A stretch of DNA of 64,000 nt, from NCBI RefSeq assembly GCF_003350005.1, contig NZ_QLKS01000002.1:372001-436000 (forward strand). The letters are read 5' to 3'. The notes beneath the pieces are model-generated. The model ran no database searches, was not told where the DNA came from, and saw only the letters and a list, made by a program, of their open reading frames with translations. Below, one piece after another: positions 1-64,000 of this stretch; within the stretch, counting starts at the first letter, position 1, and every line of letters begins with the position of its first letter. The DNA is from Psychrobacter proteolyticus. GTDB lineage: Bacteria; Pseudomonadota; Gammaproteobacteria; Pseudomonadales; Moraxellaceae. Both the position numbers and the translations under genes were made by a program.

Positions 1-176
1 TAAGGCCAAGGATAGAAAAACCCATAGATAATAGGGGCAATAATCAACATCAAAAGTACGCCTTTATCGCCAAAGACGTCTTTGAAAGTTTGAATAAAGC
101 TGCTCCAAAAACTGTGTGATGCCGGAGTGTCGGTTGATGTAGCTTTTGAGTGTGTATTATTTGATTGTGCAGACAT
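1..176 (-). CDS. ABC-2-type transporter permease, N-terminal fragment (partial)
   Basis: Only the first 58 codons are present; the gene runs off the left edge. The ATG (complement of 174-176) overlaps the stop of the upstream permease in a TAATG arrangement, so the two are translationally coupled. The visible protein is a polar Ser/Thr-rich stretch of about 30 residues followed by a hydrophobic segment (VLLMLIIAPIIYGFFYPW) that looks like the first membrane helix of an ABC-2/YhhJ-type permease. Position as the second permease of an efflux operon supports this. The ATPase partner, if any, is not in the window. Confidence 0.7.
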   Translation of the reverse strand, partial: MSAQSNNTHSKATSTDTPASHSFWSSFIQTFKDVFGDKGVLLMLIIAPIIYGFFYPWP

Positions 177-1483
177 TAGCGTGCTCCCCAACGTTCAGGA
201 TGCGCCAATGCGCGTTTGGTTAATAGTGCTGCAAGTACTAGCGCTATTATGGCCGCAAGCATAAGGCCATAGACGATAGGTAGCGAGATGGCGATCGGTG
301 CTTGCATTTGTAACTGTGCAATATGGAGTTTGAGATAATGCGTTAGCGGCAGGGCATTTGACCAATATTGCGCGCTATCACTAATCGCAATATAAGGAAA
401 AGTAACACCGGCAAAGGCATAAGAAGGCGCTGAAATAAATCCAGTAGTCGATAGACCCATACGTAATGAAAAAGAATTTAAAGTAAAAATAGCACCTAAC
501 CAAAACGAAAGGACCATCAGGCACAAAAACCCAGCATAGACTGCCAAAAGAGACATAATATTTATATTCTGATTGGACGTTGCCAGCCACAATATCAACG
601 CTGACCACAAGCTATATGCCAGTATTGGCCAAAAGTATTTACCCAATAGACCAAATACTAAAACTGATAGGCTGACCGAATTGGGCATTTTTGCATTCGA
701 TGATGCTTTGTTATAGCTGCTATTTTGTTTGGTTGATAGCGAAGATGATGTTTCTGAGGCTCTGGATAACGTTAGATTAGGCTTTCCTGTATCAATAAAA
801 CGGTACCAGCGACCGATATTCTTATCACGTAACTCGCGGCCAATCGTGGTTGCGCCAATGACCATTGCCAATATATGTAATAAGGCAGGTATGACGGTCG
901 AAGCCAAAAACTGCTGATAATTGGTCGCAGCATTGAATAAGCTAATACGCTGCACACTGATAGGCGCATAAGCCGTCATCGCTTGTGATGGCGCTACGCC
1001 TTGTTTGACCAATCGCTTGATCTCTACACCTGCGGATAATGTACTAGCGACCGCTTGGACACCTGCCTGAATAATACCAGAGTGCGTACCGTACTGTGCA
1101 TTAACTTGTAGAGTCAACGGAGCAGGCTGGCTCGATAAGATATTACGAGAAAAGTCCTCTGGGATAATGACGACAGCGTAAATATCGCGCTGTAAAATGG
1201 CAGCCTCTGCATCCGCTTGGGAGTAATACAGCTGTCTGACCGTCAAAGTAGGACTGGCCTCTAAGTAACGGACGGCAGTATTGGCAACAGCGCTGTTGTC
1301 TTGATCGATGACTCCGATAGGCAAATCGGTAATTTGAGTCTGTGAAAATATCCACCATATTAGCAGCACCGTTGCCAGTGGTATCCATACCACCATGCTA
1401 AAGTCCCAATGATTTTTTGCCAAAAAACGGCGCTCGTAGGCTGCACTGCGTAAAAAAGCCTCACTTAACTTAGTCAAGTGCAT
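176..1483 (-). CDS. ABC-2-type transporter permease (YhhJ-like)
   Basis: A 435-aa inner-membrane protein. It has one N-terminal membrane helix (about residues 28-48), then a roughly 140-residue extracytoplasmic domain with the family-typical start LPIGVIDQDNSAVA, and a C-terminal block of about five helices from residue 190 on. This is the topology of ABC-2 permeases paired with HlyD adaptors (YhhJ/YbhR type). A Ser/Asn-rich insertion (about residues 235-270) lies between helices and looks disordered. The gene starts 3 bp after the HlyD-family gene and overlaps the next permease, so it is in one operon with the adaptor and the TolC-like channel. The family exports drugs or other hydrophobic compounds; the substrate here is unknown. 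Confidence 0.82.
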   Translation of the reverse strand: MHLTKLSEAFLRSAAYERRFLAKNHWDFSMVVWIPLATVLLIWWIFSQTQITDLPIGVIDQDNSAVANTAVRYLEASPTLTVRQLYYSQADAEAAILQRDIYAVVIIPEDFSRNILSSQPAPLTLQVNAQYGTHSGIIQAGVQAVASTLSAGVEIKRLVKQGVAPSQAMTAYAPISVQRISLFNAATNYQQFLASTVIPALLHILAMVIGATTIGRELRDKNIGRWYRFIDTGKPNLTLSRASETSSSLSTKQNSSYNKASSNAKMPNSVSLSVLVFGLLGKYFWPILAYSLWSALILWLATSNQNINIMSLLAVYAGFLCLMVLSFWLGAIFTLNSFSLRMGLSTTGFISAPSYAFAGVTFPYIAISDSAQYWSNALPLTHYLKLHIAQLQMQAPIAISLPIVYGLMLAAIIALVLAALLTKRALAHPERWGAR

Positions 1484-1486
1484 GGC

Positions 1487-2686
1487 TTACTCTTGGTTCT
1501 GATTGACAGGAGTAGGATTGATACGTACGACCACACTCATACCTGAGCGGATACGGGCATCGGGCTTAGAGGGTCGTGCCTTTACCTCAAAAGTACGCAC
1601 ATCAAAACCATCATCGTTGTTGGTCGGACGCCAAGTGGCAAAGTCTGATAGAGTCGATGTCGCATAGACGGTAAATTGTTTTGTATAAGGTTTATCCGCT
1701 GATGACAGTGCTGGGATAGTACCCGTAAATGTCTGACCAATAGCAAATTGATTTAAGTAAGACTCAGTGACGTTAAGTACCACCCATTGGTCATTGGTAT
1801 CCACCAACGTCAGGAGCGGAACCCCTTGACCGATGACTTCTCCAGCACTCACGATGACATTATCAACGATACCAGCGATAGGACTTCTTAGGTTCGCTTC
1901 CTCTTTTGCTACTAACGCCTCATCAAGTTTTGCATCGACCTGTGCGACTTGTGCAGTGGCCGCTGACTTATCTTCAGTACGTGCGCCTTCTAGCGCCAGA
2001 TCATACTGCAAGCGGGCTGCTTCGGTTTGGTCTTGAGTAGCGAGATATTGCGCATACGCCTCATCGCGCTTTTGTCGCGCCATCAGTCCTTCTTCGTAAA
2101 GGCGATTGACACGCTGATAGGTATTTTCTGCCAAGTCAGACGCGGCTTTATTGGCTTGCCAAGCGGCTTTTGCTTGGGCGATTTCTTGCGGGCGCGCACC
2201 ATTTTCTGCTTTGTCTAATTGGCTTTGCGCGATTTGTTTACCAGCACGTGCTTGATTAATCTTGGCATTAATCTCAGGCGAATCCATCTCAACCAATTGC
2301 TGACCTGCTGTTACCGTATCACCCTCTGTTACCATAATTTGGGCAATACGCCCTGGTACTTTTGCAGCGATCGACGTTTGCTGCATTTGCATTTGACCCT
2401 GCAGCGTAATAACTTCTGGCTCGCTATGCGCATTACTTTTGTATAAGCCGTACGCAATCGTACCAAGGACAATCAGTATGAATAGTGCAAGTAATCCTTT
2501 TTTCATACGCGCAGATTTGTCAGTTTTAGAGGCGCCACGACTATAAGTAGGTGTCGGTTGCTCTGGTTCAATATCAGACACGTCTTCTACAGGGTCGACT
2601 GAATTTTGTGTATCTTGAGAAGTCACTGACTCGGTTGCATCAGCTGATTTATTTGAGTCGTCTGATTCGCGTGGTAATTCTGTCAT
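1487..2686 (-). CDS. HlyD-family membrane fusion (adaptor) protein
   Basis: A 399-aa periplasmic adaptor. It has an acidic, Ser/Thr-rich cytoplasmic N-terminus of about 60 residues, a single membrane anchor (about residues 64-82), a split biotinyl-lipoyl-like domain (IAAKVPGRIAQIMVTEGDTV and later LRSPIAGIVDNVIVSAGEVI) around an Ala/Gln-rich alpha-helical hairpin (about 140-235), and a C-terminal beta-barrel region. Such adaptors bridge an inner-membrane pump and a TolC channel. It lies 48 bp after the YihY gene and 3 bp before the permease. The long acidic N-terminal extension is unusual; an internal ATG at residue 61 would remove it but has no good ribosome binding site, so I keep the longer form. 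Confidence 0.87.
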   Translation of the reverse strand: MTELPRESDDSNKSADATESVTSQDTQNSVDPVEDVSDIEPEQPTPTYSRGASKTDKSARMKKGLLALFILIVLGTIAYGLYKSNAHSEPEVITLQGQMQMQQTSIAAKVPGRIAQIMVTEGDTVTAGQQLVEMDSPEINAKINQARAGKQIAQSQLDKAENGARPQEIAQAKAAWQANKAASDLAENTYQRVNRLYEEGLMARQKRDEAYAQYLATQDQTEAARLQYDLALEGARTEDKSAATAQVAQVDAKLDEALVAKEEANLRSPIAGIVDNVIVSAGEVIGQGVPLLTLVDTNDQWVVLNVTESYLNQFAIGQTFTGTIPALSSADKPYTKQFTVYATSTLSDFATWRPTNNDDGFDVRTFEVKARPSKPDARIRSGMSVVVRINPTPVNQNQE

Positions 2687-2734
2687 GACAATGAGATTCC
2701 TAAAGCAACAAAGTTGAAAATAAAGGGTTTATTA

Positions 2735-3601
2735 CTAGTACACTCGAAACGCATAAGGCTTGGCGTTGTCTATAGTTTCAGAATTAAAAATAGCACCAAG
2801 GGCGACGATAAATGCTGAATAATAGAGCCATAGCATAATGACCACAGCAGCTGAAAGCGCGCCAAACTCAGCACTATAGTTATTAAAATTTTGCACATAA
2901 ATTGAAAATAAGATGGACAATATAATCCATAAAACCGTTGCCAGCGCAGCGCCCGGCATTAGTTTTTTGAGGGCGACGGCATCACGATTTGGGGCTAGGC
3001 GATAAAGGCCTAAAAAGCTTAAGAATATGATACCTGTCAATATGGGCCACCTGCTCCAAAGCGCAATTGTCTTTGCTATCTGAGGGAAAGGAAAGTAGGC
3101 GGCTCCCAAAGGAATAATCGCGATAGAGGAGACCGCGATAATCAATACGACTACTGCTGCAAAGGTCAAACCAACTGCGCGGATCGTGCTTTGTACAAAG
3201 CTACGCTCTTGAGTGATATGAAACGCAAGATTAATAAGAATAATTAAAGACTTAATACCTTTAGAACCCGCATAAAGTGCGAGCAAGGACGATATAAGCA
3301 GGCTGAAAGTCAGAGCAGACGTAGTCGTAGAAACCAACTCGCTCAGACGGGAGTTGAGCACTTCATATACTGTATCAGGTATAAATTGACTCAAAAGCGA
3401 GATTTGCTCTTGCATTTCGGCAGGAGAAAACGCGAGACCATAAAGCAGGACGAATACAGCCATCACTGGAAAAATTGATAAGAATCCAAAGAAACCTACA
3501 CTTGCGCAATGCGCCCAAACATTAGAGTTATTGGCAATACGCCACGTTTCTAGTAACGTCTGTAGCCAGTTTTTTATCGATTTAGAGGTCAATTTTTTCA
3601 T
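2735..3601 (-). CDS. YihY/BrkB-family inner-membrane protein
   Basis: A 288-aa polytopic membrane protein with about six hydrophobic segments. The family-typical start WAHCASVGFFGFLSIFPVMA is visible near residue 30, as is the conserved region PGAALATVLWIILSILFSIY near residue 220. Family members were once called ribonuclease BN, but that assignment was withdrawn and the molecular role is unknown. It sits between the TolC-like and HlyD-like genes on the same strand (102 and 48 bp gaps). That suggests co-transcription with an efflux system, which is not the usual YihY context. Family call secure, function not known. Confidence 0.87.
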   Translation of the reverse strand: MKKLTSKSIKNWLQTLLETWRIANNSNVWAHCASVGFFGFLSIFPVMAVFVLLYGLAFSPAEMQEQISLLSQFIPDTVYEVLNSRLSELVSTTTSALTFSLLISSLLALYAGSKGIKSLIILINLAFHITQERSFVQSTIRAVGLTFAAVVVLIIAVSSIAIIPLGAAYFPFPQIAKTIALWSRWPILTGIIFLSFLGLYRLAPNRDAVALKKLMPGAALATVLWIILSILFSIYVQNFNNYSAEFGALSAAVVIMLWLYYSAFIVALGAIFNSETIDNAKPYAFRVY

Positions 3602-3703
3602 AAAAGCAGCTGTTCGTAATAGGGTTGGTAATAGTAATTTCGATGTCGGCTTTATAGTAATACAAAGCGTTTATCAGCACGACTTATGGTTTCTCACATC
3701 ACA

Positions 3704-5362
3704 TCATTGTTCAGTATATAAAGTAGGCAATTGAATGTCAGCGGCATTGAGATAAGCATTAAAAGCAAGTGGCGTACCACAGCTTTGCATAAGGGCAGCC
3801 AGTGACTGTACATAGTCATTAGCAGCCTGTGCTTGCTCGGTACGTGCCTTAAGTGATTGAGTTTGTGCTTGCACCACGTCAACGGTAGTATTTACACCTT
3901 CTTGTAATCCTAAACGTCGTAGTCGCAATACTTCTGCTGCCAAATCAACATTACTTTGCAATGCCTGATAGCGTGATTGGGCATTATTGACATCGTGCCA
4001 GTTTTTTTCTACCAGTAGCAATAAATTGTCACTGACTTCAATCTCAGAGAGATCGGCCTGACGTATTTTGGCACTACTAGATGCTAGTGATGCGGCTTTA
4101 TCGAGTCCGCCCCATAGTTTCCAACTGGCAGAGATACCAGCGACCCAGCTTGGATCTTTCTCTACCTGACCATAACCGTATAGCAACACCGTAGGCTTGT
4201 AGCCCGTATCTGATAGCGCATGTAACTGCTGAGCCTGAGCCCGCTTGGCTGCAACTTTTTGCAGTCCGGGATGGTTGTTTAGTGCCAAGTCCTGAAAGTA
4301 GCTCACATCTGGTAGAGGGCGACTAGAGACAAACAAAGGCGTGGTCGGTTTGATACGGTAGTCGGTACGTAGTAGACGCTGTAGCGCAATCATAGCTAGG
4401 CGCGCGTCATTATTGGCATTGACGGATTCACTCTTGGCATCCGCAAGCGCCGACTGTGCTTCTAGTCTATCGACACGTGAGATAAAACCTTCTTCAAACA
4501 GACGCTCGGCCATATGATCGGTTTGCTGCAATGTATCGTAAGCGTCTTCTCGTAAGTAAGCAGCGATAATCGCTAGCTGTGCCTTAAAATAACGCTCAAT
4601 TAACGTATTATAAAGCTCATTTTTATCCAGTACGCTATCAGCCATCGCTTCTTGTGTACGTGCATCCGAGGCGCCAGTCAATGCGTCTGTACGTCCAGCA
4701 GTATAAATAGGCCAAACGACTCCAAGACCTGCGCCTGATGTAGAGCCTGAGCGCTTGAGGTTGTAGGAGTCGGGAATACGCTCACCAACCAGCTCACCAA
4801 AATCTGGTAAGTCTGCTGTAGGAGGGACTATATTATCTACCCCATTGTTTACTTCGTTGACGATACCGCTCCTAAGAGAAGATAAATCTATATCCTCATC
4901 TAAATGATAGGCACTGGCAGATACTCGAGCAAATACGAGCGGATTGTCGATAGTTCTTAGCGCGTCAGTTTGGTATTCGCTAGCGGCAATCGCTGCTTGA
5001 TTGGCAGCGATTTTAGGTGATACTTGTACCAGCAGCTTCTGCGCTTGCTCTAAACTCAAAAAGCTTGAGACGTCTAGTGCGTAGCTGTTATCAACTGTTT
5101 TATGTGTAATAGGGTCAACAAGCGTAGACAATGCCTGCGACTCAGCGTTTTGAGGGCTTGGTACTGTATGAAAAGGCGCTACAGCTGGTTTATTATTATC
5201 AGTTGGACTATCAGCATCTATGATTTGTGTCACAGCCACTGGTGTAACATCATCTGACACTTCTATACTGTCAGTGTCAGTGCTCGCGTAAGTCATGACA
5301 GGCACGCTCATGACTGCAACTGTCATCATAGCAGTCGGTAGCGCTGATAAAATGAATTTCAT
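3704..5362 (-). CDS. TolC-family outer membrane channel protein
   Basis: A 552-aa exported protein with a signal peptide (about residues 1-26, ending near MTYAS). It then has an acidic, low-complexity stretch of about 70 residues, followed by two halves of long Ala/Gln/Leu-rich helices typical of the outer membrane efflux protein fold. Characteristic segments include GLGVVWPIYTAGRTDALTGA and ISASWKLWGGLDKAAS, where the beta strands lead back into the periplasmic helices. It is slightly longer than typical TolC proteins because of the N-terminal spacer. It is the first gene of the leftward operon and would form the exit duct for the adaptor and permeases. No clear Shine-Dalgarno sequence precedes the chosen ATG. 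Confidence 0.88.
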   Translation of the reverse strand: MKFILSALPTAMMTVAVMSVPVMTYASTDTDSIEVSDDVTPVAVTQIIDADSPTDNNKPAVAPFHTVPSPQNAESQALSTLVDPITHKTVDNSYALDVSSFLSLEQAQKLLVQVSPKIAANQAAIAASEYQTDALRTIDNPLVFARVSASAYHLDEDIDLSSLRSGIVNEVNNGVDNIVPPTADLPDFGELVGERIPDSYNLKRSGSTSGAGLGVVWPIYTAGRTDALTGASDARTQEAMADSVLDKNELYNTLIERYFKAQLAIIAAYLREDAYDTLQQTDHMAERLFEEGFISRVDRLEAQSALADAKSESVNANNDARLAMIALQRLLRTDYRIKPTTPLFVSSRPLPDVSYFQDLALNNHPGLQKVAAKRAQAQQLHALSDTGYKPTVLLYGYGQVEKDPSWVAGISASWKLWGGLDKAASLASSSAKIRQADLSEIEVSDNLLLLVEKNWHDVNNAQSRYQALQSNVDLAAEVLRLRRLGLQEGVNTTVDVVQAQTQSLKARTEQAQAANDYVQSLAALMQSCGTPLAFNAYLNAADIQLPTLYTEQ

Positions 5363-5904
5363 AAGTCACATAAGCCATTAATTAGAATGTAAGGTATTAT
5401 AAAATAAGGAACAGCACCGATAGGTTTCATTGCTCAGGATATAAAGTCGCTGAACTATTATAGACTATTTGCCAGCTAGCGAAAAAATGATGCTTAAATA
5501 AATCATTCTTATTCTAATATAAAAATACGTCTATATTAAAAGTGCTAACAAGCGGTCATTCGTCATAAGAGGTACACTGTAGAGCCACAATGGTGACGGG
5601 TCAATGCTCAGTATTTTGCCGTTTTCTATTGTGCGACCAGTAGCGGTATGATAGAGGATTGATTTAATTTTTAAATATCTGTTTATAAGTAATAACATAG
5701 GTAATAAGACGTTTTAGATACAAGCGATTTATTTTTAAATAGATTTTGTTTTTAATTTTATTGTTAAAGCATTTAGGCAGTAATTAACGAGTAGAAAGCG
5801 CTCAATAAGCATCAGTCAATAAGTAGCAATTAATAAGTAGCAGTCAATGAATAGTCACTAAATGGCTATCAAACAGAATAAATAATATTAGCAGAGGGTG
5901 TGTC
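5363..5904. promoter_or_regulatory. Divergent intergenic region between the TolC-like gene and glpK
   Basis: About 540 bp with no convincing gene. It must hold promoters for the leftward efflux operon and rightward glpK. It is strongly AT-rich from 5650 on. The only organised element I see is a short imperfect tandem repeat near 5813-5854. No clear terminator or riboswitch was recognised. Confidence 0.5.
5813..5854. repeat. Three imperfect 14-bp tandem repeats upstream of glpK
   Basis: Three adjacent units: CAGTCAATAAGTAG (5813-5826), CAATTAATAAGTAG (5827-5840) and CAGTCAATGAATAG (5841-5854). They end 50 bp before the glpK ATG. They could be replication-slippage products or a repeated protein-binding site; nothing in the sequence decides this. 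Confidence 0.6.
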
Positions 5905-7515
5905 ATGGCAGGGTATATTTTAGCGTTGGATCAAGGGACCACATCGAGTCGAGCAATATTGTACGATGATCATGCGCGTCCTATCAAAATGGTACAACAG
6001 CCAACGACGCTGCAAACACCAAGAGCTGGGTTCGTTGAACAAGATGCACAGCAGATTTGGCAAACTCAGATTAGCTGTGCACACGATGTTATTAATCGGG
6101 CAGGGCTGCTTGCCACTGACGTTACCAGTATCGCGATTACCAATCAGCGTGAGTCGATTGTGATGTGGGATAAGCAAACTGGTAAGCCACTGGCTCCCGC
6201 CATCATTTGGCAGGATAGGCGTACCGCAAATTACTGTAAGACGCTTGCTGCTGAAAGCGCTACCAATAGCATGAATGACCCTGTGCATCAAGGCGTTGAT
6301 AGTGTCAATATGGCACATGAAGTACAGCGTATTACAGGTCTGCGTTTAGATCCGTATTTTAGTGCCAGTAAGATTGCTTGGTTACTCGAAAACAACCCGA
6401 AGCTGAGTGTACGAGCCAGCAGAGGTGAGATAGCGGTCGGCACGATTGATAGTTGGCTGATTTATAAGCTCACAGGTGGGGAGCATGTCATTGATGTGAC
6501 CAATGCTTCTCGCACATTGTTATTCGATATCCATAAGCTGGAATGGTCAGAGACACTCTGTGACCGCTTCGCCATACCTATGAATATATTGCCTAAAGTG
6601 CTACCGTCCGACGGCGATTTTGGCAAAACTAAAAAAGGCCTGTTTGCAAAGCAAATACCCATTCAAGCAGTATTGGGTGATCAGCAAGCAGCGCTTTTTG
6701 GACAAGGTTGCCTTGATGCAGGTATGGCCAAAAACACTTACGGTACAGGCTGCTTTATGCTAATGAATATTGGGCAGCAGCCAAAGTTGAGTGAGCATAA
6801 GCTGCTAACCACCATCGCGTGGCAACGCAAAACCTCAGCAATTCGTCCGGACAATTTATCATTTGACCAAATCGTACAGTCAGGCAAACGCATGCTACAG
6901 CCACCCAAAAAGGAAGTCACTTATGCCTTAGAAGGCAGTGTCTTTATGGCAGGGGCTATCGTTCAATGGCTGCGTGATAATTTGGGTATGATTCAACAGA
7001 GTAGTGATGTCGAAGACTTAGCTCGTCAAGTAGACAGTAGCGAAGATGTCGTTCTATTACCTGCATTTACTGGATTGGGTGCACCTTATTGGCGTTCGGA
7101 TATCAGCGCTAGCATCACTGGTATGAGCCGCGGCACTACTAAGGCACATATTGCTCGCGCTGCATTGGAGGCCGTTGCTTACCAAACCTATGATGTGCTT
7201 ATCGCTATGCAAAAGGACAGCCCTCATCCTTTGACTGAGCTGAGAGTAGATGGTGGCGCTGCAAATAATGATTTACTCATGCAGTTCCAAGCAGATTTGC
7301 TAGGTGTTCCGGTATTACGTCCTAGAGATACAGAGATTACGGCGAAGGGCGCAGCACTCCTCGCAGGTTTAAAGACAGGGCTATATGACGAATCGACAAT
7401 GAAAGCTTCATGGCAAGTAGATCGCGTGTTTGAACCAAGCATGTCGGCTGATGCTCGTGAGCGACATCTTGCTAAATGGCAACAAGCTATTAAAAGGTCT
7501 TTGATGCCGTTATAA
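5905..7515 (+). CDS. glpK: Glycerol kinase
   Basis: A 536-aa FGGY-family kinase that phosphorylates glycerol with ATP to glycerol 3-phosphate in the cytoplasm. The N-terminal phosphate-binding motif DQGTTSSRA (residues 9-17) is present. So are the signatures VTNASRTLLFDIHKLEW, GDQQAALFGQGC, NTYGTGCFMLMNIG, LPAFTGLGAPYW and the C-terminal DGGAANNDLLMQFQAD. It is about 30 residues longer than typical GlpK. The excess is one insertion around residues 302-335, between LLTTIAW and YALEGSVFMAG, where the usual enzyme has only a short loop. No glpF, glpD or glpR is adjacent, so it appears monocistronic. Confidence 0.96.
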   Translation: MAGYILALDQGTTSSRAILYDDHARPIKMVQQPTTLQTPRAGFVEQDAQQIWQTQISCAHDVINRAGLLATDVTSIAITNQRESIVMWDKQTGKPLAPAIIWQDRRTANYCKTLAAESATNSMNDPVHQGVDSVNMAHEVQRITGLRLDPYFSASKIAWLLENNPKLSVRASRGEIAVGTIDSWLIYKLTGGEHVIDVTNASRTLLFDIHKLEWSETLCDRFAIPMNILPKVLPSDGDFGKTKKGLFAKQIPIQAVLGDQQAALFGQGCLDAGMAKNTYGTGCFMLMNIGQQPKLSEHKLLTTIAWQRKTSAIRPDNLSFDQIVQSGKRMLQPPKKEVTYALEGSVFMAGAIVQWLRDNLGMIQQSSDVEDLARQVDSSEDVVLLPAFTGLGAPYWRSDISASITGMSRGTTKAHIARAALEAVAYQTYDVLIAMQKDSPHPLTELRVDGGAANNDLLMQFQADLLGVPVLRPRDTEITAKGAALLAGLKTGLYDESTMKASWQVDRVFEPSMSADARERHLAKWQQAIKRSLMPL

Positions 7516-7761
7516 GATTGGTTACTTAGTAAATTAATCATGGCTGTACATTTATAATTACTCAAAGTATGAAGCTGCCGTACACAAACGTGATAAAGAT
7601 ACAGGCTGTAACGCAAGATAATCGCAATACGGACACAGTTTACATAATCGGCCTATCTGTCCTTACCTATAAATTTCTATACTTCAATTGGATTTAGTAA
7701 GACCGCTAATGATTAGCAAATAAATAATTCAACAAATAATAAATAATTCAAGGACAATACT

Positions 7762-8274
7762 ATGAGTAACCATGATGCTATCGATCGCAGTGAAGTAAAA
7801 CATATGTCAAAAGAGACAAAAGAAGATTTAAATGCAGACATCATCACCGGTGAGCCAGGTTCACATCCAGTAGGTACAGGTATCGGCGGTGTAGGCGGTG
7901 CAGCAGCAGGTGCAGCTATCGGTACGATGGCAGGTCCGTTAGGTACACTAATTGGTGGTGCTATTGGTGCTATCGTTGGTGGCGGTGCAGGTCATGCAGC
8001 AGCTGAAGCCATTGACCCAACTCACGAAGAAGCGTACTGGCGTGCAGAGTATGCAAACGCCGATTACCATAGAGAAGAATACGACTTTGACCGCGATTTG
8101 CATCCAGCATATGCAGTCGGTTATGCGAACCGCGCTCGTTATCCAGTAGATGCTCGTTTTGAAGATCATGAAGCAGACTTAGAGCGTTCATGGCACGAAG
8201 TAAAAGGTGAGTCTCGTATGGAATGGAACGAAGCGCGTCAGGCATCACGTGATGCATGGAACCGCGTATCATAA
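7762..8274 (+). CDS. Glycine-zipper-containing conserved protein
   Basis: A 170-aa protein with a good ribosome binding site (AAGGA, 7 nt before ATG). Residues about 38-75 are almost entirely Gly, Ala and small aliphatics (GTGIGGVGGAAAGAAIG and onward), a glycine-zipper hydrophobic segment able to pack in membranes. The C-terminal half is polar with many Tyr, Trp, Asp and Arg (YWRAEYANADYHREEYD, later LERSWHEVKGES and ARQASRDAWNRV). Proteins of this build are common in proteobacteria, often stress-related, but have no established biochemical role. No signal peptide is visible. It is followed by an unusual repeat and a terminator, so it is probably its own transcription unit. Confidence 0.85.
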   Translation: MSNHDAIDRSEVKHMSKETKEDLNADIITGEPGSHPVGTGIGGVGGAAAGAAIGTMAGPLGTLIGGAIGAIVGGGAGHAAAEAIDPTHEEAYWRAEYANADYHREEYDFDRDLHPAYAVGYANRARYPVDARFEDHEADLERSWHEVKGESRMEWNEARQASRDAWNRVS

Positions 8275-8318
8275 GAAAGATGAAACAACCAATAGAACTG
8301 CCAGTTAAATACTTTGGC

Positions 8319-8354
8319 AAACAGTGCCCTGTTGACAAACAGTGCCCCTGTTGA
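8319..8354. repeat. Tandem pair of 18-bp repeats, each a mini-hairpin
   Basis: Two adjacent copies, AAACAGTGCCCTGTTGAC (8319-8336) and AAACAGTGCCCCTGTTGA (8337-8354). Each contains an inverted repeat AACAG-N4/5-CTGTT. They lie 45 bp after the glycine-zipper gene. They could be a paired operator or small RNA stems. Confidence 0.6.
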
Positions 8355-8454
8355 TTAGCTAGTATCAGGGATTGCTATATCCTTACATAAGATAGAGCGA
8401 TTGTATGCTAAGTTCTATTAGTGAGCTTGCTTATCGATATTTATGCTATTTTAA

Positions 8455-8486
8455 AACTTCCAAGGTTTAACTTTGGGAGTTTTTTT
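8455..8486 (+). terminator. Rho-independent terminator
   Basis: AACTTCCAAGG (8455-8465), a 5-nt loop, then CTTTGGGAGTT (8471-8481) pair over 11 bp with two G-U wobbles, and a T run follows to 8486. It would end transcription from the glycine-zipper gene. It also shows that a GTG-initiated upstream extension of the next CDS is not credible. Confidence 0.75.
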
Positions 8487-8558
8487 AGGCATGAAATTTG
8501 CAATGTATACATATACGTGAATATTATGTACTATAATAATGAGAGCGATGGGGAATAT

Positions 8559-9581
8559 ATGAGTAATAATACTGAAGGTAATAAACAGTTTTATATCGCA
8601 ACGGCAAACTTGCTGAACTTTGCGAACCCTAATCGAACTTACTATGAGAATGCCCCAGCTTATAACGATAAAGCCTATAAGCATAAGCTACGAGGTCTTA
8701 CAGATCTGTTGGCTAAAGCGCATGCTGATATTATCGCAGTCCAAGAGGTTTGGGATAGTGATGCATTAAAAGCGTTGGCTGTTTCACTAGGTTTCAAGCC
8801 CGAGCATGCAGTCATTCCACTTGCAAGTAATGATAACGCTAGTATATATACCAAAGGCATGGGTGCACAGAATACACCTGCTGTCGGTATTATCAGCCGA
8901 TTTGAGCAGTTAGAAACCAGTTTGCTAGAAGATATAGCACCAAAAGCCACTATTGATGTACCTGATATCGGTCCTTATCAACGCTTCAACCGTCCTCCAT
9001 TGGTATTACGTGTTGACGCATACGGGCAGCCCATTACTATTATTACAGCGCATCTAAAAAGCAAACGTGCTTTTTTCTTACGTGACGACAATGGTGACCT
9101 ATTAGAAGACATGGAAGATCCAAATATTCGAGTTCGCGCCAAGCTTCGTAGTTTATGTATGCGCGCGGCAGAAGCGGCCTCTATCCGTATGTCTATCATA
9201 GAGCGATTAAAGCATACTCGTGAACCACTGATCCTATTGGGCGATATGAATGATGTTACAGGTAGCGTGACTACTCAGTTGATGACAGAAACTGGGGAAG
9301 TCAATTACGATAAAAGTATGCGTGATGTCGCACTTTTTGATGCCGCTCGTATTCAAGCACGATACGGATGGATGAAGGACGTTGCCTATACCCATATATA
9401 TCAAGGCATGCCAGAAGTTATCGACCAACTGTTTGTCTCAGAAGAGTTCTTACCCAATAGCAAGTTTTCGCTTGGATATGTCGAACGGGTAGATTATTTT
9501 AATGATCATTTGAAGTGGGACTATGCCGATAGAGTCACTGATCATGGTATTATAAGGGCGAAAATAAAACTCAATGATTAA
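8559..9581 (+). CDS. Endonuclease/exonuclease/phosphatase-family protein
   Basis: A 340-aa cytoplasmic enzyme of the EEP fold, a metal-dependent phosphodiesterase family. Motifs in order: TANLLNFANP at the start, AVQEVWD (metal-binding Glu), ITAHLKSKRAFF (His/Lys), LLGDMNDVTGS (Asp/Asn) and a C-terminal VTDHGII (the catalytic Asp-His). The start MSNNTEGNK is chosen because it has a purine-rich site just upstream and lies after a terminator; longer readings would run through that terminator. The substrate is unknown. The family includes DNA-repair nucleases, sphingomyelinase-like and inositol phosphatase-like enzymes; absence of a signal peptide favours an intracellular role. Confidence 0.86.
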   Translation: MSNNTEGNKQFYIATANLLNFANPNRTYYENAPAYNDKAYKHKLRGLTDLLAKAHADIIAVQEVWDSDALKALAVSLGFKPEHAVIPLASNDNASIYTKGMGAQNTPAVGIISRFEQLETSLLEDIAPKATIDVPDIGPYQRFNRPPLVLRVDAYGQPITIITAHLKSKRAFFLRDDNGDLLEDMEDPNIRVRAKLRSLCMRAAEAASIRMSIIERLKHTREPLILLGDMNDVTGSVTTQLMTETGEVNYDKSMRDVALFDAARIQARYGWMKDVAYTHIYQGMPEVIDQLFVSEEFLPNSKFSLGYVERVDYFNDHLKWDYADRVTDHGIIRAKIKLND

Positions 9582-9710
9582 CTTCATAAATTTAGACGGT
9601 TGCCTCTATTAAATTACTGATTGTCGTATTATTTTTTAACCTATTCATGCCCTTGCTTGATAGTGTGCAAGCGTTTATTATGCCTCTTCATTGAATATAG
9701 TAGTGATAAT

Positions 9711-9733
9711 ATTGGCTTTACATTTTAGCCAAT
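9711..9733. promoter_or_regulatory. Operator-like inverted repeat upstream of the TetR gene
   Basis: ATTGGCT, a 9-bp spacer, then AGCCAAT: perfect 7-bp arms over 23 bp, 85 bp before the tetR-family ATG. Size and position fit an autoregulatory TetR operator. This is inference from position only. Confidence 0.4.
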
Positions 9734-9817
9734 GATGATTCACCTTCTATTTAAGAATAACTATCATTCGATGAAGATTGTTTTTATAAAATAGGGCGTA
9801 ACATTAAGAGATTTATA

Positions 9818-10510
9818 ATGAGTGATAACAAAGACGAAAAGATTGAAGATGTGTTGGTAGATTCAGAATTGGCAAAAAAGCTTGTACCTAATAAGTTTAA
9901 GTTTACTAGCCAGCAAGGTCGTGCACGTCGACAAAAGCTATTGGCAGGTGCCAAAAAACTGAGCGAAACACATGCTATTAACGATATTACGTTAGCAGCT
10001 GTGTGTGAGGAAGCTGGCATACCGAGAGCTTCTGCTTACCACTTTTTCCCTAATATCGAAGCAATATTTTTAGCATTGCGTTTTTTAAATGCAATTGAAA
10101 TATTAGAGATAGTAGAAACTGTTGATATTGGTAACTATGATAGATGGCAGGGTTACTTAACAGCACTCATTGATCGCTGTGTCACTATATTTCATAATGA
10201 CAAGACAAAAGCCAAACTTATCTATGATACCAACACACCTGATTTTGAAGGTGATAGCTTCGGTGAGGATATGGATCATCAAATCGTTGATCTGGTCTAT
10301 AAGCGTTTGTCAGAGCGTTATGAGATGCCAAACTTTGATGATATCCAAAACACGTTATTGATTGCTTATAGTATTGTTAATGCTATATTTACCTTGTCTT
10401 ATCGTCGTCATCAGAGTATTACTGAGGACTACATTCAAGAAGCAAATACTGCATTTATCGCCTATTTACGTTGCTACCTACCAGAAAAATTACCACGTAA
10501 AAACCGCTAA
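9818..10510 (+). CDS. TetR-family transcriptional regulator
   Basis: A 230-aa protein with an N-terminal TetR-type helix-turn-helix at about residues 45-95. RRQKLLAGAKKL is helix 1, DITLAAVCEEAGI the first part of the HTH and PRASAYHFFPNIEAIFLAL the recognition helix region with its typical Tyr-His-Phe-Phe ending. The C-terminal ligand domain is helical and unassigned. A 35-residue charged extension precedes the HTH. An inverted repeat at 9711 is a candidate operator. Targets are unknown; the upstream EEP gene is the nearest co-directional candidate. It converges on the secreted 256-aa gene, separated by a strong bidirectional terminator. Confidence 0.88.
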   Translation: MSDNKDEKIEDVLVDSELAKKLVPNKFKFTSQQGRARRQKLLAGAKKLSETHAINDITLAAVCEEAGIPRASAYHFFPNIEAIFLALRFLNAIEILEIVETVDIGNYDRWQGYLTALIDRCVTIFHNDKTKAKLIYDTNTPDFEGDSFGEDMDHQIVDLVYKRLSERYEMPNFDDIQNTLLIAYSIVNAIFTLSYRRHQSITEDYIQEANTAFIAYLRCYLPEKLPRKNR

Positions 10511-10520
10511 TTGAACTCGA

Positions 10521-10571
10521 ATTAGACGCGAAAAAGCCGACAAATATGTCGGCTTTTTCGCGTCTAATTTT
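10521..10571. terminator. Bidirectional terminator with a perfect 22-bp stem
   Basis: ATTAGACGCGAAAAAGCCGACA (10521-10542) pairs perfectly with 10547-10568 across a 4-nt loop. T runs lie inside and after the stem on both strands. It separates the convergent tetR-family gene and the 256-aa secreted protein gene. Confidence 0.9.
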
Positions 10572-10626
10572 TAGCATAAGATTGAAAGTAATAGAGAGTG
10601 ATATTTCTAATAAAACAGCGATTATT

Positions 10627-11397
10627 CTAACGGTTAGATGTCAAATCTTGTCCATGGCAAGTATCATTGCTCGCGTCTAAAGGCGAGTACTGTTTATGAT
10701 AACTGACTATTGACTTCTCTAGCGTTACATTGGTCTGTGAGTCATTGGCATTGACATAAGCTTCGCGGGCCTGCTCAAGCCAACGGTCTGCCATGCGAAA
10801 ATGCATACCAGATTCGCGCCAGCCTCGTGCGCATTGATTGGTCGCAGCCCAAATCAAAGCGACTTCACTAAATGCCATTTCACGTGGTGCTGACGCTATG
10901 CCATCACCGTCTTTGAGTGCGCTTAAAGTTGCCCATAGATCAGAACGCATTAAGGTAGATGGAATGTCTTGATGCAAATCCAAGGCTTGTACCGTGTCAT
11001 TATCTAGCGCTTGCAATATAGGCTCTGCCATTTCTAACGCAACTTGACCAACAGATGAGCGGCTATTCATACTGTCTTGATGAATGGCATAATTCAACCA
11101 GGCTTGCGCTTTATAAGCGAAATACTGCTGAGCTGCTGTCTTGTCTTTTTGTTGATAGGGTTGTAATTGCGCTACCATACAGTTTAAAAGGCGCTGTTGT
11201 TCGCTTTGATATCTATAAGAGTGTGCTTGAGTCTGACTATCATCGCGGCAATATTCAACCATGCTAGTTGAGTTGGCCACTTGGACAGGCTCACTCTCAG
11301 CTAAAGCAGGCTGCATAAAGGTTAATGAAAATAAAGCTGATAGTGTAACGCATACTGAGCGCTTGAAAGGTGCTGCTTTGATGACTGAATCAAACAT
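10627..11397 (-). CDS. Secreted helical protein downstream of the giant outer-membrane protein
   Basis: A 256-aa protein with a signal peptide (hydrophobic core near residues 15-30, cleavage near MQPALAES). AAGG precedes the ATG at proper distance. The mature part is mostly alpha-helical with Gln- and Ala-rich segments and about five cysteines (for example VEYCRDD, RLLNCMV, TNQCARGW, NDTCHGQ) that could form disulfides. The stretch FAYKAQAWLNYAIHQDS resembles the helical region found ahead of OmpA-like domains in some gammaproteobacterial envelope proteins, but no OmpA domain is present here. It lies 145 bp downstream of the 1775-aa gene on the same strand and may be an accessory subunit. Function not recognised. 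Confidence 0.72.
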   Translation of the reverse strand: MFDSVIKAAPFKRSVCVTLSALFSLTFMQPALAESEPVQVANSTSMVEYCRDDSQTQAHSYRYQSEQQRLLNCMVAQLQPYQQKDKTAAQQYFAYKAQAWLNYAIHQDSMNSRSSVGQVALEMAEPILQALDNDTVQALDLHQDIPSTLMRSDLWATLSALKDGDGIASAPREMAFSEVALIWAATNQCARGWRESGMHFRMADRWLEQAREAYVNANDSQTNVTLEKSIVSYHKQYSPLDASNDTCHGQDLTSNR

Positions 11398-11501
11398 GGT
11401 GTAAACCTTATGTTAAGGTAATAAACGTTGGTATTACTTACCATTACTAGGGCTGACCTAATTGTTTATTGAATGACAAAATAATTCATCATAAGACAAT
11501 C

Positions 11502-11539
11502 ATGATACTGTTATAAGGTTGTACTTACGACAGTATCAT
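11502..11539 (-). other. Hairpin immediately after the giant outer-membrane protein gene
   Basis: ATGATACTGT (11502-11511) and ACAGTATCAT (11530-11539) form a perfect 10-bp stem with a second inner TAAG/CTTA stem. It begins 3 bp after the stop codon in the transcribed (minus) direction. No U tract follows, so it is not a classical terminator; it may protect or separate mRNA segments. Confidence 0.6.
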
Positions 11540-11542
11540 CAA

Positions 11543-14500
11543 TTAAAATGCAGAATTGCTGCTTAGACGCTGGTTCTTACGAGGGTCTTCACGTTTAAAT
11601 AAGTCTTCATCGAACTTAAAGCGCAATCTGAAGTAAGCACCTTGCTGAGTACTGTCGTCATAAGCAATATCTTCATCTTCAAAGCCCATGAAGTTATAAC
11701 CAAGTGATAACCAAAGGTTGGTCATAGGGCTATAACCCACTTCTGCACCAAGCATATAAGCTAAGTCATTTGCCTGATCATTCCAGTAAGTACCTGCTTG
11801 CAATCCAATATCCCAGCGCTCACTAATATCATAAAGACCGCGGCCATAAACAGCGTGAGCCGTGTTATTGCTGGTTAAGCTGTCTGCTTCGTATTCTGTA
11901 TACTTACCAGCATAACGTCCAGACAACGTCAACGGACGCGTAGGATGGTAATTACCATTCCATGACCAAATCATGGTATCTTTTTGATAAACATCATCGC
12001 CAGTATTATTATCATCCAAACGATATTCGAATTTTGCAAGCATATCTAACTGATTGCTATCGTAGTCACGATACGCAGCACCTAGCTGAAAACGATTGAT
12101 AGTGCGATCGCCATCACTATAGTCAGTACGTGAGTAGATATCTTTGGCTAAGAAGGTAACCTCATCAGTATAGCGATAGGCGATACCAGCACTACCAAGT
12201 AGCGTATCACTTGTTTCACCCCAACGTTTTTCAAAACGTCCTGATGCTTTATAATTCTCTTTAGCAAGATATTCAACACCGATACCTGCCGCTGTTGCAG
12301 TGTTACTTTCTTCACCTTCGAGAGATTCGACACGCTCAAATAAAGTATTTAAAGTTAGCCCTTCTTGAACATACCACTTGTTTTTTAGACCAATAGCTGC
12401 TTCTGCCTCACGTGCACTAATGGCATCGCGCATGCGGTATTCGCTATAAACCTTACCATCTTTCATGTAAGTCGCGTCAAAACCAACAGTGGTACGTTGA
12501 CGCTCATCTGTATCATCAAGACCATAAGTGCCAGATAGGCTGTTGATCAAATCATGACGAGCGTATAGACGACCCAAGTCCCCAAGCGCTGTCTCACCAC
12601 CGATAGAAGTTGCATTACGTGAGCTATTTTCGATATCTTGCTCATACTCTGCAAATACCAAGCTGTTATTCAACTTAGGTAGACGAGAGGTAATACGAGC
12701 ACGAACAGTCGTACCTTCAATATCTTCTTCAGCGTTACTAACGCTGCTCAACGCTGACTGATTGATGATGTCATCATTAAACAAAGTGTCGTCTGTAATA
12801 TCTACAACGTCTGTCGCGGCTTGAGTATTACGTGAGGCAGCAGTCGCGTCTTGTTTGTAATAACGAACCCCAATTTCACCAACGATGTTTTCACTTAAAC
12901 GATGCTCAACGCTTGCTTGCACGCCTTCGCGGCTAGCGTCAGTAGTATGCTCTTCTGTGCGTATGCCTTCTAATTTCAGCGCTGTTTTTTTGTCGTTGAA
13001 TGTATGGATGACTTCTACGCCAGACTCCGTACGTCCAGCAGTAAGCGGTGATGCACCAGTGACAAAACCTTTATCTGCATCATTGTAATAAGCCTTGGCA
13101 CGCGTGTCTTTCTTATTATCAAAGTCAAGCTCGACACGTAAGGCATTGCCCTCAACATTGTTATCGTCTAATTCTGTGGTATTGATCTGATTACTTGGCT
13201 GAAAATTTGGGTTCTCAGCTTTGTTCATCGCATATTCAGCGACTAGCTTCAGCTTATCATTGAATTTAACAACACTGTTAACACTAGCCAACTCTTCTTT
13301 GTTCATTGGGTCATCGCTATTCACATAGCTACCACCGATGGCGACTTTGTTCGTTAGTTGCTGCTTCGCTGCAATACCACCGACGAAGTAATCTTCACCG
13401 CCTTCATCAACTTCGACAGTGACACGGATATAGATAGGATTGCCTTCGATATCTTGACTAGCAATCGGTGCCGTCAAGAATAAGCTACGGCTGATAGGGT
13501 CAATCTCATAATCAGCAAAGCGAGTAAGCGCCTCACGATTGATAATCAACCCAGGGTTGTTGGCGTCACGAGTAATAACTTCAACCGTTTCAGAGTTTTC
13601 TAATACCGCATCGAAGTTCTCAGCCAATGGATATGGGCCTGAAATGCCCAAACCACGAGTCTCATTTACCCGTTGGCTAGTACTGGTTTCTGCTAAAAAG
13701 GCAGTAACGCGAGTATTGCTATCTTCAAATTGAGCTTTTAGACCAGTTAATGTGCGGTTGTATTGACCAAGCTTGATGCCTTCGTCGTCATCAATCTGAG
13801 TTTTCAAATCACCATACATAGCGAACGAACGACCTTTATCAAGGCGCACGTAAAGCTTGCTAGTAGACTGAGCATCGAAGCCTTTAGCTGATGAGTCGCC
13901 ATAGACAGGATAGTATTCACCCGGCTCGATATCACGGAACAAACGCTCGCCTTTTTTATCACTATCATAAGCAAGCGTTAGCAGGTAGTCGCCGCGCACT
14001 TTTCCTTTTAGGAACATTGCGGCACGACCAGAAGCTGTGTAATCATCACCACCAGCAAAGTCATTTAGCTCTTGCTCAAATGCACCTTGAGCATCGGTAA
14101 TGCTGCTACCGTCAAAGTCTTTTAGTGAAATAGCACCTTCTATAATACCAACAGAAAGTAGTGGACGTAGTTGAGCTGTAAACTGTAACGGAATGATTTG
14201 TTTGCTGCTACCAGTGTCAATTACTAGCTCGCCCTTACCTGGTACGCTAGGTGCAGTTACGGGTATTAACAGCTCACCACCTGATACAGTCACTTGGGTG
14301 CCAGCTTGATCTTTGCTGCTGTCTTCCAAATTGATACGACCGATATTAGTATCAAGCGTAAGAGAAGTAGTACCAATATAAGGGCGATTATCGCGATCTT
14401 TTAGGCTGATGACGACTTGGTATTCACTAATACCGTCAGCTGGAACTAACTGTGCTTGAGTACGGTAGTCGATAGCTTGTAGGCTGTCAGGAGTTAGTAC

Positions 14501-16870
14501 TTTAATCGTCTGCTCAGAGATGATCTGACCATTTATATCAGTCGCAACACCGCGTAAGGTGTTCTTGCCGCGCTGTAAATCAACAGCATAGTAATCGAAA
14601 GCCGTTACATTCTGTTTTTCTTGCTCAGCAGTTTTACCTATTTTTTGTTCTGATACAGCTTTGCCGTTGGCATATAGTGTGAACACAGACCCAAGCGGTG
14701 CCTGAACCTGTACCATTTGTTTATAAGTGCTAAGCTGCTGACCTTCGTTTAGGTTAATGAAGGCAACATCGTTACTCGCCACTTCTTTTAAGTATTCTTC
14801 GAGCTCTTTTTCTACTGGTGGAGCAACAGTGGTTACCGTCATGTCAACACGGCTATCTACTGGATTGACCATGTCATTAACGATAGCCGAATCACAACTA
14901 TTACCAAGGTCTAAGTCACCATTAATGTTACAACCACTAGCATCTACATTATCGGTAGTATCGGTATCATAGTCAGGATCCAAAGTCAGTTCGGTTTTTA
15001 CCGCTTGCTCTAACGTGTCATTTTTAGCTTCTACTAATTTGCTACGAGCAATTAGCTCAGCGTTTAAGCGCTCAGTGCTATCTGCCATGCCACCAACGAT
15101 TGCAAAATCTGCACGATGCAGTTCACCGTATTTCAAATCAACAAAACGACTACCGGCATCACCAGCATTGCGATTGCTTTGAGTGACCAGTTCAGTTTCT
15201 CTAGGAATGGTAGTACGATCGACCTTTAGTACGTGTGTTTTTGCACTGATACCATAGAAGTTATATTTACCTTCAGGATCAGTCACGATGAAGTTGCCGT
15301 TCTCCATATAGATACGTACACCAGCGACACCCAGCTCGCCATCTTCTTTTTGCTGAATACCATCGCGGTTGATATCGTGATAGACCTTACCTACGATAAT
15401 ACCATCGGTATTCATCACGCCGCGGCTTACTTCGACAGGCCACTGCGCTTCTCTTGATGTCAATGTATTGTTGCTGTCATCACGACCGTATGCAGTCGCG
15501 CGATTGATACCATCGCCGCCTAGTGATGACGCACCGATGAGCACACGATAAGTAATTTTTTTACTTTCGCCAACTGCCATGTTTCCTAAGTTCAATACCT
15601 GATATTTACCATCAGCTTTAAACTCGGTAGTCTGTGCTTGATTGATATCAAGATTAGTCGTTGGACTAACACGTACACTGTTCTCAACGTAGTCAAAACC
15701 ACGTGGTAAAGCGTCTTTTAGTTGTACATCGTAAGCAGTCGATTTGCCGTTATTGGTAATATCGATGGTATAGCTGACATAATCACCAAGCTCTGCAGTT
15801 TTGACATCGCTTTCTTTAGTGACGACTAGGCTTGCATTATTATCGATGATGTTTACTTGAGAGCTCAGATCATCGATACGTACAGTAAAATCGCTATCAT
15901 TTGGTAGCTGATCAGCACCTGTGCCAACAGAAGGAGCAATACAAGCTGTTAACTCAGCAGTCAACGTATCGTCGACCAATGTCTGAATCAGTTTATCGTC
16001 AATAGCATTGGCATTATTCTGTGTTGGTGCAGATAAGTGATATTTGCCTGTATTATTACCAGTTTCAATTCCTTTAAGAGAGTAGGTATCACCAGTCATT
16101 GGCGACTTAACAGTAATCCATACTTGATCAGGTTTATCAGATTGCACGTTACACTGCGCGTAACTGGCATCAATATAAACGTTGTCCCCGATTTGCGAGG
16201 TGGTTTTAGTACCGTCAAATTGAGGGGTGGTAAAGTTGATTTTAGGTTCAACAATAACCAGTCTGTCAATTGCTTCAACAGCCGCGATGGATGGATCTTC
16301 TAATATGATAGCGCCAATCTTCACATCAGCGGTATCGCCATCTTCACCGTCAGCATCTGATAGAGCCTGTACGATAAGCTGAATACTCTCACTCTGACCA
16401 AGTTTGATCTGAGCGCTCAGGTTATCGAGCATGATTTGTCGATCTTCTGAATCGACTTCTCCGTTATTATTAAGATCTTGATAGACCTTTAAATTAGAAA
16501 CAGTTGGTGATATAGCAAGTGTCAATTCAACAGTCTGATCACTATAGCTGGTGTTACTCAGTACGTTGACCCAACTTACCTGTGTATTAGGCATGACTGT
16601 ACGTAAAGCATGCTGAGTCAAACTGATACCATATTCAGGTAAATTTGAGGCTTTTACTTGTACTTGGTTTGAGTCAGTACTGATAGTCGTGCTGGTCTCA
16701 CTGTCAACGTTGTAGCTGGCTTGAGCAGTATTGCTGATCAGCTGTACCAATGTATCAGTTGCAGCAGATGCGGTATTTGATTGCATAAGCAACATTGCAA
16801 ATGACAGCGCAGAGATCTTCGCTGTAGGCAACGTAGCACGATTAGACAGTGTCATTAAAGATTTAGTCAT
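11543..16870 (-). CDS. Giant outer-membrane protein with DUF11, SdrD-like and large beta-barrel regions
   Basis: A 1775-aa protein starting at the ATG preceded by GGATAAG; a TTG five codons earlier lies within that site. Order: signal peptide 1-36; a beta-sandwich region 37-340 with a calcium-loop-like DLNNNGEVDSED (132-143); a DUF11-like domain about 345-480 (LVVTKESDV, GDYVSYTIDITNNG); an SdrD_B-like domain about 488-590 with DINRDGIQQKED (499-510); a charged helical linker; a short loop bounded by Cys647 and Cys659; two more Ig/invasin-like regions to about 900. Then come some 850 residues of alternating polar/aromatic strands rich in Tyr, Asp and Arg (YPVYGDSSAKGFDAQS, FVGGIAAKQQL, LGAEVGYSPMTNLWLSLGY), typical of a very large outer-membrane barrel. 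The last strand GAYFRLRFKF fits a BAM-type beta signal. Role is inferred: surface anchor, adhesin or exporter for its neighbours. Confidence 0.78.
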   Translation of the reverse strand: MTKSLMTLSNRATLPTAKISALSFAMLLMQSNTASAATDTLVQLISNTAQASYNVDSETSTTISTDSNQVQVKASNLPEYGISLTQHALRTVMPNTQVSWVNVLSNTSYSDQTVELTLAISPTVSNLKVYQDLNNNGEVDSEDRQIMLDNLSAQIKLGQSESIQLIVQALSDADGEDGDTADVKIGAIILEDPSIAAVEAIDRLVIVEPKINFTTPQFDGTKTTSQIGDNVYIDASYAQCNVQSDKPDQVWITVKSPMTGDTYSLKGIETGNNTGKYHLSAPTQNNANAIDDKLIQTLVDDTLTAELTACIAPSVGTGADQLPNDSDFTVRIDDLSSQVNIIDNNASLVVTKESDVKTAELGDYVSYTIDITNNGKSTAYDVQLKDALPRGFDYVENSVRVSPTTNLDINQAQTTEFKADGKYQVLNLGNMAVGESKKITYRVLIGASSLGGDGINRATAYGRDDSNNTLTSREAQWPVEVSRGVMNTDGIIVGKVYHDINRDGIQQKEDGELGVAGVRIYMENGNFIVTDPEGKYNFYGISAKTHVLKVDRTTIPRETELVTQSNRNAGDAGSRFVDLKYGELHRADFAIVGGMADSTERLNAELIARSKLVEAKNDTLEQAVKTELTLDPDYDTDTTDNVDASGCNINGDLDLGNSCDSAIVNDMVNPVDSRVDMTVTTVAPPVEKELEEYLKEVASNDVAFINLNEGQQLSTYKQMVQVQAPLGSVFTLYANGKAVSEQKIGKTAEQEKQNVTAFDYYAVDLQRGKNTLRGVATDINGQIISEQTIKVLTPDSLQAIDYRTQAQLVPADGISEYQVVISLKDRDNRPYIGTTSLTLDTNIGRINLEDSSKDQAGTQVTVSGGELLIPVTAPSVPGKGELVIDTGSSKQIIPLQFTAQLRPLLSVGIIEGAISLKDFDGSSITDAQGAFEQELNDFAGGDDYTASGRAAMFLKGKVRGDYLLTLAYDSDKKGERLFRDIEPGEYYPVYGDSSAKGFDAQSTSKLYVRLDKGRSFAMYGDLKTQIDDDEGIKLGQYNRTLTGLKAQFEDSNTRVTAFLAETSTSQRVNETRGLGISGPYPLAENFDAVLENSETVEVITRDANNPGLIINREALTRFADYEIDPISRSLFLTAPIASQDIEGNPIYIRVTVEVDEGGEDYFVGGIAAKQQLTNKVAIGGSYVNSDDPMNKEELASVNSVVKFNDKLKLVAEYAMNKAENPNFQPSNQINTTELDDNNVEGNALRVELDFDNKKDTRAKAYYNDADKGFVTGASPLTAGRTESGVEVIHTFNDKKTALKLEGIRTEEHTTDASREGVQASVEHRLSENIVGEIGVRYYKQDATAASRNTQAATDVVDITDDTLFNDDIINQSALSSVSNAEEDIEGTTVRARITSRLPKLNNSLVFAEYEQDIENSSRNATSIGGETALGDLGRLYARHDLINSLSGTYGLDDTDERQRTTVGFDATYMKDGKVYSEYRMRDAISAREAEAAIGLKNKWYVQEGLTLNTLFERVESLEGEESNTATAAGIGVEYLAKENYKASGRFEKRWGETSDTLLGSAGIAYRYTDEVTFLAKDIYSRTDYSDGDRTINRFQLGAAYRDYDSNQLDMLAKFEYRLDDNNTGDDVYQKDTMIWSWNGNYHPTRPLTLSGRYAGKYTEYEADSLTSNNTAHAVYGRGLYDISERWDIGLQAGTYWNDQANDLAYMLGAEVGYSPMTNLWLSLGYNFMGFEDEDIAYDDSTQQGAYFRLRFKFDEDLFKREDPRKNQRLSSNSAF

Positions 16871-16913
16871 ATGTCGCTTATCCAATAAAATATAAAGGGG
16901 TAGAGTAGTAACT

Positions 16914-16954
16914 CTCCAGCTTGGCTAATCAAAATCGATTAGGTCAAGCTGGAG
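16914..16954 (-). other. Long imperfect intercistronic hairpin
   Basis: CTCCAGCTTGG and CTAATC on one arm pair with GATTAG and CAAGCTGGAG on the other: about 16 bp with a small bulge and a 6-nt loop. It lies between the 702-aa and 1775-aa genes, 44 bp upstream of the latter's ATG. There is no U tract. Confidence 0.65.
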
Positions 16955-16958
16955 CATT

Positions 16959-16990
16959 AGTCTATAAGCGTCTCGTGAAGCTTATAGACT
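16959..16990 (-). other. Perfect 11-bp intercistronic hairpin
   Basis: AGTCTATAAGC (16959-16969) and GCTTATAGACT (16980-16990) form a perfect stem with a 10-nt loop, 20 bp after the 702-aa gene's stop and adjacent to a second hairpin. No U tract follows, so attenuation or mRNA processing is more likely than simple termination. Confidence 0.65.
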
Positions 16991-17009
16991 TTGAAATATT
17001 AAATATAAA

Positions 17010-19118
17010 TTAACGAGCGTTTTTGATTTTGATCTTAAAGGTCAAGGTGCCAACGCCGCCAGGAACTATAGTGTAGTTACTACCAAGAACCGCAGTAGCC
17101 GAAGTGCTAGCTGTGCCTGCAGTAGATGACGTAGTAGCAGAAGTAGCAGGTGAGTTAGCTACTAAATCCGCACCAGCTGAAAAGTTAGACAGCAAATCCG
17201 AAATCGTTACACCAGTAAGATTAAAACCTAATGCTGCTGAAGAAGTGTTAGTCGCCTGAATACGATAGATAACACACTGATCAGGGGTTGCATTGAGCAC
17301 AGTTTGAACAAAGGTACTTGCAGCAACGGTAGCTTCACAAGCAGTATCTAGTGATTGAGACTTCACTAAAGATAAGCCTCTGACATTAGTCGTATCAGTC
17401 ACTGAAGTAGCAGCAGGCGCACCAACACCAGCTGGGGTCAAAGTTACGATAGTCGTTTCAGTGCTACCAACAGCCGCCGCATCAGCAGCAGTTGCAGGAG
17501 TAGTGACATTACCTGAAGAGACATTATAGTTGATTGCTAATGTGCCACCAGGTGCAATACCATTTGGAAATTGAGCGGTTGGTAGTGTAGTGCTATTAAG
17601 AGTGTACGTATTACCACCAGCAACGGTAGGTTGTAGCGTTATAGTAACTGGAGCTCCACCATTAGGCGGTGTATAAGTAACACTGATAGGATCAGTAACC
17701 GGTCTGACAGCCGCATTATTGCCACCATCAGCAATAGTGAAAGTCAATGGATTGGTATTAGTACCTTCAGCATCCTGACCGCTGTTAATAATAGTAGTCT
17801 TCTGTGTGACTTGACCATCAGTACCTGAGGCAGGGGCAATTTCTCTAGTCGTTGGATTGCTCACTATAACCGCTCGTCTGGTAAAGTTAGTCACACCAGC
17901 AGTATCTATACCAGCGCCGTTACCTTCACCCGCATCATCAGGTATTCTAGTAACACCTATAGTGCCATCTGTACTATCAAAAATATCATAGTCAGTACCA
18001 AGTACAGGAGCAGCAATTAACGGGCTAACCGGACCGACGAACTTATCGTAGACTTCTGCGTTGTTAGTTACTGAACTATTAGCAGCTGTATACTGATCTC
18101 TATCGACGTTAACCGTGAAAGTAATCGTGCGACTTGCGCCAACAGCTAAGTTTGCTACGGCAACATTAATAGCTTGTCGAGTACCGACAGTGGAAATCGT
18201 AGCGGTACCAGCACCAGTTACGGTCACGTCTGATGCTGCGCCATTAGGCAAACTTAAACCTGCAGGAAGGACATCCCTGATGACAATATCAGTCGCAGCA
18301 GCACTATAGTCAGTAGTAGCGTTAGTCACTACGATACTATAGTTGATCTGCGGATTAGCTACTGTCAAATCGACAGTACTCGTCGCTGTTTTTACAATTT
18401 TGAAGGTAGGCAATCTCACGATAGTTTGGTTTTCATTCACCAATGTCGCATTTGCTGGAAGATTAGCAGTAAAGAAAGTACTGGTTGCTGTTAATGTACC
18501 TACACCTTTGTCATTACCATTACGAGCGTCTGGCGTAGTTGCTTCGTAGCTTAAGTTAGCTCTAGTACCTGGCTGTAGTCTAATAGTACCACCATTGGTT
18601 AGGGTACCTGTCTGTGCCTGACCATTCAAAGCGGCTACTTGAGTAGAAGTTAAAGGAGTACCATCTGCTTGTACAATAGTAAACGTAACAGGCGCAGTAC
18701 CTAAAGCATAGTCTGGATTAGCCGTTACTAGTGCTGAGTCATTACCTGTGGTATTAATGGTATAAGTATCCGTCACGTTACCCGTGTTGGTTAAATTATG
18801 AGTAAAGGTAGTCGTACCACCTGGCGTAGCAGTCTGATTGATAGCAATATCGTCACCAATGCTGCCATCATCAACAGTCGACGTGAGTGCAAAGTTAGCC
18901 GTTTCGCTAACATTGACAGTCACGATGTTTGACGTCACGTTTGGCTGAGCGATACCAGCAACACTGTAGTTTGCGGTTGCAACGTTATTGATGGCAGCAG
19001 CACCTGCACTAACACCACCAGTAGTATTAGGAGTAGCTGCATTAGCACCACCAGAGATACCCATTACTGCGGCAATACCGACAGCAAGCAAGCTATAGTT
19101 AAAAGTATTTGATTTCAT
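17010..19118 (-). CDS. Secreted DUF11-type repeat protein
   Basis: A 702-aa protein with a start fixed by GGAG six bases before the ATG. A signal peptide is clear (hydrophobic core LLAVGIAAVMGI, cleavage near GGANAA). The mature chain is Thr/Ala/Val/Asn-rich beta-sandwich repeats of the DUF11 kind, with recognisable units such as TFTHNLTNTGNVTDTYTINT, IVVTNATTDYSAAATDIVI and VLPAGLSLPNG. The N-terminus (INNVATANYSV, then SNIVTVNV) matches the N-terminus of the 1775-aa protein (ISNTAQASYNV, then SNQVQVKA). The C-terminal 120 residues (LSLVKSQSLDTAC, DQCVIYRIQATN, TISDLL) match the C-terminus of the 676-aa protein. It is 77 bp downstream of the 154-aa gene and 139 bp upstream of the giant gene. 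Likely a cell-surface or extracellular structural protein; no enzymatic motif seen. Confidence 0.8.
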   Translation of the reverse strand: MKSNTFNYSLLAVGIAAVMGISGGANAATPNTTGGVSAGAAAINNVATANYSVAGIAQPNVTSNIVTVNVSETANFALTSTVDDGSIGDDIAINQTATPGGTTTFTHNLTNTGNVTDTYTINTTGNDSALVTANPDYALGTAPVTFTIVQADGTPLTSTQVAALNGQAQTGTLTNGGTIRLQPGTRANLSYEATTPDARNGNDKGVGTLTATSTFFTANLPANATLVNENQTIVRLPTFKIVKTATSTVDLTVANPQINYSIVVTNATTDYSAAATDIVIRDVLPAGLSLPNGAASDVTVTGAGTATISTVGTRQAINVAVANLAVGASRTITFTVNVDRDQYTAANSSVTNNAEVYDKFVGPVSPLIAAPVLGTDYDIFDSTDGTIGVTRIPDDAGEGNGAGIDTAGVTNFTRRAVIVSNPTTREIAPASGTDGQVTQKTTIINSGQDAEGTNTNPLTFTIADGGNNAAVRPVTDPISVTYTPPNGGAPVTITLQPTVAGGNTYTLNSTTLPTAQFPNGIAPGGTLAINYNVSSGNVTTPATAADAAAVGSTETTIVTLTPAGVGAPAATSVTDTTNVRGLSLVKSQSLDTACEATVAASTFVQTVLNATPDQCVIYRIQATNTSSAALGFNLTGVTISDLLSNFSAGADLVANSPATSATTSSTAGTASTSATAVLGSNYTIVPGGVGTLTFKIKIKNAR

Positions 19119-19195
19119 GTAGTACTCCAAAATGGATGGTAAAAGGCCGAATTAATAATGGAAGGGTGAAAAATAAAGGTTTAATCTTCTGTTGA

Positions 19196-19660
19196 TTAGT
19201 TAACAGTAGTGTTTAAAGCCACAGCAGCTGATTTTTTAGCTGGCAACAACTTGATATTCCAGCGTAAGGTACGGTATTCAGAATACGGAATTTTAACCAT
19301 TTTGCCATCGACTTTGCGCATTAGCGGCATATCAGCATAGTTCTTACCATCAGTGCTGGCTTGTGCGCTGGCAGGATTTGCCTCACCAGTAAATGTCATG
19401 TTTGCAGGGATAGGCAATGTCACCATCAGATCATTAATGTCTTTATTGATGGTATTGGTATAAGTTGCTTTGTATTGAATGACAGTACCAGCTGGTGCTG
19501 TACGTACTGGTGAATATACTGTTTTGCCGTCCGCATTCTTAATGACCTGATTAGCAGTCAGTTCCATTTTTAGAGCGTCGTCAGCATGAGCAGTACCTAG
19601 CAAACAAGTGGAGGCAAAGGTTGCTAGCATGACATTATGTAAGAAGTTAAAACGTTTCAT
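19196..19660 (-). CDS. Small secreted single-domain DUF11-like protein
   Basis: A 154-aa protein with a strong ribosome binding site (AAGGA, 6 nt before ATG) and a signal peptide (MKRFNFLHNVMLATFASTCLL, cleavage near GTAHA). The mature 130 residues form one beta-sandwich-like domain with the pattern seen in conserved-repeat proteins: GTVIQYKATYTNTINKDIND, LPIPANMTFTGE and ASTDGKNYADMPL. It contains no cysteines after the signal. It is sandwiched between two large repeat proteins on the same strand, 248 bp after the 676-aa gene (with a terminator between) and 77 bp before the 702-aa gene. It could be a minor subunit, cap or periplasmic partner; this is inferred only from context. Confidence 0.78.
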   Translation of the reverse strand: MKRFNFLHNVMLATFASTCLLGTAHADDALKMELTANQVIKNADGKTVYSPVRTAPAGTVIQYKATYTNTINKDINDLMVTLPIPANMTFTGEANPASAQASTDGKNYADMPLMRKVDGKMVKIPYSEYRTLRWNIKLLPAKKSAAVALNTTVN

Positions 19661-19845
19661 ATAAAATCCTTTCTTAGAACATGACTATCAGTAAAAAGCG
19701 AACGTCGTATATTATGGTAGAGAAACTAGTAATCTAATATCATTCGTCATTTAAAAGGCATCTATCTCCCTTTTTTCTATTTTCACATAATTAATACAAT
19801 TAATCATAACAAGAATGATAACTGGCATTTTGGAGCATACAAACG

Positions 19846-19877
19846 GTAAAAGCCTTGTCTGGCTAGACAGGGCTTGA
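19846..19877 (-). terminator. Rho-independent terminator of the 676-aa gene
   Basis: Read on the minus strand, AAGCCCTGTCT, an AGCC loop, AGACAAGGCTT (11-bp stem with one wobble) and a TTTT run. It lies about 35 bp after the stop of the leftward 676-aa surface-protein gene. The downstream genes may therefore have their own promoter or depend on read-through. Confidence 0.75.
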
Positions 19878-19908
19878 TTAAGTGCTCAGTGATTTGATAA
19901 ACAGGTGT

Positions 19909-21939
19909 TTAGTTGCTAATGGTAGTACCATATTTAGTATTAAAACGAATAGCCTGACGGCGAGTGGCGGTGGTAGCACCTAAAGAAAAAGTATTGGTGG
20001 TAACTGTACCGTTGTTGCCAATAGATACCGAATTTGTTGCAAATGATGGAGTGCCACTATTCTCACCAATAGGTGTTGGATTGACTAAGGTAGAGGTAAT
20101 CGACGAATTATTAGAGTCATTTTTACTCTGTAGTGTATCTTTGATAATAATATCTGCTAGGGAAACGTTACCACGATTTATCGCTTCAATTCTATAAGCG
20201 ATACATTGTCCAGGGATAATGTCAGATATTGGTTTTGTACTATACGCACTACTAGCACTACCGTCATAATTAACACCAATTGTGGCAAGGTTGTTTAGGC
20301 TACAGTCATGGACATACTGACTTTTGATTAATACCAACGCAGAATTTTCTTGAACAACATCACCGAAATTATTGCTAGGGTAGTTGTATTTACTGTTAGT
20401 AATGTCTATTTGTAGGACATTGCTCGTAGTATCTACAGAATATGTATAATTGCTAGGCTCATTTTGAGTAACGCAAAGCCTTGTATAACTACCTACTTGT
20501 GCTGCCGTCAAGCTAAAACTATAGGTTCCATCATTACCAATGTTTACCGTCTGAGGTGAGAACGTACCACTATCAGTTGTACATTTATTTAGAGTAACGG
20601 TATGACCCGTAGTAAAGGGAATACCAGATTCAGTCGGTGAATCGTATTTGCCATTGAAATAAAAACTATTACTTAGGTATTTGCTAGATATATCATCCTT
20701 AGATGGACTTAAAACATTACCATTGTCATTAAATACAAAACCTGAGAAAGTATAACTAGCAGGAGTGTTAGTAATTGTACACGTAATTTCATCACCGTAA
20801 GTCGTATTACTGAGCGTAAATGAACGAGTTTTGGTCGTGGAGTTATAGCTCATTGCAGAACTAGGCATGACGGTGGTACTACCTGTAGTAGCGTTACTAC
20901 ATTTATAAGTAGCGTTATAGCTTGCTATATCGCCCAAGGTGGTACCATTCATCACGCGTTCAGTAATGGTATAAGTTGTACTTTCTGTCAAGGTAAGTGT
21001 AGCGCTAGTACCATTAGTAATTGTTGAGCCTGTTCCAGTAGTAGTAAAACTATTTGTAGCCACTGAACCGCCACTAACTACAATCTCAAATTGATCATTG
21101 CTATTAATACGTGCACCACTTAATGCTTTCTTCACTATGATTTTGGGCGGCGCGAGACAAAAGTAAAAATCAGAGTAACCTACCCCATGAGGACTATTTG
21201 TTTCACTTACCGTATTGTTATGTTTTAAATTAAGTGCAATATCAGCAAGTGTATAATTCCAGTTCGCGTCAATCGTACATTCACCTGTACCACAGTTTAG
21301 GCCTTTTCTACCAGTTACTATATTTCTATTCGTGTTAATAGTGTGAAACGAACTGTTATGTGTTAATTGTCCACTATTGGCAGATACGTCAATCTGTTCT
21401 ATATATGGTGTCAAAGAGCCGTTAGTCACTGAGTCCAGATCCTGTATTTTATACCCCATCTTGCTAGTTGGACGATTGACACTCACATCCACAACATGAT
21501 TGGTTCTAGAGGTAGATGATACTGGAGAGTTGTGTACTAGGTTTAAGGCTGAAGTTGTGACTCCATTTAATGTTCCGTAAAAAGGTGGCGTACCACCATA
21601 GTTACTATTCAAGTCTATTACTGAAGAAAAATTTATTCTGAATATTTTATTTCCTGATGCTTCATTAAACGTAAAAGTATTTGATAGGTTTCCCGTTGTC
21701 CAACTTAAAGAAGTGCTGACTACAGGCGCGTTAGTAGTTGATGTAGGCGCATTCGCACCAATGTAGTACATTTTATGGTTGGCAGGACACATCCCAGTAT
21801 TGGAACTTTCTGTTGATTCAAAGCTGGCACTGGCATTATTACTTAAGAAGCCTAATGAGACAGCAGTTAGGATAATTAGTTGATAAGCAAAGACACTACT
21901 CAAGTATGAATACAAATGATTTTGATTTTTATAGAACAT
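19909..21939 (-). CDS. Large secreted multi-domain surface protein
   Basis: A 676-aa protein with an N-terminal hydrophobic signal (about residues 15-35, cleavage near NNASAS). It is Asn/Ser/Thr-rich and more AT-rich than the flanking core genes. Visible regions: an N-terminal domain starting MCPANHKMYYIGANAP and including VNRPTSKMGYKIQDLDS; a domain beginning IIVKKALSGARINSNDQFEI with paired cysteines, of the kind that decorates surface proteins; an SdrD-like module (SGFVFNDNG, then DGTYSFSLT); and a C-terminal DUF11-like module (LVLIKSQYVHDC, PGQCIAYRIEAINRG, FNTKYG). No catalytic motif or sortase signal is seen. Divergent from a decayed paralogue and aceE upstream. Probably exported to the surface; partner relation with the giant barrel protein is inferred. 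Confidence 0.78.
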   Translation of the reverse strand: MFYKNQNHLYSYLSSVFAYQLIILTAVSLGFLSNNASASFESTESSNTGMCPANHKMYYIGANAPTSTTNAPVVSTSLSWTTGNLSNTFTFNEASGNKIFRINFSSVIDLNSNYGGTPPFYGTLNGVTTSALNLVHNSPVSSTSRTNHVVDVSVNRPTSKMGYKIQDLDSVTNGSLTPYIEQIDVSANSGQLTHNSSFHTINTNRNIVTGRKGLNCGTGECTIDANWNYTLADIALNLKHNNTVSETNSPHGVGYSDFYFCLAPPKIIVKKALSGARINSNDQFEIVVSGGSVATNSFTTTGTGSTITNGTSATLTLTESTTYTITERVMNGTTLGDIASYNATYKCSNATTGSTTVMPSSAMSYNSTTKTRSFTLSNTTYGDEITCTITNTPASYTFSGFVFNDNGNVLSPSKDDISSKYLSNSFYFNGKYDSPTESGIPFTTGHTVTLNKCTTDSGTFSPQTVNIGNDGTYSFSLTAAQVGSYTRLCVTQNEPSNYTYSVDTTSNVLQIDITNSKYNYPSNNFGDVVQENSALVLIKSQYVHDCSLNNLATIGVNYDGSASSAYSTKPISDIIPGQCIAYRIEAINRGNVSLADIIIKDTLQSKNDSNNSSITSTLVNPTPIGENSGTPSFATNSVSIGNNGTVTTNTFSLGATTATRRQAIRFNTKYGTTISN

Positions 21940-22169
21940 ACTATTGCGCCTTCTAGTTTATGCTTTCAATTAACAAAAAATCAAACATTGTATTTAAGAG
22001 TATTTCAATGAGTAATCTTAAATACAATAGTTAATAAAGACTAACTATATGTTACGAAAGGTAGTTATAGTATGACGAAATGCAAATAATTTGCAAGTTG
22101 AACTAGAAGTATTTATACATATATGAAATGAGATAAGAATAGTAAATCACCGTTCTCTAAAGATAAGCT

Positions 22170-22615
22170 TTATTGCGGTGAAGTATATTTAGTATTGAAA
22201 TATAGTCCTGCTGAGTTTGGCTGTGTACCACTTATAACGACAGACAACAAACTGTACTTATTAGAATGACCTTCACCCTTAAAACCTGTGGTATGTCAAC
22301 GCTATGGTTGCTAATATTTGGACAAGCTAAGTTGTCGTCATGCTCATAAATATATTGTCATTATATGAATATTAAGGCGATATTATTTGCTGCGATATCA
22401 CCGAAATCCGAGTTATTGTAGTTACAGCCGTAATTTGTGAGCGTGATCTCTTGGCTATCTGTAGTACTGTCTCCTGAGTAATTCCACACAGTTGGTTCAC
22501 TTTTTATAAGACGGATTCTTATTATGTTGACTAGTACACTAGCAGGTACTATGCAACTGTAAGCCTTTCTAATAGAAGAAATACTCGGAACAGTGTGAGA
22601 GCTTAATATAGTCAT
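22170..22615 (-). pseudogene. Decayed C-terminal fragment of a paralogue of the 676-aa surface protein
   Basis: On the minus strand an open stretch reads YSCIVPASVL, then EPTVWNYSGDSTTDSQEITL and NNSDFGDIAANNIALIFI. This parallels YSFSLTAAQVG, EPSNYTYSVDTTSNVLQIDI and SNNFGDVVQENSALVLI in the 676-aa protein. Two in-frame stops follow, then QYIYEHDDNLACPNI (compare QYVHDCSLNNLATIGV). After a frameshift the ending GLYFNTKYTSPQ* aligns with AIRFNTKYGTTISN*. Similarity fades upstream of 22615, so about 450 residues of the N-terminal part are missing, as is most of the final module. This is a relic of a tandem duplication or recombination. Confidence 0.8.
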
Positions 22616-22959
22616 TTTTAAAAAAACTAATCATTATTTATTTAAAAAATACTTGTTATTTCATCATTTCTCTACAGCCATAAACAACTAGCGCGTAAAC
22701 GCTTATAATGGAATGTCATAGTCAATTAACGATTAAATGAATGGTTACAGTATTATTACGGTTTGACGGATGTGTTGATTTGATGCATTCGTTGATACGA
22801 GTAGTACTATTTTTATAATCGAGCAATATGTCACCGCATAAAACAATGGAATGCTTGGACGTAGCAAGGATGTCATAAGTAAACCAATCTCTCATCATGC
22901 ATTTTTCAATGAAGACCTGCCATTAGGTAGGTATGACTGATATAAAAGGATTAACAAGA
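22616..22959. promoter_or_regulatory. Region upstream of aceE
   Basis: About 340 bp between the pseudogene remnant and aceE. No gene is supported. It presumably holds the aceEF promoter. I see no convincing palindromic PdhR-like operator or riboswitch. Confidence 0.4.
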
Positions 22960-25770
22960 ATGAATTATTATAAGGATGCTGATAGCACCGAAACTCAGGA
23001 ATGGCTGGCAGCCTTTGAGTCTGTGGTTAAACACGCAGACAAGGACCGTGCTCAGTTTCTCCTAAAAGCCTTATACAATATGGCGGTTCAAGAAGGACTG
23101 CCGTTCAACAGACTAGACACTGCGTACGTCAATAGTATCGCTGTTGAAGACGAGCCAATGTACCCAGGCGATCTAGGCATGGAGCGTAAGATACGTGCGC
23201 TAATTCGTTATAACGCACTTGCCATGGTCATGCGTGCTAATAAAAACGACGATGATCTAGGTGGTCACTTAGCGACATTCGCCTCTAGTGCAACACTTTA
23301 TGAAACGGGTTTTAACCATTTCTTCCGCGCAGCTAGCGATCACTTCGGTGGCGACATGATTTATTATCAAGGTCACTCAGCTCCAGGTATCTATGCACGT
23401 TCTTATCTAGAAGGTCGTTTGACCGAAGATCAGCTCGATAACTTCCGCCGTGAAGTAGGCGGCAAAGGTCTATCAAGCTATCCGCATCCATATCTCATGC
23501 CGGATTACTGGCAGTTCCCAACCGTATCAATGGGACTTGGTCCAATCATGTCCATCTATCACGCCCATGTACATCGTTATATGGAAAACCGTGGCTTGCT
23601 AGAAAAAGAAGGTCGTAAGATTTGGACATTCTTAGGTGATGGTGAGACTGATGAGCCAGAAAGCTTAGGTGCAATTTCTCTCGCTGGCCGTGAGAAGTTG
23701 GACAATCTAATATGGGTAGTTAACTGTAACTTGCAGCGTCTTGATGGTCCAGTCCGTGGTAACGGTAAAATCATTCAGGAACTAGAGTCGGTATTCCGCG
23801 GCGCAGGCTGGCGAGTCATCAAAGTCATTTGGGGCGGTAACTGGGATTCATTACTTGGTAAAGATCATACGGGTGTCCTTAAACAACGTATGGAAGAAGT
23901 GGTGGATGGTGAGTATCAGCTATATGAAGCGCGTACGCCTGAATTTACCCGCAAAGAGTTCTTTGGTAAATATCCAGAGTTAGAAGAGATGGCAGATGCG
24001 TTGACTGACGAAGAAATCTCACGTCTGAACCGTGGTGGTCATGATCCAGTTAAAGTTTATGCTGCCTTTAGCGAAGCTATGAAAACCAAAGGCCAACCGA
24101 CGGTTATTTTGGTTAAGACCGTTAAAGGTTATGGCTTATCTGCTCAAACGCAAGCAGTCAACAAATCGCATCAGGTTAAGAAGCTTGATCAAGAAGCGTT
24201 GATGTATTTCCGTGATCGTTTTGATTTGCCATTTACTGATGAGCAGTTAGAGACTCTACCATTCTACCGCCCTGAAGAGGGTTCGGCGGAGATGAAGTAT
24301 CTCAAAGGTCGTCGTGAGTCGTTAGGTGGTCATCTGCCAAACCGTCGTAGTGGTCATATCCCACTGAATATCCCTGAACTATCAATGTTTGATCGGGTAT
24401 TAAAAGGCAGCAATGGTAAAGAGCAGTCTACGACGATGGTATTTGTACGCTTACTATCTGCGATGCTTAAAAACAAAGACATCCAAGATCGCGTCGTACC
24501 AATTGTACCTGACGAAGCGCGTACGTTTGGTCTAGAAGGTATGTTCCGTCAATTGGGTATTTACTCGGCTGTTGGTCAAAAATATACGCCAGAAGACAGT
24601 GAAGCGTTGATGGGCTATAAAGAAGCTATCGATGGTCACATGTTGGAAGAAGGTATCAACGAAGCAGGCGCAATGAGTACTTGGATTGCATTAGCAACCA
24701 GTTATTCTGTGAACGCGCTACCGATGATTCCGATGTATATCTATTATTCAATGTTTGGTTTCCAGCGTGTGGGCGATTTGGCTTGGGCGGCAGGTGATTG
24801 TCAAGCACAGGGCTTCTTGTTAGGCGCAACCGCTGGTCGTACGACACTTAATGGCGAAGGCTTACAGCATCAAGATGGTCATTCGCAGATTCTATTCAAT
24901 GTCGTGCCAAACTGTGTCAGTTATGATCCTTGCTTTGGTTATGAGCTAGCCGTTGTCATGCATGACGGTCTACGCCGTATGTATGGTGAAGGCGAGCGCG
25001 TTTACTATTACTTGACGTTGATGAACGAAAACTACGAGCAACCTGAAATGCCAGAAGGTGCCGAGGAAGGTATCAAACGTGGTATGTACTTGTTAGAGGA
25101 CAATGGCTCAACACAAGTACAGCTACTAGGTTCTGGTGTAATCTTACGCGAAGTACAAAAAGCGTCACAGATACTAAAAGACGAGTTCAATATTACGTCC
25201 AACGTCTGGAGCGTAACCAGCTTTAATGAGCTGACTCGCGATGGTATGGTTTGTGATGACTACAATCGTCTACATCCAATGGATGAAGAGAAAGTGCCTT
25301 GGATTACTGAGCAGTTAGCACCGCACGAAGGTATCGTGGTTGCAGCGACAGACTATATGCGTAACTACTCAGAGCAAATCCGTGCTTGGTTACCAGATAA
25401 CCGTCCTTACACGACTCTGGGTACCGATGGTTATGGCCGTTCTGATACGCGCGAAAACCTACGCAGTTTCTTCAATGTTGATGCTGCTCATATCGTTGTA
25501 GCAACGCTTAAACGCCTAGCGGATGAAGGCGAAGTTGAAATGCGTTTGGTTAAAGACGCGATTTCAAGCTTAGGTATCGATGTGGATCATCCACCTGCAT
25601 GGCAACAGCAGTCTTACTATGACCAGTCTCCAGATGCACCAGCACCAGGTAACGTAAATCCAAATCCTGTACCTGAATTTATCGCTGAAGACGATGACGA
25701 AATCAGTAATGAAGGTCGTGCTGAAGATCAAGCAGATGCAAATTTGCTCGATGATAAAGATGTCAAATAA
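22960..25770 (+). CDS. aceE: Pyruvate dehydrogenase E1 component (homodimeric)
   Basis: A 936-aa thiamine-diphosphate enzyme that decarboxylates pyruvate and passes the acetyl group to the E2 lipoyl domains. The TPP/Mg motif GDGETDEPESLGAI ending in NCNLQ is intact. Long conserved stretches such as LPFNRLDTAYVN, YQGHSAPGIYARSYLEGRL and NEGLQHQDGHS-type sequence are present. The start MNYYKDAD is chosen because AAGGA sits 9 nt before it; an ATG nine codons upstream has weaker context. The C-terminal about 60 residues form an acidic, Asp/Pro/Asn-rich tail (from APAPGNVNPNP on) that makes it longer than the usual roughly 890 residues. aceF follows by 28 bp; no lpd gene follows. Confidence 0.96.
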   Translation: MNYYKDADSTETQEWLAAFESVVKHADKDRAQFLLKALYNMAVQEGLPFNRLDTAYVNSIAVEDEPMYPGDLGMERKIRALIRYNALAMVMRANKNDDDLGGHLATFASSATLYETGFNHFFRAASDHFGGDMIYYQGHSAPGIYARSYLEGRLTEDQLDNFRREVGGKGLSSYPHPYLMPDYWQFPTVSMGLGPIMSIYHAHVHRYMENRGLLEKEGRKIWTFLGDGETDEPESLGAISLAGREKLDNLIWVVNCNLQRLDGPVRGNGKIIQELESVFRGAGWRVIKVIWGGNWDSLLGKDHTGVLKQRMEEVVDGEYQLYEARTPEFTRKEFFGKYPELEEMADALTDEEISRLNRGGHDPVKVYAAFSEAMKTKGQPTVILVKTVKGYGLSAQTQAVNKSHQVKKLDQEALMYFRDRFDLPFTDEQLETLPFYRPEEGSAEMKYLKGRRESLGGHLPNRRSGHIPLNIPELSMFDRVLKGSNGKEQSTTMVFVRLLSAMLKNKDIQDRVVPIVPDEARTFGLEGMFRQLGIYSAVGQKYTPEDSEALMGYKEAIDGHMLEEGINEAGAMSTWIALATSYSVNALPMIPMYIYYSMFGFQRVGDLAWAAGDCQAQGFLLGATAGRTTLNGEGLQHQDGHSQILFNVVPNCVSYDPCFGYELAVVMHDGLRRMYGEGERVYYYLTLMNENYEQPEMPEGAEEGIKRGMYLLEDNGSTQVQLLGSGVILREVQKASQILKDEFNITSNVWSVTSFNELTRDGMVCDDYNRLHPMDEEKVPWITEQLAPHEGIVVAATDYMRNYSEQIRAWLPDNRPYTTLGTDGYGRSDTRENLRSFFNVDAAHIVVATLKRLADEGEVEMRLVKDAISSLGIDVDHPPAWQQQSYYDQSPDAPAPGNVNPNPVPEFIAEDDDEISNEGRAEDQADANLLDDKDVK

Positions 25771-25798
25771 TAATAACCATAAGACGAGGAAATAAATC

Positions 25799-27520
25799 AT
25801 GGACATTAAAGCCCCCGATTTAGGTGTGGACAGCGCCGAAGTCAGCGAGATTATGGTAGAAGTTGGTGATGTCATCGCAAAAGACGACAACATCGTATTA
25901 TTAGAATCTGACAAAGCATCGGTTGAAGTACCAAGCTCTGCTGCTGGTAAAGTGACTAAGATTAGTGTTGCTATCGGTGAGCAAGTTAGCGAAGGTATGG
26001 TGCTAATTGAGCTTGAAAGCGCAGAGGATAGCGCAGAAAGCAACGATGACAGTGCTGCTGCTGAAGAGCAAGAAGCGAACAGCACAGACGATGTTAAACC
26101 AGAATCAAAACCTGAACCTGCTACAACTGAGTCAAAGCAATCAGAGTCTGCTGCCAAGCCAGCCGCTAATGCTGGTAAAGCAACTACTCATGCATTACCT
26201 GACTTAGGTGTTGACGAGGCACAAATTTCTGAAATCATGGTGAGCGTTGGTGATACTGTTAGCGCTGAGCAGTCGATTTTGCTAATCGAATCAGATAAAG
26301 CATCGGTTGAAGTACCAGCGCCAGTTGCCGGTAAGATTGAGAAAATCTTAGTTGAAGCAGGTGATATGGTTGCTAATGGTCAGGACTTTATCGTTATTAT
26401 GGAAAGTAGTACAGATGATGCTAGTGATAGTGAATCTGAAGCGCCTAAGCCACAAGAGTCAGCACCAGCCAAAACAGAAGATAAACCAGCTGCTAAAACT
26501 ACTGGCGAGCCAAAACAAGCTGCCAAACCGACCAATACTGATACAGCTGCTAGCAAAACAGAGGGTAAGTTAACTGAAGCACAGGTCAATGAAAAATTGG
26601 TTGATGTGTATGCAGGTCCTGCCGTCCGTAAACTAGCGCGTCAGTTAGGCGTTGATATCACACAAGTGAATGGTTCAGCTCTAAACGATCGCATTCTAAA
26701 AGAAGACTTGTTTGCACATGTTAAAAACAGTCTAACCAAGCAGAAAGCGGCACCTGTGAGCAGTAATCCTGTTAGCTCAGGTCTACCGAAACTGCCTGAC
26801 ATGAGTAACGCTGAGATCTGGGGTGAGACAGAAACACAAGACCTCAGCCGCTTACAGAAAGTCTCGATACCACAGCTCAACTACAATACTTTGCTACCGC
26901 AAGTAACGCAGTTCGATCTGTCTGATATCACTGAGACCGAGAAACTACGCGGTGAGCTAAAAGGTGGGATGAAAGCTGAAGGTGTTGGCTTTACTATCTT
27001 GGCATTTGTGGTTAAAGCTACTGCTTACGCGTTGACCCAGCATCCACGATTCAACAGTCATTTGAGCGATGATAATACTCAGGTTATATTGCGCAAAAGC
27101 GTCAATATGGGTATTGCTGTGGCAACAGATGATGGTCTTATCGTACCGGTTATCAAAAACGTACAAGATAAAGGTCTGAAGCAAATTGCGATTGAGATCG
27201 GCGAGCTTGCAGTAAAAGCTCGTGATAAGAAGCTCAGCACTAAAGATTTGCAAGGGGCGAGCTTTACTATATCGAGCCAAGGTAACTTGGGTGGTACGGC
27301 ATTTACGCCATTAGTTAACTGGCCACAAGTTGGTATTTTAGGTGTCTCTGAAGCAAGTATGCAGCCACGTTGGGATGCTAAAAAACAAAGCTTTGAGCCA
27401 CGTTTGATGCTGCCACTGTCTTTGTCTTATGACCACCGTGTGATCAATGGCGCAGACGCTGCTGTATTTACTCGTTATATCGCAACGCTACTAGCGGACC
27501 CACGTCGTATTTTAATCTAA
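25799..27520 (+). CDS. aceF: Pyruvate dehydrogenase E2 (dihydrolipoyllysine acetyltransferase)
   Basis: A 573-aa core subunit of the pyruvate dehydrogenase complex. Two lipoyl domains are visible (about residues 1-75 and 135-205), each with the lipoylation motif ESDKASVEVP. Ala/Lys/Glu/Pro-rich flexible linkers follow each. The peripheral subunit-binding domain is at about 265-300 (AGPAVRKLARQLGVDI), and the C-terminal acetyltransferase domain has HPRFNSHLSDD, DDGLIVPVIKNV and the catalytic SYDHRVINGADAA. The two lipoyl repeats are nearly identical at DNA level around the lysine, which makes gene conversion possible. In operon with aceE. A terminator follows 16 bp after the stop. Confidence 0.96.
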   Translation: MDIKAPDLGVDSAEVSEIMVEVGDVIAKDDNIVLLESDKASVEVPSSAAGKVTKISVAIGEQVSEGMVLIELESAEDSAESNDDSAAAEEQEANSTDDVKPESKPEPATTESKQSESAAKPAANAGKATTHALPDLGVDEAQISEIMVSVGDTVSAEQSILLIESDKASVEVPAPVAGKIEKILVEAGDMVANGQDFIVIMESSTDDASDSESEAPKPQESAPAKTEDKPAAKTTGEPKQAAKPTNTDTAASKTEGKLTEAQVNEKLVDVYAGPAVRKLARQLGVDITQVNGSALNDRILKEDLFAHVKNSLTKQKAAPVSSNPVSSGLPKLPDMSNAEIWGETETQDLSRLQKVSIPQLNYNTLLPQVTQFDLSDITETEKLRGELKGGMKAEGVGFTILAFVVKATAYALTQHPRFNSHLSDDNTQVILRKSVNMGIAVATDDGLIVPVIKNVQDKGLKQIAIEIGELAVKARDKKLSTKDLQGASFTISSQGNLGGTAFTPLVNWPQVGILGVSEASMQPRWDAKKQSFEPRLMLPLSLSYDHRVINGADAAVFTRYIATLLADPRRILI

Positions 27521-27535
27521 AGCTAGCTAGCAATT

Positions 27536-27567
27536 AAAAAAGACTGCCCACGGGTGGTCTTTTTTTA
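27536..27567 (+). terminator. Rho-independent terminator after aceF
   Basis: AGACTGCCC and GGGTGGTCT form a 9-bp stem with a 2-nt spacer, flanked by A and T runs (27536-27567). It ends the aceEF operon. Confidence 0.8.
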
Positions 27568-27660
27568 TGGAGATTGTTTGTCATTATAGGATCTTAGCCG
27601 TTTTTGCAAATAATTGCTTAGTAGCTAGAGTAACTAGTAATAGCCATCATTAATGGGCAC

Positions 27661-27690
27661 AAAAAAGCCAGCCTGGTAGCTGGCTTTTAT
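27661..27690 (-). terminator. Rho-independent terminator of ompW
   Basis: AAAAGCCAGC and GCTGGCTTTT form a 10-bp stem (27663-27688). On the minus strand the stem is followed by a run of six T, so it ends the leftward ompW transcript. Confidence 0.8.
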
Positions 27691-27712
27691 TACACATAAT
27701 ATTTTGACTAAT

Positions 27713-28342
27713 TTAGAACTGTTTAACGAATGCTACGCCATATACCCAAGGACTAATGTCAATTTCGCCAAGGTTTGTACCATCTAAAGTAGCGTCCGTT
27801 TTGATGTCCATATAACGAGCATCGATACGGAAAGCTTCGGTAGGAGCAAAAGGAATATCAAGACCAACATGACCAGCCACACCAACGCTATCATCAAGGT
27901 CTAAGTCACCACCAGTAGAAATTCTTTCTTTGAAAAAGGTTGTGTAGTTCACACCAACGCCAATGAAAGGCTTGATATTCATTGGCATACTGCCGTTATC
28001 GAAGTGATACTGTACAGAAAGAGTAGGTGGTAAATGCTGTGTTTTACCTGTTAAAACTTTTGTACCATCAGCACTATTTAAATCAAAATCATGATGGAAT
28101 GGAAGCGCCGCTAGTAGTTCGACACCAACGTTGTTAGCGATAAAATACTCACCACTGATAGTAGGACGTACATCACCATCAACATCAACAGATAAACCGT
28201 TATCTAGAGTACCATTGTCACTTTTAGGATCAACATAGTGTGCACCAGCAGCAACAGACCAAGTACCAGCTGGGACAGCGAAAGCAGTTGTCATTGTAAG
28301 TGCAGCAGCAGTTGCTAAAACTAGGGATTGTAGTTTCATCAT
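27713..28342 (-). CDS. ompW: OmpW-family outer membrane protein
   Basis: A 209-aa protein with a signal peptide (about residues 1-22, cleavage near TTAFAVP) and an eight-stranded-barrel pattern. OmpW features are visible: WSVAAGAHYVDPKSDNG at the mature N-terminus, NNVGVELLAALPFHHDF, TQHLPPTLSVQYHF, KPFIGVGVNYTTFF and a C-terminal Phe (GVAFVKQF), which suits BAM recognition. The family forms narrow hydrophobic channels and responds to salt, oxygen and stress in other bacteria. Two adjacent ATG codons are possible; AAGGA lies 5 and 8 nt upstream. Monocistronic, with its own terminator. Confidence 0.93.
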   Translation of the reverse strand: MMKLQSLVLATAAALTMTTAFAVPAGTWSVAAGAHYVDPKSDNGTLDNGLSVDVDGDVRPTISGEYFIANNVGVELLAALPFHHDFDLNSADGTKVLTGKTQHLPPTLSVQYHFDNGSMPMNIKPFIGVGVNYTTFFKERISTGGDLDLDDSVGVAGHVGLDIPFAPTEAFRIDARYMDIKTDATLDGTNLGEIDISPWVYGVAFVKQF

Positions 28343-28647
28343 TTAATTCCTTAACGTAATAGAAAGTTATCAGCAGTTTTCTAATGAGGGATGGCATTAG
28401 CTACTGACACACAATGTCCTGATTAATGTTTAATCTGTAACATTTAGTCTCTATTATAGTACGAAACTCATTATTATTGGTAAGGTTTTAATAATAAAGT
28501 AGCAATGCTCCTGCAATAAGTTACATTGGTATCCGTCATAATTTACTAAAGTTGATGTTTAAACGAAGTAAAACGACTATCTAAGTAAGATGTATTGACG
28601 TGAGTTAGTATCTCTTATTTATGATCTGACAAGAGGTGCAATATATA
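28343..28647. promoter_or_regulatory. Divergent intergenic region between ompW and a small membrane protein
   Basis: About 300 bp, AT-rich, with no supported gene. It should hold the ompW promoter. I saw no convincing palindromic operator. Confidence 0.4.
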
Positions 28648-28875
28648 ATGCTTGGTTATTGCAGTAATTCGCCTCTACGCTGTCAAAATGCGCGCAATAC
28701 AAAGTTATTGAACCAAGTGGATTCTTGTTGTCCGAAATGTCACTTACATTTAATACCAGCTCAAGATATAAGTCAGCAGCTTCGTAGTTACGAGCAATTC
28801 TTGAGGTTCTCTATGCTATTGATTGTGTTTATACTGTTGGTATCAATCTATATTTATTATTTATATTTTGTTTAG
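28648..28875 (+). CDS. Small cysteine-rich single-pass membrane protein
   Basis: A 75-residue ORF starting at ATG 28648 (a GTG four codons earlier is possible; AGAGG lies 11 nt before the ATG). The N-terminal half has Cys5, Cys12, Cys27, Cys28 and Cys31 in the pattern YCSNSPLRC, then CCPKCHLHLIP, like a small zinc ribbon. The C-terminal third is one strongly hydrophobic helix (about residues 54-75, ending in an aromatic Tyr-rich stretch). The Cys pattern makes coding likely. It lies about 150 bp upstream of the potassium channel gene on the same strand; that channel also ends with a CPHCG motif. Function unknown. Confidence 0.55.
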   Translation: MLGYCSNSPLRCQNARNTKLLNQVDSCCPKCHLHLIPAQDISQQLRSYEQFLRFSMLLIVFILLVSIYIYYLYFV

Positions 28876-29028
28876 TCAGCTGATAGTATCAATACCCAAC
28901 ACACCAGTGTTTATCAGAAAATCTATTAAGTGAGAATGCGGATTATTGTGAATAAGCCTTGCAAGTAGTTTATGATAGTTGCTTAATTTTATTAATACTA
29001 AATCGGTATACCACTATATAGGGCTGGC

Positions 29029-30012
29029 ATGTTATTCCAATCTATACGGCGCTTGCGTCATTTTGTTTATGATATTTTACAAAATGAAGAACATGACACG
29101 TTATTTAGCCGTTACGTCGATTACTTTCTCATATTTTTGATCATGACTAACGTAGCCGCTGTGATAGCGGAGTCTGTCGATCAATGGTATTACCCTTATC
29201 AAGATTACTTCACCTTATTTGAAAACTTTTCTATCGTTGTTTTTTCTGTTGAGTACTTATTGCGTTTGTGGAGTGTCGCTGAAGCCAAGCCTGACAATAC
29301 TACGTGGAAACAGCGTTGGGATTGGATTAGAAGCCCATCAGCGTTGATTGATTTAGTAGCGATCGTGCCAGCATTTTTGAATTTCTTTGTCAATATTGAC
29401 TTGCGTTTCTTACGCATTTTACGCTTGTTTCGAATCCTAAAACTGACTCGTTATTTTGCTTCCATGCGTATTTTGCTAGTCGTGATTAGCAAGGAGCGAG
29501 GCTCATTTCAGGCTGTTATCTTTATTCTCATTATTATGATTGTGACTGCCTCTAGCGGTATTTACCTAGTGGAGAATCACGCACAGCCAGATGAGTTTGA
29601 GTCCATACCTAAAGCGATGTGGTGGGCTGTGGTGACACTGACAACGGTAGGATACGGAGATGTCACGCCAATTACTAATGCGGGCAAAATACTGGGTGCT
29701 GTCATTACGATATTGGGTGTGGGTCTTGCCGCACTGCCGGCTGGTATTCTAGCGACAGGATTGGCAAATGAATTGGCTCAGCGCCGTGAAGAGCTTGAAC
29801 AGCATTTTCGTGAGCAGTTAATTGATAGCGATTTTGATCTGGTACAGAATCAGATGATGATTGATAAAATTCGTCGAGAGCTAGGTTTAGATAAAGAGCA
29901 GGCGCAAAATATCGTCTTACAGGTACTTCGAGAGCAAGAGCTTGAACGGCGTGAAACAGAAGTTGAAACGCGCCAAAAGAACTTCTGTCCGCATTGCGGT
30001 GAAGTTTTATAG
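29029..30012 (+). CDS. Voltage-gated-type potassium channel
   Basis: A 327-aa inner-membrane ion channel with six helices. The fourth helix carries regularly spaced arginines (LRFLRILRLFRILKLTRYF), as in voltage sensors, and the pore has the selectivity filter TTVGYGDV (near residue 210). The pore-lining helix GAVITILGVGLAALPAGILA follows. The cytoplasmic tail (about residues 250-327) is a charged coiled coil, ending with CPHCGEVL, half of a zinc ribbon, which would need a partner cysteine pair from another subunit or protein. AGGG precedes the ATG. Role: potassium flux or membrane potential control. It has its own strong terminator. Confidence 0.92.
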   Translation: MLFQSIRRLRHFVYDILQNEEHDTLFSRYVDYFLIFLIMTNVAAVIAESVDQWYYPYQDYFTLFENFSIVVFSVEYLLRLWSVAEAKPDNTTWKQRWDWIRSPSALIDLVAIVPAFLNFFVNIDLRFLRILRLFRILKLTRYFASMRILLVVISKERGSFQAVIFILIIMIVTASSGIYLVENHAQPDEFESIPKAMWWAVVTLTTVGYGDVTPITNAGKILGAVITILGVGLAALPAGILATGLANELAQRREELEQHFREQLIDSDFDLVQNQMMIDKIRRELGLDKEQAQNIVLQVLREQELERRETEVETRQKNFCPHCGEVL

Positions 30013-30078
30013 GCAAGTATTAAATGATTTATAACAGATAGGCTTTTAGCAATTAATTACAGCCAATAATTTACCCAT

Positions 30079-30119
30079 AAAAAGAGGTCTTGTGTTTGCA
30101 TGGCACAAGACCTCTTTTA
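30079..30119. terminator. Bidirectional rho-independent terminator
   Basis: AAAAGAGGTCTTGTG (30080-30094) pairs perfectly over 15 bp with CACAAGACCTCTTTT (30104-30118), loop 9 nt. It serves the convergent channel and TerD-family genes. Confidence 0.9.
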
Positions 30120-30139
30120 TATTCGATGACTAATTGTTC

Positions 30140-30787
30140 TTATATTCCCTGAGGAACGGGCAGTGCACGTGCTAACTCATGAGCCACTTCTTGTGCTGCA
30201 TCTGCCAAATCTTCTGCAGTGAGTGGTAAGTTTTGCAATGTTAAGTGCCAGTCATCAACAGATCGACGCAGATGCGCTACCCATAGCGTGGTGCAGTCGC
30301 GTGGCAGCTGCTTAAGGTTGACTTCAAAACAACGGTTTCCTTCATCGTCACTCAGATGAATTTCGCCTTTCTTGACTCTAGAAAACGAATGGCCATGGTA
30401 TGAGTTGGCAATTAAACCAATATGAGTAATATGAGTGGGTATTTTCTCAAGCTCCAGTCTGATCTGCTCTTGATCAAGCGGGGCAAGATACATGGCTTGC
30501 TCGCCGCGATCCTTACCATTTAAGCTGTCTCCTTGATGCTTGACCGACTCAGCTTTATCTCGTAATTGCTTAAACCAAACGATGTCACTGATGACACAAT
30601 TATCATCATATAATACGCAAGCCAAATCAATATCCATCGCGCTTTGATTTTTTTTGAAGCGCTTAAACATGCCTTTTGGCTCAATTTTGGTAAATTCATA
30701 ATTGAGCGCAAAGAATAAAGTTCCTGCGTCTAGTCCCAGTCCTCGTAAACTATCTGACAACAGTGGTGATGGGGCAGTGGTCGACAT
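30140..30787 (-). CDS. TerD-family protein
   Basis: A 215-aa cytoplasmic protein of the TerD/stress-protein fold, linked to tellurite resistance and general stress in other bacteria. Family features: SLRGLGLDAGTLFFALNYEF at the start, DIDLACVLYDDN, ISDIVWFKQL and SVKHQGDSLNG, then THIGLIANSYHGHSF. The usual acidic calcium-binding run after the GDNLTG-type motif is replaced by GKDRGEQ, so calcium binding may be reduced; that is inference. AAGGA precedes the ATG. It stands alone without other ter genes, and is 97 bp downstream of the WYL regulator gene on the same strand, so they may be co-transcribed. Confidence 0.83.
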   Translation of the reverse strand: MSTTAPSPLLSDSLRGLGLDAGTLFFALNYEFTKIEPKGMFKRFKKNQSAMDIDLACVLYDDNCVISDIVWFKQLRDKAESVKHQGDSLNGKDRGEQAMYLAPLDQEQIRLELEKIPTHITHIGLIANSYHGHSFSRVKKGEIHLSDDEGNRCFEVNLKQLPRDCTTLWVAHLRRSVDDWHLTLQNLPLTAEDLADAAQEVAHELARALPVPQGI

Positions 30788-30884
30788 AACTTTCCTTTTT
30801 TATTCTTAGTTTCTAACCGTTATCTAGATTTGATGTTTGCTTACTTAAGGCGTGCTGAGGTTAGCCTATCTCAGGTCAGTGATG

Positions 30885-32027
30885 TCACTCGCTGATTGCT
30901 GTCGAAGACTTATCTAATACCGCTTGATAGAGCAGCTCAGGCTTAGCATCTAATAACCCACTACCAAATCCACGTAGCCACCAGACCAGCTGTGAGGTTA
31001 AGTTAACAGTGGCTTTTACAGTAAGGGTGTTATCCTCATTTAACGTAACGGTTTGATCGTCATTAAGCTTACTTTCAGTCAGACTCTTACCTGCTTGCCT
31101 AGTGAACTTAAGCTCAACAGCGGTATTCTTGCCACGCTCGTCCAATTCGCCAAACAGTGGATGACTAAAGCCCATACTGCCTTCATCCAAATACGTATCG
31201 AGTTGAAAGTTCTCTGGCGTTTTTGCAGCGGTTTCGAGAATCTCAACACTATCAAAACGATGTAAGGCAAAGGTGCGAATGGTGGCTTCTGGATCGTCAG
31301 TACGAGTTGCAAGTAGATAGATAATCACGCCGCGCTGAATAATTGCGATTGGATTTAGGATATATTCGCTGGCTTGTAATTTGTTGCTACGAGTATAACA
31401 AGCATGAATCTGCAGTTGATAAAATAGCGCGTGGTAAATATTGTCTTTACTGTCCAAATCTATATCTGGTGCGATAAGCGGCTGGGTGGCAGGCTCAATA
31501 CGCACTCTGTCTATCCAAGAGTGGGTCACTTTGCTGTTTTTGAGCTGTCGCCGTGCTAAGTCAAACCAAGGAAATAATTCATCTAAAATAACAGGTGGCA
31601 GTAACTGGGTCAGATTGGCCTCGACCATATTAAAAGCAACCGCTTGTGATAAGTTCATATGCGGCAAACTTTGTAACGGTGCGTCTTCTTTCCAGCGCCA
31701 TCCTTGAGGATTAGCATTATTTTTTTCGATAGGGAAGCGTTTGGCAAGGGCGTTCAAATCACGTTGGACAGTACGTAGGCTGATATCAAAGCCTGCCATC
31801 ATCAGCTGCTCATAAATATGTGTGGTGCCTACCCAGCGATTGCGCTGTAGCTGTGATAGTACCTGCCATTGCCGAGCAGTCGTTGCCGCACCATGTCGAT
31901 TGTCACTAATATTGGCGACATTGACCTCTTTTGAGGTACCAGTATCTACAGCTGCAAGCGCACCTGCCTGCTCACTAGGATTGGACTGAGCTTGGATGTT
32001 ATCAGCATCAGTAGGATGTACAGTCAT
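30885..32027 (-). CDS. WYL-domain transcriptional regulator
   Basis: A 380-aa regulator. A disordered 45-residue N-terminus precedes a winged helix-turn-helix (about 50-115: RQWQVLSQLQRNRWVGTTHI and SLRTVQRDLNALAKRF). A middle WYL domain follows (about 165-290, with LNPIAIIQRGVIIYLLATR and TFALHRFDSVEIL), and then the WCX-like C-terminal extension (VNLTSQLVWWLRGFGSGL). WYL proteins sense nucleic acids or nucleotides and control DNA-damage, phage-defence and other stress genes. The adjacent TerD-family gene on the same strand is a possible target. No defence cluster is adjacent. Confidence 0.88.
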   Translation of the reverse strand: MTVHPTDADNIQAQSNPSEQAGALAAVDTGTSKEVNVANISDNRHGAATTARQWQVLSQLQRNRWVGTTHIYEQLMMAGFDISLRTVQRDLNALAKRFPIEKNNANPQGWRWKEDAPLQSLPHMNLSQAVAFNMVEANLTQLLPPVILDELFPWFDLARRQLKNSKVTHSWIDRVRIEPATQPLIAPDIDLDSKDNIYHALFYQLQIHACYTRSNKLQASEYILNPIAIIQRGVIIYLLATRTDDPEATIRTFALHRFDSVEILETAAKTPENFQLDTYLDEGSMGFSHPLFGELDERGKNTAVELKFTRQAGKSLTESKLNDDQTVTLNEDNTLTVKATVNLTSQLVWWLRGFGSGLLDAKPELLYQAVLDKSSTAISE

Positions 32028-32254
32028 TAAGAGATACCCTTTATGAAGTTACAAGTCGGTTTCTGGCACGATATTACTCGATCAGGAACCGTTAATCATC
32101 GCAGAAAAGCAGCGTAGCGTCTAGCGACGTTCATGCATGCGTATGTTTATTTAATAGTTGCTATTCGATGGTTGCTGCTCGATCTAGCCATAGACATAAC
32201 AATGAATCTAGTCGAACAGCAATGTGCGTGCGTATCGGTAGTACCGTTTAAATT

Positions 32255-35113
32255 TTAATTGCCATCCTCATCGACAGCTGTTGTCTCGCTATCGTTTAGG
32301 GTGTCATCAATAGGCTTAGCATCGCTTTGCTTGTTACTTTCCTCGCTACCTTTCTTATCACTTCTCTCACCTTTTCGCTTTTCTTTTATTCTCTTATCTT
32401 CTTTCTTTTGACGTTTTTCTTTACGCTTTTTCTTCGCTTTCTTTTTGGACTTTTCATCATCGATGTCGTCCGTGCTGTCTTGATTTTCATCCCATAGCAT
32501 CAGACGACTTAATACTTTGCCAAATAAAGTATCTTTACGATAACGGCCTTTTTTATTCATGGTGTCGATGGGCAAGCCAGTCATCAGCGTCAGGGCCTCA
32601 CTTAGAGTATAAACGCCATAGATATGAAATTTGCCTCTATTTACTGCATCGATAATATCGTCACGTAGCATCAGTTGTTTGACATTAGCCATCGGAATGA
32701 CGACGCCTTGATCGCCTGTTAGCTCTTGCTCACGGCAAGCGTCGAAGAAACCTGCGATTTTAGCATTGATGCCACCAACCGCTTGTACTTCGCCTAGCTG
32801 GTTCATAGATCCAGTAATCGCGAGAGACTGATTGATGGGGACGTTTGCTAATGCGGATAGTAATGCACAGCCTTCGCTAACGGTAGCACTATCGCCATCG
32901 ATTTGCGCGTAGCTTTGCTCGAATGCCAGTGAAGCACTAAAGTTCAGTGCATGATGTTGACTAAACAGCGCTCGCAAATAACTGGTCATAATCAGCATGC
33001 CCTTGGCGTGCAAACTACCGCCCAAGTCTACATCACGCTCAATATCAAGAATTTCACCTGTGCCAATATTGGGCTGAATGACTGCAGTAAGCCGTGCTGG
33101 CATGCCAAACTCACTATCGGCATAACTGACTACGGTTAAAGCATTAACTTGTCCGATAGCATTGCCTTGCGTTTGGATCAGCTGCTGGCCATTTTTAAGC
33201 TCGTCCCAGTACAGATCACGTAAATATCCTGAACGCTCATCCATATCATCAATTGCTTGAATGACATGATCTGCCGTTACCATAGTCTCATTGTTTAATC
33301 GAGCGTGACGGTTTGACTCATGCAATAGTTTAATCAATAAGTCACTGTGTAGGCTTAAGCGATCTTGTTCTTCAGCTTGCAAGCTTAAATGCTCAAGTAG
33401 CGTGGCCTGTGCACTACTATCAAACGGATAAAGGTTGGCATAGTCGATGATATCGGCCATTTTTGCGACCAATGCCAATTCATGCTCAGTGGTACGAGGT
33501 ACATCGTCATGAAAGTCAGCTCGGACTTTGAATACTGCATCAAATTCAGGCTCAAGCTCTAGTAGTTCGTAATATAAATCTGCTTCACCTAACAAAATAA
33601 CTTTGATATCTAAATCAATAGGCGCTGGTGAGAGAGACAAGCTACCGGTTAGCGTCAGCATTTGCTCTAGACTCGATAGTTTGATTTTTCGTGACTGTAA
33701 TGCGCGCTTTAAGCCTTGCCACGCATAAGGGTGCTCAAGTACGTGGCTGGCTTCTAACAATAAATAGCCGCCATTAGCACGGTGTAGAGCACCTGCACGA
33801 ATCATACTCACGTCAGTGGTTACTGTGCCTAATTGGGTGATTTGCTCGACATGCCCCAATAAATTGAGATGGGTTGGCAAATCTTCAAAAACCACGGGTG
33901 CGCCACTGTCAGGTGTGTGACTGACAATAACATTGACCGCATAACGACTGGGCGTCGTAGCCAACACTGCCGTCACAAACTCCTCATCATCGCCATTGAC
34001 GATACGCTCTACGTGAGTGACCATGTCATCAAATACAGCCTTGAGATATGCCACGACAAGTGGATGAGTCGCAAACTGCTCGTAGATAGGGGTAAATAAT
34101 GGCTGTAGAGCACGTTGGGCAATACTACGATGTAGCGACTCGATCTCATCGTTGGCTTCGTCTTCTAATTGCTCTAAAGCGATGGTTAATTGACTTAGGC
34201 GCTTTTGCATATGGTTCTTTTGCACGAAGTTATTCAGCTCAGCTTCATACTCATTATTGCTATATGTAGAGTCTTGGTTTTCTTTACTCTCGTTAGCTTT
34301 ATCGCTCAAGATATTAACTTTTTCGCTATCATCGAGCCTTTCTGAATTTTTATGATTGCTGGGTATTTTTATTTGCTTGTCATTATCGCTGTTGCTTTCT
34401 GTAGGTAATTGACTAGGATGAACAAATACGGCCTTATTATCGAACGAGCGAAACGTCAATGCTAGGTCATATTGTTTGCCTTCAGCATTAAGCGCGTCAT
34501 AGGCATGACTTTCTTTTTGATGAGTACTGTTTTTGATGGCTTCGATTTTGCTCTGGTATTGATCACTACGAAAGCGTTGGCTTAAACGCTTTTTTGCTTG
34601 CTGCCATAAGTTATTAACTTGCTGCTGTAATAGCGAGGCTTGACCAGCTGGTAGACGCAGCGCCAATGGTGTGCGTGGATCGGTGAAATTATGCACATAT
34701 ACCCAATCATCTGGCGTTGGTGCGTCGGCGGCAATACGCGTCAAAAGACGACTAATCACAGTACGTTTGCCCAAACCGTTTTCACCAGCGGCAAACACAT
34801 GGTAACCACTGGCTTTAATATCCAGCGCTGTATGCAATGCTTTAAGCGCGCGTTGTTGGCCGAAACCAACATCTAAGTCAGGCGCAGTACGTGTATCTGT
34901 AGGTAACTCATCAGGGTCGCTATAGCGTTTTAATTGCTCAGCGGAAATGCGACAATTTTGCTGAACTTCTATGAAGATAGGGTTTGGGGTATCAGGTGCT
35001 GTTTGCTTAGTATTTTTTGTATCGGTAGCAGGTACTACCATATTGTTAGCGTCTTTTGATACTTGCGATATAGGGGTGTAGGGTTGTTCTGTCATAGGCG
35101 TTTGAAAAATCAT
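32255..35113 (-). CDS. Lon-like ATP-dependent protease (LonB type, S16)
   Basis: A 952-aa protease. An AAA region carries a Walker A-like GENGLGKRT (110-118). A poly-charged insertion (about 225-295) and a helical region follow, then a second AAA part with DVSMIRAGALHRANGGYLLL and the arginine-rich C-domain. The Lon proteolytic domain has the nucleophile motif DGDSATVSEG and the catalytic lysine in GGINAKIAGFF, so the Ser-Lys dyad is intact. Compared with typical roughly 800-residue family members it has two additions: the insertion and an 80-residue Lys/Glu/Asp-rich C-terminal tail. Role: degradation of damaged or specific cytoplasmic proteins. Monocistronic, divergent from rsmG. Confidence 0.9.
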   Translation of the reverse strand: MIFQTPMTEQPYTPISQVSKDANNMVVPATDTKNTKQTAPDTPNPIFIEVQQNCRISAEQLKRYSDPDELPTDTRTAPDLDVGFGQQRALKALHTALDIKASGYHVFAAGENGLGKRTVISRLLTRIAADAPTPDDWVYVHNFTDPRTPLALRLPAGQASLLQQQVNNLWQQAKKRLSQRFRSDQYQSKIEAIKNSTHQKESHAYDALNAEGKQYDLALTFRSFDNKAVFVHPSQLPTESNSDNDKQIKIPSNHKNSERLDDSEKVNILSDKANESKENQDSTYSNNEYEAELNNFVQKNHMQKRLSQLTIALEQLEDEANDEIESLHRSIAQRALQPLFTPIYEQFATHPLVVAYLKAVFDDMVTHVERIVNGDDEEFVTAVLATTPSRYAVNVIVSHTPDSGAPVVFEDLPTHLNLLGHVEQITQLGTVTTDVSMIRAGALHRANGGYLLLEASHVLEHPYAWQGLKRALQSRKIKLSSLEQMLTLTGSLSLSPAPIDLDIKVILLGEADLYYELLELEPEFDAVFKVRADFHDDVPRTTEHELALVAKMADIIDYANLYPFDSSAQATLLEHLSLQAEEQDRLSLHSDLLIKLLHESNRHARLNNETMVTADHVIQAIDDMDERSGYLRDLYWDELKNGQQLIQTQGNAIGQVNALTVVSYADSEFGMPARLTAVIQPNIGTGEILDIERDVDLGGSLHAKGMLIMTSYLRALFSQHHALNFSASLAFEQSYAQIDGDSATVSEGCALLSALANVPINQSLAITGSMNQLGEVQAVGGINAKIAGFFDACREQELTGDQGVVIPMANVKQLMLRDDIIDAVNRGKFHIYGVYTLSEALTLMTGLPIDTMNKKGRYRKDTLFGKVLSRLMLWDENQDSTDDIDDEKSKKKAKKKRKEKRQKKEDKRIKEKRKGERSDKKGSEESNKQSDAKPIDDTLNDSETTAVDEDGN

Positions 35114-35452
35114 CTTAAAAAGTATTAAAGGAATATGAGAAGTGATTGGTTTTATCTAGTCATGCGTATTCTGAGTTTTTTATAATCAATCATGACATCT
35201 TACAAGATATAGTCACCTATTAGCGAAGTCATTAAGCGCAGTTTTGTATCATATTTAGACAAATGCTTGAGCGTAAACAGTAAAAAACGAATGACTTAAT
35301 CAACGAATTGGAGACAATCAAAGCAGAATAACGCCTCATGACAAGCGTAGATAGTATAAGATGTCCCACATTGGCGCAATCTGCAACTATTCAATGGGCA
35401 GACTGCATGATAAAATAAACGGTTCACAAGTCAAAACTGGATAACTCGTTGT
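35114..35452. promoter_or_regulatory. Divergent intergenic region, Lon-like protease and rsmG
   Basis: About 340 bp. No gene is supported. It must contain promoters for both directions; I recognise no specific operator. Confidence 0.4.
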
Positions 35453-36169
35453 ATGTCAGCTTCCGCTAAAAACTCTTCATCGTCTGCTAGTATGGGTAAT
35501 ATCAATATTGATCCGGCTGGTTTCGTAAAGCTTGGTGCGCAACTGCCAAAGCTGGCTAATATCTTGGCGCAAGCGATAAATGAGCTGGGTCTGCCGTTAA
35601 GTGAAACGCAGCAGCGCACGTTATTATTGTACTTAGACCAGCTTTTACTATGGAATAAAGCGTATAATCTGACCGCGATCACTGATCCAGAAGAAGCGCT
35701 GATCAAGCATGTGATAGATTGTCTGTCTATTATAACGCATTTACCTGCTGGATCGTTGCTAGATATTGGCACGGGAGCAGGGTTACCAGCAGTGATTATT
35801 GCCATTTGTCAGCCTGAGCGCCAGTGTACGGCGCTTGATAGCAATCAGAAGAAAATTCGCTTTATTAAGCAAATCAGCAGCGAGCTCGGTTTGAGTAATA
35901 TGCAGCCGATTGCATCGCGTATTGAAGCGCATGAAGCAAGCTATGCAGTGGTGACATCACGAGCGTTTGCCAGTTTGATAGATTTTGTAGAAGTAGCGCA
36001 GCCAAGATTAGCAAATGGCGGCTTCTTATGTGCTATGAAAGGCAAAGTTCCGAGTGAGGAAGAGCTACAAGCACTCGATAGCGATTGGCATATCAAAACT
36101 ATTAAACTGACGGTGCCACGTTTGCACGACAGTCGTCATTTAATTGAAATGTCTGCTAAAGATAGTTGA
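35453..36169 (+). CDS. rsmG: 16S rRNA (guanine-N7)-methyltransferase RsmG
   Basis: A 238-aa SAM-dependent methyltransferase that modifies G527 of 16S rRNA. Motifs: LLLYLDQLLLWNKAYNLTAI near residue 60, the SAM-binding LLDIGTGAGLPAVIIAI at about 102-118, and LDSNQKKIRFIKQ and VVTSRAFASL after it. The first 35 residues are Ser/Ala-rich and not conserved; initiation at residue 14 is possible but neither ATG has a clear Shine-Dalgarno site. It precedes parA-parB, the classical gidB-parAB arrangement near many replication origins, though no atp or mnmG genes are adjacent here. Confidence 0.93.
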   Translation: MSASAKNSSSSASMGNINIDPAGFVKLGAQLPKLANILAQAINELGLPLSETQQRTLLLYLDQLLLWNKAYNLTAITDPEEALIKHVIDCLSIITHLPAGSLLDIGTGAGLPAVIIAICQPERQCTALDSNQKKIRFIKQISSELGLSNMQPIASRIEAHEASYAVVTSRAFASLIDFVEVAQPRLANGGFLCAMKGKVPSEEELQALDSDWHIKTIKLTVPRLHDSRHLIEMSAKDS

Positions 36170-36202
36170 ACCATAAACACTTCGCAGTCATGAAACAGGC
36201 AC

Positions 36203-36218
36203 TGTTTTTTGTGAAACA
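36203..36218. promoter_or_regulatory. Degenerate parS-like 16-mer
   Basis: TGTTTTTTGTGAAACA matches the widespread parS consensus TGTTTCACGTGAAACA at 13 of 16 positions. The right half is perfect and three central-left bases are altered. It lies between rsmG and parA. It may be a weak or relic ParB site, or chance. Confidence 0.35.
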
Positions 36219-36407
36219 CAGTTTACGTCTGTATCTAAATGACATAGTATTTAAAAGCATTTAAAATGCTCGACCGCAAACTGAGCATTTTAGACCATAA
36301 ATTGCTTATTTTTAAATATTGAGCGAGTGTCGCTGTACAAGATTGAACAAAAATAATCGTACCAACCGAGTCAAAAGTAATAGACCCTAATAAAATTGAG
36401 TGAGTGT

Positions 36408-37187
36408 ATGGAAATCATAGCCATTGCGAATCAAAAAGGCGGTGTGGGTAAAACCACAACGGCAGTAAATTTGACCGCCAGCTTGGCTGCTAAACGCAAG
36501 CATGTACTGCTGATTGACTTAGACCCACAAGGTAATGCGACCAGTGGTACAGGCGTTGACAAAAACGAGTTGGATCTTACCATAGCGGACGTTTTGCTAG
36601 ATGGTGTCGCGTTGTCTGAAGCAATTGTTACTAGTCCTGCTGGATTCGATGTCATCGGTGCCAATCGAGATTTGGCTGGCATGGACATTACCTTAATGAG
36701 CAAGACCGATAGTCATGAGCTGTTCAAAACTGCGATGGCTGAATTGGTTAACGATCAGGTATCCAAACAAAACCAGCCATACGATTATGTGATTATCGAT
36801 TGTGCGCCTAGTTTGAATCTACTGACGATTAATGCGCTGGTGGCTACAGATAGTGTGATTATCCCTATGCAGTGTGAGTACTATGCACTAGAAGGATTGG
36901 CTGACTTATCGCAAACGATTGAACGCCTTACAGAGTTGAACCCTAAGCTGTACATTCGCGGTGTGGTCAGAACGCTATTTGATGCGCGTAACACGCTTGC
37001 CCGTGATGTATCTACTGAGCTAGAAGCGCACTTTGGCGATATTATGTATAAAACCCATATTCCGAGAAATATTCGCTTGGCAGAAGCCCCTGCGCATGGC
37101 TTACCAGTTATTGCGTATGAGAGATGGTCAAAAGGCGCGCGCGCGTATCAAAAGCTGGCCGCTGAAGTGATGAAACAAAGTAGCTAG
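36408..37187 (+). CDS. parA: Chromosome partitioning ATPase ParA (Soj)
   Basis: A 259-aa ParA-type ATPase. The deviant Walker A motif QKGGVGKTTTAVNLTASLA is at residues 8-26. Walker B-like DYVIIDCAPSL and the third motif MQCEYYALEGLADL are present. The start MEIIAIANQ is chosen; upstream TTG codons in the same frame overlap the GAGTGAG ribosome binding site. It lacks an N-terminal DNA-binding extension, as expected for chromosomal ParA. It works with ParB to move origin regions. parB follows after 157 bp that include an inverted repeat. Confidence 0.95.
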   Translation: MEIIAIANQKGGVGKTTTAVNLTASLAAKRKHVLLIDLDPQGNATSGTGVDKNELDLTIADVLLDGVALSEAIVTSPAGFDVIGANRDLAGMDITLMSKTDSHELFKTAMAELVNDQVSKQNQPYDYVIIDCAPSLNLLTINALVATDSVIIPMQCEYYALEGLADLSQTIERLTELNPKLYIRGVVRTLFDARNTLARDVSTELEAHFGDIMYKTHIPRNIRLAEAPAHGLPVIAYERWSKGARAYQKLAAEVMKQSS

Positions 37188-37227
37188 TTTTTATCTAAAG
37201 TCTCTTACAAAGGGTTTTAGATAAAAA
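37188..37227 (+). other. Inverted repeat between parA and parB
   Basis: TTTTTATCTAAA (37188-37199) and TTTAGATAAAAA (37216-37227) are perfect 12-bp arms with a 16-nt spacer, starting directly after the parA stop codon. AT-rich. Possibly an autoregulatory site or mRNA element; a terminator is less likely as parB follows. Confidence 0.5.
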
Positions 37228-37344
37228 GCGTCATTGATCAAGACAGTAAATGAATAGCATAAGTATAGAACACTTAACATTGTATTTAGTAAGCCGCATC
37301 ATTAATCAATTGGCTTTTATTTTAGCGTTAGAGGATAGGTAATC

Positions 37345-38511
37345 ATGGCGAAGAAAAGAGGGTTGGCTGCTAATCGGGGCTTAGATGCCTTATTAGGGTC
37401 AATCAAAAAAGAAAAGCAAATTACCGCCTCTGCCTTGCAAGACGACATGGTGGCGCGTGAAAATGCTGCGCCAGATATTAATGTGCCTGTAGATACTAAT
37501 GCGCCTGTAAATACTGTGTCCACAGATATAGCGCCTGATATCACTCCAAAAAAAGCCAGTAAAAAATTATCTGCGAAGACTACTAACGATGCTGCTAGTG
37601 AGAGTAGTACTCGCGCGCCACGTTCATCTCGTGCTACTAGTAAGGCGTCGCTCAACAAATCACGTGGCAATAGTGCAGATACGAGCGCAACCGAAGACCA
37701 GATTAGCCTTGTGCAGATTGATGTCACACGTTTGCAAGCAGGTAAGTACCAGCCTCGTCGTGATATGAGTGAGACAGCACTTGCAGAATTGGCATCTTCT
37801 ATCGAGCAGCATGGCGTGATGCAGCCTATCGTTATCCGCCCGCTATTGGCAAATGAGGATAAGAGTGAAGCATTCGTCACTCACGAAATTATCGCTGGTG
37901 AACGCCGCTGGCGCGCAGCAAAAATGGCAGGAAAAGCAGTTATCCCTGCGATTGAGCGCGCCTTATCTGATGAGTTGGCAATTGCATTAGCACTGATTGA
38001 AAATATTCAGCGCGAAGACTTGTCAGTGATTGAGCAGGCGGCAGCATTGCAGCGATTTCATACGGAGTTTGGTATGAGTCATGCCATGATTGCTGAAGTC
38101 GTTGGCAAGGCGCGTACGACAGTATCGAATCTACTTCGTTTAAATCAGCTGCATGATACAGTTAAAGACCATTTAGCCAACAGTGCGCTAGATATGGGTC
38201 ATGCTCGTACGCTTTTAGCATTGTCCTCTGAACAGCAACCTATCATCGCGCAAAAGATTATCGATGGTGGTATGACCGTGCGAGAAGCTGAAAAATTGGT
38301 CAAATCAATCTTGCAGCCAGCGCCCAAAATCAATCGTGCTGAACAAGCACAATCTCGTGATGTAGAGCGTTTGACACAAAGATTGACAGACATGCTTGGT
38401 GCTGAAGTCAAACTAAAGCATAAAAAAGATGGTCAAGGTAGTGTTGAGATATTTTTCCACAATCAAGATCAATTAGCTGCGCTGATTAAACATATAGAAG
38501 CTCAGGCTTAA
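37345..38511 (+). CDS. parB: Chromosome partitioning protein ParB
   Basis: A 388-aa DNA-binding CTPase-type ParB. After a conserved start (RGLAANRGLDALLGSIKKE) comes a roughly 100-residue low-complexity Ala/Ser/Thr/Lys linker, longer than usual. The ParB N-domain follows with LQAGKYQPRRDMSETALAEL, MQPIVIRP and the signature AGERRWRAAKMAG, then the HTH (HAMIAEVVGKARTTVSNLLR), and the C-terminal dimerisation domain (VEIFFHNQDQLAALIKHIE). It loads at parS and spreads. Translation start has AGGTAATC before ATG. In operon with parA. Confidence 0.95.
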   Translation: MAKKRGLAANRGLDALLGSIKKEKQITASALQDDMVARENAAPDINVPVDTNAPVNTVSTDIAPDITPKKASKKLSAKTTNDAASESSTRAPRSSRATSKASLNKSRGNSADTSATEDQISLVQIDVTRLQAGKYQPRRDMSETALAELASSIEQHGVMQPIVIRPLLANEDKSEAFVTHEIIAGERRWRAAKMAGKAVIPAIERALSDELAIALALIENIQREDLSVIEQAAALQRFHTEFGMSHAMIAEVVGKARTTVSNLLRLNQLHDTVKDHLANSALDMGHARTLLALSSEQQPIIAQKIIDGGMTVREAEKLVKSILQPAPKINRAEQAQSRDVERLTQRLTDMLGAEVKLKHKKDGQGSVEIFFHNQDQLAALIKHIEAQA

Positions 38512-38597
38512 TAACGTTTGCGAGTTAGCCGTATCTATCCAAATGCTAAATCGCCTCTGTAATAATTATTTTTGCAAAAATATGGAAGAGAGTGAGT

Positions 38598-39323
38598 ATG
38601 TGGGAATTGGTAAAAGCAGGTGGCTGGCTAATGACACCTATTGTTGTTTGCTCTGTATTGGCTTTGGTTATTATCATTGAGCGTAGTCATACGCTGCAGT
38701 TTAACAAAGTCGCTCCTAGCAGGCTGCGCGACCAGTTGATAACTCGTTTACGTGAAAATGGCGATATTGGCCGTATACAACTGATGAATGTAAAAGAAAA
38801 GACGGCGCTTGGCGATATCTTGGCAACGGGGTTGCTATATCGTCAGTATGGGCTAGAGTCGATGACGATGCACATGCAAAATCGTGCCAGCGTCCAAGTT
38901 CATCAGTTGGAAAAAAACATCAATATGTTAGGCACTATCGGTGCGATAGCTCCGTTACTTGGTCTACTAGGTACGGTACTAGGAATTATCTCTTCATTCT
39001 TAGCGATTACCGATGGTGCCATGCAAGATCCAACGATGCTAGCCGCTGGCGTATCACAGGCACTAATCACTACCGCTGCTGGTATGATTGTTGCTATCCC
39101 TGCGTTGGTTGCTTATCGTTATTTTCAGCGCCGTATCATTGATATTAACGCTCAGTTTGAGACTCAAGCAGGGCTTATGATTCAAGAGCTGTATGATTAT
39201 CATTTGCTTGCTAGTACGCAGGCATCTACATCTTCTAGCCATAAGTCAATAGATGATAGCATTGTGCAAGAACGTTCATTCGGTGCGTTGGACTCGGATA
39301 AAACCAGTATAGCAGCAGTGTAG
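38598..39323 (+). CDS. exbB: MotA/TolQ/ExbB-family proton channel protein
   Basis: A 241-aa inner-membrane protein with three helices. One is N-terminal (GGWLMTPIVVCSVLALVIII), two are C-terminal (IGAIAPLLGLLGTVLGIISSF and AGVSQALITTAAGMIVAIPAL). The latter carry the small-residue and Thr/Ser pattern of ExbB/TolQ channels. It energises outer-membrane processes with proton motive force together with ExbD. The chosen ATG has GGAAGAG 7 nt upstream. The gene set exbB-exbD-msbA-lpxK-kdsB is a known arrangement in gammaproteobacteria, so this may serve envelope biogenesis rather than TonB. The C-terminal 40 residues are Ser-rich. Confidence 0.88.
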   Translation: MWELVKAGGWLMTPIVVCSVLALVIIIERSHTLQFNKVAPSRLRDQLITRLRENGDIGRIQLMNVKEKTALGDILATGLLYRQYGLESMTMHMQNRASVQVHQLEKNINMLGTIGAIAPLLGLLGTVLGIISSFLAITDGAMQDPTMLAAGVSQALITTAAGMIVAIPALVAYRYFQRRIIDINAQFETQAGLMIQELYDYHLLASTQASTSSSHKSIDDSIVQERSFGALDSDKTSIAAV

Positions 39324-39388
39324 TAAATACGGTTTTAAAGAATAGAAATCTTAAGCCTATAAATGGTAGCTGAATTAAAGAGATTGAT

Positions 39389-39820
39389 ATGCGTTTTAGA
39401 AAACCAACGGTTGAACCACTTGAAATTAATCTAACACCGATGATTGATTGTTTACTGTTTTTGATTGTGTTTTTATTACTTGCTACCTCATTTAATCACT
39501 TTAGTCGTTTAAATATTATCCTTCCTGAAGCGGAAGGTGTCGCACTGACAGAACAAAACAACAGTATCGAAGTAGCTGTGCAAGAAGATGGTAGCTATTT
39601 GGTCAACGGCATTACACTTGCTAGTAGCAATGAGGCTGAACTGACCAGTATGTTGCAGCAAGAGGCGGGCAGCAATCGCGATATGTTATTTGTCATTGCA
39701 GCGGATGCCAATGCGACTCATCAGTCTGTGGTACGAGTGATGGATATCGCTGGAAAGCTCGGATTTTTGAATTTAAACATCAGTACAGTGGTACCACTTG
39801 GCCAAACGCTGCCGCAATAA
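39389..39820 (+). CDS. exbD: ExbD/TolR-family protein
   Basis: A 143-aa partner of the proton channel. It has a short cytoplasmic N-terminus (RFRKPTVEPLEINLTPMID), one membrane helix with the essential Asp at its start (PMIDCLLFLIVFLLLATSF), and a periplasmic domain rich in short strands ending LGFLNLNISTVVPLG. It lies 65 bp after exbB and before msbA. Confidence 0.92.
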   Translation: MRFRKPTVEPLEINLTPMIDCLLFLIVFLLLATSFNHFSRLNIILPEAEGVALTEQNNSIEVAVQEDGSYLVNGITLASSNEAELTSMLQQEAGSNRDMLFVIAADANATHQSVVRVMDIAGKLGFLNLNISTVVPLGQTLPQ

Positions 39821-39895
39821 CAGATATAGTCTTATCATCATAAAACTGTGTAACACACAGCCCATTCATACCATGATACCCAAATTGAGGCTTTT

Positions 39896-41683
39896 ATGAG
39901 CCAAGCTTATTTACCTGACTCTAAAAAATCTTCTGCTAAAAATGCATCGGCAGTATCGCCCGTTACTCCTAAGAGTAAGACCTTATTACGCTTATTAAGG
40001 TATTTAAAGCCTTATTGGTGGGCATTGCTATTGACAGCGTTAGGTTTTGCAATTAATGCAGGGACAGAGATTTGGACCGCCAAGCTTCTGCAATATATTA
40101 CTGATGCTATCAATCAGAATGATCGAAGCAAACAAGCCTTATTTCCGCTATTGATTATATTGCTATTCTTTGTGCGCGGGGTTGGTAGTTTTTTGGGTAA
40201 CTATTACTCTGCATTGGTCTCACGCAACTTAGTCTATGAGCTACGTGTAGAAGTTTTTAATAAATTACTGCGCTTGCCTAGTTCGTTTTATTTGGCCAAT
40301 CCAGCCGGTACGATTTCATCGAAATTGATATTTGATGTTGAACAGGTCACGGCCGCCAGTACAGACTCAATGAAGACTTTGCTGCGTGATGGTTTGACCG
40401 TTGTCGCATTGATCGGCTTTTTGTTCTATAGTAATTGGCGTCTAACGCTTATTTTGTTTGTTGTCTTGCCACCAATACTATGGCTGGTGCGCATTGCATC
40501 AAAGCGCTATCTTAAGCTCTCAAAAGGTATCCAAGAGACAATGGGTAATGTCAGTCACATTACCAATGAAGTCATCGGCGGCTATCAAGTGGTCAAAAAC
40601 TACGGCGGTCAATCATACGAGTCAGCACGTTTTGACAAAACATCCAAGAAAAACTTACGCCAAGGTATGAAGGTTGTTGTTACCAATAGTATTAATACGC
40701 CAGCCGTACAGCTGTTGATGGCGATTGCGATGGCCGTTGTCGTCTGGCTTGCGCTGCGACCTGCAGTAATAGACGATATTTCAGCAGGTGAGTTCATCTC
40801 TTACATTGCAGCCGCAGGTTTATTGAGTAAGCCAGTACGTTCACTGACTGATATTAATCAGAAGCTGCAAAAAGGTCTGGCTGCCGGTGAGTCGATTTTT
40901 GCGCTACTTGATGAGCCAGAAGAAGAGGACACGGGCACAATCAGCAAAGCGCTATCAGGGCAAATGTCGTTAGATAATATCAGCTTGGTATATCCAGATT
41001 CGACGGTGGCTCTACGTGACTTTACCTTGAATATTAAAGCAGGCGAGACAGTTGCATTAGTAGGGCGAAGTGGTGCGGGCAAGTCCTCACTAGTCAATTT
41101 ATTAACACGTACTCTAGAGACGTCTTCAGGGCAAATCACATTAGACGGTATGCCTATTGAAGACATTAAGTTAGAGAGTTTGCGTGCCCAGATTGCAATG
41201 GTGAACCAACAAGTAGTATTGTTTAATACCACTGTATTCAATAATATTGCTTACGGCAGCCTAGCTGACAAGACTCAAGCTGAGGTTGAACAAGCCGCAA
41301 AAGATGCCTTCGCTCATGACTTTATTATAAAAATGCCAAATGGCTATCAGAGCGAAATTGGTGCCGAAGGGTTGCAACTATCAGGCGGTCAGCGTCAGCG
41401 ATTATCTATTGCTCGTGCATTATTAAAGGATGCGCCGATTCTAATTTTAGATGAAGCCACTAGCGCGCTTGATAATGAGTCTGAATATTATATCCAACAA
41501 GCGCTAGATAATGTGATGAAAGACCGTACTACATTGGTCATTGCCCATCGACTGACGACTATCGAATCAGCGGATCGTATTGCTGTGATGGATGGCGGCC
41601 AGATTGTTGAGTTAGGAACGCACAATGAGCTGATGCAGCTGCAAGGCCACTATGCGCAAATGTATGCTCGAGATTTTGAGTAG
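39896..41683 (+). CDS. msbA: Lipid A export ATP-binding/permease protein MsbA
   Basis: A 595-aa half-transporter that flips lipid A-core across the inner membrane. It has six membrane helices in the first 330 residues, then an ATPase with Walker A GRSGAGKSSLVNLL, Q-loop MVNQQVVLFN, signature LSGGQRQRLSIARA, Walker B ILILDEATSALD and H-loop VIAHRLTTI. All catalytic elements are intact. A roughly 25-residue polar N-terminus precedes the first helix. GAGG lies before the ATG. lpxK and kdsB follow, which supports the lipid A assignment over a generic exporter. Confidence 0.94.
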   Translation: MSQAYLPDSKKSSAKNASAVSPVTPKSKTLLRLLRYLKPYWWALLLTALGFAINAGTEIWTAKLLQYITDAINQNDRSKQALFPLLIILLFFVRGVGSFLGNYYSALVSRNLVYELRVEVFNKLLRLPSSFYLANPAGTISSKLIFDVEQVTAASTDSMKTLLRDGLTVVALIGFLFYSNWRLTLILFVVLPPILWLVRIASKRYLKLSKGIQETMGNVSHITNEVIGGYQVVKNYGGQSYESARFDKTSKKNLRQGMKVVVTNSINTPAVQLLMAIAMAVVVWLALRPAVIDDISAGEFISYIAAAGLLSKPVRSLTDINQKLQKGLAAGESIFALLDEPEEEDTGTISKALSGQMSLDNISLVYPDSTVALRDFTLNIKAGETVALVGRSGAGKSSLVNLLTRTLETSSGQITLDGMPIEDIKLESLRAQIAMVNQQVVLFNTTVFNNIAYGSLADKTQAEVEQAAKDAFAHDFIIKMPNGYQSEIGAEGLQLSGGQRQRLSIARALLKDAPILILDEATSALDNESEYYIQQALDNVMKDRTTLVIAHRLTTIESADRIAVMDGGQIVELGTHNELMQLQGHYAQMYARDFE

Positions 41684-41749
41684 CCAGTTTAGAAGCTTTT
41701 AGCCAATTTTCACGCAGCCATGAACCAATAAGATAAGCGATATTTATTG

Positions 41750-42880
41750 ATGAGTATTGAGACGACAGTCACCCGCGCATGGCAACGTCAAGCTGTTTGG
41801 TTGTGGTTGTTGCTGCCTATCAGTTGGTTATACGGTTTCATCACTTTTCTGCGTCGTCAAGCTTATAAGGCCGGCCTATTATCAAGCTATCGAGCACCTA
41901 TTCCCGTTATGGTCATTGGTAATATCAGTGTGGGCGGTAGTGGTAAGACGCCGCTGATTATTGCTTTGGTCGGCTACTTACAAAAAAAAGGCATAAAAGT
42001 AGGGGTAATCAGTCGCGGATATGGCGGTGATACGAGTCAAATGCCAGAATTGGTTAGTGCTACCAGCTTACCCCATGTAGTAGGGGATGAGCCGTGTTTG
42101 ATTGCTCATATGACAGGCGCTGCTATGGCAGTCTGCCCCAATCGCCAACAAGCGATTGCTACTCTGTTAAAGGCAGAACCTAATTTGCAATTGATTATTG
42201 CAGATGATGGTTTGCAGCATTATGCACTACAGCGTGATATCGAATGGATTGTGGTAGATGCTGCCCGTGGGTTTGGTAACAAGCAGCTATTACCAACAGG
42301 TTTTTTGCGTGAGCCGATGTCACGATTAGAGGGTGCAAATGTTATCTATCATGAAAAACCAAGTACAGATTTAACTCGGACTTCTAGAAATGGTAATAAG
42401 ATACAGTCTACTGACCGTTTGACCATGCATTTGCAAGCTGATGAGTTACAACGTCTATGGAATCCTACATCGAGCGCAGCACAACTTAATAGTGTGATGC
42501 CTACTAATAATAGTCGTGTTCATGCTGTTAGTGGTATCGGCTATCCGCAGCGGTTTTTTGATACCTTGGAATCTATTGGCTTTGAGGTCATAGGGCATCC
42601 TTATCCTGACCATTATGATTTTAGTTTGGCTGAGCTTTTACAATATAATGACTATCCTATTATCGTAACCAGTAAAGATGCGGTAAAAATCAGCGCATTA
42701 TTGGCGGACTATACAGCGACACAAGCACTCAATGATGAGTATTTAGAACTTGTCAGTAGACTATGGGTGTTGCCAGTGACGGCTGTATTATCAGAGAATA
42801 GTTATCATAATCTAGATGAGCAACTAAAGGCACTAGGGGTTCGTATCGACCATGATATGAACACGTCAGCCTCATTATAA
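41750..42880 (+). CDS. lpxK: Tetraacyldisaccharide 4'-kinase LpxK
   Basis: A 376-aa membrane-associated kinase adding the 4'-phosphate to the lipid A precursor. It has an N-terminal hydrophobic helix (WLWLLLPISWLYGFITFL), Walker A GNISVGGSGKTPLI at about residues 60-73, SRGYGG, DEPCLIAHMTG, and the catalytic region DDGLQHYALQRDIEWIVVDA. The C-terminal part has a Ser/Asn-rich loop of about 40 residues before HAVSGIGYPQRFF. The ATG at 41750 is preferred over an adjacent TTG. It follows msbA by 66 bp. Confidence 0.95.
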   Translation: MSIETTVTRAWQRQAVWLWLLLPISWLYGFITFLRRQAYKAGLLSSYRAPIPVMVIGNISVGGSGKTPLIIALVGYLQKKGIKVGVISRGYGGDTSQMPELVSATSLPHVVGDEPCLIAHMTGAAMAVCPNRQQAIATLLKAEPNLQLIIADDGLQHYALQRDIEWIVVDAARGFGNKQLLPTGFLREPMSRLEGANVIYHEKPSTDLTRTSRNGNKIQSTDRLTMHLQADELQRLWNPTSSAAQLNSVMPTNNSRVHAVSGIGYPQRFFDTLESIGFEVIGHPYPDHYDFSLAELLQYNDYPIIVTSKDAVKISALLADYTATQALNDEYLELVSRLWVLPVTAVLSENSYHNLDEQLKALGVRIDHDMNTSASL

Positions 42881-42929
42881 ATATCAGTTAATGTTTTAAA
42901 TCTCCGTACCACTTTTATAGGAATACGCC

Positions 42930-43742
42930 ATGTCGTTCGCCACCACACCTGCCAAAACCCATATCGTGATTCCTGCACGTTTCAAGAGTACGCGCTTACC
43001 TGGTAAGCCATTGCTAGCTATTCATGGTAAGCCGATGATACTTTGGGTAGCAGAAAAAGCGCAGACAGCAAGTTTTGCTGATGACATGTGTATAGCGACT
43101 GATGATGAGCAAATCGCAAAAGTTTGCACCGATGCAGGCTTTGATGTTGTTATGACCAGTAGTGAGCATGCTTCAGGTACGGATCGTTTGGCAGAAGTAG
43201 CAGCTATCAAAGGTTGGGCTGACCACGATATTGTGGTGAATATGCAAGGCGATGAACCCCTTGTACCGCCATTGCTTTTGGAGCAAGTACAGGCGCTTTT
43301 GGTAGCGGATGAGGATAGCGTGATGGCCACACTCTGTGAGCCTATCGATGACTATGATACGTTCCAAAGACCATCGGTAGTAAAAGTAGTCAGCCAATTT
43401 GCTAATAACTTACAGCGTGCGCTTTACTTTAGCCGCGCACCGATTCCTTGTGACCGTGACGTCGTATTAGCTGATAATAATCAGACGCAACCACCAAAGA
43501 GCGCCTATCGCCATTTGGGTTTATACGCTTATCGTGTCAGTCTATTACAGCAGTTCGTAAACTGGCCACAAACGCCACTTGAGATACTTGAAAGCTTAGA
43601 GCAGTTACGTGTTTTAGAAAATGGTCAGCATATCGCTATCGCAGAAGCTGCCTGTCAGCTACCAGCTGGCGTCGACACACAAGAAGATTTAGACCGTCTA
43701 AATGCGATGAGCTTAGATAACTTTCATAACTCTCATAAGTAA
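42930..43742 (+). CDS. kdsB: 3-deoxy-manno-octulosonate cytidylyltransferase (CMP-Kdo synthetase)
   Basis: A 270-aa cytoplasmic enzyme activating Kdo with CTP for lipopolysaccharide inner core. Motifs: [19 protein letters not shown] at the N-terminus, [26 protein letters not shown] and the metal-binding [25 protein letters not shown] and the C-terminal [14 protein letters not shown] are as in the family. AGGA precedes the ATG. It ends the lipid A/Kdo gene set. Confidence 0.96.
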
Positions 43743-43846
43743 TAGTCTGAGCAAAGTTGCGTGCGATTCTAAGTTTTCTACAACGCTAAAGTATCGTTGT
43801 CGTGGCTATACCTGAAATACCTAATCAATGTGATAGAGCCATAACC

Positions 43847-44977
43847 ATGAATAATTTGACAGGAAATATGGACGCATTAGATAACACAGACCGTATATAT
43901 TTTGCGCCACTATTGCCATGGCAAAAAGTACTGTGGTTACAGTTGACCAAGCGCGTACTTAAGCAGCAGTCTTTGCCGCATGCATTGCTCGCTGCTGGTA
44001 TGCAAGGTATGGGCAAACGCGCCTTTGTATGGCGATTGGTCGCTTGGCTATTATGCCGTGAGCGTGGCGCACACCCACTAGGTGCTTGTGAAGTGTGTGA
44101 GAGCTGTCAATGGCTCAAGTCGGGAACTCATCCGAGCCTACAAGTATTACCACTCGTTAGTATGCCTATCAGTGCCGAGAGCGATGCGCTTCAAGAAAAA
44201 TCAAGTAGCACAAAAGATAAAAAAGGCGCTAAAGCTACTAGCAACAGCGCACTTAAGATCAAAGTAGATGATATTCGTGCTTTGCAGCCTTTTATTTATC
44301 AAGGCGGGCAAGGGATGCGCATCTGTGTATTAGATCACGCTGAAAAAATGACGGTGGCCGCTGCCAATGCGCTGCTTAAAACATTGGAAGAACCGCAAGC
44401 GCAGGTGCATCTGTTTTTGATTAGTGATACGCCTGCTCAGCTATTGCCAACGATTAAGAGTCGTGTTCAACAGTTAGCACTACAGACAATTGAGCCGACT
44501 GTTGCTGTCGATTACGTGACGCATGCATTAGGTCACACGATTAACCGCGAAGCCGTCGGTAGCGCTGCGATTGAGCAGTTGATACAACTGGCCAATGGTG
44601 CGCCTTTAGCTGCTATAGCTTTGGCACAAGCACCATGGTATAGCAAGCGCAGCCTATGGCTGACCACGTGGCAGGCATTACGTAGTGGTAAACGTAGTGG
44701 TGTGGCGGCAAGTGATTATTGGCAAGGTCAGCTTAATATTAAAGAGTTTATACAGCTGTCTGAGCTGATGTTCCTTGATATACGCCGTGTCTGTTTGGGG
44801 CTGAGTGAACTACAAAAGGATGTCAATCTATCAACGATATTGGCGACTTATCAGCCTACTGATAGCGGGTTAGAGGCATTTGCCAACAGCGTGCAGCAGA
44901 CCAAAATCGCACTGCAACAAAATGTGCAAGAAAAATTTGCCTATGATAAGCTAATGCAAGAGTTGGCAAGCTTATAG
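43847..44977 (+). CDS. holB: DNA polymerase III subunit delta'
   Basis: A 376-aa clamp-loader subunit from ATG 43847. The start is uncertain: GTG 43802 and ATG 43868 (the last has AGGAA close upstream) are alternatives. Features: a modified nucleotide-binding loop GMQGMGKRAFVW, four zinc-ligand cysteines (WLLC, then CEVCESCQW), VDDIRALQPFIYQG, the sensor region LDHAEKMTVAAANALLKTLE, EEPQAQVHLFLISDTPAQL and LLPTIKSRVQ. A Lys/Ser-rich insertion (about residues 117-145) is present after the zinc module. pilZ follows, as in other gammaproteobacteria. Confidence 0.92.
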   Translation: MNNLTGNMDALDNTDRIYFAPLLPWQKVLWLQLTKRVLKQQSLPHALLAAGMQGMGKRAFVWRLVAWLLCRERGAHPLGACEVCESCQWLKSGTHPSLQVLPLVSMPISAESDALQEKSSSTKDKKGAKATSNSALKIKVDDIRALQPFIYQGGQGMRICVLDHAEKMTVAAANALLKTLEEPQAQVHLFLISDTPAQLLPTIKSRVQQLALQTIEPTVAVDYVTHALGHTINREAVGSAAIEQLIQLANGAPLAAIALAQAPWYSKRSLWLTTWQALRSGKRSGVAASDYWQGQLNIKEFIQLSELMFLDIRRVCLGLSELQKDVNLSTILATYQPTDSGLEAFANSVQQTKIALQQNVQEKFAYDKLMQELASL

Positions 44978-45088
44978 AGCCATGCTTGAGCGCTTAATTA
45001 TTGTTCGAAAATTTGCAATTGTTCTTAACTATATACTATCAATTATTTATATAAATATATTAAACCCAGTTGATAAAGGAAGCTGACT

Positions 45089-45436
45089 ATGGCAATGCCA
45101 GGACGTGGCGGGATTTTAACCTGTCATTATGAAAGTATCGAGATGTTATATGCCAGCTATTTATCATTTGTCAGTAATGGTGCTTTATTTGTACCATCTG
45201 ATAAATCTCAGCAATTGGGTGATGAAGTGTTTATTGCTATCACGCTACCCAACTCTAGTGAACGTCTACCAATGAATGGTAAGGTGGTTTGGATTAACTC
45301 TAAGAGTCAAGGCAGTCGCCCAGCAGGGTTTGCTGTGCAAATTGGTAGTGATGTCTCTGGTCAAAGAATCAAGAATGAGGTTGAGCGCCTACTAGCGGGA
45401 AAAATCGATAGCTTGCAATCGACTTATACTATGTAG
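45089..45436 (+). CDS. pilZ: Type IV pilus assembly protein PilZ
   Basis: A 115-aa PilZ-domain protein needed for type IV pilus biogenesis in relatives. It has the core pattern ASYLSFVSNGALFVPSD, LGDEVFIAITLPNSSERLP, NGKVVWINSKS and RPAGFAVQIG. The RxxxR cyclic-di-GMP-binding motif is absent, as in the founding PilZ protein. GGAAG lies 7 nt before the ATG. It follows holB by 111 bp and ends at a strong bidirectional terminator. Confidence 0.92.
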   Translation: MAMPGRGGILTCHYESIEMLYASYLSFVSNGALFVPSDKSQQLGDEVFIAITLPNSSERLPMNGKVVWINSKSQGSRPAGFAVQIGSDVSGQRIKNEVERLLAGKIDSLQSTYTM

Positions 45437-45520
45437 TATCTAGGTAATAACTAGGTAGTCTCTAGAAATCACACCTGTATCTTTAATAAGTTTGGCTGTG
45501 GTTTTGAACTTATTAATATA

Positions 45521-45558
45521 AAAAAAGCAGCCTTATTATTTAGTAAGGCTGCTTTTTT
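45521..45558. terminator. Bidirectional rho-independent terminator
   Basis: AAAAAAGCAGCCTTA (45521-45535) and TAAGGCTGCTTTTTT (45544-45558) pair perfectly over 15 bp. It lies between the convergent pilZ and ppk2 genes. Confidence 0.9.
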
Positions 45559-45602
45559 AGATCAAGTGTATTTAATTTTTTATAGTAGTAGGTGCTAGTC
45601 GC

Positions 45603-46682
45603 TTAATAACGAGGCGGTACATACATATCATCGGGAATAGGTTCGCGGTAATATTCATCATCGCGTTTGCGATTGGGTAACTCAATTTCGTCACGAGGCA
45701 CTTCTTTGTAAGGGATTTGGTCGAGCAAATGGGCAATACAGTTCAGCCTAGCACGTTTTTTATTATTGCCTTCGACAACCCACCAGGGTGCTTCAGGAAT
45801 ATGAGTTCGCTCAAACATGGTTTCTTTTGCTTTGGTGTAATCTTCCCAGCGTCGGCGCGACTGTAGGTCCATCGGTGAGAGTTTCCACTGCTTAAGCGGA
45901 TCATATATTCGGCTCATAAATCGTGCATGTTGCTCATCATCGGTGATAGAAAACCAGTATTTTACTAAGCGAATGCCTGAGCGTACGAGCATACGCTCAA
46001 ACTCTGGTACTGATTGAAAAAATTCCTCATATTGCGCGTCAGTACAAAACCCCATGACACGCTCAACGCCTCCGCGGTTGTACCAACTACGGTCAAACAA
46101 TACGATTTCGCCTGCTGCAGGTAAGTGGGCCACGTAACGTTGAAAGTACCACTGCGTTTGCTCGCGCTCAGTGGGAGCTGGCAGGGCAGCTACCCTGCAA
46201 ACGCGTGGGTTTAATCGTTGGGTAATGCGTTTAATGGCGCCACCTTTACCAGCAGAATCTCGCCCTTCAAAGATAACGACAATACGCTCACCGCGATCAA
46301 CGACCCAATCTTGTAGTTTTATCAGTTCTCGCTGTAGTCGTACCAACTCTTGAAAGTAGGTGCGTCGATCCAGTTTTTCTTGCTCGCTCATTTCACGTCC
46401 GTTAAAACGAAAGTCACGTGCATAGTCATCTATTTCATTTTCTAGTTCTTCATCATAGGTATCAATTAAGTCTTGGTGCATTTTTCGACGTAAATCATCA
46501 TCAAGAATGTCTTTTTCGATGCGTTCAGTAAGAATGGCTTGTTCCTGATGGTACCGATCTAAATCCTCTTCAGTCGTTAGAGATTGAAAATCAGCGGTTG
46601 TAAGCGGTTCTGTCATCACCAGTTTTTCAGAGCCAAAAATAACTTGCCTCATTTTTTTTAATAAAATTTTTGTCTTACCCAT
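45603..46682 (-). CDS. ppk2: Polyphosphate kinase 2
   Basis: A 359-aa PPK2-family enzyme that transfers phosphate between polyphosphate and nucleotides. The start MGKTKILLKK is chosen: AAAGGT lies upstream, while a longer reading would begin inside a terminator. Motifs: Walker A-like FEGRDSAGKGGAIKRITQRL, PAPTEREQTQWYFQRYVAHL, Walker B-like IVLFDRSWYNRGGVERVMGF and the lid FSITDDEQHARFMSRIYDP. An N-terminal charged helical extension of about 90 residues precedes the core. The single-domain architecture suggests a class I enzyme. Confidence 0.94.
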   Translation of the reverse strand: MGKTKILLKKMRQVIFGSEKLVMTEPLTTADFQSLTTEEDLDRYHQEQAILTERIEKDILDDDLRRKMHQDLIDTYDEELENEIDDYARDFRFNGREMSEQEKLDRRTYFQELVRLQRELIKLQDWVVDRGERIVVIFEGRDSAGKGGAIKRITQRLNPRVCRVAALPAPTEREQTQWYFQRYVAHLPAAGEIVLFDRSWYNRGGVERVMGFCTDAQYEEFFQSVPEFERMLVRSGIRLVKYWFSITDDEQHARFMSRIYDPLKQWKLSPMDLQSRRRWEDYTKAKETMFERTHIPEAPWWVVEGNNKKRARLNCIAHLLDQIPYKEVPRDEIELPNRKRDDEYYREPIPDDMYVPPRY

Positions 46683-46760
46683 AAATATTACCTTTGTTTT
46701 GCGTATCGGCTTTTTTAAGAGGCTACTATCTAGGTCGTTTCTATCATAGCAAAGTACAGA

Positions 46761-46806
46761 CAATAAAAAATGCCCTTTAAATAAATTAAAGGGCATTTTT
46801 TTATTG
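46761..46806 (-). terminator. Rho-independent terminator after the thiolase gene
   Basis: AAAAAATGCCCTTTAA and TTAAAGGGCATTTTTT form a perfect 16-bp stem with a 5-nt loop (46765-46801). It is about 65 bp after the leftward thiolase stop and upstream of ppk2. Confidence 0.9.
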
Positions 46807-46868
46807 ATAGATATGTACTGATTAAAATAATAAGTCAGCGTATCTTTTTCACTTAAAAGTGACCAAGC

Positions 46869-48383
46869 TTATTTTTCTAGGATACAAGTCACGCCTTGAC
46901 CACCTGCTGCGCAGATAGAAATAAGTGCACGGCCTGAACCTTTTTGATCCAATAATTTAGCAGCAGTAGCTAAAATACGACCACCAGTTGCCGCAAATGG
47001 ATGACCTGCGGCTAATGATGAACCGTTTACGTTTAGCTTGCTACGATCAATGGACCCTAGTGGGGCATCTAAGCCTAAGCGCTCTTCACAGAATTTCTCA
47101 TCTTCCCAAGCAGCTAAGGTTGATAGTACTTGTGAAGCGAAGGCTTCATGAATCTCATAAAAGTCAAAGTCTTGTAGAGTCAGACCAGCGCGTTCAAGCA
47201 TACGTGGTACCGCATAAGCTGGTGCCATTAGTAAGCCTTCTGTAGTACCAGATTTACCGATGAAGTCTACCGCTGCCGTTTCTTGATGGACGATATAAGC
47301 AAGTGGTTTTAGGCCATGCTCTTTTGCCCACTCATCAGTACCCAATAGCACACAAGAAGCACCATCAGTAAGCGGCGTAGAGTTGGCAGCTGTCATCGTT
47401 GGATTGGCATTTTTTCTGCCAAATACTGGCTTTAATTTACCCAGTTTTTCTAATGTAGTATCTGGACGCAAGTTGTTATCGCGAGTTAGGCCTTTGTATG
47501 GTGTGATCAAGTCATCAAAGAAACCTTCGTCATAAGCGCGTGCTAGGTTTTGATGGCTGTTAAACGCAAGCTCATCCTGCGCTTCACGGCTGATATTCCA
47601 CTCAAGCGTGGTAATTGCCTGATGATCACCCATTGATAGGCCAGTACGTGGCTCACCATTTTGTGGTGAATCGATTAAATCTTTTGGATTGAGACCCATT
47701 AGCGCTTTTAGACGTTGTTTGTTGTCTTTTGCCGCACCAAGTTTGATCAGTACTTTACGTAAGCCATCGCCGACAGCAATAGGAGCATCAGAAGTAGTAT
47801 CTACACCGCCAGTGATTGCCGAATCGATCAGACCAAGTGCAATCTTGTTAGCAGAAGCAAAGGTTGCTTGTAAGCCAGTACCGCAAGCTTGTGAGATATC
47901 ATAAGTTGGCGTATGTGGGTTTAGCGCGGTATTTAATGTCGCTTCACGAGTAAGGTTGATATCACGGCTAAGTTTCATGACTGCACCAGATACCACTTCG
48001 CCTACTGTTTCGCCTTGTAGGTTATAACGCTCAACCAAGCCGTCCAATGCAGCGGTTAGCATGTCTGTGTTGCTAACATCAGCGTATGATCCATTTGAAC
48101 GTGCGAATGGAATACGGTTACCACCTAAGATCGCAACACGGTTAAGGTTTGAAGCTGGTTTGGTCGCGCTGGCTTTTTTAGCTGGAGCAGGTTTTTTGGC
48201 AGCAGTGGTTTCTACTTTTTCATCGACCGCTTTTTTGCTAGCAGTTTCTTTAGTGCTGGTGTCTTTAGTCGTGGTGTTTTTTGCAGCGGTTTCTTTTTTT
48301 GCTGTATCTGATTTTGTATCCGTTGCTTTAACAACTGTACTTTCAACTACAGGGCTATCTGGATGATTGTTTTTATTACTCAT
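46869..48383 (-). CDS. Acetyl-CoA C-acetyltransferase/acyltransferase (FadI-type thiolase)
   Basis: A 504-aa thiolase. The catalytic Cys lies in DISQACGTGLQA, the active-site His in EIHEAFASQ and NGSSLAAGHPFAATGGR, and the second Cys in ISICAAGGQGVTCILE. The segment FGRKNANPTMTAANSTPLTDGAS resembles FadI. Unusual is a roughly 78-residue N-terminal extension composed almost wholly of Lys, Thr, Ala, Ser and Glu before the thiolase start LNRVAILGGNRIPFA. AAGGA is 7 nt before the ATG, so the extension appears translated. It is divergent from a long FabG and a MaoC hydratase; together they could run beta-oxidation or hydroxyacyl-CoA chemistry. Confidence 0.9.
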   Translation of the reverse strand: MSNKNNHPDSPVVESTVVKATDTKSDTAKKETAAKNTTTKDTSTKETASKKAVDEKVETTAAKKPAPAKKASATKPASNLNRVAILGGNRIPFARSNGSYADVSNTDMLTAALDGLVERYNLQGETVGEVVSGAVMKLSRDINLTREATLNTALNPHTPTYDISQACGTGLQATFASANKIALGLIDSAITGGVDTTSDAPIAVGDGLRKVLIKLGAAKDNKQRLKALMGLNPKDLIDSPQNGEPRTGLSMGDHQAITTLEWNISREAQDELAFNSHQNLARAYDEGFFDDLITPYKGLTRDNNLRPDTTLEKLGKLKPVFGRKNANPTMTAANSTPLTDGASCVLLGTDEWAKEHGLKPLAYIVHQETAAVDFIGKSGTTEGLLMAPAYAVPRMLERAGLTLQDFDFYEIHEAFASQVLSTLAAWEDEKFCEERLGLDAPLGSIDRSKLNVNGSSLAAGHPFAATGGRILATAAKLLDQKGSGRALISICAAGGQGVTCILEK

Positions 48384-48931
48384 AATATTATCCTTAAAAA
48401 GTATGGGTAGAAGTAAAAAGTGATAGGTAATAATAAAAAATAGTTAAGTTGTTTTATACAAGCAAATATTATCATTTATTACGCAATACAGCTGTTTAGC
48501 ATAAGGCGTTTTTATTCACTTAATGTATCTCTTTAGCAAACTATGTGACGCTTGTATGAGGTCGGTAGTAGATTCATGACCATGACGCATCGCTGTAATA
48601 GACTGGCTAGTAAGAAATATTAGCATTGCATAACAGTACGTTTGATAATATATTGTTATCAATAGTTAAGTATGCCATAACCTATAGGTCAGATTTTAAC
48701 ATGTTATAGTGGCGCTTAATGCTGCTAAAAACGACTGGCTTGTATACTGACTTGTTTACAGATTGTTGTAGACATTATCTGTTTTTGGACTTGTTTATAA
48801 GGGAAGTGTATAGTTAGGCTAGTTTTGAGGCGATTTACTAAATTTAAATAATGACGATGTCAATGTCTCTATATAATAGATTCATTGCATTTTTTATTAT
48901 TATACGAATCATTAATTATAAGGATTATATT
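48384..48931. promoter_or_regulatory. Divergent regulatory region, thiolase and long FabG genes
   Basis: About 550 bp with no supported gene. Two palindromic elements stand out: an operator-like inverted repeat at 48642-48662 and TAACATGTTA near 48697. It is a likely control region for both transcription units. Confidence 0.5.
48642..48662. promoter_or_regulatory. Operator-like inverted repeat
   Basis: TTGATAA, a 7-bp spacer, TTATCAA: perfect 7-bp arms centred in the thiolase/FabG divergent region. The regulator is unknown. Confidence 0.45.
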
Positions 48932-50332
48932 ATGTCAGACCGTTATGGTGATTTTGTTCAATCTTCTATTGGCAAAAAAGTAGCAAAAAACTTAGGTTTG
49001 CCGATGCCAACGACGCTTGATCGTTTCGAAAGCGGTGAGCGTTTGGTGCGTGGTAGCGTATTGGTTGGCCGTGCTACTGGTGATAACAAGAGCGTCAGTG
49101 AATCTGTTGCCCGTATCCTGTCAGACGTCCATGCCGAAGTATATGTAAACAGCAGTGATGACATCAAAGACGCACTTGCTGATGCAGGCGTTGAGGCAAA
49201 AGCCAACACGGGTAGCGATGATCAATTCAAAGTACTGCTTTTTGATGCCAGTAATATCAGCAATGCTGAACAGCTAAAAGAGCTTTACGAGTTTTTCCAT
49301 ACAGTTGCACGCCGCGTAGAAAAATCAGGCCGTGTGGTTGTGGTTGGCCGTACGCCAGAGAACATCACTGATATTGAATTTGCAATGGCTCAACGCTCGC
49401 TTGAAGGTTTTGTGAAATCAGTGGGTAAAGAGTTTAAGCGCGGTATCACAGCGCAGCTGATTTATGTTGAAGAAGGCGCAGAGCAAAACCTAGATTCAAC
49501 CTTACGCTTTTTTACCTCAGCTCGTTCAGCTTACGTATCAGGACAAGTAGTACGTGTCAGTAAAGGCAGCTCAGTCGATGTTGACTGGAACCAGCCTTTG
49601 GGCGGTAAAACTATGCTAGTGACTGGCGCAAGTCGTGGTATTGGCGAAGCTATCGCTCGTGTATTGGCTCGTGAAGGGGCGCATGTTATCTGTCTAGATG
49701 TACCGCAGCAGCAAGCTGACCTACAAAAAGTTGCTAGCGAAATCAGCGGCTCTGCTTTGACAGTAGATATCACTAGTGAAGACGCTGGTGCAGAAATCGC
49801 TGACGCTGCTCAAAAACGTGGTGGTCTAGATTCAATCATCCATAATGCTGGCGTGACTCGTGATAAGACGTTGGCTAAGATGGATGAGAAAAAATGGAAC
49901 ATGGTCATCGATATCAACTTGGGCAGTATCGCTAGATTGAATCGCTACTTGTTGGACAATGACGTACTGAAAGAAAATGCACGCATCGTATGTGTATCAT
50001 CAATTTCAGGTATCGCTGGCAACATGGGTCAGACTAACTATGCCACTTCTAAAGCTGGGGTGATTGGTTTGGTTAACGCAACTGCCAAGCAATTAGAAGA
50101 CAATGCTAAAGGCATGACGATCAATGCAGTCGCTCCTGGTTTCATCGAAACCCAAATGACAGAAGCCATTCCATTTGCTATTCGTGAAGCTGGTCGCCGC
50201 ATGAACTCAATGAGCCAAGGCGGCTTGCCAGTAGATGTGGCTGAGACTATCGCATGGTTCGCGTCACCTGCGTCTGGCGGTCTAAATGGCAACACGGTTC
50301 GCGTCTGTGGTCAAAGCTTACTTGGTGCATAA
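48932..50332 (+). CDS. 3-oxoacyl-ACP/acyl-CoA reductase, long FabG type
   Basis: A 466-aa short-chain dehydrogenase. The start MSDRYGDF has AAGGA 7 nt upstream. The N-terminal about 205 residues form a degenerate nucleotide-fold domain, as in high-molecular-weight FabG proteins. The C-terminal SDR has the NAD(P) motif TGASRGIGEA, HNAGVTRDKTL, the catalytic Ser in VSSISGIAGN and YATSK (Tyr/Lys). It reduces 3-ketoacyl thioesters. The MaoC-type hydratase gene follows after 324 bp with a terminator between them, so they may be separate units. Confidence 0.9.
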   Translation: MSDRYGDFVQSSIGKKVAKNLGLPMPTTLDRFESGERLVRGSVLVGRATGDNKSVSESVARILSDVHAEVYVNSSDDIKDALADAGVEAKANTGSDDQFKVLLFDASNISNAEQLKELYEFFHTVARRVEKSGRVVVVGRTPENITDIEFAMAQRSLEGFVKSVGKEFKRGITAQLIYVEEGAEQNLDSTLRFFTSARSAYVSGQVVRVSKGSSVDVDWNQPLGGKTMLVTGASRGIGEAIARVLAREGAHVICLDVPQQQADLQKVASEISGSALTVDITSEDAGAEIADAAQKRGGLDSIIHNAGVTRDKTLAKMDEKKWNMVIDINLGSIARLNRYLLDNDVLKENARIVCVSSISGIAGNMGQTNYATSKAGVIGLVNATAKQLEDNAKGMTINAVAPGFIETQMTEAIPFAIREAGRRMNSMSQGGLPVDVAETIAWFASPASGGLNGNTVRVCGQSLLGA

Positions 50333-50656
50333 TGTTGAGTAATTAATAGGTATATGTGAGAAATAAGGTACAGATAGAGACAGTAGTTGTATCATATGGC
50401 CTATTATTTCTCGTTTGTATCACATATGCTTACGAAATAATCTCTGATAAAGTGTAATAAAGCTGCCCAAGGGTGGCTTTTTTATGATAAAAACACAAGA
50501 ACCAATAGCCAAACTATTTTTTGCTATTAAAGATACTCATGAGGTTGATTAAATTTAATGCTTATTAGATGATTTAATAGTAGGCTTTAGTCAATGACTG
50601 CAGATTGTCTTTATATACGTTAAAGAACTTGTTCAAGCCACACTTAGGATGTACTT
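50333..50656. other. Intergenic region with terminator, long FabG to MaoC
   Basis: About 320 bp. It holds the terminator at 50459-50485 and presumably the MaoC-gene promoter; nothing else recognised. Confidence 0.4.
50459..50485 (+). terminator. Rho-independent terminator after long FabG gene
   Basis: AAGCTGCCC and GGGTGGCTT pair with G-U wobbles around a 2-nt loop, followed by a T run. It resembles the aceF terminator. Confidence 0.75.
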
Positions 50657-51571
50657 ATGTCAGACAAACATTATGATGCGTTGCCAAAAGCGCACACCAC
50701 TTATGCCAATATTGTCAAAAGCTTATTGCCTATCGGTAATGGTGGCAAGGTCAGTAGAGACCAGTTGCCACAATCTACTTACTATGTAGATGACTTGCAT
50801 ATCGATCAAGAAAACCTAGATGATTATCGCAAAATTTGCGGTTTTGCTGATGATGGTAAAGTGCCAGCGACTTACTTCTCGGTATTGTCACAGACGCTGC
50901 AGATGAACATGATGGTCAAAGAGCCGTTCCCATTTGCCATGTTAGGTCTTGTTCACGTTGATAATAGCGTCACCCAGTATCGCCCGATTGGAGAGCGTGA
51001 AACGGTAGCAATGTCGGTCACTTTTGATAACCTGCGCGATCATGCCCAAGGTCAGCAGTTTGACTTCGTGACTATCGTAAAGTCAGAAGATGAAGTCATC
51101 TGGGAAGGTACGTCGACTTATTTATCACGTAGCAAGAAACCTAGCAGTAAAGATAAGAAGAGCGCGCCGCGTCCAGTAATTGTCAAGCCTGAAGTAAACG
51201 AAGCAGGTGTTCATAGCATTTTTGAAGTGCCGGAAGATATCGGTCGTCGTTATGCCTTTGTCTCAGGCGACTTTAACTTGATTCATTTGCATCCGCTATC
51301 AGCACGTGCGTTTGGTTTCCCTAAAGCGATTGCGCACGGTATGTGGTCAAAAGCTAAGTGTCTTGCTCTAATGGGTGATTTGCCTGATGCTTACACAATT
51401 GACGTCTCATTTAAGCTGCCTATCTTTTTGCCAGCTGAAGTAGAGCTGATTGCTGAGCCAGTAGCCCAGCTCAAAAACGTAGATGATACTTGTGAGTTTG
51501 GATTATATAGCTCTAAAAACAATAAACCGCATTTGGCGGGTGTTGTGACCTTAAAGAGCGACAGCAAGTAA
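50657..51571 (+). CDS. MaoC-family dehydratase/enoyl-CoA hydratase
   Basis: A 304-aa double-hotdog hydratase. The N-terminal hotdog lacks the catalytic motif. The C-terminal one has the hydratase-2 pattern FVSGDFNLIHLHPLSARAFGF followed by KAIAHGMWSKA, with the catalytic Asp and His. A Lys/Ser-rich hinge (about residues 155-170) joins them. It would hydrate 2-enoyl-CoA to 3-hydroxyacyl-CoA. AGGA precedes the ATG by 7 nt. It sits downstream of the FabG-type reductase, and with the divergent thiolase makes a set for fatty acyl-CoA turnover. Confidence 0.88.
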   Translation: MSDKHYDALPKAHTTYANIVKSLLPIGNGGKVSRDQLPQSTYYVDDLHIDQENLDDYRKICGFADDGKVPATYFSVLSQTLQMNMMVKEPFPFAMLGLVHVDNSVTQYRPIGERETVAMSVTFDNLRDHAQGQQFDFVTIVKSEDEVIWEGTSTYLSRSKKPSSKDKKSAPRPVIVKPEVNEAGVHSIFEVPEDIGRRYAFVSGDFNLIHLHPLSARAFGFPKAIAHGMWSKAKCLALMGDLPDAYTIDVSFKLPIFLPAEVELIAEPVAQLKNVDDTCEFGLYSSKNNKPHLAGVVTLKSDSK

Positions 51572-51629
51572 TATAAACATCATAAAGCTTCTATTTTAAC
51601 AGCCATATTTAACGTACATATTTATTATT

Positions 51630-52202
51630 ATGACTTCACAAAACATGCCTTCAGAAGAAAACGCGATAGACGTAGATCAAACAGATAGCTTGGTCGCGAC
51701 TGATACGGTCGCTGCTAACGATAGCGGCGCTAACATTCATGTTAGTGCCGATAATGGCATTGATTTGGCCGATATCTTTGAGCCTTATTTTCGTCCAGAT
51801 GCAAACACTATTGTGTGCGGTGCATTAGATGACGAAAAAGTTGCGGCTTTAGCGAAAGCGGGCGTCGAGCTCGTCATCAACCTGCAGCCTGATGACGAAT
51901 TAAGCTTTGATGAGGCATCGGCAGTTGAGCAGGCAGGTATGTATTATGAACAGCTGCCTATCAGCGGCGCTAAAGAGCTAAAGCAGCTTAAAATATTGGC
52001 GTTTGATAATGTGCTACGTCAACATCATGGCAAAAAAGTCGCTATGCACTGTGGATCGGGTAATAGAGTAGGAGCCGCAATTGCGCTGCGGGCAGGATGG
52101 TTACGTGGACGTAAGATGGATACAGCGATGGAACGTGGTCGCAGTCATGGCCTGACTAAGCTTGAACAAGAAGTTCATAACCGTTTGTTAGTACCGCGCT
52201 AA
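51630..52202 (+). CDS. Tyrosine-phosphatase-fold protein (DUF442-like)
   Basis: A 190-aa protein. After a 50-residue acidic, unconserved N-terminus comes a phosphatase-like domain: AALAKAGVELVINLQPDDE, and the P-loop HCGSGNRVGAAIALRAGW, fitting Cys-X5-Arg. The family includes small dual-specificity phosphatase-like proteins linked to sulfide metabolism. No sulfide genes are nearby, so the substrate is open. It lacks a Shine-Dalgarno site and is 58 bp from the MaoC gene, so translational coupling or an internal start (residue 6) is possible. Confidence 0.82.
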   Translation: MTSQNMPSEENAIDVDQTDSLVATDTVAANDSGANIHVSADNGIDLADIFEPYFRPDANTIVCGALDDEKVAALAKAGVELVINLQPDDELSFDEASAVEQAGMYYEQLPISGAKELKQLKILAFDNVLRQHHGKKVAMHCGSGNRVGAAIALRAGWLRGRKMDTAMERGRSHGLTKLEQEVHNRLLVPR

Positions 52203-52277
52203 CCAGATTTGTGGCATTGAATATTAGTGCTGTCTTAGACGTGAGCAAAATTTAAAAATATCATTAAAATAAATAAT

Positions 52278-52308
52278 AAAAAAGGCGACCAATAGGTGGC
52301 CTTTTTTA
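52278..52308 (+). terminator. Rho-independent terminator
   Basis: AAAAAAGGCGACC and GGTGGCCTTTTTT pair with one mismatch around AATA. It ends the MaoC/phosphatase transcript. Confidence 0.75.
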
Positions 52309-52413
52309 TTGGCTCACAATTCATTTATACTGGTTCGAATATTTTATATAGCTTGTGTATTACTATCATCTTAAAAATAGAATAATTCATATCACTGGAG
52401 CAAGGTAATAATA

Positions 52414-53862
52414 ATGAATCATAATGCAGAAAATTCTAATACACCCATAAACGCTGACTTTCAAAACAAATTACAGCAATTACTGACAGATTTGCAGCTT
52501 GATGATGCACCTGCTGGCGGGGCTGTGGCCGTGTATCAAGCAGGTCAGTGTATTGCACAAGCCAGTACAGGTATGGCGCGTCCTGATATGCCGTGGCAGC
52601 CTGATACGTTAGCCATTAATTTTTCTACCGGTAAAGGGGTATTGGCAACGTTGGTTCATGTGCTGGTTTCGCAGCAGCTGCTTGACTATGACAAACCTAT
52701 TGCTCATTACTGGCCAGAATTTGCTGCAAAAGGCAAAGACCAAATTACGTTGCGACAAGCCATGTCACATCAGGCTGATTTGTTTTCGATTCAAAGTATC
52801 GATGTCGATAGCGAGACAGTACTCGATTGGGATACGATGCTGCACCACATTGCAGCGATGCCCATTATCTCTCCCGAAGATGTGACCAAATATGACAGCG
52901 CTTATAGTGCATTGGTCTACGGTTGGGTATTGGGCGGCGTAGTAGAGGCGGTTACTCATTTGTCGCTAGCTGAAGCACTGCGCCAGTATCTAACAGAGCC
53001 TCTGGGCATTGCCGACAGCTGCTATTTTGGTGTGCCGGATAGCAAAGTAGATCAGGTGGCAAAATTGGCCAAAGATTTTGAAGAAACAGAGGCTACGAGT
53101 TCCCAATTAAAATCGAGACGCCAAAAACCAACCTTAAAAGTAGACTCTCAAGAGACTTTACGTACTTATGCAAGCTTACCTAGTTATCATTACTGGCAAC
53201 AGAAAATGCTAAGTGACAAGTGTGCAGCTGAGACGCAAAGTAGCCTTGATAACAGCCTTGATAACAGCCTTGATGATAGTTTGAATAGCTCTGATACTGA
53301 TAGCGTACAACCTGTATTGAATACGGCGCGTATCAATAGCTTATATTTCAATACCAGTCAGCTTAATCTAAAAAACTATAAGGCCGCGCTGATACCTGCT
53401 GGCAAACATGCCCTTAATTATCATAACCGTCAAACATTACAGGCAGTCATTCCAGCGGCAAATGGTGTCGCTTCCGCTAAAGCACTGGCAACGATTTATG
53501 CAATGCTTGCTAATGGCGGTGTATGGCAAGGAAAAACGCTGATTGATAGTGCTACTTTTAAGCAGTTATCTACTCCGCAGGTCGAGGGTTTAGATGCGGT
53601 TATGCCAGCGGCCATGAATTGGCGATTGGGCTACCATAGATTATTCAGCTTGTATGCTAACAACGATGATACGGATAAGAGAATGAGTCCTGCATTATCA
53701 GGATTTGGGCATATGGGATATAACGGATCGGTTGCTTGGTGCGACCCTGGGCGCCAATTGTCATTTGCTTTTATTCATAATTTTGATACCACCATGCTCA
53801 ATGACGTTCGTCAGTTTGCACTGACAGAAGCCGTCTTGAGCTGGGTAGAAGAGATACTTTAA
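52414..53862 (+). CDS. Serine hydrolase (beta-lactamase/esterase family)
   Basis: A 482-aa protein of the class C beta-lactamase/EstB fold with no signal peptide, so probably a cytoplasmic esterase. Nucleophile motif STGK (in INFSTGKGVLATLVHVL) near residue 71, the second motif YDSAYSALVYGW, and a C-terminal HMGYNGSVAW replacing the KTG box. Residues about 222-305 are a non-conserved, Ser/Asp/Leu/Asn-rich insertion that includes DNA-level 12-bp tandem repeats (encoding SLDN units). AAGG precedes the ATG. Physiological substrate unknown. Confidence 0.88.
   Translation: MNHNAENSNTPINADFQNKLQQLLTDLQLDDAPAGGAVAVYQAGQCIAQASTGMARPDMPWQPDTLAINFSTGKGVLATLVHVLVSQQLLDYDKPIAHYWPEFAAKGKDQITLRQAMSHQADLFSIQSIDVDSETVLDWDTMLHHIAAMPIISPEDVTKYDSAYSALVYGWVLGGVVEAVTHLSLAEALRQYLTEPLGIADSCYFGVPDSKVDQVAKLAKDFEETEATSSQLKSRRQKPTLKVDSQETLRTYASLPSYHYWQQKMLSDKCAAETQSSLDNSLDNSLDDSLNSSDTDSVQPVLNTARINSLYFNTSQLNLKNYKAALIPAGKHALNYHNRQTLQAVIPAANGVASAKALATIYAMLANGGVWQGKTLIDSATFKQLSTPQVEGLDAVMPAAMNWRLGYHRLFSLYANNDDTDKRMSPALSGFGHMGYNGSVAWCDPGRQLSFAFIHNFDTTMLNDVRQFALTEAVLSWVEEIL
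53242..53277 (+). repeat. Three 12-bp tandem repeats inside the serine hydrolase gene
   Basis: AGCCTTGATAAC (53242), AGCCTTGATAAC (53254) and AGCCTTGATGAT (53266), followed by a fourth diverged unit AGTTTGAATAGC. Each codes for SLDN-type residues in a surface insertion. Being in frame, slippage changes length without frameshift. Confidence 0.8.
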
Positions 53863-53903
53863 TAGTGCCAACTTCAACCGCGAATTGATTTTGTTTTAAA
53901 TAT

Positions 53904-53929
53904 AAGCAGCATTAATTTTAATGCTGCTT
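53904..53929. terminator. Bidirectional hairpin overlapping the antiporter's last codons
   Basis: AAGCAGCATT and AATGCTGCTT pair perfectly (10 bp, 6-nt loop). The last codons and stop of the leftward antiporter gene (KQH-stop) lie inside the hairpin. It sits between convergent genes; the T run on either strand is weak. Confidence 0.65.
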
Positions 53930-55165
53930 GTTTGGTGTCATTTTAAGCAATCTTGATGCACTAAGACCATGGATAAAGATAGAAGTCAAAATGACAATCG
54001 AACAAACAATCCACAGTTTAAGCGCATCTTCATCTGCGAAGAACCCTTGATTGAGCGCATAGGACAGATAATATAGGGTACCGATACCACGTATACCCAA
54101 AGCCGATATTGCGTATTTCTCGGTATGTGGTAGGTTCAATCCTGATAAGGCAATAAACCCACCAATCGGTCGTATAAGTAGTAGGAAGGTAAAGCTGACG
54201 ATATAGACGCGCCATGTCAGCTCGACACCTGCTTGTAACCCTTGACCAAGGAACATACCGAAGATAACTAGCACTAATGACATCAGTAAGCCTTCTGACT
54301 GCTCAGCGAAATCATGTAATTTTTGGTGATAGGTATGCTCACGTTCTGAGCGACGAAACGCAAATGCAGCCACGAATACAGCGATAAAGCCATAACTGTG
54401 TACATACTCGGCAAGTCCATAGGCTAGTAGCGTCAACGCAATAACCACATAGCCTTGCGAAATGGTCGTCTCGCGAGTGTGTTTAGAAAACACGACTTTG
54501 GCCAATATTTTACCAACCAATACACCCACCACTACGCCTGCACCAATCTTCCACAAGACGTCATGAGTAAACCACGACCATAGCATCTCGTAAGTAAAGG
54601 TTTTGCCTTCACTGAATGCTTCCGCAATTTTAATCGCTAGATACACAAACGGAAAAGCCAGGCCATCGTTCAATCCTGCCTCTGACGTTAAGGTAAAGCG
54701 CGGTGTGTCTTCTCCTCCTGTATTGGGAGGACCCACCTGAATGCTCGAAGCTAACACGGGATCAGTAGGCGCTAACACTGCACCTAATAAAATAGCTGCA
54801 CCAAGGCTCAAACCAAACGCGTAATACCCCAAGACTGCCATCGCAAAAATACCAATAGGCATGGTGATGAGTAGCAGTCTTACTGTTGGGCGCCACAAGC
54901 GCCAAGACAACTCTGTATCGATTTTAATACCAGCACCAACCAATGAGACCAATACAACAATTTCAGTCAGCTTTTCGATGAGTAAACCGTTATCAAGTGG
55001 GTCTAAAAAGGATAAAGACGTCCACCAGTAGCCCATCATCAGACCGAAGCTGACTTGGAGCATCGGTAATGATATAGAGGTGCGCTTAAAAATAACAGGA
55101 AACAAGGCCCCGAGTAAAAAGGCAATCCCGCAGATTAATAAGAATAAGTTGTATTTTTCAATCAT
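53918..55165 (-). CDS. Cation/proton antiporter (CPA1 family)
   Basis: A 415-aa polytopic protein with about 12 hydrophobic segments. Family motifs: AVLAPTDPVLASSIQVG and the core SEAGLNDGLAFPF with the ion-binding Asp, as in NhaP-like Na+/H+ antiporters, then SYGFIAVFVAAFAFRR. No C-terminal regulatory domain is present. It would exchange Na+ or K+ for protons across the inner membrane in pH or salt homeostasis. No good ribosome binding site is seen at the ATG. Confidence 0.91.
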   Translation of the reverse strand: MIEKYNLFLLICGIAFLLGALFPVIFKRTSISLPMLQVSFGLMMGYWWTSLSFLDPLDNGLLIEKLTEIVVLVSLVGAGIKIDTELSWRLWRPTVRLLLITMPIGIFAMAVLGYYAFGLSLGAAILLGAVLAPTDPVLASSIQVGPPNTGGEDTPRFTLTSEAGLNDGLAFPFVYLAIKIAEAFSEGKTFTYEMLWSWFTHDVLWKIGAGVVVGVLVGKILAKVVFSKHTRETTISQGYVVIALTLLAYGLAEYVHSYGFIAVFVAAFAFRRSEREHTYHQKLHDFAEQSEGLLMSLVLVIFGMFLGQGLQAGVELTWRVYIVSFTFLLLIRPIGGFIALSGLNLPHTEKYAISALGIRGIGTLYYLSYALNQGFFADEDALKLWIVCSIVILTSIFIHGLSASRLLKMTPNKQH

Positions 55166-55342
55166 AAGGTTTACGCACGTCGTTATGTTTTAAGGGTCAA
55201 TTTTAAGAGGGTAGTTTTAGGTATTGATGACAATTCACAGCAATGGTTGATAGTCAGTCACGGATACTCTTTATCATGACGTCAAAATAAAATAATTACC
55301 GCAAAAAATAGTTATCAAAACGACAGCTACGTTGTTTTTTGG

Positions 55343-55371
55343 TGAAAAAAAAGCCTGCATTGCGCAGGCTT
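55343..55371 (-). terminator. Rho-independent terminator of ilvD
   Basis: AAGCCTGC (55351-55358) and GCAGGCTT (55364-55371) form an 8-bp stem; on the minus strand a run of about eight T follows. It ends the leftward ilvD transcript. Confidence 0.82.
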
Positions 55372-55415
55372 AATATATCTTTATCAGTATGTTTGAAGTA
55401 TCAATAGTTTATGGA

Positions 55416-57302
55416 TTAACGCTCGACTTGACTCACATCACGTACGGCACCAGTATCAGCACTGGTAGTCATAGCAGCATAAGCACGTAATGCCGGCGAG
55501 ACATGACGATCACGGTTAACAGGCTTCCATGCATCACGACCACGCGCTTCCATAGCTTCTCGGCGAGCAGCTAATTCTGCATCGCTTACTTGCATGTTGA
55601 TGGTACGGTTTGGGATATCGATATGAATACTATCGCCTTCTTTGACCAAACCAATCGCCCCGCCTTCAGCAGCTTCTGGGCTAGCATGACCAATTGATAG
55701 ACCTGATGTACCACCCGAGAAACGACCATCAGTCAGTAGGGCGCATTCTTTACCCAATCCTTTTGACTTCAGATAAGTCGTTGGGTATAGCATCTCTTGC
55801 ATACCAGGGCCACCTTTAGGGCCTTCGTAGCGAATGATGACGACATCGCCTGCAACGATTTCGTCAGCCAATACCGCAGCAACCGCATCTTCTTGTGATT
55901 CAAATAGACGCGCGCGACCAGTAAAGGTCAAGATGCTTTCGTCAACGCCTGCGGTTTTGACCACACAGCCGCGCTCAGCGATATTGCCATATAGTACGGC
56001 TAAGCCGCCATCTGTAGAGTAGGCATGTTTGGCACTACGGATACAGCCTGACTCACGGTTGACGTCGAGGTTTGACCACTCTTTTGATTGTGAGAATGCT
56101 TCCGTGGTACGTACGCCACCAGGTGCTGCAAGGAAGCGTGCGCGAGCTTCATGGTTGTCAGGGTTCATGATGTCCCACTTATCGATCGCTTCTTTCATCG
56201 TTGCGCTATGGATAGTTGGCACATCAGTTTTTAGTAACTCGGCGCGATCAAGCTCAGCGAGTAATGCAAAGACACCGCCAGCACGATGCACGTCTTCCAT
56301 ATGGTATTTCTGTGAGGCAGGGGCTACTTTTGCAAGGCAAGGCACACCGCGACTTAAACGGTCAATATCAGCCATCTTAAAGTCGATTTCTGCTTCATTG
56401 GCCGCAGCAAGTAGATGCAAGATGGTATTGGTTGAGCCGCCCATGGCAATATCTAAGCTCATGGCATTTTCAAAAGCAGCTTTGGTAGCGATAGAGCGTG
56501 GTAGCACAGAGTCATCATCTTGCTCGTAGCGACGCTTGGCAAGCGACACGATGGTACGACCCGCTTCTAAAAATAGCTCGCGGCGCAATGAATGAGTAGC
56601 TAGTAGTGAGCCGTTACCTGGTAAAGCTAAGCCTAAAGCTTCGGTCAAGCAGTTCATCGAGTTTGCGGTAAACATACCAGAGCATGAGCCACAAGTAGGG
56701 CAGGCTGAAGCTTCGATAGCAGCGACGTCTTCATCGCTAATACTATCATCAGCAGCATCCATCATCGCATCGACAAGGTCAAGCTTGCGAACAGCACTGC
56801 TGTCACTACTATCGGTATTGTGGCTCTTACCAACGGTACTGGCTAAGATTTTGCCCGCTTCCATTGGGCCACCTGAGATAAACACCACTGGTATGTTAAG
56901 GCGCATGGCGGCCATCAACATACCCGGAGTGATTTTGTCGCAGTTGGAAATACACACTAGCGCATCTGCACAGTGGGCATTGACCATATACTCGACAGAA
57001 TCAGCGATCAAATCACGACTTGGTAGCGAGTACAACATACCGCTATGGCCCATCGCAATACCATCATCGACCGCAATGGTATTGAACTCTTTTGCAACGC
57101 CGCCTGCTTGCTCAATCTCACGGGCGACCAGTTGTCCAAGGTCTTTTAGATGCACATGGCCGGGTACAAACTGGGTAAAAGAGTTAGCAATCGCAATGAT
57201 TGGCTTGCCAAAGTCGCCGTCAGTCATGCCGGTTGCACGCCATAATGCGCGCGCGCCTGCCATATTACGACCGCCGGTAGAAGTTTTTGAGCGATAATCC
57301 AT
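55416..57302 (-). CDS. ilvD: Dihydroxy-acid dehydratase
   Basis: A 628-aa iron-sulfur enzyme of valine/isoleucine/leucine biosynthesis. The start [20 protein letters not shown] follows AAGGA at 7 nt; a longer reading has no support. Cluster and active-site motifs: [13 protein letters not shown] with its Cys, and [16 protein letters not shown] with two more. [32 protein letters not shown] and the C-terminal [23 protein letters not shown] are as in the family. It stands alone with its own terminator; no ilv attenuator is recognisable upstream. Confidence 0.96.
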
Positions 57303-57522
57303 GTGATATTCCTTACAAATAGGCGGGGTTGTTAAAATGTGCACCCTCAGTTTTAATAGGGATAGTGTGCTTTTTATAGAGAGTGAGTACTAGTGAATAA
57401 TACTAATTCGTTACCATACCATTAGATATGAATAACTAAAAACATTATGCTAATAACAGTGAATTAATAATAACGAATTAATAATCAAAAGCGATGAGCA
57501 AAAAAACAGTTATTCAAAATAG

Positions 57523-58284
57523 CTATTCGATACGTTCTAATATGGCTTTGTCAAACCAAGGAAGATCAGCTTTGTCTGCTTCTAATTTCACAATGGCTGC
57601 AAGCGCATGAGTAGCCAGTAGCTGTTGATAATCGCCGCTAGCTTCAATCGTCAACAGTGACTCGGCAGGTAGTGCTTGCGTGTTAGGGTTTAGCTCGTCA
57701 ATACTAATTAATATTTGCTTATTGTTTTTATAAAGGACGTCTACACGACCAAAAAACTGCCAGTCTTTAAAAGCGGTAATAATAGCGTCGGCGGCATCCT
57801 TAGTATATACCTGCTGCGTCTCTTTACCCGTATTGGTCCAGTGTAGTCGTACGGCCAATTGCAATGCCTCACTAAATACTACCAACGAGCCGATAATTTT
57901 TACATGCCAAGGACTGGTCAATAGTTCTTCGTCAATGCCAATTAATTTGGCAGCTTCATGAGCCGACATGGGTGTATTGAATTGAAGCAGTAGCTCAGGA
58001 GTAAGCGGGTGCGTCTGTTTGATCGCATCATCTAAACTGTCATAGTGATACAGAAAAGGCAGTGGCAAATCTTGTGTAACAGTCTTCTTTATAATTTTAC
58101 AATTGTGTATCTGCCAGCTGATGGCTTTATCAGTCAATGCTTCTGCTAATATGATAGCGTTCGGATCAATGGTTTGAGTACTGCTTTCACTCTCAATATC
58201 AGAGTATCCTTCCTGATTATCAAGGGTTACAGCAGTGTTATCCATATTTTTTTGAGTTGGCAAAGTAGGCAAATCCATAAACAT
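57523..58284 (-). CDS. Uncharacterised 253-aa protein
   Basis: I do not recognise this protein. The first 50 residues are polar and acidic (disordered-looking), with alternative ATG codons at 58278 and 58245 and no strong ribosome binding site. From about 50 on it looks like a soluble alpha/beta protein: AEALTDKAISWQIHNCKIIK, LPFLYHYDSLDDAIKQ, AHEAAKLIGIDEELLTSPW and DWQFFGRVDVLYKNNKQILISIDEL. No catalytic motif, signal peptide or membrane helix is visible. It stands alone between ilvD and a divergent membrane protein. Codon usage looks native, so it is probably a real lineage gene. Confidence 0.72.
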   Translation of the reverse strand: MFMDLPTLPTQKNMDNTAVTLDNQEGYSDIESESSTQTIDPNAIILAEALTDKAISWQIHNCKIIKKTVTQDLPLPFLYHYDSLDDAIKQTHPLTPELLLQFNTPMSAHEAAKLIGIDEELLTSPWHVKIIGSLVVFSEALQLAVRLHWTNTGKETQQVYTKDAADAIITAFKDWQFFGRVDVLYKNNKQILISIDELNPNTQALPAESLLTIEASGDYQQLLATHALAAIVKLEADKADLPWFDKAILERIE

Positions 58285-58482
58285 AACGTTATTAAAATAG
58301 AGGGATAATATAACATTTTAAGGGCATGACTCGCCAATAAATTGGTGGGATAAGATGGTAGTTTATACGTATAAGATAATATCTTTAGTTGAATAACTTA
58401 TTATAAATTAATAGTCTTTTGTCTATTAAAATAATCTAAAATATAGTCGATAATTTGGATGGAAATATAAGCAAAGGAATTA

Positions 58483-59502
58483 ATGAAAAAGTTCTCTGAT
58501 AATGAATCTATCCAAGAATGGATAACATCAAATCGTCTCTATGAAGAGTATCTCTTCTACTACTTACTCATATGCCTATTTTGGTTTTTCGTTGGTTTGT
58601 TTTCTATTGGTATACGCATACCAGTATTCAATGATATTCAAAACCTAATCCTCAATTCAGTATGGTTTTTGCTCTTATGTGTGGCCTTAAGTGTTCCTAA
58701 GTTTTGGTATCGGATGATAAAAGGCAAAAATGCGTACCTGTTTCAAGCCACTGCCAAAGTGTATGAAACGCTAGGCCGCATAGAAGATGTTGAACAAAGA
58801 GAGCAGGTACATAAGCAGATTACTAGCAATGGCAAGTTGCCACCTAACCGACTAGAAACGCTATCACTGGCATTTTTATTTGCATTCATACTATTCGATA
58901 TATTGTATACCCGCTGCTGGATAAGGGGTCTGAGCCTAGTGTGGCAGCCTGACTGGGTCAATGCCTGCATTGGTTGGATACATAATAACTTGACGCTACC
59001 ACCACTTAACGAAAATAGGAAGCTCTTTAGTTTGTCATTTGGTGATTACAATGGACAAGAAAAGATACTGAAAGAATATTTTGGAGATGAATGGGCATTT
59101 TTGGCTTCTCCATTTGGTGATGTCGAAATGTTTTACCACTTTATTCGAGTGGTCATGTTTGTTCCTATCTTAGCGGCATTGTCGATCGTATTGTGGAAGC
59201 CACTAAAGTTTATGGGTATGCAGCAGATTGATCCCAGAAATATTCATAGCGTCATGTCTTTTTTACGTAGTTGTGCTTGGTCACTTATCTTTGGATTTTT
59301 TATGACTATTGGCACGTTAGGTTTTTTAACCAATGCAAACTGGTTCACATTAGGTCTGATAGATCAAGAAGCATGGTTCGAGAATTTATATATCAACGGT
59401 TTATATATATTTATCGTTTTTGGTATCCGGTTTTTTTATGGCTGGTTTGTTTTTTGGAAAAGTATTTTTTTAAAGCTCGTTAACAAAGCCAGTTATAATT
59501 GA
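58483..59502 (+). CDS. Uncharacterised multi-pass membrane protein
   Basis: A 339-aa protein with AAGGA close before the ATG. About six hydrophobic segments: YLLICLFWFFVGLFSIGIR, LNSVWFLLLCVALSVP, ETLSLAFLFAFILFDILY, VVMFVPILAALSIVLW, SCAWSLIFGFFMTIGTLGF and LYIFIVFGIRFFYGWF. A soluble charged loop of about 45 residues lies between helices 2 and 3, and a roughly 90-residue aromatic-rich loop between 3 and 4. No family recognised. AT-rich with many Phe/Trp/Tyr codons. It is followed closely by the HIT-protein gene, 127 bp downstream. Confidence 0.72.
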   Translation: MKKFSDNESIQEWITSNRLYEEYLFYYLLICLFWFFVGLFSIGIRIPVFNDIQNLILNSVWFLLLCVALSVPKFWYRMIKGKNAYLFQATAKVYETLGRIEDVEQREQVHKQITSNGKLPPNRLETLSLAFLFAFILFDILYTRCWIRGLSLVWQPDWVNACIGWIHNNLTLPPLNENRKLFSLSFGDYNGQEKILKEYFGDEWAFLASPFGDVEMFYHFIRVVMFVPILAALSIVLWKPLKFMGMQQIDPRNIHSVMSFLRSCAWSLIFGFFMTIGTLGFLTNANWFTLGLIDQEAWFENLYINGLYIFIVFGIRFFYGWFVFWKSIFLKLVNKASYN

Positions 59503-59629
59503 TTTAATAATCTTGATCTCACATTGTTGGCTTGTACTCAGTTTGGATTTCGTCCACTATATAAAAAGTGATCAGCACCATTATAAATATAATGAAGTAT
59601 CTAATAATCATGTAATCAAAGGAAAAATA

Positions 59630-60070
59630 ATGACTGAATTGAATCAACAGACTACTTATGATGACAACAATATTTTCGCCAAAATGCTAGACGGTGATAT
59701 TCCATATCACAAAGTATATGAAGATGATAAAACGCTCGCCTTTATGGATATCATGCCGCAAGCAGAAGGTCATGTATTAGTGATACCGAAGCAAAAAGCG
59801 GTAGATTTGGCAGATCTTGAGCCAGAGTACGCCGCTGCGGTATTAATGACCTCTAAAAAGGTCATGCAAGCCCAACGTCAAGTGTTTGAGCGTGAAGGCG
59901 TTATCCAAATGCAGTTAAATGGTTCACAAGCAGGTCAAACGGTCTTTCATTATCATGTACATCTCATTCCATCAAGTATTCATGAATTGGGTCGTCATGC
60001 GGTGACCCAAGCCGATAATAGTGATTTGGCAGATATTGCGCAGAAACTGTTAGCAGTGATTGATGCTTAG
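59630..60070 (+). CDS. HIT-family nucleotide-binding protein
   Basis: A 146-aa protein of the Hint branch, a hydrolase of nucleoside phosphoramidates or adenylated molecules. The start MTELNQQTTYDD follows AAAGGA. Features: NIFAKMLDGDIPYHKVYEDD, FMDIMPQAEGHVLVIPK, and the catalytic triad motif HYHVHLIPS (His-X-His-X-His). It lacks extra domains. Followed by a terminator. Confidence 0.93.
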   Translation: MTELNQQTTYDDNNIFAKMLDGDIPYHKVYEDDKTLAFMDIMPQAEGHVLVIPKQKAVDLADLEPEYAAAVLMTSKKVMQAQRQVFEREGVIQMQLNGSQAGQTVFHYHVHLIPSSIHELGRHAVTQADNSDLADIAQKLLAVIDA

Positions 60071-60380
60071 TTAGAAAGCGGCATGCTTTTAACATAAGTG
60101 AAAAACATGGGTATCTTCACGTCGTCAAATATTTACAGGTTAAAAATCACTAAAAAAATACATATACAATCAAAAGGCAGCTAGCAAGCTGCCTTTTTTA
60201 TTTTCTTGGTAATAGTCATGTAACATTCGTTAAAGTCATGTTACGAGTTGGATGCTTTCCTAGGGTTTTGGAAAAGAGTGTGATAATTATTATGACCATT
60301 CACACACATTTTCTAATCTTTGCCTTAATTAAAACTTTTCTATAAAAAGGCATTGTTAAATCTTGAGGATATTATTTTTC
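60071..60380. promoter_or_regulatory. Intergenic region with terminator, HIT gene to BCCT transporter
   Basis: About 310 bp containing the HIT terminator at 60170-60200 and, downstream of it, the AT-rich promoter region of the BCCT gene. No BetI-like palindrome was recognised. Confidence 0.45.
60170..60200 (+). terminator. Rho-independent terminator after the HIT gene
   Basis: AAAAGGCAGCT, a 3-nt loop (AGC), AAGCTGCCTTTT, then more T: an 11-bp stem. Confidence 0.82.
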
Positions 60381-62426
60381 ATGAGTAAGTTACCTCGTTC
60401 GACTATTTTATTACCCGTTTTTGTGCCATCAGCCATTATTATGTTGCTCTTGGTCATCGGTACTGCAATTAATCCTGAAGCAGCTGGTGCGCTATTCAAT
60501 GATGTACTTGCCTTCACAACCGAGACGTTCGGCTGGTTTTATATGCTGGCCGTGGCGTTGTTTTTGATGTTTATTATTGTACTGGCATTTTCGTCTTATG
60601 GCAGTATTAAGCTGGGCCCTGATCATGCCGAGGCAGAGTATAAGTTCCTCGAATGGTTTGCCATGTTATTTTCGGCAGGCTACGGAATTGCGCTACTATT
60701 TTATGGAGTAGCGGAACCAGTCATGCATTTTTCCAGTCCGCCAATGTCGGACCCGCAGACTATTGCCGCAGCAAAAGAGGCAATGCAAATTGCATATTTC
60801 CACTGGGGTTTTCATATTTGGGCGATCTATGGGGTAGTAGGGTTGTCACTGGCGTATTTTGCGTTTCGGCATGGTCTACCGTTATCGATACGTTCGACGC
60901 TGTACCCGCTTATTGGTGATAGAATCTATGGCCCTATTGGGCATACTGTCGATGTGTTTGCGATACTGGGCACGATGTTCGGTATTGCTACCAGTCTTGG
61001 TTTGTCAGTGTCGCAAATCAATGCGGGGTTGAATTATTTACTGCCAGATATTATTCCAGTGAATACGACTGTACAGGTGATTGCCATTGCATTGGTGACA
61101 GCCGCCGCATTGGTATCGGTATTGGCAGGTATGGATAAGGGCGTAAAACGCTTATCTATTTTAAATATGCTATTGGCAACGGCGCTGATGCTGTTCGTAT
61201 TCGTTGTCGGTCCGACGATTTTTATCTTGAATGCCTTTATGGAAAATACAGGTAGCTATTTGGGTAATATTGTTGAGCGTACCTTTAGCTTACAAGCGTA
61301 CGAAAATAGCGATTGGATCGGTAGCTGGACCTTGTTTATTTTTGCATGGACGATTGCATGGGCGCCTTTTGTGGGTTTGTTTATCGCCAAGATTAGCCGT
61401 GGTCGTACCATCCGTGAGTTCGTATTGGGTGTGATGCTCGTACCAACTTTCTTTACGTTCTTTTGGTTTTCGGTGTTTGGTGATACTGCGCTACATATGA
61501 TTATGGTCGATGGTTATACCTCATTAATCAGTGAGGTGCAAAACAATCAAGCGATTGCTCTGTTTAAACTATTAGAGAACTTACCATTTACTGAATTTGT
61601 GTCGTCGTTGACCATTTTATTGATTATTACTTTTTTTGTGACGTCATCTGATTCTGGCTCATTGGTAATCGACTCGCTAGCAGCTGGTGGTCGCAGTGAT
61701 ACGCCGTGGTGGCAGCGCAGTTTTTGGGTAGTGACCGAAGGGGCTGTAGCCGCGGTCCTATTGATTGCAGGTGGTCTAACGGCGCTCCAAACGGCGGCTA
61801 TTGTCAGTGCGCTACCTTTTGCCATTATTATTCTTATTTCAATGTTTGGCATGTGGCGTGCGCTGCGTATCGAAGGACATCGTAATCAGAGCCTTGATCA
61901 AAACAACAAACTACCGCCGCATCTGCTCAAACCGTCAGCATGGCGGGAGCGTATCGATTATATGGCTGACAAGCCGACACGTGAAAAGGTGTTGAATTAC
62001 ATCAAAGAAGTGGTTATGCCATCGATGATGGAGGTATCGTCTAAATTTGCAGAAACTGGCTGGACGACTGAGGTCAATTATGACGCGGTCAACAACCGTG
62101 CTGTGCTTGAGTTGCAACGGGGTGACGATGTCGAGTTTTGGTATGAAGTGCGCTTATCTGAGCATGATGCGCCCGATTATTATACTGAAGACAGCGTAGA
62201 TACCTTGCCGCAAGAGCATCATCATCGTGCTGAGGTGTATCTACGCCGTGGAGGTCAGACATATGATTTATATGGTTACAAATCTGAATCAGTGATTAAT
62301 GACATCATCGATCAGTTCGAGAAGTACTTACACTTCCTTAATGTATCGCCTGATAGTCTACCGTGGCGCATGCAAGAGCATGATGATGACATCACGCTAG
62401 AGCAGGATAGTGTGCTTGATAAATAA
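60381..62426 (+). CDS. BCCT-family choline/betaine transporter
   Basis: A 681-aa inner-membrane transporter for choline, betaine or carnitine. Twelve hydrophobic segments span about residues 1-500. The substrate region ILGTMFGIATSLGLSVSQINAGLNYLL and WTIAWAPFVGLFIAKISRGRTIREF are typical of BetT-like members. The C-terminal about 150 residues form a soluble domain (DYMADKPTREKV, VELQRGDDVEFWYEVRL-type segments), as in osmoregulated BetT. The ATG has GAGG about 13 nt upstream; a TTG six codons earlier is an alternative. No betA, betB or betI is adjacent. Confidence 0.93.
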   Translation: MSKLPRSTILLPVFVPSAIIMLLLVIGTAINPEAAGALFNDVLAFTTETFGWFYMLAVALFLMFIIVLAFSSYGSIKLGPDHAEAEYKFLEWFAMLFSAGYGIALLFYGVAEPVMHFSSPPMSDPQTIAAAKEAMQIAYFHWGFHIWAIYGVVGLSLAYFAFRHGLPLSIRSTLYPLIGDRIYGPIGHTVDVFAILGTMFGIATSLGLSVSQINAGLNYLLPDIIPVNTTVQVIAIALVTAAALVSVLAGMDKGVKRLSILNMLLATALMLFVFVVGPTIFILNAFMENTGSYLGNIVERTFSLQAYENSDWIGSWTLFIFAWTIAWAPFVGLFIAKISRGRTIREFVLGVMLVPTFFTFFWFSVFGDTALHMIMVDGYTSLISEVQNNQAIALFKLLENLPFTEFVSSLTILLIITFFVTSSDSGSLVIDSLAAGGRSDTPWWQRSFWVVTEGAVAAVLLIAGGLTALQTAAIVSALPFAIIILISMFGMWRALRIEGHRNQSLDQNNKLPPHLLKPSAWRERIDYMADKPTREKVLNYIKEVVMPSMMEVSSKFAETGWTTEVNYDAVNNRAVLELQRGDDVEFWYEVRLSEHDAPDYYTEDSVDTLPQEHHHRAEVYLRRGGQTYDLYGYKSESVINDIIDQFEKYLHFLNVSPDSLPWRMQEHDDDITLEQDSVLDK

Positions 62427-62497
62427 TGGATTGAAATGAGAATGGCTAATGCAAGCTATTCACGTTAATCGCTTGCAATAAATGCAGGATTCCTTAG

Positions 62498-62538
62498 AAT
62501 AACGGCTTGTTTTCCTTACAAATCAAGCCGTTATTTTT
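62498..62538 (+). terminator. Terminator-like hairpin abutting the dusB start codon
   Basis: AATAACGGCTTG (62498-62509) and CAAGCCGTTATT (62524-62535) form a perfect 12-bp stem with a 14-nt loop, then TTT directly before the dusB ATG. It would end the BCCT transcript, and it occupies the place of a dusB ribosome binding site. Confidence 0.8.
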
Positions 62539-63570
62539 ATGTCTAATGATTCTTCTGTTGTATCCACGTCTGTACCAGTGTCCGACCATCCGCTATTGCA
62601 GCCACTAAATGTCGGTGGCCTGAAGATTGAAAACCGTCTCATGGTCGCTCCGATGGCAGGCGTGACAGACAATCCCTTTCGCCGATTGTGTAAGTCATTT
62701 GGTGCGGGGCATGCGGTCAGTGAAATGATCATCGCTGATACCGCACTTTATGCGCGCAAAAAATCCCTGTACCGTGCCAATTTTGACAATGAGATTGCGC
62801 CTATTTCAGCGCAGATAGCAGGTGCTGAGCCGGACAAATTGGCTGAAGCGGCCCGTTATCAAATTGATAATGGCGCACAGATTATCGATATCAACATGGG
62901 CTGTCCGGCCAAAAAGGTCTGTCGTAAGCTGGCAGGCTCTGCATTGTTGCAAGACGAAGATTTGGTCGCGCGTTTGCTAGATGCAACGGTCAACGCAGTG
63001 GACGCGCCTGTCACGCTAAAGACACGTCTAGGTTTTGAAAATGGTCGTGAAAATATCTTGCGAGTCGCCAAGCGTGCTGAGCAGGCAGGCATTGCGGCGA
63101 TTGCTATTCATGGACGTACGCGTGAGGACATGTATACAGGCAATGCGCGTTATGAGCTGATACGCGAAGTCAAAGAAAGTATCAGTATTCCTGTTATAGC
63201 CAATGGTGATATCGATAGCGCACAAAAAGCCCAACACGTCTATGAAATGACAGGCTGTGACGCGGTGATGATTGGGCGTGCTGCACAAGGGCAGCCGTGG
63301 ATATTTCGCGATATTGAGCACTTTTTGCGTACTGGCGAGTGTTTAGAGGCACCGAGCGTCAGTGAGATAAAAGAGATCGTGCTGGCCCATTTGCAAGAGC
63401 TTTATGGTTTCTATGGGGAGTATTCAGGCTGCCGCATCGCTCGCAAACATATTGCATGGTATACGACAGGTATTCCAAACTCTAATGCCTTTAGACAAGC
63501 GATGTATGGCGAAGAAAGTACCGCTGGGCAATTTAAAGTAGTCGAAAATTTTTTGCAGGCGCATGAATAG
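62539..63570 (+). CDS. dusB: tRNA-dihydrouridine synthase B
   Basis: A 343-aa FMN enzyme reducing uridines in tRNA. Motifs: LKIENRLMVAPMAGVTDNPFRRL at about residues 28-50 (the FMN site), FGAGHAVSEMI, QIAGAEPDKLAEAA, the catalytic-Cys region DINMGCPAKKVCRKLAGSAL, TLKTRLGFENGRENIL, IHGRTREDMYTGNA, and IPVIANGDI with MIGRAAQGQPWIF. The first 25 residues are non-conserved. ATG 62539 follows a terminator-like hairpin with no Shine-Dalgarno site; a GTG at 62578 is a possible alternative start. The usual partner fis is not adjacent. Confidence 0.94.
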   Translation: MSNDSSVVSTSVPVSDHPLLQPLNVGGLKIENRLMVAPMAGVTDNPFRRLCKSFGAGHAVSEMIIADTALYARKKSLYRANFDNEIAPISAQIAGAEPDKLAEAARYQIDNGAQIIDINMGCPAKKVCRKLAGSALLQDEDLVARLLDATVNAVDAPVTLKTRLGFENGRENILRVAKRAEQAGIAAIAIHGRTREDMYTGNARYELIREVKESISIPVIANGDIDSAQKAQHVYEMTGCDAVMIGRAAQGQPWIFRDIEHFLRTGECLEAPSVSEIKEIVLAHLQELYGFYGEYSGCRIARKHIAWYTTGIPNSNAFRQAMYGEESTAGQFKVVENFLQAHE

Positions 63571-63649
63571 CAAACGCTTGAGTCTTATTTTATAAGCCAG
63601 TGCTAATCATTTCTATACATCGTTTCTTGATGGTATTTTTGTCAGACAG

Positions 63650-64000
63650 CTATGCTTTATCAATTGGCACAGTATCAGTATCAGTATCAGACTGTTTGTC
63701 AGGCGCAGGTTTTCTATTTTGCCAAGGGAATCGACCTTCTAGTTCAACCTGTAGCGATAAGCTTAAAAAGGTTCGAATCAGTACGATAAAACCTAGCACT
63801 AGTACACTGCGCAGCGATGGCTCGGTGACGACAGTAGCCACGATATCAGCGGCAATCAGTACTTCTAACCCCAACAATATAGACTTGCCTACGGTCTGTC
63901 TGATCTCGACATAAGTGTCGTTATTAAAATGATTCGATGCTCGAAAAGCCCTATATAAAGCAAGAAATAGCCCAAAAAACATAATGAGGACGCCAATGAC
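63650..64000 (-). CDS. DUF1622-family membrane protein (partial)
   Basis: A small integral membrane protein that continues past the right edge: the frame stays open through 64000, reading VIGVLIMFFGLFLALYRAF, so the Met at 63982 is internal. The family-typical segment TVGKSILLGLEVLIAADIVATVV and the following LRSVLVLGFIVLIRTFLSL are visible. The C-terminal 30 residues are polar with Asp/Thr repeats. Function unknown; DUF1622 proteins are small membrane proteins of unassigned role. Confidence 0.85.
   Translation of the reverse strand, partial: VIGVLIMFFGLFLALYRAFRASNHFNNDTYVEIRQTVGKSILLGLEVLIAADIVATVVTEPSLRSVLVLGFIVLIRTFLSLSLQVELEGRFPWQNRKPAPDKQSDTDTDTVPIDKA

Follow-up and report, generated by a model that had tools for sequence, protein, structure and literature searches.

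A decayed surface-protein gene beside aceE in Psychrobacter proteolyticus most likely descends from a former tandem pair

Genes and features at the locus

The window analysed here is a stretch of 64,000 nucleotides from Psychrobacter proteolyticus, whose assembly comprises 3.03 Mb in 20 contigs. Its surface-protein locus adjoins the plus-strand gene that starts at 22933, which we take to be aceE. Moving away from aceE, the minus strand carries a gene relic, the gene for a 676-aa surface protein (family A), a 154-aa gene, a 706-aa gene (family B) and the gene for a 1780-aa protein (Table 1). In many congeners, the match to aceE does not start until residue 7-9 of the open reading frame in the window (22933-22960), and the true aceE start may lie a few codons downstream of 22933. 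The flank on the aceE side retains 81-92% identity in the closest congeners, and one terminator-like hairpin is present at 22690-22703, compared with a shuffle mean of 0.2.

Table 1. Coordinates of the genes, the relic and the intervening stretches in the window.
Feature	Position	Strand	Remarks
1780-aa protein gene, DUF11 domain, conserved far end of locus	11543..16885	-	median 91% identity, 13 close genomes
706-aa variable surface protein gene, family B	17010..19130	-	median 35% identity, 13 close genomes
154-aa gene, most conserved small member of locus	19196..19660	-	in 86/89 full-length loci
676-aa surface protein gene, family A, presumed former second gene	19909..21939	-	SpaA_3 domain 267-393; first ~85 nt like A2 of G025
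Spacer, relic to 676-aa gene	21940..22169	-	type found between both A genes of tandem pairs
Relic segment 2, other frame: C-terminal tail, ending FNTKYTSPQ*	22170..22286	-	compared with last 40 residues of A1 of G025
Relic segment 1	22295..22597	-	family A residues ~468-568 of A1 of G025; two adjacent stops 22358-22363
84-aa ORF	22361..22615	-	chance start in flank fused to relic's frame
Conserved aceE-side flank	22609..22932	.	alignable part ends ~22608-22622 in congeners

The 1780-aa protein contains a DUF11 domain (PF01345, E 3.3e-14). No literature treating this locus was recognised among the titles and abstract openings considered; in part of the text of PMC12282271, nearly all apparent mentions of DUF11 are the longer name DUF1194.

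The 676-aa protein contains a SpaA-type prealbumin domain (PF20674, SpaA_3; E 1.5e-25), and a search by sequence returned no solved relatives at E<=0.01. Its predicted model, computed from 20 aligned sequences (mean pLDDT 70.9, pTM 0.54), consists of an N-terminal helix followed by a chain of beta domains. The nearest fold matches of this model include staphylococcal, streptococcal and lactobacillar adhesins and pilins, such as SraP, SpaC, YwfG and a streptococcal major pilin; no TM-score over the query exceeds 0.17 among the matches listed, and they are a hint only. The low-score matches SraP and YwfG are lectin-bearing adhesins, and the N-terminal beta domain of the predicted model (residues ~50-265) may be lectin-like. 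An adhesin-like role at the cell surface is plausible for the 676-aa protein. The adhesive or antigenic function expected by an earlier reading, made by a model from the sequence alone (hereafter the sequence-only reading), is putative, being suggested only by the SpaA-type domain, the weak adhesin and pilin fold matches and the variability of the protein.

A decayed family A gene between aceE and the 676-aa gene

Between ~22597 and 22170, the minus strand holds a decayed piece of a family A gene, the family to which the 676-aa protein also belongs. In a small tblastn search restricted to 22100-22930, the 676-aa protein gave one clear match (E 2e-12) on the minus strand, with 33% identity over 73 residues (473-545 of the protein). 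When the whole genome was searched with the same protein, the relic was the sole match besides the gene itself (E 1.1e-8). This similarity is far above chance, because the real relic scores 45.4 bits, compared with at most 23.9 for the best match in 1000 base-shuffled versions of the gap. Homology to intact members of family A is also significant, reaching E 3.6e-22 for A1 of G025, a congener with two A genes in a row (A1 and A2).

The reading frame of the relic is disabled. The first ~468 codons are gone, two adjacent in-frame stops are located at 22363-22358, and the frame changes near 22295-22286 (~22290), where ~195 nt of family sequence are absent relative to G025. The tail continues in the other frame and terminates as GLYFNTKYTSPQ* at 22170. 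The relic is a pseudogene, a 3' stub of surface-protein family A. The sequence-only reading had described a decayed minus-strand remnant similar to the 676-aa protein, which lacks the N-terminal part, is interrupted by two in-frame stops and a frameshift and ends in FNTKYTSPQ*; all of these features were recovered in our analysis.

An independent small gene at 22361-22615 was also considered and rejected. The sequence-only reading had named an intact, unrelated small gene conserved at this position as one finding that would speak against a relic. The ATG of the 84-aa ORF is part of the aceE-side flank, at a place where G025 has non-coding DNA, and the remainder of the ORF is the frame of the relic. 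The ORF has no Pfam match at E<=1.

Changes on the branch leading to the relic are spread evenly over codon positions 1, 2 and 3 (17/80, 21/88 and 9/42). Counted in the same way, the intact genes of G025 (6/69, 5/72 and 18/51) and G032 (11/74, 3/70 and 33/66) have changed mostly at the third position, and the pattern of the relic differs from both (Fisher p 2e-4 and 1e-6, respectively). A third intact gene, that of G018, is less clear-cut (10/80, 14/88 and 13/42). Cysteines 489 and 546, which fall in the retained part and are invariant among 20 A proteins, are both replaced in the relic. The relic has decayed without coding constraint.

Nearest relatives of the relic

The protein comparison of the relic covered 41 loci, those of the window and 40 congeners. 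The best match was not the neighbouring 676-aa gene, but A1 of G025, with 48% identity over ~100-101 aa for segment 1 and 55% over 40 aa for the tail. Next came proteins of G032, G013 and G018, and the 676-aa neighbour followed far lower, at 33%. The DNA of the relic likewise matches G025 (69% over 321 bp), then G032, G013 and G018; a weak match (59%) is found in G094, whose A gene is of the 676-aa gene's type. Against the 676-aa gene itself, nothing better than 15 of 16 bases was found. The alignment between remnant and 676-aa gene that the sequence-only reading had proposed exists at the level of protein, but not of nucleotides.

When the relic's DNA was searched against the 105 whole genomes of the genus set, only its own genome and G025 were matched. 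This result also bears on the idea that the stretch functions at the RNA level, as leader of the 676-aa gene or as its regulator. It is positioned between the aceE-side flank and that gene, so a read-through transcript would include it. However, a DNA match in two of 105 genomes, one of which is its own, argues against such a role, as do the absence of an Rfam match in 19000-23000 and a number of promoter-like sites at chance level (7, shuffle mean 6.7). We consider a function of this kind highly improbable.

A family tree was calculated from the C-terminal part of 80 A proteins and the relic, as a quick tree without bootstrap that omitted G097, G079, G080, G083 and every A protein shorter than 450 aa. 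Here, the relic sits on a long branch (0.99) and groups with G025 A1, G018, G013 and G032 (SH-aLRT 95). This group is nested in a set of nine rows (SH-aLRT 99), which includes the first gene of the G123 pair, that of the G075 pair and the two G035 genes. The 676-aa gene is placed in a separate set of 15 rows. In AU tests, for which six long-branch genomes were additionally omitted (G095, G027, G110, G111, G116 and G124), forcing the relic together with these 15 rows was rejected (p 0.0018), and so was forcing it together with the nine nearest (p 0.0008). The relic and the 676-aa gene come from different lineages of family A, that of the relic being the older one.

The sequence-only reading had regarded the relic as a second copy of the 676-aa gene, which would imply a lineage-specific duplication followed by the decay of one copy. 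The relic indeed adjoins the 676-aa gene, on the same strand, and is a member of the same family. Yet it shares 33% identity with this neighbour compared with 48% with G025 A1, its DNA aligns with the neighbour over no more than the 15 of 16 bases mentioned above, and the AU test rejects the grouping. Identity and AU test together rule out a simple duplicate of the 676-aa gene, and we regard a lineage-specific duplication as very unlikely.

Variability of the locus across Psychrobacter

The genus set comprised 105 genomes, two of which were unread at the locus (G031, which has no aceE match, and G113, where the contig is too short). In the 89 loci for which 16 kb or more were read, one intact A gene was found in 59, two in nine and none in 21. 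The class with two A genes is mixed, and contains A-A pairs, repeats of an A-154-B block (G061, G121, G100 and G062) and a weak second match (G083). The 21 loci without an A gene include those of G097 and G079, both genomes with many broken genes. The 154-aa gene is kept in 18 of the 21 full-length loci without an intact A gene, G097 and G079 being among the 18. Because it persists in such loci, the 154-aa gene may have a role of its own.

Sixteen genomes have an aceE protein with at least 99% identity, and 13 of them were used to assess variability; G093 (contig end), G105 and G097 were left out. In these 13 genomes, the median identity of A proteins (37%) and B proteins (35%) contrasts with that of the 154-aa (88%) and the 1780-aa protein (91%). 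Such comparisons mark 11543-21939 as a hypervariable surface-protein locus. Three types of A gene, which were defined after inspection of the family tree, require at least eight changes on the aceE tree among 22 genomes. The window itself is 97% identical to G115 (L106) over 15978-20820, from the middle of the A gene into the 1780-aa gene, rising to 99-100% in the final part of the A gene, whereas the aceE flanks are only 80% identical. This is likely a recombination tract, since similarity is lower on either side of it.

To gauge how common relics are, 268 gaps (120.8 kb) were scanned against 164 A and B proteins, and 21 gaps gave matches, whereas shuffled gaps gave none. Nine of these matches, in nine of the 103 loci with the window counted, look like stand-alone relics (G000, G012, G013, G014, G020, G024, G030, G032 and G089). 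The other 12 gaps hold gene edges or start-site questions (G071, G115, G075, G124 and G062), a contig cut (G001), split genes (G022, two gaps) or belong to genomes with many broken genes (G097, G077 and, with two gaps, G079). As G013/G032 and G030/G089 look like shared events, the independent relic events may number ~7. Like the relic of the window, those of the other loci (G012, G013, G014, G020, G024, G030, G032 and G089) are short decayed A or B pieces located between aceE and the conserved genes. Unlike it, they derive from other family members or other gene parts, with B pieces in G012, G013, G032 and G020, whereas G024 keeps the front part of an A gene.

In G030 (L147) and G089 (L146), only a decayed A tail lies beside aceE, and G030 also has an intact A gene ~90 kb away, as if moved. 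In G071 (L064) and G115 (L106), an in-frame stop is found just before the listed A start, in a stretch 86% identical to the first 44 residues in another genome, which raises the question of start-site or decay.

The sequence-only reading had proposed duplication and turnover of the surface protein at this locus. Turnover finds support in surface genes that are far more variable than their neighbours and in the nine of 103 loci with relics. Duplication of the 676-aa gene, in contrast, is contradicted by the AU test.

Probable origin of the relic from a tandem pair

The spacer between the relic and the 676-aa gene provides a further clue to the history of the locus. Among 102 congener loci, parts of it match only G025 (79%) and G075 and G123 (77%) at E<=1e-3, each of which has two A genes in a row. 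The spacer was not seen in G016 and G035, two more genomes with A-A pairs. With up to 3 mismatches allowed, the spacer block is present as a single copy in the genome, and no repeated element was found. From the spacer through ~85 nt into the 676-aa gene, the sequence aligns with the A1-to-A2 passage of G025.

An intact counterpart at the same place exists in a relative, as A1 of G025 (L068:1266-3296) followed by the spacer and a second gene. Like the relic, G025 A1 is located at the same locus beside aceE, is a member of the same family and precedes a second A gene with the same kind of spacer. Unlike the relic, it has an intact reading frame of 676 codons, whereas the window retains the tail alone. 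In G025, the sequence equivalent to the relic is found ~2.0 kb further past the aceE-side flank; by other yardsticks (G032 or G018), the missing part would be nearer 1.6 or 2.6 kb. No clear repeat was seen at the deletion junction.

The type of the relic, the tandem-type spacer and the placement in the tree together argue for a two-gene ancestry in which the first gene lost its front. A tandem-pair origin is most likely, and we assign a probability of about 0.78 to the reading that the window descends from an A1-A2 arrangement, with the relic as the 3' stub of the former first gene. Against this stands the observation that G013, G032 and G018 have a single gene of the relic's type, so the type of the relic alone is no proof of a pair.

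Alternatively, a single older gene of the relic's type may have been displaced by a new A gene that recombined in together with its own spacer, the front of the old gene being cut in the same event. Such a replacement would fit the different A types found at the same place in close congeners, as well as the tract shared with G115, which extends from mid-gene A into the 1780-aa gene at 97% identity despite aceE flanks of 80%. However, the tandem-type spacer and the A2-like start of the 676-aa gene are explained more simply by a pair that already existed, and we consider replacement rather unlikely. All that separates the two scenarios is whether the locus ever carried both genes in intact form at the same time.

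In the favoured tandem-pair scenario, the locus would have started with an A1-A2 pair of surface-protein genes beside aceE. A deletion of ~1.6-2.6 kb would then have removed the DNA behind the flank up to ~codon 468 of A1, including the start and the signal peptide. The remaining tail of A1, free of coding constraint, would have gathered two stops, an internal deletion and the change of frame. The second gene of the pair, A2, would survive as the 676-aa gene, whose spacer and first ~30 codons still appear A2-like, whereas its C-terminal half is of another type, nearly identical in the G115 lineage. We infer that this lineage formerly had the two genes in intact form and that the events followed this order; selection for surface variation may be what drives the turnover.

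A broader scenario would extend this picture to the whole genus. Here, the region from ~22608-22622 to the 154-aa gene would be a genus-wide Psychrobacter site at which species exchange whole surface genes of no fewer than three ancient types, with pairs as intermediates of replacement and stubs as leftovers. We put this forward tentatively and regard it as doubtful.

Significance and comparison with known systems

Taken alone, the relic is an ordinary gene fossil and a new example of a known thing. At the variable locus beside aceE, it is evidence of an earlier, different and probably paired arrangement in this lineage. Together with the intact pairs, the single genes and the relics of other congeners, it makes a cycle of gain and loss traceable step by step within one genus.

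Surface-gene fragments that lack a start and lie next to an expressed gene are also a feature of silent-cassette antigenic variation, such as the vls system of Borrelia (PMC11499132). By analogy, gene conversion could transfer sequence from the relic, kept as a silent cassette, to the 676-aa gene. This possibility is close to negligible: only one copy is present, stops lie inside it, it has no DNA-level identity to the 676-aa gene and its codon-position pattern is flat. A silent cassette of an antigenic-variation system was rejected, as neither high DNA identity nor several cassettes were found. According to the abstract of PMC11499132, the vls cassettes form arrays ~90% identical to the expressed gene, whereas the relic is one piece with 33% protein identity to its neighbour.
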